Of a stretch of DNA of 64,000 nt, positions 1-64,000 are shown one piece after another. This stretch comes from Amphiura filiformis (lineage: Eukaryota; Echinodermata; Ophiuroidea; Amphilepidida; Amphiuridae). Position numbers and translations under genes: made by a program. The stretch spans positions 74,650,713-74,714,712 of the forward strand of contig NC_092628.1 of the NCBI RefSeq assembly GCF_039555335.1, in the 5' to 3' direction. Positions within the stretch are counted from its first letter, which is position 1. The number at the start of each line of letters is the position of its first letter. Below the pieces are notes generated by a model. That model saw only the letters and a list, made by a program, of their open reading frames with translations, was not told the origin of the DNA and did not search any database.

Positions 1-1028
1 CTTTTTGTTCATTCTTTTCTTTTTGACACATTGGATTAACATTTTTGAGCAGAAATTGAGAGAATATCAAACTAGACAATATTTTACAAATTGGAACTTT
101 TTCACAACTGCTTTGTCAAATTCAGTTAACTTTCCCATTCACTGCAACAGCAACCTTTACTCCAATTTCAGAGGGAGGGTGAAGAAATAGCCATAGAATA
201 GCCTGTATGACAATACCACAATCGATAAAATTTGTGGCTTTTCAGTGTTTTATGCTGTGATCAGTTTTCATGTCTGTATTTATGCATCATGATAAATTGT
301 ACAAGTTAGCAATTTGGCCTTTGATATACATATTGCATAAGATTACACTGAATGCCAAAACTTGTTCATTTTTCAGGAACTCATTTTTCATTGGTATTGT
401 TATCCTCTATTAGCCATATCTACATTAATTTTTGCTTATACAATTTATGTTCATACTTGTTTGCTTAAATGGTTTCAGACCCAATTTAATAAGACTTTTT
501 TGGTGGGCTGGGGTTGGGTTACAACTTTTGTAGACATGTTGGGGAGCCTTTAATTAAATTCCACTCTAATATGTGACACGATCTGGTCCATGGGGCCAAA
601 GGCGGCAGATTTGAAACTGAGTTAAAGGTAAAAATATGGAGTAAAAAACCAATAAAATACCGGTACATAAGAAAATAAACATAAAAAATTCATAACTTTA
701 AAGCCAAGTATGCTAGACATTTGATGTTTTCAGTAAATGATATCCTTATAATGTAATAATTACAGTAACTCAATTTTCAAACATACCTCCTTTTGGCCCC
801 CATGGACCAGATCGTGTCAAATATTGGGAATAGGAGTTGTGTATTGAAAATGTATTTTTTTATTTATATGATGTACAATTTGTTTAGCCACTCTATTTGT
901 GGACCTTGTAGTTGGATTCTATGCAAAATGATTAGTATTATCATTGTCATCACATTTTTTAAACAAAATTGATGGAAGATTGTAAAGTGTTTATAAATAG
1001 CCATTATTTTTTGTTTTTAATCCTGCAG
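1..1028 (+). other. Intronic sequence upstream of first visible SLC44A1 exon
   Basis: I see no coding exon in this stretch. It ends in an acceptor (CAG at 1026-1028) and is read as intron, because the transporter exon at 1029 begins mid-codon. The first exons of the family (N-terminal cytosolic tail, first membrane helix, start of the first extracellular loop) must lie left of the window. The short open frames here, such as those at 5-190 and 362-553, do not resemble the transporter. The only structured element is the inverted-repeat element at 573-819. Confidence 0.6.
573..819. mobile_element. MITE-like inverted-repeat element, family A, copy 1
   Basis: The ends are inverted copies of about 30 bp: GTGACACGATCTGGTCCATG on the left and its complement on the right, continuing into a GGCC-rich block. 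The AT-rich interior of about 190 bp has no ORF. The flanking AATAT on both sides is a candidate 5-bp target duplication. A second copy in opposite orientation is at 8644-8894, in another intron of the same gene. This looks like a non-autonomous DNA transposon; the superfamily is unknown. Confidence 0.7.
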
Positions 1029-4000
1029 TCGTGTGTTTTTTATGGACATCCGTGATCCAGTACGCTCCATGGAGATATGTGTGAGTCAATGTCCAGATGA
1101 GATGCTCAATACTAATGAAGAAGTCAAAGACTTTGCCACTGAAACTGGCTCAAGACTTTGTCGTTATGATATAGATACTAGCGAATATCCAACAGCAGAC
1201 CAAGGTTTGGATGGACCTTGTCCTGAAGTTGTTTATGAAAGGTATGAAAGCAAAAATCTGATATATAAGACTCGTTATTGACATATTTTGCATCAAAAGC
1301 ATTATTATTAGCAGTTAGCATATTACTGCAAAACAGACTTAATCTTTCTTCAGCTTCCAGACCATTAAGGTACCGGGTAACATTCTCTATTTTAAAGTTG
1401 TTATTTTAGCTGTTTTAATTTTTTGACTTGGTCAGCATGCCCTTTTGAATTTAATTCAGAAACTTCAATCTGTACAGCACATTGTAGGATTGGAGCTGGT
1501 AATTCATGGGGCCTCTTTATGAGAACTATATCTCATTTTTGAAACATTATAAACATATTCCAATTCATGTCAAAATTGTAGAACAAACTGTAAAATCAGA
1601 TGCTAAAATATGTTTTTTCCCATGTGTTTTTTTTTCTTCTCGTTTCCCATGCAGCAAAAATATTATCAATCGCTGTGTTCCTGTGCAGTTGGAAGAGTTT
1701 GTACGTGAATTTATTGATAACGTAATTGAGGCATTGAATTCTGCAGAGCTGATTTCTAAAGCTCTAGCTGATGTGTACATGGCAAGATGGGCTATCTTGG
1801 CCATGTGTGTTATTGCATTGGGTAAGTGTCACTTGAAATCAATGGTATAGCCAGGATTTTTTTAGAAGGGGACAAAGTTTAATGCAAATGGTCAATGAAG
1901 GCCTAAAAATCGAAAATATCACATCAGCCATCATTCCACGAGGGGGTGGGGGACAAGATGTTCTACAAGGGCAATGCAGGGTTTGATGTTATCATATTTG
2001 CAGGGTTTGATGTTATCATATTTGCAGGGTATATTAGCACAGCCATTCTCTTTACAATGCACTTTTTTTTTCATTTTCTGATTCTGCGAATTACAGATAG
2101 AGCCTTTAATTTATTACAGGGTTGGAAAAAAAATGAAATTGTGACTGTGACTCTCCTCAGTGACCAAGTTCTTTTTCACTATTTAAATTATCCCTATTTG
2201 TTTACTTTTCAGTTCTTGCCTTCCTAATGGTATTCCTGATTCACATTGTAGCACAGATAGTGGTGTGGTTGATATACATCATATCAGTTGTAGGGTCTAT
2301 TGGTAAGTATCATACAATGGACTGGGACAGTAAGGTTTTTGTGTGTTATTTGCTGCAATTTCAAAGAAGTTAAACCAGAAGAACTCTCACTCCATTATGG
2401 CTTCATGTTACTTTGCCATATTTGATTGTCAATCATGGGGATTCGTAAATGATAATGGTGTCATAATGCATGAGTATTACAATGTTTATGCATTTAGTGT
2501 ATAGCACTTGTTATATGCACCACATAGCTGTCGTCCTGCATCTATCGTCTCATATAACACAGGCGACATCATTATTTCTTGTGTAAAACAACTCGGCTTT
2601 GCCTTGTTGTTTTACTTAAAATAATGATGTCGCCCGTGTTGTATGAGACGATAGATGCACGACATGGGCTAAAACAATACCTTTATTCTCTAATTATAGC
2701 ATAGATAACAAAATGGTTGAATATGAATTGCATATATATTGCCCCTTCAGTAGTATACATTTGTAAGTGTAGCCATTCATTGCAACTGATCTTGCAATTT
2801 ATTTAATAGGGTTTAAATTAATTGCAACTCGATCAAAAGACATTGTATAACAACAGCAATAACATTTAGCCTATTTATTTGATGTTAACTAAAACATCCA
2901 ATCCTAAATTTGTACAATAGATGGGGATATTTGATCAAGATGGGAATGGAGACACATTTTGACTCAACAGAAGAAAAGTCAGCTCTTTAATTGGTAGTAT
3001 TGATAGCTGTCATTAATTGATTGGGCACACATTTTTCATTGCAATTATTATTATTAGTCATATCTATGTTGGATTTTTAGGGTGTGTGCAGATTGTCATC
3101 ATAGATACCGTAAAGATTCACCTCTTGACATAACTGGAATTTTAGGCACAGACTAAAAGTGCTCCGGTAAAAATCCCACCAGCAAATAAGGTCATAGACC
3201 CTTAATTCTTGAGATTTTCAGACGAGGGACCTCTCTGTTTGTATGTGAAATTTACCCATGGCAAAAGAGCCCAATTTTTATGGTATTAGAATTGATTATG
3301 TAACATTATACATGTATTACTCCTTTTGTAGCTGGTACTGTTGCCCTCTGGATAACATGGAAAATGAAGAAAGACATGTTTGAACAATTACCCGAGTTGG
3401 AACAACTTGATGCAGCTTCACGAAATGTCCAAGCTTTCCTCATATATTCTATATTGGCAACAGTGTTTACTGTAAGTATATGTTCTCAATGTACAAAAAT
3501 ATCATACTATATTGTACTAACAAAGAATTTATATCTGTTTAAAAACAAAAACATCCAGGTGCAAATCTGCACGCATTTTTTACAAATTTGCATAAAATTC
3601 ATTCAAGTATTATGGATATCCATCAAATTACTTAAGGCATTATCAGCCATGTTGTTTACATATCTACTTGTAATATATTAAAAACACTGGTATTCTTTCT
3701 TTTCAGGTCATCCTATGCCTTGTCATCTTGGTTATGAGGAAACGCATAGCATTCACTGTTGAGCTATATCATCAAGCAGGGAAAGCGTTATCAGCCATGC
3801 CATTATTACTGATACAACCTGTTTGGACATTCCTCATATTGGCAGTGTTTTTCATCTATGTGGCTGCTGTCTTTGTTTTCATATCTGCAACAGGTAAATT
3901 CTATGACCAATATGGGACCCAATTCACACCTAAGAAATTGCTTCATTCTATGAAGATTCAATGTGGATTAAAGATGGGAGTTTTCCTCCATGTTAATGCA

Positions 4001-7000
4001 TGTCTCTTTATTCAATCATCATTAACTTGAAGATGGAATGAACCTCATTTGATTTGCTTAAGGGCTCAGATAGCAACATTTTCACATATTTGTTGTGTGA
4101 GGAGAGTACAGCAGACATATCAAATTGCATTTTGAAAATAAGGAATGTCCTTCTGATATTAAATAATTTTGATTTTTGTTTTAATTCGTGATACAATTAC
4201 ACATTTTAAGGCAAATAATTACCAATTGATATTTTTGAAATTTAACAGTCCTTTGCAGTAAATTGTATAAATCTAATGATATGTACTTAAAGTGTATGTA
4301 GCTGGGATGAAAAGTCGTCAATCACATGAAAAGTTTGACCTGTCGTATTGAAGATTTAGGTCTTTTGGGGGGAAAATGTTTATCTTCAATATGAAAGGTC
4401 AAATTTTTTAATTGATGGTCAGCTTTATGGTTTCAGACATCTCTGTATGTCCCTTTCATGTATACTTGATTGAACACTTGCTATACTTGCTTGCATGTAT
4501 GTGATGTCATCTCTGTTTGTTTACTTTGGATATTTCATATCATTTTAGGGATGAATTAAAACTTACTAATTACAAAAACAGTTCTCTAATTTCAACAAAT
4601 TCTCTTTATGTAAGGGCCAGAGAGTCACTGCTTATTGTATTATGTATAGCAGCTCAAATATAATTATGCCTCATATTTGTGTAGCCTGAGGATAGCATAA
4701 GCCATCTGAAGAGGATGGGAATTGTTCAAATTTAATTTAAATTGAAAATGAGACCATGTAGGTAACTGGGGATTAATAAAAAAAAACAGTGCAAATAAAA
4801 TTAGTGTAAATTTTGGGTCCTTGTGCTTTTTTTGTTTCTCCATCTAAGGGTAATAGACTATTGGATAACAGCTTGGGTTTTAATTTTTGTTATTTGTTTC
4901 ATAATTAGATGCACCCATGTTGGATTTATCATTATCAGATGCATAAATTATCAAATGATAGAAATTTATTGTGTATTATAGTCTGCAGAAATGTTTGTAC
5001 TTCTTAATTTTGAGCATATTTGATTGTGGTAATTACAATTAATGCACAATTTTTGTTTCTTTTATTCAAAGGTCATCCCACAGTGATGAATGACACAGGA
5101 TATGTGACCTATGACCCTCCTTCACCTGTTAGACATTTTTGGTGGTATCATGCTGTTGGGTTTATCTGGACAGCAGAATTTATTTTGGCATGTCATCAAT
5201 TCGTCATTGCAGCTAGTGTGGCTGATTGGTACTTTACCAGGTAAGCACAGACTTTCAGCATAAAATGTGCAATTTAACTTATCTTGAGTTTCTCAATGTA
5301 CCCGTATGATATGTGCGAGACATCCAATGTTGTAACAGGTACAGGAAACAAAAACCAAATGTGTGATACACCTAATGATGTAATAGGTGTGTTCTGTTGG
5401 TCACTTTTGTTGACCTTCAGTTAGATCAGGACATTATAAAGGAATGGCAATCTCAGTCCTAGACCATAATTCTTTTTATGCAAGTGAACATCTTCAAGAA
5501 TTCAAAAGACTTGCTGCATACATGTAAGCATCAGCAATGAAAGTTGTAGCAAGAAAAGTATCACAGCTTCCATTTTCTTTGTAAATACAAGCGAAATTTC
5601 TAAACATTAAATATTGCTTATGCTCATCTTTCCCACAGAGAAAAGAAGAAATACAGTTCTCCAATCCTGAAAGCCATTGGAAGACTGACTAGCTACCATT
5701 TGGGTTCTATGGTATTTGGTGCATTCATTATTTTACTTGTGAAAATACCCAGAGCTATTCTGCTATACATTCAGTACAAGTAAGTTATTCGCCAGCGAAG
5801 TAGTTACATAACTCCCTGGTAACTGGATCGTGCACCTTTTTGGAATGAATAGTACATGCCATAGACTTTGTGTTGTGATCATTTCGATGATTTCGAACTC
5901 AAAAGCGTGATCCAGTTGACATGGTGATAATCGGATTACATGTAACACTTTCCTGGCAAATTGTTAAGAATTGACAGGATTTGCAAGGTGCCTAATTACC
6001 AAAGGCTGTAAGGCATGCAAAGAGAGAGAGAGAAAAGGAAAAGAAAGACTATATGTCAGGAAAGACGAGACTTGAGCAGCTTTTTGATGTACTATTGGTT
6101 TTTGGTTCACCCTGTTTGTCACTGAAAAAAGAATCAAGTCACATGATGCTACATGGCTTGTTAACAAATGAGATACTGATGTCTCATAACCTTATTCAAT
6201 CAGCTAATCAGTACCTCACTTTTGTGTTCACGCAGTTAAATGTAACCTATTTTTTGTAAAAAAAAATACTGTAGAAGATGATGTAATGATGAAAGTGAGG
6301 AAGTAAATGGGAGAGACTAGAAGAAAGGAATAAGGTTTCAGCAATTAGAATATCTTAAATAACACTAATGCATGTACCATATTTGGCCAAATAGTGTGCA
6401 CTGCCCAGGTGCAAAGTGAGATTTAAATTTCACATTGTATATATTTTTCTTCTGCAGGTTAAAGGACAGTGCAAATGAAGTAGCTAAGTGTGTTTTGAAG
6501 TGTTTATCTTGCTGCCTTTATTGCTTAGAAAAATTCCTGAAATACATCAATGAAAATGCCTACATCATTATAGGTAAGTTAGCAGTAGAAAATGATACCA
6601 AGTGACATTTTGTTTAAGTATCTACATATGTAATGCAATTTACAATTTAACCAGCCAGTTGACTGCAAAGTTATTAGCTGTGTGTGAAACTGTTGTGCAT
6701 GTTTGACTGGCTGACATTTTGAATGTTCATCATTAGGTTTTTAATGCAGCATGCATGGCTGTGTTGTACCCATGCACAGGCACACAGTCATGATCACTAG
6801 TATACTAGGACACTGAGCTATTATGATACTGGCTTTAGATTAATCATGAACTATTTGTCTTTTGCAAACATTTACAGCTATTGAAGGAGGTGGTTTTTGT
6901 AACTCTGCTCGAAAGGTAAGTGCATTGGATATCATGTTTTATTGATGTCTTGACGTGGGGTTAATTTCAGAACAATTGTCCTTTAAGTCATCATCCAAAA

Positions 7001-10000
7001 TTTGTGGATACTCTTTACTGATTGTTACTTTTGCAATAAGTTATAACCCCATTGTGTATTAATTATTACTTACGATGTATCAGTGTTGCTTTATGAAGCA
7101 GACCTTAATGTATCAAAATGTTTTTTGAAGCAGACCATGGTTTTCAAAAAACCCTGGCATTGTATTTTCAATTTACAGCCACTATATCCCTTCCAAATCA
7201 CTTCAAGAAGTTGACCATTTTAGTCAGATATACTGTGAGCTGTTTCTCTTGCCCTTCCAAATCACTTCAAGAAGTTGACCATTTTAAAACCGTCAGTCAG
7301 GTATACTGTGAGCTGTTTCTCTTGCCCAAGATTTTAATTATCATTTACCATTTCCAAACTTCAAACCATGATGTATGAAGAAGACAGCTCAACATTCCAC
7401 ACTCTCCCCCACAGTGTACAGTTTTAAAATGTTATTAAAAGAGAAGAGAAAAAACATCTCAAATAACCTACATTGTCTTTAACCAGATTGTTACATATTC
7501 TCTTTCACAGGCACTTATAATCTTGCTGTCAAACAGTCTGAGAGTGGCAGCCATCAACTGTGTTGGAGACTTTGTCTTGTTCCTTGGCAAGCTTACAGTT
7601 GTAGCATTGACTGCAGTATCAGGATTACTAATCATGGGGGTAAGGATTAGTGTGTGTGGAAGTGCAAGTGTGGGGGTGTGCGAGGATTTGGGTCAGAGTG
7701 GGGTGTGTGTGTGAGACTTTGTTGTATGTGTCTGAAACTGACTATATGTTAGTGTGAGGAGGTGTGTGGGGTGTGTTTGTGCTTATGTATATTTCCATGC
7801 ATTTTATTTAATGTAATTTAACATCAATTTTTATATGGAACATAAGTATTGCATACCGTCACTGGTCAATGAGTGCACTGGGTTTCTCATTATTTTCCGG
7901 TGTGGTCGTTTTCGCTGGGCCAGGAAATCCATAAGGTCATCCAAGGTACATGTATGAATGCACATTAATCAGTACATGTGTCCTATCCTTTACTTTCTGG
8001 TTGGTTTAATTTTTATGCCGGGTATGGTCAAAATTCTAATGCATTAACCAATTCAAGTGGAGAGCCCACTCTAGTCATTTATGTGGCTGATAGCAATGCG
8101 ATTTCTTGATCTTTGCAATTTCCCATTAGATCACCACCTGCTGCTGCACAGTCAATGTCAAAGGTCATACTTTCCATATGTGGCACTGTTCTGGGACTGA
8201 TAATGATTATGAATATTGGTGCTTTTCAATTGTAGCAAGTTCATCTATACCATTTTTCACCCTGATGTGGCAGTGACATCAACACGTTGGGGCAGCTGTT
8301 TCATGTGCATCTATGCTTTAAGGGCGTATGTGTAGTGTACGCCAGCGCTTTGAGCAAACTCTGGCGATTTATAGATGCGCCCAATGAAATGGGCACTGAC
8401 GTCACTGCCACATCAGGGCAAAATATGGTATAAACATTACCACAATGAAAACAATATAAGACACCGATAAAAAATGCTGTTACAAATTTTTAAAAAAACC
8501 TGAAATGCCTGCAGAAATTGCAGCTGAATGCATAAATCAGTATTTATATGTCTTTTAATTAAAGTTCAATGGTTTATTCCTTTTCAATTAACGATTAAAA
8601 AAGAAGAGATCATCTCATCTTTTGTCATTTACATTGTACATATGTGACACGATCTGGTCCATGGGGGCCAAAGGAGGCATTTTTGACAATTGAGTTACTA
8701 TAACTATAACCTTATACAAACATTAGGCTATCATATACTGAAAACACCAAAGGTTTAGCACACTTGGTTCAAAAGTTAATAAGTTTCGAGATGTCTATTT
8801 TCTTATGTATTTTATTGTTCTTTTAGTCCATATTTTTGTCTTTATCTCAATTTCAAATGTGCCGCCTTTGGCCCCCATGGACCAGATTGTGTCACATATA
8901 TCACTTCTATTCAAATGTATTTGATCACATGTGTAATGAAAAGTTGACACTGCAGATTTAGTAAATGTATGCCTGTATTATCATTGTGTTTTGTTCCATG
9001 TGTCATTATGTTATCACAGTTCCAGGATGATCCTCGGTTGATCTTTTATGCCATACCTGTAGGCATTGGCAGTATATTTGCCTACATATTTGCCAGTTGC
9101 TTCTTATCCGTATATGAGGTAGGAGGGTATTATATACCTAGAACTGAAGTGTGGCTGCACATGATGTGTCAAATGTGAATCAGGTATAGATTAACAGAAA
9201 AATTGTTGTAAGATACGGAAGTTAATCAACTGATTTTGATGCATGATGTACTTCAAAGGGTTAAGCTGAAATTGATTGGCTGTGTTTGGTTGCATTTAAA
9301 TATACAGCATTCTACAATGCATGGTTTTAAATTATTCTGATAATTGACAGGGTGTCATTGTTCATGACCTAACCTTGTAGCTTGTTGCTTCAGTGACTTA
9401 ATTATTTAATGACAAGTTAGTTAACACACAAATCTGTAGAAATGAACAAAGGTTACATTTACGTGCCTTACAAAATACTAGACCAAGCAATCAAACGCAC
9501 CATGCCAAATAAGCTTAGACCTTTTGGATAGCACACACTATTGAAGATATTTATCAATAATATAAATACTAACAATTATATTTTACATATTTTCATACTT
9601 AAATTTCTATACCTCTAGCTTGACAAGGACCTCCTGTTTTATGCTGTATCACTATTTCTTGGATGTACATTTGCATACTTAACAGCTTCTGCATTCTTTA
9701 ATGTGTATGAGGTAGGTCAAGGATTAAATGTTGAGTGCGAGTGGCGTTTTTGGTGCCAAAGGTGAGATGTGGCCATTTTGGAATGATGAGCATCATTGTG
9801 CATCTTGTTTATGGCTGACATATTATTGAGCTTTTATGGGAGAATGCATACTTCTCTATTTCTGCATGTCAACCATAAAGGTAAAACATTGTGGTCATTT
9901 TGCTGTGTGCTGAACTGTTTGTGTCCAATCCATGATAGGTGCTGTGTGTTTGTGAAAATCTTCATTGTGCACATTCTCAACCCCCAAAATTGCAGCATTT

Positions 10001-13000
10001 GTGTTTGTGTCAATCAATTTTGGAAGATTCTCCATAGCATTATATATGAGGCTTTTGTAATACAATCAGTGTTCTCTCTGTTAGCTTCCTTGGCTGTTAC
10101 TGAAGGTACTGCAGGAGCACCCATGCTTTTTTCCATGGTTCACCAAAGATGAATGGACAAATTTTCATAGACAGATTTAAGGAAAATTGGTATATCTTAT
10201 GAACACTACGTACCAATCAAGATCTTTACAAAGGAATTTGAAAATCTGGCTGGAAAATGTGTTGGAATGCACAAGTGTAAATTTGCTGTTTGTAAATAAT
10301 AGAGTTTTGATTTATCTTTTGTGTGAATGATTGATGATATTGCTAAATATTGCTTGCTGATTGAAATGAACCTAACCACTTGTCCATTCATCTTCTGAAA
10401 TGAAAGCAGTTTAAATTGGTTTTCACAACAAAATTGGACAACTAAACTAAACTAAAGTTTTTTGATTTGTGACACCGGCATCACATTTTCATCAGAATTG
10501 TGTTCCTTTGATTTTAGTTTCAAAAAGTGTGTCACATATGCACATGCAGGCTGTATCAAAATGATTGGTAACCACCAGTTTCTATGTTTATTGAAACGTC
10601 TGCTTCTTCCAATCTGTGTAGTGGATTAGAATATGCACATCCTATGCTAAATGTGTCATGATGCCCATATCCTATAGGTTACCAGCAGGAATAATAAAAG
10701 TAAATCCTGCTGGCCATCAAAGAATATGAGTTTCCTGGTTTGCATTGTCTAATGCTCCACATTACAAACTTAAGGTAACCTGTTGTATAGCGAGAACCCT
10801 GCTTTTGTTTTATGTGTGTCAACGCAAACATTTGAGATGGATGTCAAAAAAGTAAATTGCTGATGTTGCCTGCTATGCCAACTTGTATGTTAGGTTGAAC
10901 AGGGCAACTTGTTTGGAGTGAAACATTGATATCTGAGATTACGTCTTGATGCCACTCAGAAATATTTTGCATGGTGACAATGGTGCAAGTGCTAAAGCAT
11001 GGGCATGCAACTTGTGATTTGATACAGATAATTTGTGACATGATCAAGGTGAATGAAGTCAGATGTCGCTAATATTGGTTTTGAGATATTGGTAAAAACA
11101 GTGTTCAAATTCTTTTGTTTTATATTGTTTTTAGCCATTGACAAATTGCTCATAACTCGGTAACCAGATGTCCGATTTTGATGGGGTTTGCATCAAATGC
11201 AGCATTCAAACAAAAACTGCCAGAAAATGCTGTTAAAAACTTCTAATTGAAAATTGCCGACATGTGACTCATTCCCCTTGATCATGTCACATTTGTCTTG
11301 CCTTCCAGTTGCAAAACATGCCATCCAAACAGGACACCATGTATAATGCAAACATGGTTTCAAGCTGGTAGTTACCTGATGGTCAGGTGCAGGTGAACTT
11401 TGTCTTGGCAGGTCTGTGTTTGGTATTTTGTTAACATATGTGATGTTACCAAGCAAAATGAGTCAGAAGTCGGAAATTCTAGTTCGTAGAGATGGGAGAA
11501 ATGTGTCAAAATTGCTTTCCAACAAAAGGTGATGGAAACATGGGATTTTCATTGAAGTCAAGTGAAATATTACTAACTAGCGGGAGACCCGCGCTTCGCG
11601 CGGGTCCCCGCTAGTTGAGTAAACGGGAGCGGTTAGTAAACGGGAGTGGTTAGTAAACATGGTAAATGGTGATGATAATCATGGTGTCTTGGTGTAGATT
11701 ATTCCCCGGGATTATTCATCCAGTATAGTAATGATCATGTTAGCTTGGTAATCATATGTTAGCTCCTGTCATATTAAAGAAGCCAAACTTTAAGTGAATA
11801 TCCAGACCTGTGATAATGTTGTTACTCACTCAATCCCTCAGATTTCTTTTGAAACAGCTCGTGACAAAATGGTTGATTTTAACTTTATCCCAACAAACAT
11901 AAAACATGTTAGAAGAGGTTGCTAGAAAACGTTTCAATTTCGGGTTTAAAATATTTTACGTGTTTTGGTATAAAACACGTAAGCAACATGTTTAAAAGTT
12001 GCAGCAATACATTTTAAGCGAGCCTTTGTTGTTAAAAGCTAGGCCTACATTATAGCCAGGATTTATTTGCGGGGCATAGAATTTCCAAAATGTGGACTTT
12101 CAAGTTCCACTAAATTGGGCTCACCCACCCTTAACATTTAACCATTTTGGGCTATACTGAACAGTTGAATGACTCTGTTGGCTACATTTTAACATTCCCT
12201 CTGAAAAGTGGACTTTTTTGCAAATCTGTCACCCAATGACCCCCCTTTTCATCAGCTTACACCCAATGATCCCACCGAAAAAGGCCTTTGCCTTGATCGA
12301 GTTACCAATTCTGAGGGGACAATGGTGCTTCGTGGCCATTCAAAAAGTTAAAGGTGGCGGCAAAAACTTCGAGTGTCCCCCCTTCCCAATTCCTGGATCC
12401 GCCACTGTCTCAGAGAAGCAGTCAGTCGCAGTACACATAAGTAGGCCTACTGGCGGTAAGCCAACATTAAGTGCGTCCATACCATGCGCCGCAATGCGCG
12501 TGAAACCATGGTGCCGTGTATGCAAGAGGTGCGTGACCCGCCACTTACCGCGCGTGTTGGAGACCGCTGGCATTTGACGCGTTTGCTGTCATGACCTGAC
12601 CCATAAGGTTACTGACCTCAACGGCCTAGCAACCGTCAATTTTTTTTGTTATTTCCATAGTGATTGAATAGTTTTGCAAAAATGAACGTCAGATGGTTTA
12701 ATGGCAATATGTACCCGATCAATGTACGAATAAATCAGAGCTGAAAGTGAAAGCATCTCGGAGCCTGCTTCTGGACAAGATTTAGCGACTTCCTTTTATT
12801 TATATAGATAATTAGAAATATAAAAAGATGGTATTAAATTCGACATCAGACTCATTTTACTTGATCACATTACATACACGTATGGTGCTTGGTTTATGCT
12901 CAAAGGCTCTAAATATTCCAAATGTTATCTGTGCAAAAACATAATCCAAAAGTCCACTATTTTGAAGGTTTATTGAATATACATAGGCCCACTATTCTGA

Positions 13001-14785
13001 TCATCCAATATCTTCTAAAGCTAGAGCAAGAATCCTTGGTCTCATGATACAAGGACATGCGCTGCAATGCAATCTACTTTTACCCACCAATTTTAATACA
13101 TAGCTAATTATATGTTTATTGACCTTGTACAGTCTTTCACATCAATGTGCTATTTTCTGCGCACATTGCATGTGCCCATTTGAACACTGACAATTTGAAG
13201 ATGCACAGAAAAAAAATTCACACTGGTATCATCCTGCACTTGACCAAAAGCACGATGAAGGCTATATAGTATATTATTCAGGCATTTTTGTTGCTTTTTT
13301 GGCTTGCTGCAGCGATATTTGTTTCTCCTCTGCAAGATTTGGTTCTTTGCTACAATTTTGTGCTTACATGATAAGCTTTGTTTGTCACTTTGATTTTCTC
13401 AATGTTTTTGGGAAATTTATGCTGGTGCAGAAAAAGATGCGGCAAAGTTTTTGCTACATTTGTGGCAGTGGCAAAGCGTGTACCACATTGTAGTTTATTT
13501 TGGCCTTGATTCAATAGGTGCAAAGACCTTTAATCGCTTTTCTATTAATTCTATTCTATACAAACATTTATTAAGCGCTCTACTGAGAACAAGCGCTTTA
13601 TAATGAAAAACACATATTCAAATCAATGCACAGGAAACAAAGAAATGGGAGCATGTGTGGCCGAGTGGATACGGCGCCCGACTCGTAATACATAGGTTGT
13701 GAGTTCGAGCCCGCTCGTGCCAACGTGTTGTGTCCTTGGGCAAGGCACTTTATCCTCATTGCCTTCTGGGTTTGGGTTGGATTAGATGTTTGTATAGTTG
13801 TTTGTTTCAATGTTGCAATATTGGCGCTGATTTAGCTGCTGCCTGCAAATTGCATTATGTCTGTTTAGGTGTGTTTAATGTTCAATTCTAGCAATTTGAC
13901 CTGCGGGTCACCATTAGAGTTTGAAATAAAAACCTTCCTTTTTCTTTTTTTAAAATTGATACAGATAACCAACAAGAAAAGTAGAAAATTAAGCAACAAA
14001 AATCAACATAATCCTTGAAAATCAGTCTGTTTTTATCTAGCCAAATTTAGCATGGCACTTGTCTACACCAGTCCATTTATCTATTTTTTCTTTATAAAGA
14101 TACAGCACATTTCTGTAACATTCATTTTTGTTGAGGAACATTGAGAGTCTTGTATTGAATGAACAATAACTAAAGGAGATTGTCAAATATATTCCAGTAT
14201 AATTAATATGTGTCATTCATTCCACTTACTGCTGAGGACAACTTTGTGACCTTTATACATGTGACATTTAACCTTTTCAGATGGCTGTAGATACACTGCT
14301 CCTCTGCTTCTGTGAAGACACTAGAATCAATGATGGGTCTGCAGAGAAACCTTACTTTATGGACAAGTCTCTCATGGTAGGTACATGGGTCGCAGGTCAA
14401 AGTATAGGGGTCATATATATGTCAAATCTTTAGGGGGTGTAAGATATTAAACTTCAAGGCTGTAGGTCAATAAATCTTCCAGGGTAAGATGCTAACATTT
14501 GGATGTTCAATCATAATTGTTTTGGGGCCCAATCTTATTTTACTAGTATAAATTCCTAAAATTACCCTTCCCTTTCTATTTATTTAATTCCAGGAATTTG
14601 TTAGCAAAAGTTCCAAAAAGATGAACAAGAAGAAAAAGAAATCTGACAAAGAGGATGAAACAGATGCAGACCCAGCTGCAGTTCGTCTTCATGAATCTCC
14701 AGAGAAGTCCAGCCCAACAGGTGATGGACCACGAGATGAAGTAGATGCTCCACTTGACCCAGCCAAGGAAGCTAAAGAGGCTTAA
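1029..14785 (+). CDS. SLC44A1: Choline transporter-like protein 1 (SLC44A1/CTL1 family), 5'-partial
   Basis: This gene encodes a multi-pass membrane transporter for choline and related substrates, at the plasma membrane and, in vertebrates, mitochondria. Coding exons: 1029-1241, 1655-1821, 2213-2302, 3332-3471, 3707-3893, 5072-5240, 5639-5779, 6458-6573, 6878-6915, 7511-7639, then 9020-9118 or 9619-9711, then 14281-14376 and 14594-14785 (TAA). All have GT-AG borders and compatible phases, giving about 591 residues; human CTL1 has 657, so roughly 70-100 N-terminal residues are missing. Diagnostic segments are the loop motif SEYPTADQG, ILATVFTV before VMRKRIAFTVEL, PVWTFLILAVF, WWYHAVGFIW, EFILACHQ, FCNSARKALIILL and NDGSAEKPYFMDKSLM. 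They match CTL1 better than CTL2-5. The tail is Lys-rich then Glu/Asp/Pro-rich, hydrophilic and probably cytosolic. Introns carry several MITEs. Family assignment is secure; substrate is inferred from the family. Confidence 0.93.
1976..2023. repeat. Tandem duplication, two 24-bp units
   Basis: Two exact head-to-tail copies of a unit starting GCAGGGTTTGATG lie in the intron before the exon at 2213. They have no evident function and look like a local replication slip. Confidence 0.85.
2529..2665. repeat. Foldback/MITE-like inverted repeat
   Basis: The arms of about 45 bp share TGCATCTATCGTCTCATA and its complement. They run through a GGCGACATCATTATTT block and enclose a loop of about 45 bp. 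The arms differ at a few positions. The element lies in a transporter intron and has no ORF. Confidence 0.75.
4327..4410. repeat. Small intronic hairpin
   Basis: Arms of about 25 bp, centred on TTTGACCTGTCGTATTGAAG and a diverged complement (CTTCAATATGAAAGGTCAAA), surround a G-rich loop. This may be a remnant of a short inverted-repeat element in the long intron 3894-5071. Apart from the hairpin I see nothing in that intron. Confidence 0.5.
7188..7327. repeat. Tandem duplication of about 64-75 bp
   Basis: Two head-to-tail copies begin CCCTTCCAAATCACTTCAAG, at 7188 and 7252. The second carries a short insertion (around AAAACCG) that the first lacks. They lie in the intron between exons 6878-6915 and 7511-7639. 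The duplication makes a spurious open frame over 7118-7378. Confidence 0.85.
8246..8432. mobile_element. MITE-like inverted-repeat element
   Basis: The imperfect terminal inverted repeats are about 38 bp. The left arm runs TATACCATTTTTCACCCTGA into TGTGGCAGTGACATCA; the right arm has TGACGTCACTGCCACATCAG and ends ATGGTATA. The interior also has weaker paired blocks (GCATCTATG with its partner). There is no ORF. It lies in the intron before the alternative cassettes. Confidence 0.7.
8644..8894. mobile_element. MITE-like inverted-repeat element, family A, copy 2
   Basis: This has the same 30-bp ends as the element at 573-819 and a matching interior when reverse-complemented (GAGTTACTATAACT..., TCTTATGTATTTTATTG...). 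It is therefore inserted in the opposite orientation. It ends 126 bp before the cassette exon at 9020. The flanks have a candidate CATAT duplication. Confidence 0.75.
9020..9118 (+). CDS. SLC44A1: SLC44A1 alternative cassette exon, version a (33 codons)
   Basis: The exon has acceptor TTATCACAG and donor GAG|GTAGGA and is phase 0 at both ends. It starts FQDDPRLIFYAIP and ends ASCFLSVYE, one hydrophobic helix near the C-terminus. It aligns with the same segment of CTL1, in which the family ends this helix CFLSIYE before the conserved VDVLFLCF stretch. It is homologous to the next cassette at 9619 and fits the same junctions, so only one is expected per mRNA. This copy is closer to the family consensus. 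Confidence 0.85.
9619..9711 (+). CDS. SLC44A1: SLC44A1 alternative cassette exon, version b (31 codons)
   Basis: The exon has acceptor ACCTCTAG and donor GAG|GTAGGT and is phase 0 at both ends. It starts LDKDLLFYAVSLFLG and ends ASAFFNVYE. It shares FYA, FAY, AS, F and VYE with version a at aligned positions but differs elsewhere, so it is an old tandem exon duplication, with no stops or broken sites. Including both would insert a second helix and invert the topology of the conserved C-terminus, so exclusive use is the simplest model. Confidence 0.82.
11575..11616. repeat. GC-rich hairpin, possible end of an unidentified mobile element
   Basis: A near-perfect stem of about 18 bp pairs AACTAGCGGG and ACCCGCGC with their complements around a TTCG-type loop, in otherwise AT-rich intron. 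About 1.2 kb downstream (near 12800) is a TTTATATAGATA run. A similar TTATATAGATAGG run ends the repeat at 51045-51630, which starts with a diverged ACTAGGCGGTTACCCG. These could be the two ends of one repeat family. Confidence 0.55.
13650..13950 (+). mobile_element. tRNA-derived SINE
   Basis: A tRNA-like head has an A box (TGGCCGAGTGG, 13658-13668) and a B box (GAGTTCGAGCC, 13701-13711), spaced as in RNA polymerase III promoters. It is followed by a body containing GTGTCCTTGGGCAAGGCACT, a block I recall from several invertebrate SINEs. It ends in an A-rich then T-rich tail near 13925-13950. The anticodon-loop position reads CGT. It is intronic in SLC44A1; end points are approximate. Confidence 0.75.
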
Positions 14786-17700
14786 ATCAACAGTCTATGG
14801 TATGTGTGGGTATCAAAGTCGATGTCAAAATCAGTTTCTAACTCTCCTAATGCTCCTGATCAAAGGTGAAATGATGAAGCTGATGGTGCTCTCAATCTAA
14901 TGCTGGTTTATACTTTCCTGCAGTTTGCTGCTGTACCACTCTGACAACGATTTTGCTTCACTGCCCCAGTCACACCAGAAATGCTAGCAGTGACCATAGC
15001 CAAACCATTATTCATAGCACTCCACTGGTTTGCGCTAAGCGATAGAGGCTCGGCAGATAGCTAGGAGTTGAATTCAAGTCAACTCGGTAGTGGTGCCGCT
15101 CTTGACTTATGATAACAGGAAACAATTTTTGGCGGTGCTGATCTGCAACATTGGCTTTTATTAATCATGCAGTTCTGCTTGCAGAAAAGTACAAGCGGCA
15201 TGATGGAGGGTGACACCGCTCAGCAGCAAGCGGCAGAAAGTATGAAATCAGCATAAGATGAACCATTACATCATAATAAATATAGTTTATATGCACATGA
15301 TGGCCAGTCAGTTGGTTCACTTACATTTGGGTATTGCCCATCCAATAATGAGATCATGTCTTACCAGAGTTATGTAACTCTATTTTGTAAATTAAATCTA
15401 ATACTGGAACTGAAATTTGCAACTCACTTTGCTACGTTGCATCTGTTTGTCTGGGCCGGCTATTCAATTTATCATGTTTACTTTTGCATATGCTCAACCA
15501 ATGTGCTCATGTATTATCAGAGATAGGGACGGCTTTGTGGTTTTAACTTTTAATTTTGTATGTTTGTATTTTAGATGTGATTGTGTTTGCAATTGACGTG
15601 AATCTTCATCTGCATTCTCTGATGGTAATTATGTTACTGTGAAGCTTGGTTACTGGGTGCTATTCTTCATCACCAAATCAGCTGAACACTTCCTGAATCT
15701 GCCTTTTTCCCATTTATACAATTTTAACTATTTCTTGTGTGTGTATAATATATATATATAAAGTGTCAGCAAACAGGTTAGATTTGAGATATGTGAGAGT
15801 AATTTTGACATTCTCCTTGACTGACCTAATGTCAAAAAATTAAATGTTGATGTATATTTATCATCCAGTTATAGAAACAGAAGGTGAATTATGAATAAAA
15901 TACTGGAATAACTTAAGAAGATTAAACTGCAAAGATGCTCCTGACACGTGGCCAGTCTCTGATTACGATCAATACAGGAGCATCTTTGCAGTTGCCAGAT
16001 GAAGTCCAGTATTTTATTCAGAATTCACCTTCTGTCAAAAAATTAATATATATCCTTGGTTTGCCTACCACTGATGTCCAGTAAATTTAATTTACTCAGT
16101 GCCTAACCAGGGTATTACTCATATTATTTTTCCATAATCAGAGCTGGGGTCCTTGTATCTATTAGACTTCTAATATGAAGTGGAGATTAATAGATTAAAA
16201 GGTACATGTACAGGTGTATATTAATTGTGCAACTCTATACTGGTAGTAGTATTATCTTGCCCATTTTATGCTCATACTATTATTATCTTGCCGTAAGGCT
16301 AACAAGAAGTTTGCTTCTTGTAGGCTGTGAACATTTTGCTTTGAGTAGTAGGTTTACCACATTTATTTTGAGATTATTTATTTTTCCCAAGCTTTCCACA
16401 TCTAACCTACTACTCTACATGGATTTGACAAGAAATATTTGTGATTTGAGGGATAATTGTCCATAAATCCTGACTCTGTAAAAATAAAATTTTAAAAAGC
16501 ATTTGCTTTTCAGGCCACCTATAAGAAACAAACTTGTTTTTTAGCCTAATTTTGGTCTTTTTGTAATACAGTGTATTTGTAGCCCAAAAGAAACAATTTC
16601 TAGCTTTTTGATCTCAGCAGGCAGATATACTTCTCACTGTACTCCTAGCACTGGAGTCTACATACTGATAGATGAGAAACTGAAATACTGGTTGTTGAGA
16701 TTAAAACCTTGAAATATTCCGTATTTATTTGCATGCAGAGGCTTATCGTGTACAATGTTGAATGTTTAGTTTTATACTTATTTATTGCAGGTTGTGTATA
16801 GCCCATATTTATTGCATGTTATTATGTGTATCATGTAGCTTATGTGCAAGAATATTTAGTGTAATAAGTGATGTATGTATGGTGCACTTGAACAACGAAG
16901 GTACAACAATTGCCCCTTTTCTATTTTTATTTGTTTATAATACATTTTGGTAGTACCTGTATGTGCTTCAAAGTTTTTGGATTCAGGGATTTAAGAAAGA
17001 AAACCAATATTGAATAAACCAAATTTTATATTAAGCATATGAATACAAAAGAGACCTGAAAAATATTGTAGTTTGAAATTCCAAGAAAAATCCCTTAATA
17101 AATATGTCAAAATGGTATTTGTGTACTTAAAATATTGCAGGCAGCCTAACTAGTAAGTGCCAAAAGATAAGCAGCAAGCTTGTATATATTTAAAAGCTAC
17201 ATAGTTCAAGAAATAATGTCTATTTTGTTGTGGGTTGTTATTGCTGATACTAGCTGCTTTAATATGTTTGTGAAATGATTTCCATTCCAATCAAGAGAAA
17301 CCAGAATGAGTGACAGTGAGATGTAGTGCTTGTGCAAAAGAAAAGGCTGAGGGGATGTAGTATTAATAGTGTCTGGTTTCCAGTAGTTTTACTGTTAATT
17401 AAGGTTATACAGTAGCAAGGTGTTTAGGTCACAAACAAATATCAGTAACTCAAACCAAATTTTGATGTTGGTTTAAGTATTCATGATAAAGGTATTATTT
17501 TGCTGATTGTATTTTCGTAAGTATTCCCTAAGTCTAATTTGAAAGAATAAATTATGGTATTTTATAGTACTTTCCGGGTGACCTACGGAGAAGGGTGTAC
17601 AAGTTTTATCTGGGTAAGAAGGATGTAAAGTTTTTATCTGTGCGAGAAGAATATACACATTTTTATCTTTCATCACCTTGGCCGATGCACATAAATGTTG

Positions 17701-18615
17701 GGGAGCATTTTTGTTCACCCTAATAAACCAGAGTATTATTTAACCTCGCCATCATAATTTGTATTAAGTACCAAAATGTGTACATCCTAATCTTCTAGGA
17801 AACTACTAATATCTTATTCTGATGCAACCTACTCCATGTATGAAAGCGATGAACAATTATTGATGTACACATTTAATTGAATGATTCATTGTTCATAGTT
17901 ATCATAGGTGTCATCCAAGGATCTGGTGCATGTTTTTCTTTCACCAACACTTATGGTAAAATAAAAAACATGCACAATTTCAAGTACAAACATATGAAAG
18001 TGTACTACTGTGTATCTGTGTGAATGCAAGAAATATGCTTTAATTTTACTAATCTTTTTATCAAATTAAAAAGGATATACTATTTTCATCATTGTATTGA
18101 AATCAGGTTATTAAATTGTATATATTGTGCTGTATTTGTGGAAAGTTGTAAACTATTTTAGCATACCATTGTATTATTGTGCTATTGTATTTGTTCAATG
18201 TTAGTGAAAAATGTTTTTAACAGTAAAAATGAAAACTTTGCCACAAATAAGTTGCCCAAATTGACTAAAGTAGTTGGGCACTAAAGTAAGTCATTTCATG
18301 GGAAAGCTTAAAATTCTAAAAAATACATGAATACTGAATATTTTCCTTGCAATAATGTTGCAGTTTCAGACAAATACCAGTCATTACAGTGTGATCTCAA
18401 ATTGTATTCCATAGGGTGGGGTGATATTTACAAGAAAATCCTGAAAAGTAGTTAAAATCTTGAAAACGACCTTTTACGTATACTTTTTACAATAAAAAAT
18501 ATACCTCTGTAAAACGTTAGATAAGCTGTACATTAATTTGCATTGATTACTAATGTAGTGGACTTTGTTACTGAATTGCCAATTATATATTGGTGAAATT
18601 ACATTTTATAATATA
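14786..18615 (+). other. SLC44A1 3' UTR and downstream sequence
   Basis: No further coding exon is visible. AATAAA hexamers at 15894-15899 (inside an inverted repeat), 16483-16488 and 17013-17018 are candidate polyadenylation signals; the sequence alone does not choose between them. The block TTGAATTCAAGTCAACTC near 15066 recurs near 62500, which suggests a dispersed repeat in this 3' region. From 17019 to 18615 I see only AT-rich unique sequence. Confidence 0.5.
15878..16034. mobile_element. MITE-like inverted-repeat element
   Basis: Outer arms of about 30 bp (CAGAAGGTGAATTATGAATA on the left, its near-complement ending CACCTTCTG on the right) enclose a second perfect pair, CTGCAAAGATGCTCCTG and its complement. 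It lies in the likely 3' UTR of SLC44A1 and would fold if transcribed. The ATGAAGTCCAGTATTTTATTC block resembles the ends of the longer hairpin at 25163-25510. Confidence 0.75.
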
Positions 18616-18934
18616 GTAAAGTCGAACCTCTCTTATCCGGACCTCTTTTATATGGATCTCTCTGTTATCCGGCTGTGAAATTTTCAGAGGAAAACATGTT
18701 TTTGATGATTTAACACCTTAATTGAATGCTTAGAATGACATCTATATTGCACAAAGCACTCTAAAGCCATCTTTTAGTGCTATTATCCCATATTAGCACA
18801 ATCTTTTGTTGTCACAATTTCAGTCCTTGGAACTTTCAATACAGAATTACATGTAATTCACTTATCCTGATTTTTCACTTATATCCGGACAATGCTTGGT
18901 CCCATCATGGCCGGATAAAAGAGGTTGGACTGTA
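18616..18934. mobile_element. pogo/Tigger-like MITE
   Basis: The terminal inverted repeats are AGTCGAACCTCTCTTATCCG on the left and the complement of ACAGTCCAACCTCTTTTATC on the right. Both are bordered by TA. Ends of the form CAGT...CCTC with a TA target are typical of the pogo/Tigger group. The interior of about 270 bp has a further TATCCGG repeat but no transposase frame. Confidence 0.6.
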
Positions 18935-19165
18935 TCTAAATTGCTTTTGTCTGTGTGAGGGCGTAAAACCTCAAGCATTTTACATTAATGCCTAATTAGT
19001 GTGCAAAAAAAGAGGGTATTTGAAATATGCATTGAGAGATGATGACTAATTCAGTCTACTAATCAGGGCAAATTTTGCACATTAAACATGCTAAAAAAGT
19101 AAACTATGTCAAAAAGAATTGTGGCAGTCATGACATAAGCTTGTCAACGGTAGATGCAGTGTGTA

Positions 19166-19345
19166 TGTAGTCTATCTTGAGTCACCGGTACTAGCCTTGA
19201 AGTTCAGTGTGTGCTGTGTTGGCTATGCGGCAAGTTGATCTCACACATGAAAGTATGTACACGCACCAAGTAATGCTAAGCTAACGCAGAACACGCTGAA
19301 CTTCAAAGCTAGTGCCGGCGACTCGAGGTAGATATATGGACTATA
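19166..19345. mobile_element. MITE-like inverted-repeat element
   Basis: The arms of about 60 bp are imperfect. The left runs TAGTCTATCTTGAGTCACCG then TACTAGCCTTGAAGTTCAG; the right carries CTGAACTTCAAAGCTAGTG and ends near GGACTATA. The loop is about 50 bp and has no ORF. Confidence 0.7.
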
Positions 19346-19892
19346 GGTATATTGCATAGCTTACATTTGATGCCATTATTGGAGGCATTATTGGAGTCAG
19401 TTCATCGGACCATATCTGTTGTCAGGGTTTTCAAGTCTCAACTACTTCAATGTTTTATACTGTTTTGATACCATCTATTTGACAATATTCCAATATATTT
19501 ATATACTCATTACCAGCTCATTTTTTATATTCCACTACTCATTTTTATTGACAGTTTTTGTTATTATTTTTTTACATTGTATGATTTATACTTGTACTTC
19601 TGCATTTCAATCAACAATTGTTCAGTGCATTTTCCTGCTTTTATGACTTCCAGAAAGGTTATGCCACCAATTTCATATCAATTTAAATTATTTTTTATTT
19701 CGATCCAAAGATTATATTCTTTGCACTTTTATTGAACATGGGAGCAACACATTAATTTATTAACCCTAACACCCATAAATACCACAAAATACTACAATGA
19801 AAACCACTGCGCATGCGTGAATCCCAGGGTCTGCGATGATGCAATCACCCCAAGTGCTATATCATGCTCACAGAATTGCTGCCCGGGGCAGC

Positions 19893-19969
19893 GTCACCCG
19901 GGTAACTACCAATCGGTGATTATGTGCTTGGCATGCAGGGGGTCGCAGGTTCGAATCTCAGGGGTGCCA
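19893..19969 (+). other. tRNA-like sequence, probably SINE head or pseudogene
   Basis: The B box GGTTCGAATCT (19948-19958) and an A-box-like TAACTACCAATCGGT are about 77 bp apart end to end. The outer 7-mers GTCACCC and GGGTGCC pair at six of seven positions. The T stem pairs poorly and the anticodon loop is uncertain (possibly GGC, unusual for a eukaryotic alanine tRNA). A working tRNA is unlikely. Confidence 0.35.
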
Positions 19970-20372
19970 AGTGACTTCTTTGTTCATCTCTCTTTTCGTT
20001 TCTTCTGTAATTTCTGATAGCAAAAAGCAGGGTTGGGTGTTTGGGTTAATATTGTGGCAGATGCAGATATAATTTAACCTAAAATCTTGAATGTGCTGTA
20101 ACCTTGGTCATATCCATTTGAAACTTGCCCTTCCTCCTGCTTAAGATATACCCTGCTTTGACGATTGTTGCAGCAGAGGAATTCCAAGATCTTTGACATC
20201 CTTTCCATGGATGGATGAAAATTGCTGGATCTGGAAATTTAAGAACTCCAAAAAAGATTCCCTGGGACATGGGGTGGATTTCAAATGGAATAAAATGATA
20301 GAAATTGACATCCATATTTCCTCTACAGTCTATATTTACTTCATTCCCTTTCCTTTGTTTCAAGTAATAGGA

Positions 20373-20438
20373 CTGCCATTGAAAAATACAGTATTCACAA
20401 GTAAACAACATAGTAAATACTGTGTTTTTCCATGGCAG
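20373..20438. repeat. Short inverted repeat
   Basis: Arms of about 26 bp are related to CTGCCATTGAAAAATACAG and its complement and enclose about 14 bp. Because the arms mirror each other, both strands stay open here (20193-20459 + and 20079-20495 -). I do not take either as a gene. Confidence 0.6.
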
Positions 20439-21586
20439 GAATATCTTCATATCAAATAGACCACTCTTACTGACACATAGGAGACATATATACATGTATT
20501 GTGATGGTGTGCTAAAAAGTTCCCAGTAGATCTATCTCAGTGTATGATTTGAAGATTCTATACTTGTAGCTTCCAAAATGCTCAATAAGAATGGTCTGTA
20601 TTTACTGGTCTGTGCAATTATTTAGATACTGGAAAGTGCATTAAAACATGCTATATATTTTTGTTATTTCGACTTTTGTAATTTAATTACAAGTAATTTT
20701 CTGATACAATTTGTTATTTATGGAGCTAAGAACATAATAAGGACACCACGAGGCTAGCCCTAAACTCAACCTACTTGTTACCTACTTGTCTCAATTCCCA
20801 AATATCTGACCCCTGACCCTTATCTAGACCCTGAACTTTGACCCTAGTTCTAAAAGCCTTGTGATGACATTCCTTATTTTTGTCTTGTCCATATTTTGCC
20901 TTACACTTCAAAGTCAATGTAATATCTGTGTCCAATAGCAATGAGAACACCAGAATTTTGTTGATTGTGATTAGAACAGAATTAACAGAGCCTGTGATTC
21001 TGTTCTTATCCTTCATTGATGTGCATTGACTTTGAATACATATTGATATTTTCTTATCAAAACGTTTCATGACTGTTTTCTAACTTTGTATGTATCGAAA
21101 GAATCTGTTAAAATCATTATTTTAATATATTCCAATTAACTGCATTTATTATTGGCGTGCATGATTATTCAATAAAATGTTGGACGTTTTTATTTCAATA
21201 CAAATACCTTAAAATTACATTGATGTTTTATTTCTGGTAGTTATGTATTCTGATATCATTGGAAGAGAATTGGTTAACCTTAAAGGCCTCAAGGATGCAG
21301 ACAAGATATAGTTGAATAAGTCATTGGACACAAATATCAATTTTCAAGTTTTTATTTAATATTCTTGGTGCTGATAATTCCATTACAATTGGACTTGCCA
21401 TTTATGATGGATGTTTCATGCTGCAGAAAATAAAATATTTAAATTGTAAGATTTGGTAAGTCGGTCGTGCACTACCAAAGTCGCATATTTTCAGTTTGTC
21501 ACGATTTGAACTGCAACTTAATCAGTCGTCACTACGGAGCATAACACAGCATGCACAGTGTAGATGGCTGGTGGAATACATGTAGT

Positions 21587-21899
21587 CTAGTTTTCACTAT
21601 CATATGTATCAAATTCATTTTGAGCCAAACTAATAAGGTAAATGACTATTTCATTGCAGCACCTAGATCATGAATGTGTATTAGTTAATCTGATTGGCTG
21701 ATAAAATCTCATGTGATGTATTCAAAATTCTCACATTTTGTCACAAATACACCACTTTAGGCCTTTTACAGGGTATTTTTGTTCATTACAATTGTGTAGA
21801 AATCTGATTCACTAATACACTAATGGTGCAATGAAATAGTCATGTACCTATATTAGTTTGGCTCAAAATAAATTTGATACATATGATAGTGAAAACTAG
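21587..21899. mobile_element. MITE-like element with 70-bp inverted repeats
   Basis: The ends CTAGTTTTCACTATCATATG and the complement begin near-identical arms that run through TTTGAGCCAAACTAATA to ATGACTATTTCATTGCA. The interior is about 165 bp and AT-rich, with no ORF. It lies in the intergenic region between the convergent SLC44A1 and DOHH genes. Confidence 0.8.
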
Positions 21900-22062
21900 C
21901 ATTGGCCAAAAAAAGATATTTTTCAGAAATCTTACAATATTGCTTTTTTACATGGAAGATTGGCAGTTTCAACCAAATCTTAATTTTACCAACAAATCTC
22001 TTGCTGTTGCATATTAGAATGCAGTTTGGATACCCTAAGGGATATGCTAACATTTGAGCCAA

Positions 22063-23600
22063 ATCAGCATTAAAATTTGCAATGTATTTTGCAATTTTGG
22101 TACACCTTGAACTCTGACCTATCAGGAAAATTCTTTTTTTGTGTGCACAGTGTATTGTTTAAAATAATATGTATTACTAGAATAACAAAAAATGAAACAA
22201 ACATGGTTATCTCAATTAAATTATTTAAAATATTTTAATAATAAGTAACATTATTACAATAATACTGAATGAATAATAAAGTAATTTCCCCAATAGGTAA
22301 GAGTTCAATGTGTACCAAAGATGCCAAAACCTTCCGACAATACTTTACAAATTTGTAATACCGATCGATGTCTCTCATGCATTAGCTTGCCAACCATCCA
22401 AACTGGTATCTAGGATCAGCAATACCTTTGACAGATGCTCAAATGTGATAACCACTTGGAAAGTTTTATTGTAGTTCAGTGCTTAGGACTTAACTACATT
22501 AGTACATATACACTACGGTACTCAAAACAATTAAAGGCCCAGAATTTGTTTCTGTTCTCGTGATGCTGACCGAGTTTTTTAGTGTCATGGGACTTCAGTA
22601 AATGACACTCATCTGGTTTTCAATGTTAATGCTGTTTTTGAAAAATGCTAATACAAGTCTGATCCTTTAATTTTTTGAGTAGTGTATTTGAACTCATTGA
22701 ACCCCAATATTAGTCCATTTGGGTTCCCCCAGAGAGTGATGTTAATACTGCTGGAGTTACTTTGCATTAAGTATACGCTAAGTCAACATGCACAACTTAA
22801 TACTAGCACACTGGAGCACGCACTGATGTCACTCTATGGAGGAAGCCAAATGAACTACAGCAAGTTGCTGAAGCCCCCCTCACCAAGTGCCTAAATTCTA
22901 GTCTCCAACAAAAGAAAAATGTGTCACTTTCTTTTAATTTTACTGAATTTATGACCTCGAATTTTGAAGCTCAGATTTTGAAGCACTCATACACATATTA
23001 TGTAAATGTTTCTTCTGTGCTCTCTTGTACAATGTACCTCCTCATAGCAGCTTAATTTTCTCCCATAATCAAGCACACAAGTGGGAGTTAATTTTGCCTG
23101 TTAACTTGTAACTATATGAGGGGTTTGGATCATGTGCAAGCCACAAATTAATCACTTAATTACACCTTAATTGTGATGGATGGTCACGTATGTACCCTGC
23201 TGTTGATAAATACTTGGTGGCGTAGTGTCATAGGGGCACAGGGAGGCATGTGCCCCCCAATCGAGGTGCACATTTAGGAAAATTGCCGAAAAACGTCTTG
23301 TGCCCCCCCCCCCCCAGGGTGACTCATGCTACGTCACTGTAAATATTACTTTATATCCCTAGTAGTGCATTACATGTATGGATTTGTTGACATGTCACAT
23401 GCCCATTCAGTTTCCTCTGAGCACACTGTTGTAAATAATAATAGCAAAGTTTTGCAAAGTCACTGTTGATATAACCTGCAACATCGTCAATACAATGAAT
23501 GCTCTAATAAGTCTTGTTAACATTCTGTTTCTTAGCAATAGAACATCAGTGTGTTTTTCTTGACAGAATGACTTCAGCTCTTACTAAATTGAATACCTGA
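22063..23600. other. Intergenic sequence without a recognised gene
   Basis: I see no exon or RNA gene. The stretch 23215-23340, with paired CGTAGTG.../...CTACGTCACT-type ends and a poly-C run, may be a small repeat remnant. The open frame at 22682-22894 has no recognisable features. Confidence 0.45.
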
Positions 23601-24162
23601 GTGGAAGAAGGGCCCAACTCCATCAAAACTGTTTTTGAGATATTAAGAAAAAACTTAATATTTGGAAAAGTTTTATAGGCAGAATGTTTTCATCTTCAGG
23701 GGACCTTTAATACATGAACATACAATATTACATACATTCAAAATAATATATGTTTCCGTGGCAACGATACAGGTCTTAATAGGAGCTGGAGTTGGGCCCT
23801 TCTTCCACTAATATACTGCAAGTGCCAATTCCGTAAGCAGATGAGTTATAAATAGTACAGAAATTCGATAATTATCCATTAATTGCACAAGTAGAAGCAT
23901 GTAATATGTTAGCATTGTAGTGAAAAGCAGATATCATGGATGAACAAAATTCCTCTTTAACCAAATATTTGTGGAAGAAGGGCCCAACTCCATGGAGTTG
24001 GGCCCTTCTTCCATGAAAACTCATGATTAAGCGTGCTTGGAAGACTATTTGGAGGGTGGATTTGGACTCATCTTTCACACACAAGGAAGCACAATCTGCT
24101 GGCAATAAAATGCTGGGTCTAACTCATTTTCGTAAAAAATTGGAGTTGGGCCCTTCTTCCAC
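23601..24162. mobile_element. Two adjacent MITEs sharing a 21-bp terminal repeat
   Basis: The block GTGGAAGAAGGGCCCAACTC occurs five times: direct at 23601 and 23971, inverted at 23788-23808, 23993-24013 and 24142-24162. The first direct/inverted pair bounds a 208-bp element. The second element (23971-24162) has an extra inverted end fused to its left end, giving a perfect 42-bp palindrome at 23972-24013. The last copy ends 64 bp from the DOHH stop codon, so it probably lies in the DOHH 3' UTR. Confidence 0.75.
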
Positions 24163-24226
24163 TCATGTATTCAATTGGAAGTCTATATTTGTATTGGCAA
24201 ATCCTGCCTAATATTATCAGCCAATT

Positions 24227-27200
24227 CTATGCTTTTGCCTCTTGTACTTTAATCAATCCATCTGCATAATGCAAATCCCCACTTTGTTCATATTCACACA
24301 TGTCTAGAGCCACCTCACAGCTTTCCCTCACAACTCTTTCTTTGTCCTTGGCATATTCCTTCAGTATATCTTCACTTTCATCTTGCGCTATAGAACCTAC
24401 AGAAATGCAGAGAAGTTAAAAGTACAAAATAATCCGTAAATAAGAAGCAGACGAGGATTGGGAGAATTGGTCAGTTGATTTGAGAAAGTGCTACGATGTA
24501 GCATGAAATGTCATCATAGGTATGTTTAACATCATTTTACCCAATATGTACTTGGATTTGATAACAAGAAAATGTACAAATAATACAAAATAATGTTTTC
24601 AAACCTTCAACTAATTCAAATTTGAATCCCCAGGACATATAGGACAAATTAATGTCACCATATTAATAACCATTTCCCAAGAATAATGCCACTGTTTTGC
24701 TCACAGTAAAATTTACAATTGACAGACTCCTACATGTGCAATGTAACATGCTGCCTTGTGGACCCTGCATTGAAAGTCAGTTTAAAATCACTTGAAGCGT
24801 TAACTGCATGCTTGCAAACTATTGACTACTGCTGTAATAGAATTAACTCTCACTCACCTAAGGCTTCTGCACACTCATGCCTCACCATAGCATTTTCTTC
24901 TAGTTTTTTGAGTGACTCCATGAGCTGAGGGACACACACCTTGTGTTGCATCTGACCTAACACATATGCTATCTCATGTCGGAAGAGGGCACTGTTACTG
25001 CATTGCAAACCTTAAAATAAAACAGAAGGACAATTCTTACATTAGAATACCCTACAAACCATTATTCCTATCTCTAGGGTTCATAACATGTAGGCCTGAT
25101 TTATACTCCCTAAATATTGTTACTTCTTGATGAATGTTTTCAGTCATCCAGTTGTAGTATATGAAGTTTGGAATTAAATCAAAATACTGGACTTACTATT
25201 TTTAGCAAAGCTACGTTGCGTGTGATACCATCACACTTCATCAGGCAACTGACCCGCTGGACTGGTCATGTGACAGAGGCTATCAAAACGGGCTATTTGG
25301 GAGAGAGTAGAATCGCCATCACTCAATAAAAGGGGAGGCCTACGATACAACCTATCTCACGCATGGGACAGAGCCATCAAGCCGATCCCTAGCCGTCTGT
25401 CACATGACCAGTCCAGCGGGTCAGTTGCCTGATGAAGTGTGATGGTATCACACGCAACGTAGCTTTGCTGAAAATAGTAAGTCCAGTATTTCGATTTAAT
25501 TCCAAACTTCATTGTTACTTGTGACAAAAATTATCAGCAGGTGATAAAAATTGCTGGCACAGTCAATTGCAACAGATTCTAAAATGTGCTATAATTGTAA
25601 CATATTGAACTATACAACCTTGCAGATCTAATATTCATATTCACTGATTTATCAAGTTGGGTGCTGTTGAATACTTTTTGATGTTGCAAAGCTATAATAC
25701 ATAATAGCTCTACATCATCAAGTATTTGTTTAAACTATGGAGTAATTAACCAAGTCTTATTGTATTGAGCCCTGTATTGAGTCCTCAATCACCATATTCC
25801 ACTGAAATACATTTTCATAATTAAGAGTATTGTGGCATCAACAAGAGGTACGCTAATTGTCTAAGTCTAATTTTTTTTTGTAATTTTTAGGACAAAGAAC
25901 AAACGGTAAATCAAGAATGCATCAGTTACGTAATCACCCTAATTATTTCGGATTATTCCCTTTCATTTGTATCATTATCATTATCATTTGTTCTTGCGCG
26001 CAAAGATTGGTGAATAAATTTTTGAACCATATTTTGTACTTTGTTCTCAAAATTACAAAAATGACTTTCTAAATGTTGACAGGGAGCGATGTACTCCTTG
26101 TAAAAGGAACCATTTATTGTTTAAGGGGTACTACACCCCTGCCCAAATTTGGGCCTATTTTTTCATTTTTCTTAAAAATTATAGCGCATTGGGGACAAGT
26201 AAGATGTATATTATAGAGGCAAGGACTACAACTACTGCACTGGAAATTGTATTTCAGCACAGACAACAGTTGTGGGGTTACAGTCAAAAATGAGGGAAAA
26301 CCAATATTTGATCAATAAATCAATAACTACTTGCTTTGAGTTGCTCAATTTTCAGTACAGTAGTTGTAGTCTTTGCCCCTATAATATACATATCTTACTT
26401 GCCACCAATGTGCTATAATTTTTGAGAAAAATGCAAAAATAGGCATAAAATTGGCCAGGGGTGTAGTACCCCCTTAAAGAAAATATCTAAACTCAACAAT
26501 TATCAAGGAAAGTGGAAGATTAATATGTTAGAGCAGCTGAATGCATGTTTTTTAGAATTTCAGTTAAAGAGCAAAATGCAACCACAATTCTATTCTTCAA
26601 ATGGTGGCTACATGCACCTTACAATGTGACTTGTTTCAGTAACAAAACTCATCAAGTTATTATTAGTACGGTATACCATATAGTGTATGAAACTTCATGA
26701 CAGAATACTTTTTGTTCTATTTTGAAGGTGGTTCTAAAGCTGTAAGCATGATAAGGGGATCGCCTTCAAATTTGTACTAGCCTCAGAGTAATGACACGGC
26801 AGAAAGAAGAATCTTGGTCAGCGATCAAGTTACCCCGGAAGTTACCACGACAGGAATTGCTTTTATTCTGTGTGGATGTAACTTGATTTTTGACCAAGAT
26901 TCTACTCGCTGCAATGACACGTCAGTCAAATCATCTTCCTACCTTCTGCTAAAGCTTTCACTGACTCCTCACTGTTATGATTCCTCAAAGCAAACATGGC
27001 CCTGTATCTATCAAACAATGATAACTTCTCATCTAGAAGTCTCTCCCGTAATGTCTCAATAGTAGTCTCCTCGGCAGGAGGTGCTGGATCTACAGACTCA
27101 AATGGGTTTGCTGATAGTTTAGACGACTTGTCATGCTTCTTTTGACTATGAAGCCACTGTATCCTTTGAATAGCAAGTTGACATGTCTCTGAAATCTGAA

Positions 27201-30000
27201 TCAAAATTGTCAACAGTAATTTAAGGTGGTACTACACCCCTGGCCAATTTTGTGCTTATTTTTGCATTTTTCTCAAAAATTACAGCGCATTGGTGACAAG
27301 TTAGTATATTTTAAGGGCAAGGACTACAACTACTGCACTGAAAATATTTATTTCAGCACAGACAACAGTTGTGGAGATACAGTCAAAAATGAGGGAAAAC
27401 CAATATTTGATCAATAAATTAATAACTACTTGTCTTGAGTCGATGAAATTCCAGTGTAGTAACTGGATTCCTTGCCCCTATAATATATACATAACTTATG
27501 TTACCAGTGTTTTTACTAGTTTTTGAGAACAATGAAAAAATAGTCACAAATTTATCAAGGGGCGTAGTACCACCTTAAACGTGTCAAAATGTGTGCTTTA
27601 GTGTGTTTGGGGTATGAGCTCAAATTGGCATAGAACAGGTAACAACCAATATTTAGTAACACAAATACTGCACTGATTATATACCACCACGACAAAAAAA
27701 ACTGACTGAAAGCATATATATTAATAATGCTTAAAAACATTAACTTGAAATGATCAGACTGTTAAAAATCAATATAGTATGGAGGATAAAATCTGGCCAT
27801 TTCAGGTGGATCACACCAAAAACTAATGGAGACCAATCATTTTGAAACAACCTAATTAGATGGGCTACTCATCTTTGTAATATTTTATATGGAATCTATA
27901 TATCAAGTCAACTCACCTCCTGTATTTCACTATGTTGAAATTCCTCAAGAATGTCCAGCACACTGTCTGCACCAATGGCACCAAGTGCTTCACCTGGTAT
28001 TTAAAAAAGCGCAGAGAAATATATTTAATAAATAGAGCTGTGATATGTGCAAATTTGTTTAGAATTTAAAAAAGCACTAAACTTAAACAAAGATTAAATC
28101 CAACCATTCAACCTCTATCTCCCTGAGCTGTGCTAGGTTTTATGAGAATAATACATGGTACATGTACATATACTCAGGGGCAGTTGCAGTTCTACAAATT
28201 TTGAGGACTTCTCCAAGTTGCAGGAAGTGCTATAGGGTGTCTCCAGTGTAAACTGTTTTCATTGTTGCAAAATATTAATATTGACAATAATTGACAACCT
28301 GTTTGACCTATCCGTTAATAACGATTGTGACATCAATTTTGAAATGCTATTCATTTGAATAACCACAGCTGCCAATAAAATAAATTACAATGCGAACAGA
28401 CAACCTTGAAATTGACTAACAGTAACACTAACCAATCCCAAGTGAGTAGGATTCACTTCCGCATTTTTAATATACAGATTGACATTACATAAAATACACA
28501 TTGTTGTACATGCGGGCATTCTTCATACAAGTATACATACAATCGTCAATTTGTTGGCAGAGCTGTGTTCATTCAAATGAAATTTCAATTATAATTCATG
28601 ATATCATATAAGATTCATATGTTTCAAGATCATCATAACACTTTCAACTACACTGACATGACTGAGTTTCAGAGAAGAACGGCAGTCCCTTGCTCAGATT
28701 GACACGAGCGCCCTGTTAATGAGCGACATACACAGACAGAGCTTTGTGTTGACTTCAAGGGTGCCGATCTGCGCCAACCAGCGATTTGACACAAATTTGG
28801 CCAATCAGATTATTGGTCTGTTGCTATGCTTGGTTGGTTGGTATAGTTGACTGGATATCCCGCCTTTTATCAGGTGCACCACATAAAATATGTGTAAATT
28901 TGTAGAAGTTCACATAAAAACACCGATGCATACGAAAACGTTTGCCACACCACCACAACAATGTTCATGCAATATCAATAAAAAGTACAAAGTAATTGCA
29001 GCAGACCACCACCAAAGTAAAAAGTAACAAGGAGCAGGTCAAAGTTATACAGCCACCAGTACAGTAGAAAAAATAAAATAAGCGGAGTACATTGTACATT
29101 AGAGCTTGTGCATGTGTGTAACATGAATATGATTGTCAGACAATTGATTCAGCCAATCAGAACTAGTCGGTGTTATACACTTTCAGTTTCCCATGCGTTT
29201 GAATGGGAATTATTTTGCCTACTCGCCACAAGTTTAGGGAGCACATTTCTTCAATATTTTGACAAGTTGACATCAAATGTTCTATTCAATATTGTTTGCC
29301 AATGTCTTTTGCCAATAGTACGTCCAAAGTTGTAATTTTGTGTTTTTGATCGCAAAGATCGGATATTTTTATTCCCGATTCCAATTCTGAACCCTTCGCA
29401 AGGGTGCAGAAATCGGTGAAACTTTGAAGATAATTTTGCCTTTTTGGACACTAAAATGCATTCGATCCTTAATTTTGTTTCAACCGAGTCTTATTAGCAA
29501 GCACAATTTTATATACATTGATGAAATTTTAAAGATTTTTTTTTCAAATTTCTGACCTGCGCAAATCGTTAAGTGTGTATTTCACATTGATATCCAAAAT
29601 GGCGTAAGCCAGTCCTAAATATACATACATGTAGGTACGGCATATATAGGACTGGCAAGCGAGTCTATTCTTCTCTGACAAAAACTGTAATTTAGTGTAA
29701 AGACAGTTTATTCGATTTCTCACCTGCTTCATGTCTAACAATTGTCTCCTGATTCTCATCTCTCAGAACACTCTCCAAAGCAGGTATAGCACCCTTATCT
29801 TGCATTTGACCCAAACAATACGCACATTCATGTTTGAGAAGGGCTGAAGAATCACCAAAACATTTACTGATGCAGTCAATAGCGGTCTGTCCACCAAGAT
29901 TACGCAATGTAAACAATGCCCGAAATCGACCTGCAAGGGGCTCTTTGGGATCATTTAAAACATCCCCAATTTTTCTTACTGTTTCATAATCTGTATTCAT
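24227..30000 (-). CDS. DOHH: Deoxyhypusine hydroxylase, complete
   Basis: This enzyme is a HEAT-repeat diiron monooxygenase that completes hypusine formation on eIF5A by hydroxylating deoxyhypusine in the cytosol. Five exons in transcript order: 29724-30000 (ATG), 27917-27993, 26943-27195, 24858-25010 and 24227-24396 (TAG), all GT-AG, 930 nt, 309 aa; the human enzyme has 302. Two half-molecules of HEAT repeats are visible. All four His-Glu metal-ligand pairs are present: H57-E58 ([14 protein letters not shown]), H90-E91 ([13 protein letters not shown]), H214-E215 ([14 protein letters not shown]) and H247-E248 ([11 protein letters not shown]). The linker keeps [10 protein letters not shown] and the C-terminus [12 protein letters not shown]. 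The start is the first Met and aligns with the family start. Introns 2 and 3 each hold a copy of one TTAA-flanked MITE, and intron 3 a long hairpin. It is convergent with SLC44A1. Certain in family, expected to be active. Confidence 0.96.
25163..25510. mobile_element. Foldback element with near-perfect 114-bp arms
   Basis: The left arm 25163-25276 (starts GAAGTTTGGAATTAAATC) and right arm 25397-25510 are reverse complements with two differences that I count. They enclose a spacer of 120 bp without an ORF. Such symmetry implies a young insertion or arm conversion. It lies in DOHH intron 3 and would form a long hairpin in the pre-mRNA. Confidence 0.85.
26121..26477. mobile_element. TTAA-flanked MITE, family B, copy 1
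   Basis: It begins TTAAGGGGTACTACACCCCT and ends with the complement (GGGGTGTAGTACCCCCTTAA). The arms continue into imperfect pairing over roughly 140 bp. TTAA at both ends suggests a piggyBac-type target site. The interior is about 80% like copy 2 (AAGGACTACAACTACTGCAC, AACCAATATTTGATCAATAA). It is in DOHH intron 3. Confidence 0.8.
26809..26902. repeat. Inverted repeat beside DOHH exon 3
   Basis: GAATCTTGGTCAGCGATCAA on the left pairs with TTGATTTTTGACCAAGATTC on the right. The pair is bracketed by direct repeats AATGACACG (26790-26798 and 26913-26921), possibly a 9-bp target duplication. The right flank ends about 20 bp from the donor of DOHH exon 3. Confidence 0.55.
27221..27578. mobile_element. 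TTAA-flanked MITE, family B, copy 2
   Basis: It has the same ends (TTAAGGTGGTACTACACCCC and complement) and the same orientation as the element at 26121-26477, with an alignable interior. It is in DOHH intron 2, starting 25 bp upstream (in transcript sense) of the acceptor of exon 3. Two members so close, one in each intron beside exon 3, could be independent insertions or a local duplication. Confidence 0.8.
29166..29290 (+). repeat. Interspersed repeat, family C, copy 1
   Basis: A block running CACTTTCAGTTTCCCATGCG, TTTGAATGGGA, then CATTTCTTCAATATTTTGAC and GACATCAAATGTTCTA recurs at 55330-55460 and 56185-56345 in the same order and orientation. No ORF or terminal repeats were recognised. 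It lies in DOHH intron 1 (antisense to that gene). Confidence 0.65.
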
Positions 30001-30630
30001 GATGACTAGAAGTCTCCTCTTGCTGATTGTAAATAGATTTATGAGTTGTTTATGGATTTGCTACATAACGTGTGTCGGATCGCTAGAAAACATGTGTTTT
30101 GTTATGATTTTGTAATCCCTTTAAACCAACGTTTCTAGTAAGACTCAGATATCAATTTTTTTCTAGGTTAAATTTATCACAACTTGAAGTTTCATAACAG
30201 TTGTTAAACACGTTGTTATTTTCTAATTTTCTTGTAACAATATCACAATAAAATACAAAAGTTCTAATAATGTACTAAATGCCAAAAACATTTTCCAAAT
30301 GGAGATAGCTTTTTTCTATTTTAGAAACATAATTGATCATGGGTCATGGGGTCATCTCAGGTCAAATTATTTTCGATGCTGAAGTTCACGAAGGTGGGCG
30401 TTTTTCACCTAAAACACCTGAAAGCTATGTAAGATTTAAACGATTGAGTCAGTGTATGCATAATATTGTAAATAATAAATAAGCGAATGAAGAAAACAAT
30501 TTAAATATGATTGAAAAAAGCGTTTAAATTGAACAAGTTTAAACTAAAGTGATAAGCTTTTGCAATGTTTGGTTTCATGCATGGTTTTAATGTTACAATA
30601 ATAAACAATTGTACGGTACTCAAATAGGGG
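30001..30630. other. DOHH 5' flank
   Basis: This holds the presumed promoter and 5' UTR of DOHH, read leftwards. I see no clear TATA box, CpG-rich block or divergent gene. The flank is AT-rich and runs into the inverted-repeat element starting at 30631. Confidence 0.4.
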
Positions 30631-31960
30631 AATGCTGACAAGCGGTTAAAGACAGCTTTGCGTCCTATTGTTATTGCATTGGATTATAGAAGATTACCTC
30701 ACGACCACAACACTTCCTATCAAGTCCAAAGAGCTTTATTGATGTGCAATTGTTCAGAGTTGACATGACACATGTCGATCGATCATCGATTCTCTGCATT
30801 CACAATAACTACTTCGGGCATACCAAATAACTTCTGTGTGGCCTATGTAGCTATGTATGAATGAGCCGACTGTTGCACAGAATATCCTTTACCAGACCGG
30901 GTTGGGCAGGGGATTTTTAATTAATAATGCTTTTCGATGTTTTACTGCCTTTGATAAAATAAATGAAAACGGCAAGAAGAAGTAGAAGAATAAATTCAAA
31001 TAAAAAACAAACAGAACAACCGAAAACCTTGATATTAAAACGAAAAGAAGAAGAAGAAAAAACAAACAAACTATGATTAAAAGTTTCCGCACTAGTTGAC
31101 AAATCCAAACTTTTTAGAGCCATGCCTACAGGACCTACGGTATTCGTATACTGCTGCCCAAAAACTAAATTAGAACTTATGATAAAAGTCAGAGAAAATG
31201 TTTTGTTAACCATGTTCACTTGTTGAACTTATGATTAAAATCTTATATACAAGTTACAGATAAAAACTTTTTCTATAATATTTCATAATAATTAATAGGC
31301 CTATAGGCCTAACACTTATTGATACTACTTGAATCTAGACCATGCAGGAACCCGTTCATACTGACAAAATTATCATTAAAAAAATCATTAAATCACTCAT
31401 AGTCATAGGCCTACCTTAAAAACTATTCCATGTTTTTCAAAAATTCAAACGAATTAACAAAAAAAGTTGTTACATATCAATTAAATAAATAAATAAAGTT
31501 TAAATAGAGTATAATGTTGTTAAATAAATAGATGAATAAATGAATATTAAAATATTAAATAAGTAAATCGGAATACAAATAATAAATAATTAGTAATTGA
31601 ATGAATCAGAATGAAATAAATAGGCCTAGGCCCCTACATAGGAATAAATAAATATATTTATAAAAATAATAAATTAGTAAATAAATGAATGAATATAATA
31701 ATATCAGGATAATCATACGCCTATAACAAGAATATAAACAATTCTATTAATTATAGCCGTGACCCTGGCCTTGTCAGGTCACGTCTTCGGCCGCAAAGCT
31801 GTGCACTGTATATCCAGCTATATCCGGGACTTTCCGGGTATCGATTATAACGGTGTTGCTGTGAATGCTAGAACCATTAACAATCGATTGACTTGATGTA
31901 TCTATAATCCAATGCAATAACAATAGGACGCAAAGCTGTCTTCAACCGCTTGTGAATGCT
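30631..31960. mobile_element. 1.33-kb element with 60-bp terminal inverted repeats
   Basis: The ends AATGCTGACAAGCGGTTAAA and the complement of AACCGCTTGTGAATGCT begin arms of about 60 bp. They are nearly identical through GACAGCTTTGCGTCCTATTG and TTATTGCATTGGATTATAG. Weaker pairing (TCGATTCTCTGCATTCAC-like blocks) continues inward. No transposase frame is visible. The interior includes an A/T low-complexity tract at about 31430-31740 (AAATAAAT-type). It is probably a non-autonomous DNA transposon. Confidence 0.75.
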
Positions 31961-32539
31961 GTGGGTTTGTTCAGCTGTCAACTCTCACGCATTGGGTCAC
32001 TTTCTCACGGTCTCACGCCAAGGTAGTATAATCTCACGCCTAGGTAGTCAATTTCACACAAAAAGCTGGTAAATGAGTAAATTCTCACGCATCATCAAAA
32101 TAATTTGTTGTCCCTAACCCCCCCCACTTTCCAGATTCTTGCGGGCCGTGGCGCCAATATTCTCGGGTCAAAATGAACATTGTAGTCGGCAAATCCTGGT
32201 ACGCTTTTGTCTCACGCCAAGCAATTCCAAAAAGTTGACAGCCCTGGTTTGTTTGTGGGTGGGTCCACGCAAAAACTCCGTCAGTTTCGATCCAAATGTC
32301 GTCAAATTCATACGGGAGGTCGAGGAATACACGAGAACGTGGTTAAACTCTATATTTGATTGCAAACGGTCAAGAATTGACTTCAAAATCGGTAAAAAAA
32401 AGGAAGGCAGCGTAATAGTACGGCACTATCATAAGGGTAGGCTACGGGAGGAAGGAAGCAAGCAAAAAGACGGGGTACGGTGTTATGGTTTTAGGGTCTT
32501 TACGTAATAAAATACCAATTTGGCGTTGTATTAAACGCC
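31961..32539. other. Gene-free stretch with a TCACGC-rich segment
   Basis: From about 31985 to 32100 the hexamer TCACGC recurs five times at irregular spacing. The segment 32408-32427 is identical over 20 bp to 55969-55988 (both contain GCGTAATAGTACGGCACT), so it belongs to a dispersed repeat. The open frame 32139-32507 shows no recognised domain. Confidence 0.4.
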
Positions 32540-33506
32540 ATTTACAGCCCATTCCCGCTTGTCCCTTCTCATACTTTTCTTGACTTCCTTGTCTTTGCTC
32601 TGGTATTCGTCTTTTAAGTTCTGTTTGATTCTGCTTGACTTTGTCTGTTCAATGTCTCTCTTCAGCTAATTTATCCTCTCTACTAAATCCCATGATTCCT
32701 TGCTGATCCATGGTTTCTTATCCTTCTTTTTGTACCCGAGAACCTATGCAGTTTCTTTGTAAGCATTCTTAAAATGTTGCCACTTCTTCTCTACACTAAC
32801 ACTCTCTTCTACATCCTCATAATCTTGGAGTACATCAAATCTATTTTTGAGTTCAATTTTGAAATTTGATCTGATGGTAGTCTGTTGGAGTTTGGTTGTA
32901 TCAAATTTCCTTCTTGTCACTTATGGTTGTTGCTTTCTTTTCAACTTAATCTTGGGTTTGGTACGAACTAGTTGATGACTCCATCTGGAGAAACTCATGT
33001 TTGCTTGTGTATCTGTCGATGAGGAAAAATTGTTCCAGTAATCACAAGGTTATTTAGATTACAAAAGTCGACAAGCCTCTCTCCATTGTCATTCCTCACT
33101 CCTAGTCCATGTTTTCCCATGATGCTTTCACAGCCTTCATTATCCTCTCCAACCTTAGCATTAAGGTCTCCCATCACAATAAGTACGTCATGTTTGTGAA
33201 TGCTATATACAATTGCTTGCAGTTGGTCATAAAAATTGTCTTTATCCTCTTCATTTGTTTCATTGGTGGGTGTATATACTTGAAGGATTGAGAATTTCAA
33301 AAATTTCGAAAAGAATCTTGCAAGACTTGCATAAATGATCCTATCGTTTATTGGTTTCCATTCTATCAATGCCTGCTCTGCCTTATTCGACATCATTATT
33401 GCAACTCCGTGTTGATGTAAATTATCTTCTCTCCCAGAAAAAATCACACTTTCTCCTGTGCTCAACTTGACCTTTCCATGCCCTGTCCATCTACACTCAA
33501 CTTAAC

Positions 33507-34363
33507 GGCGAGTACCCGCTAGTCCGAAGGACCGCTAGTCCGAAGGTTCGTTAGTCCGAAGGTTCGCTAGTCCGAACACGTATTGCAATGGAGGACGGAC
33601 GGTCGCTAGTCCGAATTTGCAAAAGGTTCGCTAGTCCGAAAAAAGGTTCGCTAGTCCGAAGGTTCGCTAGTCCGAAGGTTCGCTAGTCCGAATTTATTAA
33701 AAGGTTCGCTAGTCCGAATTGTTAATCAGGTTCGCTAATCCGAATCAAAAAAAGGTGCTCTAGTCCGAATTTTAAATAAGGTCCGCTAGTCCGAATTTTA
33801 TATAAGGTTAAGCTAGTCCGAATGATAAATAAGGCCAGCTAGTCCGAATTCTAAATAGGTCCGCTAGTCCGAATTTTCTTTAAAGAACCTGATCAGCGCC
33901 ACCATACACCGGTCTCAAAATGTATTGGAGGTGTTTGCCTGAGTAGGTGCACACAGGTTCACAACATTGTTCATGTTTTGCATTGTTTCTTTAAAAGTAA
34001 TGATGGCAAGTACATAAAAGTATACATTTTCAGAAAGGAAACAATGCAAATAACCCAATAAGTTTCCAAATCGATGAAAACTGTATATTTATGTTCTAAA
34101 GACACAAAAAGTATACATGGTATAGATGCTGTTTTTCTAAAGTATTTGAATATTTATTCCTTTTAAAAATTACTGATGTAGGTTTTGCAGATTGAATGAA
34201 ATTGCAATCAAATATACACCATCGCCTCAATGGTAATGGAAATAATTCAAAACAACAACGAGAGCTAGGCCTATTATGAATGTCTAAAATACAAACTTTT
34301 CTATTTATTTTATTTCTTCATTGATTAAATCTTTCTCTATAAATCCTTTTTCCTTTAATTCAT

Positions 34364-34425
<62 letters not shown>

Positions 34426-34913
34426 TTCCTTCCTTCCTTCCTTCCTTCCTTCCTTCCTTCCTTCCTTCCTTCCTTCCTTCCTTCCTTCCTTCCTTCCTTC
34501 CTTCCTTCCTTCCTTCCTTCCTTCCTTCCTTCCTTCCTTCCTTCCTTCCTTCCTTCCTTCTTTCCTTTCTTTCTTTCTTCCTTCTTTCCTTTCTTTCTTT
34601 CTTAAATTCGGACTAGCGGACCTTATTTAAAATTCGGACTAGCGAACCTTATTCATAATTCGGACTAGCGAACCCTAAATCAAATTCGAATTAGCGGACA
34701 TGATTTTAAATTCGGACTAGCGAACCTTATATATAATTCGGACTAGCGAGCCTTATTTAAAATTCGGACTAGCGAACCTAGTTAAAAATTCGGACTAGCG
34801 GACCGTATTTAGAATTGAATAGAGAACCTTCGGACTAGCGGACCTTCGGACTAGCGAACCTTCGGACTAGCGAACCTTCGGACTGGCGGGCCTTCGGACT
34901 AGCGGGCTGTAAC
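33507..34913. mobile_element. Foldback (TU/FB-like) transposon with satellite-built inverted arms
   Basis: The left arm (33507-33890) has 16 copies, and the right arm (34604-34913) 13 inverted copies, of GGTTCGCTAGTCCGAA. In both arms the outer units are packed at 16 bp and the inner units are separated by about 10-bp AT spacers, so the arms mirror each other in architecture. The centre holds about 470 bp of unique AT-rich DNA and, asymmetrically, the CTTT/CTTC microsatellite. CAACTTAAC flanks the element at 33498-33506 and 34914-34922, and removing the element rejoins a retrotransposon coding region. Long arms of tandem subunits with 8-9-bp duplications define Drosophila FB and sea-urchin TU elements. 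No transposase is encoded. Confidence 0.88.
34363..34603. repeat. (CTTT)n/(CTTC)n microsatellite
   Basis: About 240 bp of pyrimidine tetranucleotides shift from CTTT to CTTC and back. It lies inside the foldback element against its right arm. The open frame across it (Ser/Phe/Leu/Pro only) is an artefact. Confidence 0.97.
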
Positions 34914-35300
34914 CAACTTAACTCCCAAGACATCAATGTCATATCTTTCCATCTGCTTTGCAAGCTGAGCAGATTTTCCAATGGTGTATAGTGTTATTAC
35001 ATTCCAACATCCTATGTTAGTGATTACTTTCGGCCTGGTTAACGACGTAGTCGGCCACTGAACGTCCTTTCGGCTTTGATTCAGAAGCCTCATGCTGTCC
35101 ACACACATGATATTATCATCTTCTGGTATCTGGACCATCGCCTCACCAACTCCATTTCCAGTGTTAGCTGTATTTATAGTTTCTTTGATTCTTGCAGTTT
35201 CCGTAACAAAGTTTTGAACTGGACGGGTTGTTGGCCCACCGCAGTAGGTTTGTTTTCAGGGTTTTCCTTCCCTTAGCGATATCCTTGTTAGCCTAGAACC

Positions 35301-36260
35301 GCAAGGAACTTGTTTCCAGGGTGCACCAGCTTGGAGGTGAGGTTGACTTGAGTGTTCTAGGGTTCATCAGCAGACTACTGCTTTTCGCTTTTCACCCATA
35401 TTGGGCTAGCTGACCTCAACATCGCTCGCTGTGATGCAAAGCGCTTGAGCACCCCTTACATGTACACAGGTACCCCCTACTCTAAAGTCCAACAGGATTG
35501 ACTTTTGAAGAAAAGTTCTGGCACCACATCTTTGTTTCTGTTTCATTTCTTTTTCTTTATTTTTGTTCAGTGATTCAATACAAGTCTAGCTTTCTTTTAA
35601 ACTGTAAGAAGCTTCTGTGCTCAATCACACTCGATGGTACCATTGGGGTATGGGAGAATCATCTTGGTCTTCCCCCTCCACCCCCTTTCCCAGTGTTCGA
35701 AATATGCCTCAAAAAGTTACAGGCCAGCCGGGCTTGACCTTAAAAAGTTACCGGCCAGCCGGACCGGCAACTATAGATGCCAGTCAGAAAAGTTACCGGC
35801 CAGGCCAAAAAGTTACAGGCCAATGGCCGGCTGACCGGCCCTATTTCGAACGCTGCCCTTTCCCATGCAATGGCAATATAAAATAAACCCTACAAGACAA
35901 TTATAGTGCTAACTACTAGGGCCTTTTGATTGTGGCATGTAGAGTCTTACGAACATCGCATACACATTCAACTAATATTTCGATCATATGTATTAAAAGA
36001 CAGGAAACATTGTTTTGTCACAAAGACAGCACCTTAACTCAAGCATTGATTTTGCATGGTATGAAACATGGTAAGTCAATTAACTAGTGGGCTGTATAAT
36101 TATCTGAGACTCTGAGTTACAATGTACCTTCTAAAAATATGTTGCAGTGGTGTATAATTTATTTATTCTGTTTGATTCATCCTTGTTTAGGTTATGGAGT
36201 AGCCTTGTGTTGACACTGATAAACTTGGATGCAGTAAGATGACCAGCGCCCTCTACTACA
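35301..36260. other. Intergenic stretch with a short GGCCAGCCGG-type repeat
   Basis: At 35700-35850 the motif AAAAAGTTACCGGCCAGCCG occurs about four to five times with variation (AAAGTTACAGGCC and similar), making several overlapping frames. The remainder to 36260 has no recognised gene. A pyrimidine-rich acceptor-like TTCATCCTTGTTTAG ends at 36190, just before the small membrane ORFs, and might begin their transcript's last exon. Confidence 0.45.
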
Positions 36261-36515
36261 ATGCCATTGTACTCCAAGTGGATCGGCACTATCCTTGACA
36301 ACGGTGCTCTCAAGTACATCTGTTTTAATCATATGATCACTACGTACATCCTCACCAGTTTGATGATGTGTTTGATGACATTGATAAATACTACTACTCC
36401 ACGTTTGACTAACATTTCAATGTCGGCACTGTTATCATTGTTTATAGTAACTCTCGCCATCAAGTTTGCATTTCAAATGGCTCATGGATTTAAAATTCAC
36501 TTTGACATCAATTGA
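36261..36515 (+). CDS. Small two-helix membrane protein, tandem copy 1 (84 aa)
   Basis: I do not recognise the family. The ATG is preceded by an in-frame stop at 36240. The protein has a short N-terminus (residues 1-19, with TILDNGALK), a hydrophobic helix (about 20-43), a polar turn TTTPRLT (44-50), a second helix (about 53-75) and a short polar tail. The same order, with aligned T(I/V)(I/L)D, N and TT(S/T)xRL(T/S), occurs in the next two ORFs. That shared conservation across otherwise diverged DNA is the main evidence that it is coding. It could also be one exon of a larger gene; no intron signal is needed. Confidence 0.6.
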   Translation: MPLYSKWIGTILDNGALKYICFNHMITTYILTSLMMCLMTLINTTTPRLTNISMSALLSLFIVTLAIKFAFQMAHGFKIHFDIN

Positions 36516-36721
36516 TGCTATGTTTGTACATTTGAATATGACATGCAGTACACAAGCAGCAAAGATCTAAAACGCAGCGCAAACCAGAATTAAATGCTTT
36601 CATGGATAAACAGCAAAGATCCTGAGAAGTCAAACTCTAGTTTTAATCCATCACCAAATGGGCTGATTTGTGAGACTTGTAACTATACTTACAAGATTGT
36701 TGGTCCAGTCCATGTTCAGGC

Positions 36722-37033
36722 ATGCTCTTGGTGTACCTAGAGCTCACTGAGACAATTATAGATAGATTTGGCCTAAAACACATCTTCTTTAACTACGTCT
36801 TTTCCTCTTGTATGATCTCTGGTCTTGTCTTGTTTTTGATGACCATTGTGAACACCACCTCCCCACGCCTTACCATTGGTGCTATTATGTCCTTGTTGAC
36901 CATCCTCATGGTCAGTCTTACCATTGAATGTGCCCATCAGATTATATTTTGGATGTACATCAGTCGTGCACCGTTTTCTCTGATAGAACCAGACCCGGTA
37001 GAATCACATCAGTTTGTACATGGACATCATTGA
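36722..37033 (+). CDS. Small two-helix membrane protein, tandem copy 2 (103 aa)
   Basis: The ATG is at 36722; the frame stays open back to a stop at 36680. TETIIDRFGLKHIFFNY leads into a first helix ending MTIVN, then TTSPRLT, then a second helix (MSLLTILMVSLTI). A longer tail, rich in Pro, Glu and His, makes this the longest copy. It is 206 bp from the stop of copy 1 and shares with it the FxN-helix-NTT(S/T)PRLT pattern. No AATAAA is seen between the copies, so one transcript carrying several copies, or splicing, is possible. Function unknown. Confidence 0.62.
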   Translation: MLLVYLELTETIIDRFGLKHIFFNYVFSSCMISGLVLFLMTIVNTTSPRLTIGAIMSLLTILMVSLTIECAHQIIFWMYISRAPFSLIEPDPVESHQFVHGHH

Positions 37034-37161
37034 CAACATCTTAAAAGATATTTGTGTATACTTCAACTTTCCAAAACAAAAGTGTCTTGCAGATGGACAT
37101 CTTTATTCTGCCTTAACATTTCACTTAAAGATAGTGATGTGATAATAATCATCCAGATACT

Positions 37162-37440
37162 ATGTGTCCAAACATTTGTAACACTCTATATTCCGAGACG
37201 GTAATAGACAAACTTGGACGTAGATTTGTTGTAATGAACTATTCCTTTTCCCTATTTATGGTCTTCATTTTAATGTTATTTTTATTCGCTATTGCAACAA
37301 CATCGACTCGGTTGTCTGTGGCAGGACATTTGTGTTTTATGCTTACTGTCATTGCATCTATGATCATCGAATTTTCTCATCAGGTCACGTACTGGGTACA
37401 TATGCATGAACGAAGGATATACTGTCAAGTTAAAAACTAA
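37162..37440 (+). CDS. Small two-helix membrane protein, tandem copy 3 (92 aa)
   Basis: The ATG is at 37162, with an in-frame stop at 37135. SETVIDKLGRRFVVMNYSF precedes a first helix (MVFILMLFLFAIA), then TTSTRLS, then a second helix (LCFMLTVIASMII), then EFSHQVTYW. The last motif aligns with ECAHQIIFW in copy 2 and with KFAFQMAHG in copy 1, so similarity spans the whole protein. The stop is only 113 bp before the C9orf72 ATG on the same strand. The pair therefore share a very compact intergenic space, or these ORFs sit in the 5' leader of the C9orf72 transcript. Confidence 0.62.
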   Translation: MCPNICNTLYSETVIDKLGRRFVVMNYSFSLFMVFILMLFLFAIATTSTRLSVAGHLCFMLTVIASMIIEFSHQVTYWVHMHERRIYCQVKN

Positions 37441-37553
37441 TTGTGATGCAACTTTAAGCCAACTACTTGATGCTTTATAAGTTATACAGTTGGTTTCCTT
37501 GTGAAATTAAAACTTTTCTCATATGAAGTGCAGCTATCAATTCAGAGTTGAAA

Positions 37554-40500
37554 ATGAGTGATACCAAAGAAGACAAGAGTGTGGAGGAACTGTTGCCTGT
37601 TGGCCAGTTTCTACCATCAGAGTTAATGAATGAAAATCCTGAAACTGAAACAAGAACTCCACATTCTCCACCAGTAACTTCAAATGGAGATGGGCATCCA
37701 AAAACACTATCTTCCCAATTGGAAGAAATTGATCCTATGAATGTGAACTTGACTCCCACCGAAGCTGACCAACAGTCTTCCAAAACTCATCAAGATGGGG
37801 CTGATGACAAATCAGACTCTTCCACTGAATATCAAGACACTATTAATAATGGTAGCAACAACACCAGTGGGTGTGTGGAAGAGGTGCCTTATAATAAGGA
37901 TGGTGGATTAGACTCTTCTCAAGAGACTGCGAATGGTTTGCTTGAAGGTGAAAACACTACTGTGCTTGCAAATGAATCTGTCGCAGAGTCTCCCAATGAA
38001 GGAGATGGTACATCAGACTCTGCTTATCAAGACACTACTAGTGATTGTGATAACAAAGATGCAAACACTACTTTGCATGCAAATGGATCCGTTGATGAAC
38101 ACATGGCTAATACTGAAATGGACAGATCAGACTCCTCTACGCAATATCAGGACACTGCTGAATCTCATGAAGAAGTAAATGAAACTCTACATAATAAAGA
38201 ATCTGTTGAAGAGACTCTTAATGAAAGAGATGAAAATTTAGTCACCACCCCCACTTCACAGTATCCTATGTTTAGCTCACACACAAGTCCTGAGAAGGTA
38301 TCTCCAGTGTCATTGAATTTTGAATTTGACAGACCCAGAGACACTTGCATCAAAATTGTTCTACCCAACACACATGACTGTCCAGTATATGCCCTTGTGC
38401 TGTGCTCATGGGATAACATCCTAGGTCCAAATGCTCAATATGTCTGGGGAACGGAACAAAAGCATGGTTTCACCCCAGATATGTTAAATTATCTATCCAC
38501 TCACACCCTAACATCAAGCGATCAGCCGGAGAATACAGTGGACACAAAGATGTTAATTCTGAAAGAACGAGGGATCTTAGTAACATCGTTTTTGTTCAGT
38601 GGGTACGACGGAATTGAAAAGACAGTGTTTTCATTGTCTTTGATAGTGCCTTATGTGGAATGCCAATGGTATTTACCATTGCATGAATTCTGTGTGTCAA
38701 GACTGAGCATGATGATTGGAAAGCTGCGTGTATTACAGGATAAACACAAAGAGGAGGTGAGTTTACAGAAACATGGCTTAAAGTTTGCACTGTTAAAAAT
38801 CTGCTTCACAATTGGCATAAATGGGTCTGCTCTGGTTTATTAATATGTAATATCTCATACTATTACATGTTCCAGTATCTACTGCCTGTGTTTACAAGTT
38901 GAGCCTTATTTGCAAATTCAACTGCCTTTGTCATATGAGAATAAAGTTTGTACTTGTAATCTTACATGTTTTTATTTGCACATATTTATATACTTAAAGG
39001 GGGATTTCGTGATCCTAGCATCCTCTTTTTATGACATTTTTCAGTAGATATGTCCACAAAAAAGTTTATTCCCAAAATTTCAGTTGATTCCAATTTTGCG
39101 TTTGCACTGCTCCATAGGCCACTATTGTAATTTTGTTCTGGTATACCAGAACGAAATTCAAATTTGGCGATATTTTTGCTAAACAAATTAATCTAAAAGA
39201 AATATTTGGTACATTATAAACATTATGTAGCCAGAGGTATCCAGTGGTATAAAAATCTGAACTTTTTTGAGAAAAGTGGGGGGATGATGCTGTGGATCAC
39301 GAAATGCCCTTTTAATACAAAAATTATGTCAAAATCCAAATTTTGAAATCACTGACTGACATTTCAAAGCTTATAAGAGGGACATATGTAAGAGAAATAG
39401 GACAAGATAATCTATTGTTGGGCTAAATTTAATATTTCTAAAACATGTTAGATATTTTTGTTTTGTATTAAATGTTAATTAAAGCCTTTGAGCAGCACAG
39501 GAGTCATTAAAATAACACTTGTGACAGATGTTATTAAAATAACTCATGTGACAGGAGTTATTAAAATGACTCATGTGTTGCAAGTTAAACAAGTGATTTT
39601 CTTTGTTACTGATCTAATACCCATTTTGGCTTTTTTCTTTCCACTTCAAACTTACAGGTTGGGGAACTTGCAATCAAGTCCTTCAATGAAGATGTGCCTA
39701 AATTCATAGGTGTCCTCACTTTACTTAAGACATCAAGCCCTGGACCAACAATACAGGTGAGTAATTAAATGAATTTATTAAGTGCTTTCATATGATACAA
39801 TATTATCCCAAATCTTGGGTAAAATCTAAATACAAACAAAACATATCAAGACAAAAGTGAGGTGGACCTTACCATCCTTCTGTCAACCGACAGTCTAGCC
39901 TACAACATTTGCTTGTAGTTCCAAAGTGATCCTCAAAGACATACAATCATACATGGATCATGCTTTCTCTGTTGCAGCACCAAAGCTTTGGAACAGCTTG
40001 GCGATACCTCTACGGAATGCCCAAACAGTTAACCAAGTCTCTTTTGAAGACCCACCTCAAGACATCTAGTTTTTATTCATTATGTTGTAATTTTAAGGGT
40101 GATCTGTAATATTTAATTTTATGTTTATAAATGTTGGTGTGTAAACACATTCAGGAAACATATCACTTCCATTTGTAACACATTATATGAGTTCATATTA
40201 TTATTATTGAATTAACTCAAGTTACCGTATCTTATATTTTCAGTTGAGTGATACAGTGTTTGCTGCCGGACTAGACAACACTTTAGATGTGCAATTCACT
40301 AGATTGTAAGTGAGACAAAATAAATATGTTTTTAAATCATAAATATTTAAATGGTAGTAGTAGCTTTTCTTCCCAATTGTCACTTTTGACTTAATGAAAG
40401 CAAATATATAAAAGTCATGTCATAGTATTAAGGCGGCTCGGCAGGGAGCATGACCTTGCGGTGTTGGCACTCAAATATTGAGATAAATAAAGGTGTCACA

Positions 40501-43500
40501 AAGAGAAATGGCATGGGTTCTATAAAGGTGATCCCAAGGCTTGATTATAAGGGGTGTAATTTCCACCCCTAGTGCATAATTTTTCTTGGGAGGGGGAAAA
40601 CAGCTAAAACTTTTGTTTTGATATATATTGGCTTTAACCCAAGAACCGCAAGACCTTTGGAAATATCAGGGATGTAACTCTTCAGGAAATTTCCTGATTT
40701 CAGGACATTTTGCTTGGATCTTCCTATAGGCAAATACACATTTTCAGGAAATGTTAAAGCAGTTTCAGGAAATTATGTCAGTGCTTGTTTTCATCCCTGA
40801 AATATAAATTCGATTATTGGCTTCCTTTACTCATTTCCTATAAGGCCAATGTATTAATATTAAGAAGTGCACTGCAGTTTTTTTAAATGGAAAAAAAGCT
40901 CCTGCCATCCTTCTCACCTTAATATCATAGTGATCCTAGTAGATCAGTATAAAGTGATCACTGATCGCGGGTATGTCAAGAACTTCAGATGATGTCAATT
41001 ACATCTCAAAAGTTCTATTCATGGTGCAACTTTAGAAATGCATACTGAGTGTAAAGTTTCAACTAAGTGAAAAGGTTGATAACACAGGTATGGTTCTGGT
41101 ATGTCTGGAGTTTTTTCTCAGAGTTATCTGCCAATGCATGTTATGTTTCCATTGTGGTTTCATGTCGGATTGTGCTAGTGTGTGATGCATGATTCCTCTT
41201 TCCCCTGAATATTGTTATATTATTTTAACGATTAATCATCATTAATTTGATCTTGTGCGCTAGTTTGTAATGTTTCTGTGTTCCTGTGTATGATGCGTAA
41301 ACCTCTTCCTCTGTTTTAAACTGAATATGTTTTTTGATGGTTCCTTGAACAGAGCTATAGCTTCCCATCTTCAGACATGTGGTTGTACAATAGTGATTGG
41401 CAATTCTGTCTCTGATATAAACATGGTAAGTAGACCAGAAAGCAAGGCTTTACTTTTTACTGCAGTTTCCTGCAATGGCTTTACGTTATGTAGTCTCAAT
41501 GTGTTTAAAGCCAAAGCTATCACACAATGCTTATCAAAATGTGCATGAATTGTGTGCTTTCACATTTACCTGAAAAATATGATTTTTGCACTTTGGAGAG
41601 GTGCAGAGTAAGAATTGCAGTTTTGTCTTGTGCATTTCATGGAATGATATATGCTCATTGTAAAGTGTCAAGGTAGTCCTTTCCTGATATTATACAAGGA
41701 GGTAAATATTAATATAATTGTGAAATTAAAAGCATTGAACATGTAAAGAAAGAAGATAAGAGGGAAAAGCATTGAGTAGTAACAATCAATATATCAGATA
41801 TGGAGCCAAAGTTTAGACACTGCAAAATATGGACAGTTTTGTCAAGACTTTCATAATTGCATAATTTTCCAATACCCCACCCCGATATTCAGTGGGGATA
41901 CATTGTATTCTGGTTTTTTAAAAGTCTCAGTGGCATTTTGCTGTTACTACAGAGTGTCTTTTGGATCTATATCACTAAAAGAACATATCATTGATCTAGA
42001 CTATGCAGCATTTCTATCCCAACATATTTATTTTGGGGCTTTTTTTTTTATTGAAAATAAGTAAATTTGATTTGAATTGAAGTTGTATGCTACTCTAGTA
42101 ATGTAATACAATAGAGATTCCATTTCACGTCATAAGATATTGATTATATACGTATATAATGTGCAGATGTATATCTTATGTACTGTATTATGTTTTGACA
42201 GATGATCAGTACTCTAGCCATGTTCCTGTCTCCAGGGGAAAGAAGGGGCTGTATATATTTGACAGAAGAAGAAGAAAGATTATATGAGAAAGATCTGTAT
42301 CTGCAAGGCTTTCTTAAGGTAAGGGTCAATATTTAGAGACTGCCAATAATAAGTCTTTGTGTCAAGCAGGGTACATATAGATGCTGGAACTATACTCTGA
42401 TCAGCTCGTAATACGCAAATTGCACTTTGTGTATTGCACGACTGATGTGCCCTTGTGTGAATTTATGAGTGCGTAAGTTGGGACTTTATTGACTTGCACA
42501 GTAACAAAAACCGAATGATTGTCGCTTATTAAGGGGGGTCGATCTTTTGTGCGTAATTATAGAGGGCCAGGGGATTCACTCTATCATTAAAAAAATTATT
42601 TGAAGAAGTCAAAGAGCCCTAGGAATAAAAACTGTAGTGTAATTCACGCCAGATACAATTTCTTTATACGACAAAAATTAATTTTTGTAATCGATCAATA
42701 AACAAACGTTTTATATCAATTTTAAATTTAGCCTGAATCCGTAAATATGGTACCTCTCACCCTTTTTTAGGTCAAGGCTATTTTTACCATTATGCAGCGA
42801 ACCATTGTTGAAGCTATTTCACATACATGTACAAAACATTCTAGAGAAAAAAGAAGGACATATAGTGTTGAAATTTTTTTTTTGTTGATTTCGAATGATA
42901 ATGTCATGAAGTCGTAAATTTTAAGGTCAAATTCCTAAAACCAAAACAAAACATTGCGACGCAGATAATTCCCGACTTACGCAATTTCATCATCACATCA
43001 GTGTCTTTATTATTTGTTTGAAACTTTTCCTAAACGTTCGTGCTATTTATGCATAAAACGGCTAATCTATCTTTACAAAACGCGTCTTTTTTTAGTAAAC
43101 AAAAGGCTAAAGATGGCATTATGAGATTTATCTTTTATCATTACGCTCCTCTGCTGAACTGCCACGGTGGCCGAGTGGTAAAGCGCTAGACGCGTAATCG
43201 AAGGAAGTTTAGAATCGCTGGTTCGAGTCCCAACGAAGCCTGTGGAAACTTCAAAATTCATGATCGCATTCCGAAATGAGTCACTTGTCGGTAAATCATG
43301 TCTAGTATCCTTAAGAGCTGATCATAGTATAGTGAAATATACACCCATACCACTACCAAATTCAAGGTGAAACAAAGGTACTGATTTAAAAACAAACTTG
43401 ATTGATTATGCACCTGCATAAGTATCCTCTGGACTTAATGAAAGCCTGTCAGGAAAGTTGTGAATCATAGCAACTGGGCCATTGGGCAAGTTGATCAAAG

Positions 43501-46500
43501 TAGTCAAGCACAAGTCCTGATCAAACCAATTGAAGTCAAATCATATCAGTTAGTAGAATATTCTGACTAGAATAAAGTACCCATCCCAAATTGCTCAGGT
43601 TTTGTACTTTTACAGAAGCATATTTTTCATGTTGTAGGACCACATCAACTTGTCTGAATGTATGCGTGAGGTGATGGTCAGCTCATATCCCAGTACTCTT
43701 GTTGACATGGTAACGCTTGAAGTCCGTCAGATGTTGCCTTATAATGAGCATGCCTACTGGTAAGTCCGTCAATTTATAATTGAAAAAACATATCATTTCA
43801 TATATACATTCTAAGAATATTGTTGGTTTGCACACTAGTGGTGCTGTTGTATTGTGCCCTTTGACAAGACCCTTACCTCTGTTGCTTCTCCTCACCCAAG
43901 TGTATAAATGGGTACCAGCATAATAGTGCTGGTTAAGTTGAAACATACTCCTTGTGCCCCCTCAAGTAATTTTGAGGACTCTGGTCCACATGCCAAGGAA
44001 ACAGGGATGGACACTTTGGTTTGTGGGCAGTGCTCTAGCATGACTTTTACCTTGACCCAGTGGTACCTAAACATATTTTACTTCACAGTGTTCATTCAAG
44101 CCAATATTTATCTTAACTTCAGAATCGTTAACAAGAATGGGAATGAAGGAAATTGTTTCATTGTGGTCCCCCTTGAATAATTGTGTGAGTAGGTTGAAAT
44201 CACAACAAACATGAAATACGTTGTGAAAACAAATAATAATTTTGACTTATTGCAAGTGATTTCCCAGGAGTTGCAGAGCTACCAACCTTAATGTACATGT
44301 ACATAAACCTAAGCAGAGGATACACCAATGGTTACAGAAACATATATTTGGGACAAAGTCTGTATTTTTCTTAGCAGTTTTGAAGACACTATATTTTTTG
44401 CCTAAACTAAAGTAGACCGTCATTTTGGTTCATTTCAGGCGACATGAGGTACTATGTCATGAATTACAAAGCCTATGGCTGGATAGTCAGGAACCTATGG
44501 TGTATCTTCCAATGTAAGTATTCTACATAAGGCCAAAAAAATGATTTCCTTGCCCTTCACCAAAATCAGGGTCGGCCCATTTAAAAAAGTATCTTTTTTT
44601 TTAGTTTTTAGTTTATAATTTTAATGGATTTTATTACTTTTTCTGTGTCTAAATTTCATTCCAAAGCTAAGTTTGCCAACAACATCTTTATTAAGAAAAA
44701 ATTCATTACTGTAAACTCATTATAACATTTATAACTGTCCATTCCTGCATCAATGTTTTCTATAAACTTGGCATCTTATGCCTGTAAGTATGCAGCCGTT
44801 CTAATTGAATCCACCTCTGTGGTGTATCTTGCGTATTGAAGGTCTGAAGTGAATTGATGTATCTTTCCACATGACCAATGTTCATTGCCCACAGGCCTAT
44901 ACAGTAGTGAGTCATTAAAAAATATATATATATATTTCCGACCGACCCACCCACCCCAAAAATCCCACCGGAGGGCAAGCAAATAAATTCTTTTGGTCCA
45001 ATGTCATGATTTACCAAACCTATTATTGGAATTATGAACCCAGCAACACATTGTAGCATTTGAAGGCAAACTTACTTATAATATTATAGAACCGTTATGA
45101 TCAGATAGCAGTCTGACCTGCCATATGACATGTAAACTATGACACTAATGTAGTAGATTATGAACCCACTAATGTTTACTTGAATAAGACATATTCCTAT
45201 TTCTCTCCATTTTCTACAGTGTGACCTTCCAAAACAAATGTGAAACCGAGACTTTAGTACAAAACTTCCAAAGAGAGGTAAGATTGTCAATATTTGTTTT
45301 ACACACTGAGCAGTCTATAGTATCGAATTGATTAATTCGAATTGAACAATTCATCGAGTGGCCATGGGCAGCGCCATTAGACATGTTACAAGACTACCAA
45401 GTGACAGGTGATGGACCGTATACATACAAAAGAATAGGCACTTTTTTGATAATTTTCATCAAGGTTACTCAAAACTTACCTAGCTAATTTATTATACATC
45501 AGGGGTCTCTGCCTTTTTAATATGTTATGAAAAACTTAATTTAAAAAAAATCTACAGACGGAAATAAAAATCCATCGACGGATAGTCTTCTTATGCTCTC
45601 ACAAACTTAGAAAAAAATCTGGAAAATCCAAAATTTTGGTCTAAAAAATGCCCAAGGTTACTGCTGTCCCATTCAAAAGTACAGGAAGACCACCTACAGC
45701 GTTGAGGTCAACTTTCTAGACTTCCTGTCTACTGGCAGTAATGGCTACTACCCAGTGCTAACATCAATGAATTGTTAAATTCGAATTAATCAATTCGATA
45801 TTATAGACTGCTGAGACTGATAGGGTTTGTGACACAGCCAATTCAAACACCAGTTAATGTGGGCTCCTACAAATGTGTTTTAAAGAGGCATGGTCCGATT
45901 TGTCATGCTTTGTTTTCTATCTTAGATTGAGGCCTACCATTAAAACATTATGTTTCCAAATTTTGAGTTGCATTGCTTCAGCGGTTTTGATATGAGAAGT
46001 AGAAATGTGTATAACAATGCCCCATATAGGATGGTACATACACTTCTGGTGTGGTAACCACAAATCACTACGTTTTTGTTCACACCATTTAATGAAACGT
46101 ATGTTGAGCGTTAAATTTCCTTGGGATAAAGAAAAAAATATGAGCTTTCTTCTGATACCAAATCTCAGTTTTGATGAATAAAAATGGGGGATGAGGCTGT
46201 CGATCAGGTCACAGACCTTTCAAAACCGGTTGTGGTTTTGTAATATCTTCACTGCACTAATTACACTGCCTTTCTTCTGAAAACACCATCTCAATTTATT
46301 AGATTATAAAGGTAACATGACTATCATTGCATGCCATGTGTTTGTTGGTGTGTGCTGGGGGGGGCACTCAGGTATGATAGTGTACACCTGCATTTTTTTT
46401 CAACATGATTTACCCAAGAGGAGCAGCATGCACCCTCCCATTCCCCTTCAAAATGTGATAAAGAATGGGCACCCCAGGTTGTGAGTATGGTTCCGGGCCG

Positions 46501-47894
46501 GGGATACCTTTTTTTTTCATAATGAAGCTGTTATCAGTTCATTTCATGTTTTTAATGTGAACCTAATGATGCTTAAGTTTCATTTCATATATTTGCTTGT
46601 AATCAGATCAATCTTCTCCATCCACGTAGCGGAGTACGTGAAGCATACATCGAGCAATTTCAGAGGCTACTGGATAGGAAAGCTGTTGGACTTATCAAAT
46701 ATGTGGAAGAAGAAACGTAAGTTTGATATAAATACTACATTGAAGTGAACAGTGAATCCCTGGATGAATGGTGACAGACAGCAGGAAAAAATTTAGTCCT
46801 TCCAGATATGTGGTAGTTGATAGTGGATGCCCTTTTCTTGATGGACATGCAGTTGTTTCAACCTTACCCAGCCAGATTTCCCAAGGACTCATCACTCACA
46901 CCCCTTTCCTGTAATGTTGAGGTGTGTCACAGTCAGTTGATAAACAGTGCTATAATTTGAAGGAAAAAGGTGCTAAGGTAGTATCTGGGAGGCCACCTGT
47001 GAGAGAATAAAATGGTTGCAGCTGCCTTTCACAAGAACGGGAGCTATACCTGATGAAGTGTGAGTCACCAGATTAACAGTAGTATGTTGGGCATAGGAAG
47101 GAGCAGTCTGCCCCCACTCTTATTGATTACAGAGTTGCATTTAAACTGGTTGATTGATTGCACTTTGGTTGGTGTTATTTGTAATGACAAGCAGGGCAAG
47201 GAATGAGGCCATGATGCATTCTTTTTTGATTATAATTTATATCTCCTGCAGTTTTAAGTAGGAGTATTATTAACAGTAATGCTGGTATCAATTACATAGT
47301 TTCAGAACTATCTGCTGTAGTCAAGCATTCCTTCATGTGGGTATAATGTTTTTTGCCTCAATAAATGAGATCAGATGAAGGCAAACATTTAGCAAGGCCA
47401 GATGCAACTAGCAAGACCAACCTTGATATCACATAGTACATATACAGCCAAAGTACATCCAATTTGTGTCCTCGTGATGAAGTTGCCAACTTAATTCCAG
47501 TGTGTAATTTTAATTTAGTTTGTTGTAATAATCTGCTGAATGACTAGTCCACACCAAGATAAAAGTCATAACTTAATGATTGACTCCATCAGATGTATCA
47601 GATGTATAAAGATAAAAGTCATAACTTAATGATTGACTACATCAGATGTATCAGATGTATATAGTTGACCAAAACTTCTCCTTCCCTGTTTCTTTCTTTT
47701 TCAGAATGAGGGGCAGTAAAACCAGTCGTATCACCATCAAGAAACTCAAACATGACTTGGACCTCAATCCTGAGGGTAACTTCCGCATTATTTTGGCAAG
47801 AGCAGAAAAACTGAAACCTGGCATCTTTACTATAGTATGTGGCAACCCAGCTCAAATGAAAGACCCATCTTTACAAGAACTACCAATGACCTAA
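37554..47894 (+). CDS. C9orf72: C9orf72 homologue (longin-DENN protein), complete
   Basis: In vertebrates the protein works with SMCR8 and WDR41 in autophagy, lysosome and small-GTPase regulation in the cytosol. Exons: 37554-38756, 39658-39756, 40244-40305, 41353-41425, 42202-42318, 43638-43759, 44439-44513, 45220-45277, 46607-46716 and 47705-47894 (TAA), all GT-AG, 2109 nt, 702 aa; human has 481. Recognisable blocks are WDNILGPNAQYVWG, FYLPLHRVCV-like WYLPLHEFCVSRL, the DENN-part landmark SHLQTCGC, RKAVGLIKYVEEET and KLKHDLDLNPEG followed by LARAEKLKPG. The longin/uDENN part starts near residue 266. Residues 1-260 are acidic, low-complexity and partly repeated, and are absent from the human protein. 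The start is the first Met; an internal start at residue 239 is possible. A 5' non-coding exon may exist (acceptor-like GAAGTGCAG at 37533). Confidence 0.92.
37809..38234 (+). repeat. C9orf72: Four degenerate 33-38-residue repeats in the C9orf72 N-terminal extension
   Basis: Residues 86-118, 119-152, 153-190 and 191-227 align. Each has an (S/D)DSS(T)xYQDT-like head (SDSSTEYQDT, LDSSQET, SDSAYQDT, SDSSTQYQDT), a middle with NxTxLxN, and an ESVEE-like end. The DNA is also repetitive (GACACT, AATGAA). The repeats are Ser/Thr/Asp/Glu-rich and probably disordered, with many potential acidic-kinase phosphosites. They lie inside the first coding exon. Confidence 0.7.
38757..38945 (+). promoter_or_regulatory. 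C9orf72: Intronic read-through end: stop codon and AATAAA in C9orf72 intron 1
   Basis: If the donor at 38757 is not used, the frame continues 28 codons to a TAA at 38841-38843. An AATAAA at 38940-38945 follows, with a T/G-rich downstream stretch. This would give a 429-residue isoform with the extension and longin part but no DENN part. Human C9orf72 also makes a short isoform by ending within an intron, though at a different place. Usage is a prediction. Confidence 0.45.
38994..39315. mobile_element. TTAA-flanked MITE in C9orf72 intron 1
   Basis: It begins TTAAAGGGGGATTTCGTGATCC-like (20-bp core AGGGGGATTTCGTGATCC) and ends with the complement before TTAA. The interior of about 270 bp includes a small paired CTGGTATACCAG. 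There is no ORF. It starts about 50 bp after the candidate intronic polyadenylation signal. Confidence 0.75.
39498..39578. repeat. Three 27-bp tandem repeats
   Basis: Units like CAGGAGTTATTAAAATAACT followed by CATGTGA occur at 39498, 39525 and 39552 with a few changes. They lie in C9orf72 intron 1, 80 bp before the acceptor of exon 2, and create a short repetitive open frame. Confidence 0.85.
39880..40100 (+). pseudogene. 3' fragment of a LINE reverse-transcriptase ORF
   Basis: The frame at 39945-40070 reads MDHAFSVAAPKLWNSLAIPL. It is followed after a frameshift by LLKTHLKTS, matching the C-terminal end of many CR1/jockey-type LINE polymerases. Nothing of the catalytic domain remains. It lies in C9orf72 intron 2 in the same orientation as the gene. 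Confidence 0.6.
43161..43247 (+). other. tRNA-like sequence of class II (Ser/Leu) shape, probably pseudo or SINE
   Basis: The A box TGGCCGAGTGG (43168-43178) and B box GGTTCGAGTCC (43220-43230) sit in a frame like serine tRNA with a long variable arm. The anticodon loop reads CGCGTAA, with G where the invariant U33 should be, and the acceptor ends pair poorly. A functional tRNA is therefore unlikely. It lies in a C9orf72 intron. Both this and the SINE at 13650 have CGT at the anticodon position. Confidence 0.5.
45308..45815. mobile_element. MITE-like element with about 45-bp inverted ends
   Basis: The left end CAGTCTATAGTATCGAATTG runs on through ATTAATTCGAATTGAACAAT. The right end is its near-complement, at 45767-45815. 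The interior is about 400 bp without a transposase frame. It begins 30 bp after the donor of the C9orf72 exon at 45220-45277. Confidence 0.75.
47558..47661. repeat. Tandem duplication, two 52-bp units
   Basis: Two near-identical copies starting AGATAAAAGTCATAACTTAA (47558 and 47610), each with an internal ATCAGATGT double, end about 40 bp before the acceptor of the last C9orf72 exon. They may overlap the branch-point region. Confidence 0.85.
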
Positions 47895-49005
47895 GTCTGG
47901 TCCCATTATTGAATTCCCCTGTGACTGAAAATGGTAGTTTGTGTACCAGCAAATGTGAAGCCTGCCTGTTTTTTGCTTTTAACATTCTTGCCCAAGTAGT
48001 AGATGACAATATGCTGATTATTGTATAAAATTGATGTTACAGGTCCTGAGATACATTATTTGTGCACTGCAGAAAAGCGTAGCTCAAAATTGATTCAAAA
48101 CAAGCAACTCCTTGTGTTTAATCTCTGATGTCACCTTTAATATGACAGAGTACATCGGGTGAGACTGTTGCCTCAATTTCAGTATGTATCAATGCTATCC
48201 AAGAGGGTGTTTTATAAATGAGTTGATGTGTGTTTATATTTGGTATGCCTTCTGCTGATAAAAAGGTGCAGGGCAAAAGACCCTATAGTCTACATATAGG
48301 AAGTTGATTTAATTTTGGTTTTAAAGCTAATAATACCAAAAATGTTATCAAACTTCTCGAAATAGATTCATCAGGATTTTGAAGTAAATTATGTTCTTAG
48401 TTTATGGAGACAAATCCAAAATTTCTACTAACTTTAGTTTTGTCACCCAGCTCGAATGACTTCTTCAGTAATACAGTTTTTTCCTGCAAGACTTCTCATC
48501 CCTAGGGTGCCCAGTTCTCAACAGCGGATCATATAATGTGACTTAGAGAATATATCCCTTCATCACGATTTAGCACTCATCTCCTGCCCCCTCTTTCTGA
48601 TCCATAATACCTCATGTATCCACCTTGTGTGTTTATTTGAGTCCTTTGGATTTGGAATTGTCTACATAAACTGAGAACTTACTGTTATCAAACTTGCTTC
48701 CATTTGTTACAAGCTAAATAATACCACCAAACTAGGTTTTGCAAGTTGGGATTTGGAAAGATTTTGCATTGTCTGCCATGAGCCGTGTATATGTGCTTTG
48801 TGTTAAACAACGGAAGGCATCCTGAATGTAAATATCATAAGGCAACCCAGACTATTTTTCAAAAGGATGTGGATAAAAACATTCATATTGAATACTTAAA
48901 TCTAGTGTGGGCTCTAACATGTATAGAAGATTGAATGTACTGTACACAAATGCATGGCTTTGTCTAAAGTAATTGGTATACTGTTGGCTTGATCTTGCCA
49001 ATAAA
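47895..49005 (+). terminator. C9orf72: C9orf72 3' UTR with candidate polyadenylation signal
   Basis: The region after the TAA has no ORF of interest. AATAAA at 49000-49005 is followed by a T/G-rich stretch, giving a 3' UTR of about 1.1 kb. Earlier cleavage sites cannot be excluded. Confidence 0.5.
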
Positions 49006-49401
49006 ATGGATCAGATTTTTGTACATTCTGATTCTAGTTGGTTCTTCTCCCTGTTTTGAGTTCTGACCTGCTTGCAATGGCAACTTGGACTTTATAGCAA
49101 TAGCTGGCCCGCATGCCAAATGCTGACCGGACAATTGACCAATTGAACAGCTCCAGTGTGCACATTAAACATGGCATACATAAGGTGTGTCTGACTCTCA
49201 AGCACAGATGTTTGAAATGAATTTGTCCCTCTGTGGCCCCCTGCTTTAAAGCAAATCTATTCTTAACTATCGATGATCAGTGCATGTTATGTTGTGCCTG
49301 ATTTGACCTAGAATATGGGTATTATTATATGAGTTTGGTGTATACGCACCCATAAAAGGTATTTTCTCACTGCAGTAATTTTATTACCCATATACTTAAT
49401 A

Positions 49402-49514
49402 AATAAAGGGTAATGCAGTATCTTTTACACCTAAATAATGTGTCTGAGGCAGAAAAATGTAAACATATTTACTGCGGAGTACTCATTGTTTAGGTGTAAA
49501 AGATGACCTTTATT
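49402..49514. repeat. Inverted repeat downstream of C9orf72
   Basis: ATCTTTTACACCTAAATAATG-type left arm (20 bp of it: TCTTTTACACCTAAATAATG) pairs with CATTGTTTAGGTGTAAAAGA. Outer AAATAAAGG blocks also pair with a small mismatch loop. From here to 51044 I see no gene, only AT-rich sequence with ATTATCGATT-type short repeats near 50720-50920. Confidence 0.65.
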
Positions 49515-51044
49515 TCTGTTCTATTACCACAAAATAGTGCGATTTAAAGAGAAAATATCACTTTTGCCCAAGTGACAGTGCGTATCACAGATATATTTTA
49601 AGTGTAACCAATCATAATGTGATGCATAGAATGTGTTGTGGCACTTGACCCATATTGCAACCCATTATATTGAATAATGATTTGTCAGGGTAATAGAAAT
49701 ACATCTAAAAAGCATATTGTTTGCATGTGCTCCTTTATTTGTGTGTTCATAACTATGATAGCAGGAAATACTGAAGCACATTTGGGTATGCAAAATCCCC
49801 TAATGCAAGATGGTGGGAGAGCCTGGTTTAAAAGGACAACCAGTGATTTGCTAACAAGAACATCCCAGAATTCATCAAATGTAAGATACTAACATTTTAT
49901 GAAAAAAGCATAAAATATGATGGTAAACCCTGCAAGTGGCAAACATGAAAGTAATTTAATAAAGAAAACCTTTAGATGAAGGCCATGGTTTACAATTGAA
50001 TGCAAACGAAAACAATATAAAAGACACTGGGGATAGCCATTAACACTTTTAACGAAGTACTTTATTATAAATTTTGACATCCGTTGTACAGTACTAAATG
50101 TGTTAAAACTTAAAATGTTTATATAAAGCTTTTCAACACATGCAACTCTTGTGTAATGTCATTTGATTTATGAGTGCGATAATGTAATACACTTGTATCC
50201 TAAATCGGGGAGTGGTCACTTAACAAGATTCAAGAACACTTGTGTTTTTGTCAGTACATTTTCCAAGTTTGAGCAATCCTTCCAAAAACCCGACTACACC
50301 ACTGCATTTTGCTATAGGTAACAATCACAAAATAGGTCAAGGTGACAGAGCTCAATGGTCTTTGATCTTTTTGCCATGTTATCCAGGTACAAACTATTCT
50401 TTGTTTAAAATGGTTTTTCAAGTGGAGCAATATAAGACCATTTTTATCAATATCAGGAAGTTTTCAATTTTTGTCCATGCTGTGGAACCCAAAATTTGAC
50501 ATTATTTTGACCTTTTCCCTATAACTCCAGAACTGTACACCAAAGTGTGTTTATCTGCAACCAAAAAATCACAAAGTCGATCAGTAGGCCTACACACTTT
50601 CCAATTTCTTTATTCAGAACAAATTTTTCGAAAAAAATGCACAAAATGTTAATTTTATCAATTGCAGCTGAAAATGGGAACTCGTGATTTCTTTCTTTAA
50701 TGTTCCTAAAATTGAGATTATCTAGATCGATTATCAATTATCGATTATTAATTATAATCCATTATTGATCATTGATTGACACGATAATCCCCTCCCAATA
50801 CAAGTTTGTAAGGAAAGGCCTGACGGAATTGAAAATCATTTCGCTGTCATTAATGCTTTTTGAATTCGTAGGCTTGATTGATTATATTGACTGACTATTG
50901 ATTATCGATAATTGATTAGTAACCCTCTCCACTCCCACCCCCCCCCCCCACACACACCCCGACAGACGAAATGTAAATGACATGATCAGTCGGCTGGAAA
51001 TCATAAAATATGTAGGCCTACAGCCTTAATCAAAACCATGTGTA

Positions 51045-51630
51045 CTAGGCGGTTACCCGTATTTGGTGGTTCTCGGCTGTCGCGATTACCTGGCTGATGG
51101 TGACTGTACTCACCAAGTTTTTACTAATTGGACCCCTTGTGACCTCGAAATGACCTTCCAAAATTTGGCTCTAAATGATGACTGTACCCACCACGTTTCA
51201 TGCCCATATGACAGTTTTTAGTAACTTGACCTTGGACGACCCCAAAATGACCTTCCAAAAATTTGACTCTAAAAGTTGATTGTACCCACTAAGTTTCATG
51301 CCCATTTTACAACAGTTTTAAGTTATTTGACCTCAGATAACCCCTGGGTGACCCCAGATGACCCCAAAATGACCTTCAAAAATTTGGCTCTAAATGTTCA
51401 CCGCACCCACCAACTTTCATGCCCATGCCCATACAACAGTTTTTGCTCATTTGACCTCATGACCCCTAGATGACCTTGGGAGACCTTGACCCACTAACCA
51501 ATACAAACTTGTTCTGTATGGGGTCAAGCTGCACCCACCCACCAAGTTTGAGGAACGTGCGACCCCCAGTCTCCGAGAAAATAGGCGGACAGACAGAGGC
51601 ACAGAGTCACAGACTAGGATTATTATATAG
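51045..51630 (+). repeat. Repeat family D, forward copy, with internal 80-100-bp tandem units
   Basis: Internal units carry TGACCTTCCAAAATTTGGCT, CCCACCAAGTTTCATGCCCA and ACAGTTTTTAGTAACTTGAC and repeat about four times. It ends with CCAGTCTCCGAGAAAATAGG, CGGACAGACAGAG and TTATATAGATAGG. The same sequence lies inverted at 56345-56860. It looks like the 3' part of a dispersed element; no protein remains. Confidence 0.65.
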
Positions 51631-52050
51631 ATAGGCCTAATACTATTTTCGCGTGGTTTATTAATTTGATATGTTATCTATGTTTATATAAAATAAAAGC
51701 AAGTTTATTTTGACTTTTCATAAAATCAACCAAGCTCCTTTAGGCCATATATCACAGGGGGAATTGCCCAACGTTGACCAAATTGTCCAAAAAGGTCTGG
51801 CATTTCGCAACATTATACATGTAGGCCCTATAATAGGCCTAATGTTACGTAAAATGGCCCGACGATTTTCGGCAATTTAGCGCAAGGCCGCTCTGACTTT
51901 ATGCAGTTGTACGCAGCTGGGTGGGGCAATGTAATTTTGAAAACTTTGTGTTTTCAGCAACTTACGCAATTTTGAAAAAATGTTAAGCAATTTTGTACTT
52001 TCAGTGGAATTTTGAGAAAATCTTAAAACAATTTTGTGAAACTTTTAATA

Positions 52051-54031
52051 ACACAGTTTTGACCGAAAATCACATTTTTGACCGGAAATCACATTTTTGA
52101 CCGAAAATCACATATTGACCAAAAATCACATTTAATATTTTTGACCAATATCCATTTTTGACCAAAATCACACTTTTGAGCATTTAAAGCAAAATCACAT
52201 TTTTAAAACCAAAAATTAATCATGTTTTATACTAAAACCATGTTTTTTCTTCTAAAAATCATGTTATTTGCGATTTTGAGAAAGTTAGGTTGTGAAACTT
52301 CGGAGTAACTTACTATTTTAACAATTTTTGACAACTTCTGGCAATTCCCCTGTGACCCGGGGCCTTGAGGGCTCATTAGGAGGGCTATCATTTTTCTTCG
52401 TAAGGGATCCCAAATATACGGGGGGTCATAAATTTTGGAAAGAAAAATAGGGGCGAGGGTTATAAAATTTTGGATATAAGGAGTCACAAGATGACCATAG
52501 ATAGTGTGTTTCAAATTACTGATTTCAATACAAATTTATCCTGTTTAGGGGGTAAGGTGTATCGGTGGTGGTGGTGTGAGGGGGTCATAAAATTTTTGTT
52601 GCCAAAATAGGTGGGGTCGCAATTTTATTGACGCCAACTTCTTTTTAATTTGGGACCCCTTCCGAAGAAAATGATAGCCCCCTTATGATGTTTCCCGAGT
52701 GAGGCAGAGAATCTTCACGTCTCAATTTGGTCCCCTATATCGTACAGTACGGTTGTCTGACAGGAAGCGCTTGGAACCAGATTGAACTTGCAGAGGCTCC
52801 GGAAGATGTTAAATATTGTGGGGGTAGGGGCAAAGGTGCCTGGCCCAAATTATTAGGGGCTCAATGCTACTTTTCCATCGACCAAAATGATCGAAAATCA
52901 CATTTTTGACCAAAAATCACATAATTTATTTGACCAAAAAACACAGTTTTGACCGAAAATCACATTTTTGACCGGAAATCACATTTTTGACCGAAAATCA
53001 CATATTGACCAAAAATCACATTTAATATTTTTGACCAATATCCATTTTTGACCAAAATCACACTTTTGAGCATTTAAAGCAAAATCACATTTTTTAAAAC
53101 CAAAAAATTAATCATGTTTTATACTAAAAACCATGTTTTTTTCTTCTAAAAATCATGTTATTTGCGATTTTGAGAAAGTTAGGTTGTGAAACTTCGGAGT
53201 AACTTACTATTTTAACAATTTTTGACAACTTCTGGCAATTCCCCCTGTGACCCGGGGCCTTGAGGGCTCATTAGGAGGGCTATCATTTTCTTCGTAAGGG
53301 GATCCCAAATATACGGGGGGGGGGGGTCATAAAATTTTGGAAAGAAAAATAGGGGGCGAGGGTTATAAAATTTTGGATATAAGGAGTCACAAGATGACCA
53401 TAGATAGTGTGTTTCAAATTACTGATTTCAATACAAATTTATCCTGTTTAGGGGGTAAGGTGTATCGGTGGTGGTGGTGTGAGGGGGTCATAAAATTTTT
53501 GTTGCCAAAATAGGTGGGGTCGCAATTTTATTGACGCCAACTTTTTTTAAATTTGGGACCCCTTCCGAAGAAAATGATAGTCCCCTTTATGATGTTTCCC
53601 GAGTGAGGCAGAGAATCTTCACGTCTCAATTTGGTCCCCTATATCGTAGGCCTACAGTACGGTTGTCTGACAGGAAGCGCTTGGAACCAGATTGAACTTG
53701 CAGAGGCTCCGGAAGATGTTAAATATTGTGGGGGTGGGGGCAAAGGTGCCTGGCCCAAATTATTAGGGGCTCAATGCTACTTTTCCACATTTTTGACCAA
53801 AAATCACATAATTTATTTGACCAAAAAACACAGTTTTGACCGAAAATCACATTTTTGACCGAAAATCACATAGGCCCTATATTGACCAAAAATCACATTT
53901 AATATTTTTGACCAATATCCATTTTTGACCAAAATCACACTTTTGAGCATTTAAAGCAAAATCACATTTTTTAAAACCAAAAAATTAATCATGTTTTATA
54001 CTAAAAACCATGTTTTTTTCTTCTAAAAATC
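52051..54031. repeat. Long tandem array, about 890-bp unit, 2.2 copies
   Basis: Units start at 52051, 52941 and 53828 with ACACAGTTTTGACCGAAAAT; the third stops after about 200 bp. Copies A and B are nearly identical, differing by short homopolymer changes and a 6-bp insertion. Each unit starts with a sub-array of TTTTGACCAAAAATCACAT-like 17-20-bp motifs and continues into G-rich sequence. A 50-residue frame (from 52727 and 53631) is present in both copies, but its conservation only reflects recent duplication. Confidence 0.9.
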
Positions 54032-54080
54032 ATGTTTTTTGACCAAAAAAAGATTCTGATGACATAAAATGATCAAATTG

Positions 54081-54201
54081 GACGGATACTTTCGCATGAT
54101 ACCTGAATTTATCTATCTCGCTAGAGTTTTCAAATATTCGTCTCACGGTATTTGAAAACTCTAGCTCGACCGATAAATTCAGGTATTATGCTTAATCCGT
54201 C
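54081..54201. repeat. Compact foldback element
   Basis: Arms of about 55 bp start GACGGATACTTTCGCATGAT, and the right arm ends TTAATCCGTC. They enclose a very short loop and share ACCTGAATTTAT, CTAGAGTTTTCAAATA and complements. It directly follows the 890-bp array. From 54202 to 55329 no gene is seen. Confidence 0.75.
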
Positions 54202-55329
54202 GAATTTTATATCAAACTTGATGATTGGATATGGTGGCCTCCTGTAGCTTCCTGTATAGTTTTGTGTCATCTTATTTGCATTTTTATGAATATTAATGAG
54301 CTTATTTGCATCCACTCTCTGCAGCTTAAATGCAACAGATCAACTTCTAACTTGGGATTTAGTGGCCTAATATGATGTATAGTTTCGGGGCATGTTATTT
54401 GCATATTAATGAGCTTATTTGCATATTATTTTTTATTAACAAACCTTTATTATTTACACACCTTTGTGTGGGGACCACCTTAATTACGAACCGCGTAATT
54501 CTAGTTTCTCTTTGATTTGACACCACTCAGGATCTTGGCAGTTCAAAATATAAAAAGGACCCGATTACTGCATGAGTATTAAATTTTCATCGATTTGCAA
54601 TCGATTGGTGGTATTTTTTTGTTTATAATTATAATTCAATTAATTTATTGGAATTTCTTTTTTTATGTTTCTGTGTTTTTTATTTTTACAAGATATCACA
54701 CAAACAAGAATTACAAAGGAATCACACACAAAATTACAAAAGATCATCATATTAAAAACAAAAAAATTGCACAAATTTAACACCAATTATACCATCCAGC
54801 AAGAAATGCTGAAAAAACATAATATACCTTTATCATGCAGCCATCAAAACTTTATAAAATAGATACATCAAAAATTACAAACCAAATCTCCATTTACGGA
54901 AATGGGCCCCTGGGCAGAAAGTTTGTATTTACCCTTGATAGCAATAACTGTTTCCCATTGGAATTTCTTGGTGGTGTGCGCCCGGAATGACCCCTGACGC
55001 ACAGCCCGTCTACCAACCAAAGTGCACGCACGTTTGTTTGATTTTCCGACGTATCTGAACATCAAATTACATGAATTCATGCGGAAAATGGCTGAATATG
55101 TCGGAAATGTGAAGTGTTGAGTGATTCACGGATCACCAGGAAGTAGAAATGATGATATTTGGCCACTTTCATGGATTACCAGGTTAGTTTAAATTAGTTT
55201 TTAAACTGGCCCTGCACTGCAAGTAGTCCGAATAAATTATTCAATAATCAGACCCAGAACAAAATATTACTTTCTGACATGATCGTGTACTGGGTCTGAA
55301 CTGTTTCCATATGAAATCTTGATGGCAAA

Positions 55330-55460
55330 TTTAGTCGGGATTATGCACTTTCAGTTTCTCACGCGTTTGAACCGGAATTGGATTGCGTACTTTTTCGATG
55401 TCTAGTGAGCAAATTTCTTCAATATTTTGAGAAAATGATGTCAAATTTTCTATTCTATAG
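55330..55460 (+). repeat. Interspersed repeat, family C, copy 2
   Basis: It shares AGTCGG, TTATGCACTTTCAGTTTC, CGCGTTTGAA and ATTTCTTCAATATTTTGA in order with 29166-29290. It is the most diverged of the three copies. Confidence 0.6.
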
Positions 55461-56184
55461 TCAAAGTTAAAAATGCGATCCCCAACCCTTTGCTTACCTT
55501 TGGACGAATTTGCAGTAAAATCCGCTAGCTCTGTGTTGAAAAATGTCCGGTACTTGCCCGGTACAAACATAGAAATGGCCACACCGCTTCAGTCCTGGCA
55601 ATGAATATTTCTTGCGTAAATCCAATGGTTCCAACGTGGGCATCACGATGATAGTCTCCTACACAACCAGATTGTGTCGGCCTGACGTTCGTCGATCCTA
55701 ATCGCTAAAGTGAGGACAGCATGAGCTCTTACATTGTCTTACCTGCGTAAGAGTCTGTTCAACAAAGGCGATTGTGAATAAGGATGATTGACAGCACCGT
55801 ATATTGGGCGGGGCCATTATTACCTTGTGCAAATAATACGCGCTGGACGGCTAGCAGTACGCTTAATTTGTAAAAGGGAATCTGAATAAGACTTTACTTG
55901 AGTGTTTGGACAAGCGGAACGGTTTTTTGTCTACCTCTCTGTTTGTAAACAAACCAGGGGGTCGAAGTCAGCGTAATAGTACGGCACTGCACTGCAAGTA
56001 GTTCATGACTGAGTTCATAGTTGACAAGTTGTCCATGTCCATTGGCAATGAACATGTTCAACAAACATGATGTTGAAATTTGTTTCGTCACTTGTCTATG
56101 TATAACGACCAATAGATAAGTGACTGATTATCGGGAATTAAGACTGAGTTCCGCAGTCTATACAGTCTATAGACTGGCCTGCCC

Positions 56185-56345
56185 TGGATTTATGCACTTT
56201 CAGTTTCCCACGGCCACGCATTTGAATGGGAGTTGCACGTGTGCAATCATGCAATGCGCACTTTCCACATCACATCATGTTTAGTATGTTTGTTTGGGGA
56301 GCATATTTCTTCAATATTTTGACATGTTGACGTCAAATGTTCTAC
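56185..56345 (+). repeat. Interspersed repeat, family C, copy 3
   Basis: It shares TTATGCACTTTCAGTTTCCC, CATTTGAATGGGAGTT and GGAGCATATTTCTTCAATAT then GACGTCAAATGTTCTA. It carries an extra segment of about 40 bp compared with copy 1. It abuts the inverted copy of family D. Confidence 0.6.
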
Positions 56346-56860
56346 GTATGCAGCATCTGTGTCTTTCTGTCTGTCCGCCCGCCCGCCCGCCTATTTTCTC
56401 GGAGACTAGAGTAGAGCTGGGCGTTTCTCAAACTTGGGTGGGCGCATCTTGACTTTTGGTTTGTGGTCCAAGGTCACTCAAGGTCATCCAGGGATCAACT
56501 GATATCAAATTAGTAATGTCATTCGGGCATGAAACTTGGTGAGTGGTGGGTGGGTCATGTGCATCTTGACCCGAGAGTAAGTTTGTATGGGTTGTGGGTC
56601 AAGGTCACCCAAGGTCATCCAGGGGTCAGCTGATATCAAATTAGTATCTCATACGGGCATGAAACTTGGTGGGTGGGTGCATCTTGTCCCAGAACAGAAC
56701 AACTTTGTATTGGTAAGTGGGTCAAGGTCACCCGAGGTCATTCAGGGGTCATCTGAACTTCTGAAGTCAAATTAGTAGAAACTTTTTTTCTCTCAGACTA
56801 GGGTCCCACATTCCTCAAACTTGGTGGGTGGTGAGTGCATCTTGACCCGATTAGGGATGT
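56345..56860 (-). repeat. Repeat family D, reverse copy
   Basis: It reads as the reverse complement of 51045-51630, starting with CTGTCTGTCCGCCCGCC and CCTATTTTCTCGGAGACTAG. Units with GGGCATGAAACTTGGTG and AAGGTCACCCAAGGTCATCC follow. The two copies face away from each other across the 890-bp array. Confidence 0.65.
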
Positions 56861-57445
56861 TCATAAAATTTTGACGTTCAATAGTTTTAGCTGAAAATTC
56901 TTTCATTTGAAAGAGAATCAAATTACGGTACGGTACCTAAACAATATAGGGGTCAATCATGTTTCTAGTGCATACTTTTGAAGTTACTCTTTTGGTGTGG
57001 TTTGTCTAAAATGGAACTTGTAATAGATGAAAGTGCGTAAGGTCAATTGTGAGAGGTCAAGTTTGATCGATAGATCTTGGAACTGATGCGGAAGTAGATA
57101 CAAGAAATATTTTGATGCAAGTTAAGCTTTTGAATACGGTACAATTATTTGAGTTTTACAGATTTGGATTTGAGTTGATGATAAACTGTTTACTTTTGTC
57201 AAACTGACAATATCAAATTGTTATAATTTTAATGTAAAAAATTGTTTGTTTGCCGGAAATAGCCATTGTGAAATTATGTTGACACAAACAGCATAAAACG
57301 TTTTTTGCACAGGTAGATTGCTGGAAACAAGAATTGTTAACTTAGGCCTAAGTAATTTGGAGACTAAAAGTGATCCAGAGTATCATTGGTATGGATGGTA
57401 GATGCATCTAATTTCATATAATTTATTTCATTTTATTTGTTATAG

Positions 57446-57555
57446 AGGTTTTCCAAACATTTCACTGGTGGGATGACAGTACACTGTTCTACATGGGTGA
57501 AGAACAGGAGTATGAGTGGAGATGGGAATGTAGCAGTAGCACAGAAGAACTTTGA
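57446..57555 (+). other. Possible terminal coding exon, unassigned
   Basis: After an acceptor-like TTATTTGTTATAG the frame VFQTFHWWDDSTLFYMGEEQ continues to a TGA at 57553-57555. It is Trp/Glu-rich and not low-complexity. A second frame is also open here. No upstream partner exon was found and no family recognised, so this may be chance or a non-coding transcript. Confidence 0.2.
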
Positions 57556-57633
57556 CTAGTAGTACTATACTACTAATTGAAGATGAGGTGAGTATGGGGT
57601 ACTTCATGAATCATGTTGCAATTAGGGGCAAAG

Positions 57634-57661
57634 CATGCTGCCTCTTTTAAGAGGCAGCATG
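57634..57661. repeat. Perfect short hairpin
   Basis: CATGCTGCCTCTT, a TT loop and the exact complement give a 13-bp stem in AT-rich unassigned DNA. It is too short for a microRNA precursor. Confidence 0.7.
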
Positions 57662-59661
57662 TTAAAACATAGTAAATAAAACTGGTTTAAAAATAATTGC
57701 TTACTTCTGAATTTTGTGATGACTAAACTCAAGTGTCTGGCACTGTCATTCAAATACATGTACAATACAACCCAGGGCTTCCCTAACTGTAGGTTGTGGC
57801 TCAAATATGGGTTGAGACTAGAGCACTTCACAGACCTTAACTGAAAAGAAATAAAAGTAAAGAAAATACTAATAAAAGTAGATCATTTGATGTATAATAA
57901 AAAAGAAAAGAAAAAAAGTTCACCTCCTTGACAAAGTCTTTGTGTATGTTCCATCCCTGTTTTGGTATCCCAAAACGCTACTACTGACTTTGACAGACTG
58001 TGTAAATAAGCCGGGACACACATAACATTTGTTGCGACAAACTTTGTAACAAAATTTGTATTATGGTGTGGGTCGCACCATATTTTTCTCTTGAAATTTA
58101 GGTCTCTGCCGGGAAAAAAGTTTGGGGCTTTTACTTTGAGGACTGTTTAGTACAGTATTTGGTGAATAAATTTAAGAAAAACAGAATAATCTGTACATAA
58201 GTTCATCAGTATTATCCGTAAGATATAAATCGCAAAAAATCATAGGCATTGGTAAAACAATTTTAACAATATACCGGGGTATCCTGAATGACAGTTTTGA
58301 GCTTCTTTGAAGCACTTTCTCAAACAGATTGACCAATTTTTGCGCTCCAGATCGTATGCTTACTGTTGGAAACTGATATAGAGGGTATTCATTACTACAT
58401 CATTGATGTGATTGCTCATGCATAAAAGTCCTCCACATAGGCTGTTTAGCTTAATCGGGAAAGTGACCTCTTGAAATGATATCACAGTGATCTTTATGAA
58501 TTACAGTGAGGCGCACATACAATGTTCAACACAAAGTGAACGATGCTATAACTTGGGAGAGCAAACAAACCAACACCGCCAAATTCGACTGACGTGGGAA
58601 GCTATGAGGAAATTCTGATCATGCATGTGTTTATGGTTCGGATAGCGGTTACTTAGCAACTCTTGTTCCGCTTAGGTTTATTGAATACACTCAATTGGTG
58701 GCACTGGTTTGAGTTGTAGAACTGGTCATATGTATACATGTATGCACTAGATACATTGTGTAGTGATTTCTCTCATCTCAAGCCATCAACAGCCATAAAA
58801 ATATTATAAATCCTGATTACAGCTTAATATTCATAAGCATTCCAATAGAATGCTTCACATGTACATTGTAGTCTGCAAATAATATTTTAGTTTACATGTG
58901 CCTCTAATATATGCTGTTGTTTATATCCATTATACAGGAAAAAAATAACGTAACAGGTGAAGCTTGTCTCCTGAGGGCAAAGGTACTGAAGTATTCCGCA
59001 GTACACATACAATATTGCAAGATGGAAATTAAGTAGGAGCAGTCCTAAACATAAATTTAAAAAAATCATAAATGCATCAAGGAGGTCTATCATAGTGAGA
59101 GGTTAGTATCTACCCATAATATGCACCAAATGCACAAACACAGTTTGCACTGCCTTTTGTATGCACTTGACTATATTTAGCATCATGTGGCAAAAGTCAA
59201 ATCTGAAAATTGCATTGAAAAAAAATTTAGCAAACTGGTACCAGGTTTGGCCAATAATAGTTACAACCTTTCAAGAGTTATAGCAGAGCAGAGTGTGTTA
59301 GTTGCATTTAGCCAGTATGAATATATAGGAGTCGAAGCTCTATGTATTGAGCGCTGGACATTAGCCTGTGATGTATAATTTGCCCAATACACCCACATCC
59401 AGACTAATTAAAATCATATCACCAGGGATGTATTGTGGGGAATCTGGTTGAAACTGCTACATACTGAACTATAGTATACGAGAAGGTATGAGCTGTAATT
59501 TGTGGACAATATTGCCCTATCAAACTCTTAAGCTTGAAAGGAAAATTTTTAGAATGTAAAGTAGATAAAGAAATACTGCATGTTTGTGGAATGTGAATAC
59601 ATGATTATGACTGGAAAATCTGTTGATATAATCAGTTGTATTCTTCTCTATTCTCTTACAG
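57662..59661. other. Gene-free stretch
   Basis: I see no recognisable exon, RNA gene or clear repeat here apart from AT-rich tracts. Short open frames (57622-57831, 58887-59093, 59187-59378) show no domain. Confidence 0.4.
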
Positions 59662-59829
59662 TCATCAGATGGAAAGGAACATCATAAGAAATGGTGCTGG
59701 ACTGCTGGTGTGTATAGAGGTAATAAACTCCTTCTGATGAGAAAGGTGAAGGAAAAGTGGCAGTTGGTCAGTGGTCACTACACTACCACCAACCATTTTG
59801 TTTTACCATCTGGGAACATGACAAAATGA
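59662..59829 (+). other. Possible coding exon or decayed ORF, unassigned
   Basis: After acceptor-like TTCTCTTACAG the frame runs 55 codons to TGA: SSDGKEHHKKWCWTAGVYRG, then LLLMRKVKEKWQLV and a Thr/Asn/His-rich end. The composition is protein-like (charged and Trp-rich), but no family is recognised and there is no Met near the start. A second Met-less frame at 60096-60242 (DWKIVDEGSIKSYLEF) is similar in quality. They could be exons of one gene or relics of a transposon. Confidence 0.22.
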
Positions 59830-60257
59830 TGGTATGACAACATTTGAAATAGCTAGGCACCAACTTAGCATATCTATGGAAGAGGAAATTCCTGTTTTTT
59901 TTATTTTATGATATACATGCCTATCAGGAACTATGTAACAGACTTGTATGTGGATAGTCATACTTGGCCGTAGTGGTAAATAAAATAATTCAACAACATT
60001 CTTTTTTTTTTTTGTTCATCGGGAGCGTTTTTCGGCGCAGCAGATGGTGATGTTATCTTGTCTTCAATCGGAAGCATGAACTAAATTATGTTTAAGTGAT
60101 AGAAAATGACTGGAAGATTGTAGATGAAGGATCAATCAAGTCCTATTTGGAATTCACTGACATTAAAAAACATTCTTTGAGGAACAGAACATTCAACTCT
60201 AGTACCAAGAACTTTAAGGAACACTGGATCGAAGAGCAATGAGGATGGTAAGATGTG

Positions 60258-60466
60258 TATAGAGGATGAATTGTACCAATTCAGTCTGAATCTCCAACCT
60301 AGTATTAACTTGGCACCTAGCAAACACATGACAACGTCCACCAAAGTTTGCACTGCCTTTTGTGCCAGAAGCAAACTTCGCTCTTATTGTAATGTTGTCA
60401 TTTGTTTTTAAGCAACATTTTATTGAATCAAAATGAATTGTGAGATAGGTGCAATTCATCCTCTGT
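60258..60466. repeat. Inverted repeat of about 210 bp
   Basis: GAGGATGAATTGTACC on the left pairs with GGTGCAATTCATCCTC on the right, extended weakly by TTCAGTCTGA/TCAAAATGACAGA. It is probably a short MITE remnant. The two minus-strand frames at 60132-60459 run across it. Confidence 0.5.
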
Positions 60467-61093
60467 TTGAATCAAAATGACAGACTCAAAATACATTGGA
60501 CTATCGGCAATTTATCCCAAAAAATACAATATTGTTTGTATTAAATTTCTCCCTCTATAAATGGCCCCCCCAATATTTTTTTCAATTGCCAAGCATTGTA
60601 AGTAGGCATGTCATGATAGCGAAATTGCATGGACGAATCGTCATATACACTAACTGATATTTCCATCCAATTTATTACAAACAATATTGTAACCATGTGA
60701 CAAATATATTTATGGCAAAAAGTACGCATGAGGGCTGCTTTTGGGGTCAAATCTGTTCAACATTGCCCATGTAATCAAAAAATATTTTGAGTCCTGTCAT
60801 TTACTACTATGATTTTATATGCTCCACTATGCTGATGGATGGACCATGCTCTGGAGCATGGATCTTGTTATCAGGATACATGTCGAAAAGAACATGCATC
60901 TGATATATCAACATGTTGCATCCACAAGCTTCTCTTGATTGCAGGTGAGAATTTACCCAGTGATGTACCAAAGGGGAAATTGGGCAGGGAAAGGTTGTCC
61001 CCAGCTCAAAATAATTACAGTGTTCACAGTCTTCTAGGCCTGTTTGAGACATAAGTAACATTAAGTTTGGACTAATTAGAGAAATGGCAAAGT

Positions 61094-61170
61094 TGATATG
61101 ATATGATATGATATATGATATGATATGATATGATATGATATGATATGATATGATATGATATGATATGATA
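61094..61170. repeat. (TGATA)n microsatellite
   Basis: About 15 pentanucleotide units with one slip make the repeated Ile-Ser-Tyr-His frame on the minus strand. Confidence 0.97.
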
Positions 61171-61959
61171 CATGCTATGCATGCATTTGTGCCAGTATAA
61201 AGAAGAGTCACTTCGTGAGCGGGTTAGTGAGATGAATTTTCAATATGGCACCTGCCCAAATTTCGCTTGGTACATCATTGCTTAAAATTGCAAAACTGTT
61301 GATATCTATATGCACATATTTCACTGTTTATGGGCTCATATAATTATATACATACCCACTTACTGGGTTACTTGTTATATCCCTCAGGTTTGGATTTGTC
61401 ATTACTGTACATTTGTACATTAATAAAACATCGTTGGCAGCCTTACAAATTATTTCTGTAACTTTTGTTGCAAAATCAAACCAGTTACAGTTTAAAGTTT
61501 GCTATGCAGAAAACAGTTGATATTTTAAAAGGGAAATAATTTCAATCATGTGCACAATTACCGGTAATTGCAAATTAGAAAAAAAAGTGAAGTCTGTGTG
61601 TGATTATGTTACAATGTTATAATAATGACAAATCTAATTGTAAATCCCTGAATATGGCTTTCATTGTTTTGAAATGTAGTATTAATGCTACCCTCTGTAA
61701 TAGTAAATAGTAGCTTGAAAACGTTGATTAATGTCTACATGAAATGTTCATGTTGGTCGACACTTCAACTGTGTTCAGATGCCTCTTGCTGAACAAAAAT
61801 AGTTTTTAGGAAAATGGTGCTGAATGGCATCAAGTCAACTAGTCTTCATCAATGTAAAAAAGAACTGCACAACTGCGTGGTTGTAGTTTTGACCACGGCA
61901 ACCATCAGAAAAAAAATTGATCTCCTTCACCCAAGGAGAAAGCTTGTTCTCGATGTAAT

Positions 61960-62300
61960 GATTAAGATATGAGGTCACTTCATTTGATCCTTCCTTTGCA
62001 TACCTGGAGACATGGTCTTCAGGTATGCAGTCCCTACCTCAGTAAACTTATGCACAGCATGATGATCATGTGTGGTACCTTGTGAAATCATCACCAATGG
62101 ATTGAATGCGTCATAGTCTCACCACACTTGCATGTCTATGCGCACACAATGGGTGTAATGTAGCAGACTTGTGACCACAATGTACACTCTGGATCTCATC
62201 TTGGTAGCGGCATGAATAGTTCTCTGCAAAATCAAGGACCATGAGTCCATGACCACGATGTTGTGCGAATGATCCAGCTGCTTCCTACATCTCTTTCGCA
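61960..62300 (-). pseudogene. Decayed transposon-type ORF with LDFAENYSCRYQDE motif
   Basis: Reading leftwards, a frame through about 62280-62140 gives HRGHGLMVLDFAENYSCRYQ, then DEIQSVHCGHKSATLHPLCA. After frameshifts, LVMISQGTTHDHHAVHKFTE appears near 62060. I recall long uncharacterised proteins in marine invertebrates with this order of motifs (DFAENY..YQDE, then TLHP, then HDHHAVH), usually multicopy. I think it derives from a mobile element, but I cannot name the family. It is not functional here. Confidence 0.5.
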
Positions 62301-62592
62301 GCTTCCTACATCTCTTTCACAAGGTTGGCGATGTTGTCTTGCTTCTCCTTCTGGACCATCTTTGATGTTGCCTTTCCATTAACTAGCTTTGTTTCCCTCT
62401 CCCATTTCCTCCCTGTGACTGTATAGTAATGCCTGTATAGCAATGGCTGTGGTTACCAGCGGCACCACCGTTTTGCTCAAAGTGTCAAATCGCTAGAAGT
62501 TGAATTCAAGTCAACTCAGGAGCATTGCAGCTCTGACCAGTGAGAACATGATACCATTTTTGGCCAATGAACAAATACTATGGCTTTCAGAG

Positions 62593-63215
62593 TTATGCCG
62601 CTGCCGCTGGTGACATTGGCGGGTTGTCCACAAACGATACTTGTCTACTTGATTGGGCATTTCTGTGGAAAATTCTGTTCAACTGTTTAGATGTTTGATT
62701 TCCCTTGTCATGGTAGAGGCGAGGAAGAGTACCAGAAATGATGATATGTGCGGATTGAAATTTGGCTAGTGTAGTTTCAATAAGGGCTACTTTGTCTTTC
62801 ACATGTCTCAATTGATTCCTTAGCAGTACTATTGGTCCAAGCTTGCAACACTATATACATTTCACATTACTTGTGTTATTATCAAAGTCTGTTACTTGTC
62901 TTTGTACATCAGCGATGTTTGCTCCTCCTTTGGCGATTACCGTACTTTTGTTGTTTTACCCCTGTAAAAGCGAGGCTCACTGATTCTGGTGCACATAGAG
63001 TTACTAAAAATGATGGTCTCAGGATCAGTTTGTGGAGTTGGAGGTGATAGTAATACTGGGTTGGGTTCTCTTCTTGGTGAACGCTGACTCCTTTGCGGTA
63101 GTTTAGGTGGGCTCATAAGTGATATGTGTGGGGCACTTGGTGCAGTAGGCAAGTCCATTTGTGGGGGAGTGTCCTCAACATTCAAAACTGCTGCTTGCAG
63201 AAAAATGCAAGCCAC
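62593..63215 (-). pseudogene. Decayed ORF with SGNH-hydrolase-like features
   Basis: Read leftwards, a Pro/Ser-rich N-terminal part (63215-63000) leads to IFSNSMCTRIS, where a GDS-type serine motif would be. After a frameshift come VIAKGGANIADVQRQVTDF and, past stops, AHIIISGTLPRLYH and NRIFHRNAQSSRQVSFVD. This order matches the SGNH/GDSL-like domains found in ORF1 of some LINEs and other invertebrate mobile elements. At least one frameshift and several stops make it dead. It may belong with the motif at 61960-62300 just beyond. Confidence 0.5.
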
Positions 63216-63639
63216 ATTAAAGAGACATCTTCATCTTACTGCAAGATGACAACTTGATGTGTTCATACTTCAGTTTACCATGCAAGTAGAGTCTGTTCAT
63301 TTTCCGAGCATCCATGTACAAATCTTCAACCAATTTTCATGTTATGTTACATTTGTTCTGGAAGCTTTGGGTTTCTAGATGCTCTCTGGTGCAATCTGAG
63401 AAGAGCCTCCATTGTATAAAATCTTTTGCCAGTACTTGTTGCAAACTTTGCACTGTGCGCCTTAAGAGCTTTGATACCATCAGAGTCATATTACAATTCA
63501 TAAGTATTGATCAACTCTGGATCCCATTCACTAATTGTTGCCTTTGAAACAGCCCTAGATGTATATGCCAATGCATCTTGAGTCAAACCACAAGAGACCA
63601 CACCAGACACAGAATCACTGGAGGCAAAATATGACATGT

Positions 63640-64000
63640 TACAACTGGCATACATATCAATTAATGAATTTAAGCTTAAACTTACATAGTATATATGAGC
63701 ATTATATATTTAACTCGCGATTGCGCAAGGAAGGCAACTCCATTGACTCATTTGCCACGAATCTTAAATTGTTATCTGACACTTGTGAGTTTGATGCACT
63801 GAAGGAATCCCTGAACGTGGATAGATTCATCCTTGTTGGTTATGCGATACGTGTATGAAGCCACGGCTAATGAACATTGACAAATTAACTCTTGAAAAAG
63901 CAGTCAATCAGGATAGATCAGCAGAAACAGCTGCTGCACAGGTTAAACAAAGAGATACGCCTAAACCGGAGCATGTCAAAGCCATGCAACACAAAATCAA
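63640..64000 (+). pseudogene. Gag-like fragment of a Ty3/gypsy-type retrotransposon, cut by window end
   Basis: The frame ending at 63858 contains YEHYIFNSRLRKEGNSIDSF, then LKLLSDTCEFDALKESL and VDRFILVG. After a frameshift near 63845 it continues RLMNIDKLTLEKAVNQDRSA and ETAAAQVKQ to the window edge. This order is typical of gag in the gypsy elements of invertebrates. The zinc knuckle and pol would lie to the right, outside the window. The frameshift suggests an inactive copy. Confidence 0.7.

Follow-up and report, generated by a model that had tools for sequence, protein, structure and literature searches.

Small membrane-protein genes restricted to one lineage are known to form tandem clusters, and tarsal-less/mille-pattes is a polycistronic gene for small peptides. 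The locus described here resembles both in that several related short frames follow one another in tandem on one strand. It differs from tarsal-less/mille-pattes, which consists of short-peptide repeats, in having frames of 84–103 aa whose predicted products are two-helix proteins, known here from sequence alone. The other described system that comes near is the major facilitator (MFS) sugar/solute transporters, which have about 12 transmembrane helices and carry the motif D(K/R)xG(R/K)(R/K) in the loop between helices 8 and 9. The likeness to the MFS family Sugar_tr (PF00083) consists of a D(K/R)xG-type motif immediately preceding the first of two helices, in a weak match of one of the three frames; with two hydropathy peaks in 84–103 aa, however, none of them could be a full transporter.

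The cluster lies in a window of 64,000 nucleotides (the whole stretch of Amphiura filiformis DNA that was analysed) and is made up of the following frames, given here with the gene next to them.

36261-36515, plus strand: ORF A, 84 aa from ATG to stop, predicted two-helix membrane protein
36722-37033, plus strand: ORF B, 103 aa from ATG to stop, predicted two-helix membrane protein
37162-37440, plus strand: ORF C, 92 aa from ATG to stop, predicted two-helix membrane protein
37554-38756, plus strand: first coding exon of C9orf72, with its splice donor at 38757, outside the small-protein family

The three small frames are all on the plus strand, each in a phase of its own, with gaps of 206 nt between A and B and 128 nt between B and C. 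The open reading frames bore out the coordinates and the lengths of 84, 103 and 92 aa given in an earlier, sequence-only reading of this DNA, and also the distance of 113 nt that it had noted between the last stop, which ends at 37440, and the C9orf72 ATG at 37554.

Homology of the three frames and selection on their proteins

As judged from their sequences, A, B and C are mutually homologous. In blastp comparisons within a database of these three proteins, with seg and the composition correction turned off, E values of 3e-17 (A–B), 1e-16 (B–C) and 3e-7 (A–C) were obtained. A tblastn search of the whole window linked A with B and B with C at E 6e-12 to 2e-11 and did not list the A–C pair, whose relation is supported by the blastp value and by the neutral simulation and omega described below. 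The motifs T(I/V)(I/L)D, TT(S/T)xRL(T/S) and (F/H)Q, proposed in the sequence-only reading, were all found in the alignment, reading TILD, TIID and TVID, then TTTPRLT, TTSPRLT and TTSTRLS in the turn, and finally FQ, HQ and HQ in A, B and C, respectively. Thirteen columns were invariant in all three proteins (M1, Y5, T11, D14, N24, L35, L39, T45, T46, R49, L50, I68 and Q73, in B numbering). The Asn that was said to end the helix stands just before the TT in A and B; in C the alignment has a gap there. When the family profile was run against the 2190 stop-to-stop frames of at least 20 aa in the window, only A, B and C came above the inclusion threshold, the next-best frame (54644-54859, plus strand) reaching E 0.11.

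The DNA between the copies had been called unrelated. This applied to six of the seven local flank comparisons, some of which share one intergenic stretch, with scores like those of shuffles; the comparison of the 5' flanks of A and B was marginal, its score being reached by 9 of 200 shuffles. The coding DNA was more similar than all 200 shuffles for A–B and B–C, and for A–C it did not exceed shuffled sequence (130 of 200 shuffles reached its score). Related coding sequences in A–B and B–C together with essentially unrelated flanks point to an old duplication, whose traces are now confined essentially to the coding parts. A short upstream piece at 36218-36234 resembles part of C (82% over 17 nt), probably by chance.

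In every pair the third codon positions were the least alike and the second positions the most alike, which is the mark of coding sequence (identities at first, second and third positions of 0.51/0.80/0.28 for A–B, 0.57/0.68/0.37 for B–C and 0.37/0.65/0.28 for A–C). Nei–Gojobori counts gave pN of 0.35–0.49 and pS of 0.79–0.90, synonymous differences being saturated. Omega was estimated via a custom-written pairwise GY94 maximum-likelihood fit as 0.058 (A–B), 0.090 (B–C) and 0.085 (A–C), values that are rough because dS is saturated, and omega = 1 was rejected for all three pairs (2ΔlnL of 28.8, 20.4 and 11.9 in the same order as given in the preceding brackets for A–B, B–C and A–C). The sequence-only reading had ascribed the similarity to protein constraint and had named a dN/dS near 1 between the copies as the sign that would speak against it; the values of 0.06–0.09 side with constraint. 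In the off-frame controls for the A–B pair, from which 14 and 6 codon pairs containing stops were dropped, omega came to 1.4 and to a runaway high value, with no purifying signal, which ties the signal to the frame proposed. In neutral simulations with matched nucleotide differences, the frame stayed open in 4–13% of cases, and the observed BLOSUM score was reached in none of the 5000 simulations run for each of the three pairs.

With dN/dS below 1 in all three pairs, A, B and C make up a predicted protein-coding family under purifying selection. We consider it fairly probable that they are three tandem paralogous genes for two-pass hairpin membrane proteins of 84–103 aa, which diverged long ago while strong purifying selection acted on them. 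Each gene would most simply be one coding exon with its own ATG and stop.

Leader signals and the adjacent C9orf72 gene

The first coding exon of C9orf72 matched the human protein (PDB 6lt0_C) at E 1.9e-21 and Pfam PF15019 at E 1.6e-10, and a Pfam search with A, B and C gave no match to this C9orf72-like profile. The C9orf72 encoded here has a long N-terminal extension (37554-38369), the match to the human protein setting in at its residue 273 and at residue 20 of the human sequence; SDSSTEYQDT, SDSAYQDT and SDSSTQYQDT units are contained in the extension. The relation of A, B and C to C9orf72 is taken as adjacency only, and adjacency is no evidence of shared function. Among the literature matches listed, no title dealt with such small genes beside C9orf72.

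Candidate processing signals were scored with generic splice matrices, drawn up from general knowledge and calibrated solely on the C9orf72 sites (nine donors of 5.6–13.0 and nine internal acceptors of 5.5–12.1, the later exons having been chosen by eye). The signals around the small frames were as follows.

36071-36190, plus strand: possible 5'-UTR intron of 120 nt upstream of A, with donor ATGGTAAGT (score 10.0) and acceptor TTGTTTAGG (score 7.8)
36704-36719, plus strand: possible splice acceptor with 2 nt between its end and the ATG of B (score 8.0)
36589-36594, plus strand: possible poly(A) signal ATTAAA after A (chance 0.14 per 80 nt)
37506-37511, plus strand: possible poly(A) signal ATTAAA after C

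The tight spacing of the four genes on a single strand raises the question of whether a single pre-mRNA carries all of them, or B and C at the least, as cistrons to be separated by trans-splicing or translated in the C9orf72 leader. Such an arrangement, which we regard as unlikely, would agree with the good acceptors upstream of A (at 70 nt) and of B (at 2 nt), both sites of the possible leader intron falling among the C9orf72 sites in score, with the presence of ATTAAA after A and after C and its absence between B and C, and with the purine found at position -3 of all four ATGs. It is weakened by the low acceptor scores reached at best within 80 nt ahead of C (4.0) and of C9orf72 (4.4), which lie below those of all nine internal C9orf72 acceptors, and by the frequency of such sites, since an acceptor of at least 5.5 occurs within the upstream 80 nt at 35% of random places. 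A strong acceptor is expected before each downstream cistron of a trans-spliced operon, and only that of B qualifies, those of C and C9orf72 being too weak. Hence, a four-gene trans-spliced operon with C9orf72 is not supported; a single message carrying B and C is possible. The window gave no Rfam match at the gathering score and no tRNA in an ARAGORN run with the bacterial code.

Known families and predicted structure

The sequence-only reading knew of no family with this pattern, and the Pfam, NCBIfam and PDB sequence searches agree with this. No Pfam family cut-off was passed by A, B or C, and the best NCBIfam match had an E value of 0.19. The family profile found no PDB sequence up to E 10, and PDB searches with single proteins returned weak helical matches only (best E 0.12 for B and 2.4 for C). 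Likewise, none of the 37 pattern matches in IMG/VR and none of the 49 in prokaryote genomes was confirmed as a relative. The weight of this result is limited by the collections covered, namely non-eukaryote genomes (IMG/VR and prokaryotes) and family and structure libraries (Pfam, NCBIfam and PDB), and the family is possibly lineage-restricted.

The two-helix design put forward earlier is supported by the hydropathy of all three proteins, in each of which two peaks exceed 1.6 over 19 residues. Two AlphaFold models of low confidence, made from the three-sequence alignment with B and C as targets, also support it. Helices were placed at residues 2-44 and 48-82 of B (mean pLDDT 61.7) and at residues 4-45 and 49-91 of C (mean pLDDT 67.8), with pTM values of 0.38 and 0.40, respectively. 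Modelled from so few sequences, they support a hairpin and nothing finer. A Foldseek search of the PDB with the B model gave no match at E ≤0.001 and 60 matches up to E 10.

The Sugar_tr match of C (residues 3-83, E 0.0024, 17.3 bits) suggests another origin, in which A, B and C would derive from an MFS sugar/solute transporter, or be what remains of one, beginning with the loop 8-9 motif and continuing through TM9–TM10. We hold this to be very unlikely. None of ten segment-shuffled versions of C reached E 0.0024 with any family, and in a profile–profile comparison with four E. coli MFS transporters the segment IIDRFGLK was placed on LVDRWGRK of galP, the D(K/R)xG(R/K)K site, with P 0.048. The score of C nevertheless falls short of the cut-off of 22.3 bits, A and B have no such match, and that of C is lost when its core alone or a hand-made family consensus is used. 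Moreover, with other families one of the ten shuffled versions reached E 0.0046 and two reached ≤0.014 (the second at 0.013), and 3 of 60 column-shuffled profiles outscored the real profile in hhalign against the four transporters. An MFS origin was rejected, as it did not stand clearly beyond the controls in the Pfam, PDB sequence, shuffling and hhalign analyses.

Exon boundaries, surrounding repeats and proposed function

The frames had also been described as intronless. In A, the tail from the end of helix 2 to the stop (36479-36515) contains no GT, so that A ends in its own stop, which closes its coding sequence. For B and C the best donors in the tails scored 4.0 and 4.9, against 5.6–13.0 for the nine C9orf72 donors. 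Within the frames, several sites score in the C9orf72 range: a donor-like site at 36911 in B (6.5) and acceptor-like sites at 36986 in B (7.2) and at 37324 (7.8) and 37383 (8.0) in C. Splicing from 36911 to 37383 would keep the frame and fuse residues 1-63 of B to the 18 C-terminal residues of C; an in-frame splice from B to C is therefore possible by score, at about the rate of chance. Each kb of the window has on average 2.75 donors and 4.05 acceptors scoring at least 6, a density at which a frame of this size would carry roughly one such site by chance. Some of the segments could accordingly belong, as exons, to a single gene that is larger or alternatively spliced (B joined to the end of C would be one case), and the tandem, closely spaced arrangement of repeated coding units would suit such a gene. 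We give this reading a slim chance, as A terminates its own coding sequence and the B–C join would remove the conserved IExxHQ that closes helix 2 of B together with most of C, both of which have been kept by selection.

It is extremely improbable that the frames are open by accident, in a tandem repeat without coding function or in DNA derived from a transposon: transposon and repeat DNA does lie directly upstream (33.0-35.9 kb), but the codon-level constraint, with omega far below 1, largely refutes this unless the alignment is wrong, no tandem repeat was called by TRF at 35-38 kb, and the flanks are essentially unrelated.

The upstream DNA contains a foldback-type transposon at 33507-34914, whose arms consist of CGCTAGTCCGAA-type repeats in tandem, with the opposite orientation at the far end (62-nt arms, 95% complementary), and with a 239-nt CTTC microsatellite inside. 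AACTTAAC is found at both of its edges (33499-33506 and 34915-34922) and may be an 8-nt target duplication; chance alone would produce this 8-mer 3.8 times per window. On the minus strand, at 32995-33501 and 34899-35255, lie pieces of a LINE endonuclease reading frame, apparently split by the foldback element; searched against Pfam PF14529, the first gave E 2.8e-4, below the cut-off, and the second gave no match. A GC-rich local repeat upstream of ORF A, at 35716-35803, holds three copies of GTTAC(C/A)GGCCAG within 90 nt (0.03 expected per whole window, with one mismatch allowed). Farther away, a HEAT-repeat coding exon lies on the minus strand at 29692-30060 (Pfam HEAT_2, E 1.1e-8), which we take to resemble deoxyhypusine hydroxylase, and an exon of a choline-transporter-like gene is found at 3674-4030 (Pfam PF04515, E 7.9e-14). 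Together with the LINE pieces and a C9orf72 gene that has introns, these two exons would by themselves mark the window as most likely of animal origin.

If A, B and C are three tandem paralogous genes, as we favour, the two predicted helices of each protein would be joined by the polar turn and both termini would face the same side of the membrane. The conserved polar residues (B numbering) are D14 before helix 1 and N24 at its start, and E69, H72 and Q73 at the end of helix 2. The Glu at 69 is present in B and C, and A carries Lys and Phe at 69 and 72. In a hairpin all these positions would come to one end, near the side of the termini, where they may form contacts within or between hairpins and so stabilise the hairpin itself or an oligomer. 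Most likely, the proteins would not be enzymes; they would work in oligomeric form or assist a larger membrane protein as accessory subunits.

It is highly improbable that they represent an undescribed animal family of two-pass hairpins that was tandemly triplicated, is co-transcribed with C9orf72 and shares with it a pathway of membrane traffic or of the lysosome. Gene finders easily overlook small membrane proteins, and the three predicted here, in a single genome stretch, are supported by selection at the protein level. Without a link to C9orf72, they would be one more uncatalogued family of small genes; if co-transcribed with it, they would be a first genetic neighbour to test for C9orf72, a gene linked to ALS and frontotemporal dementia.
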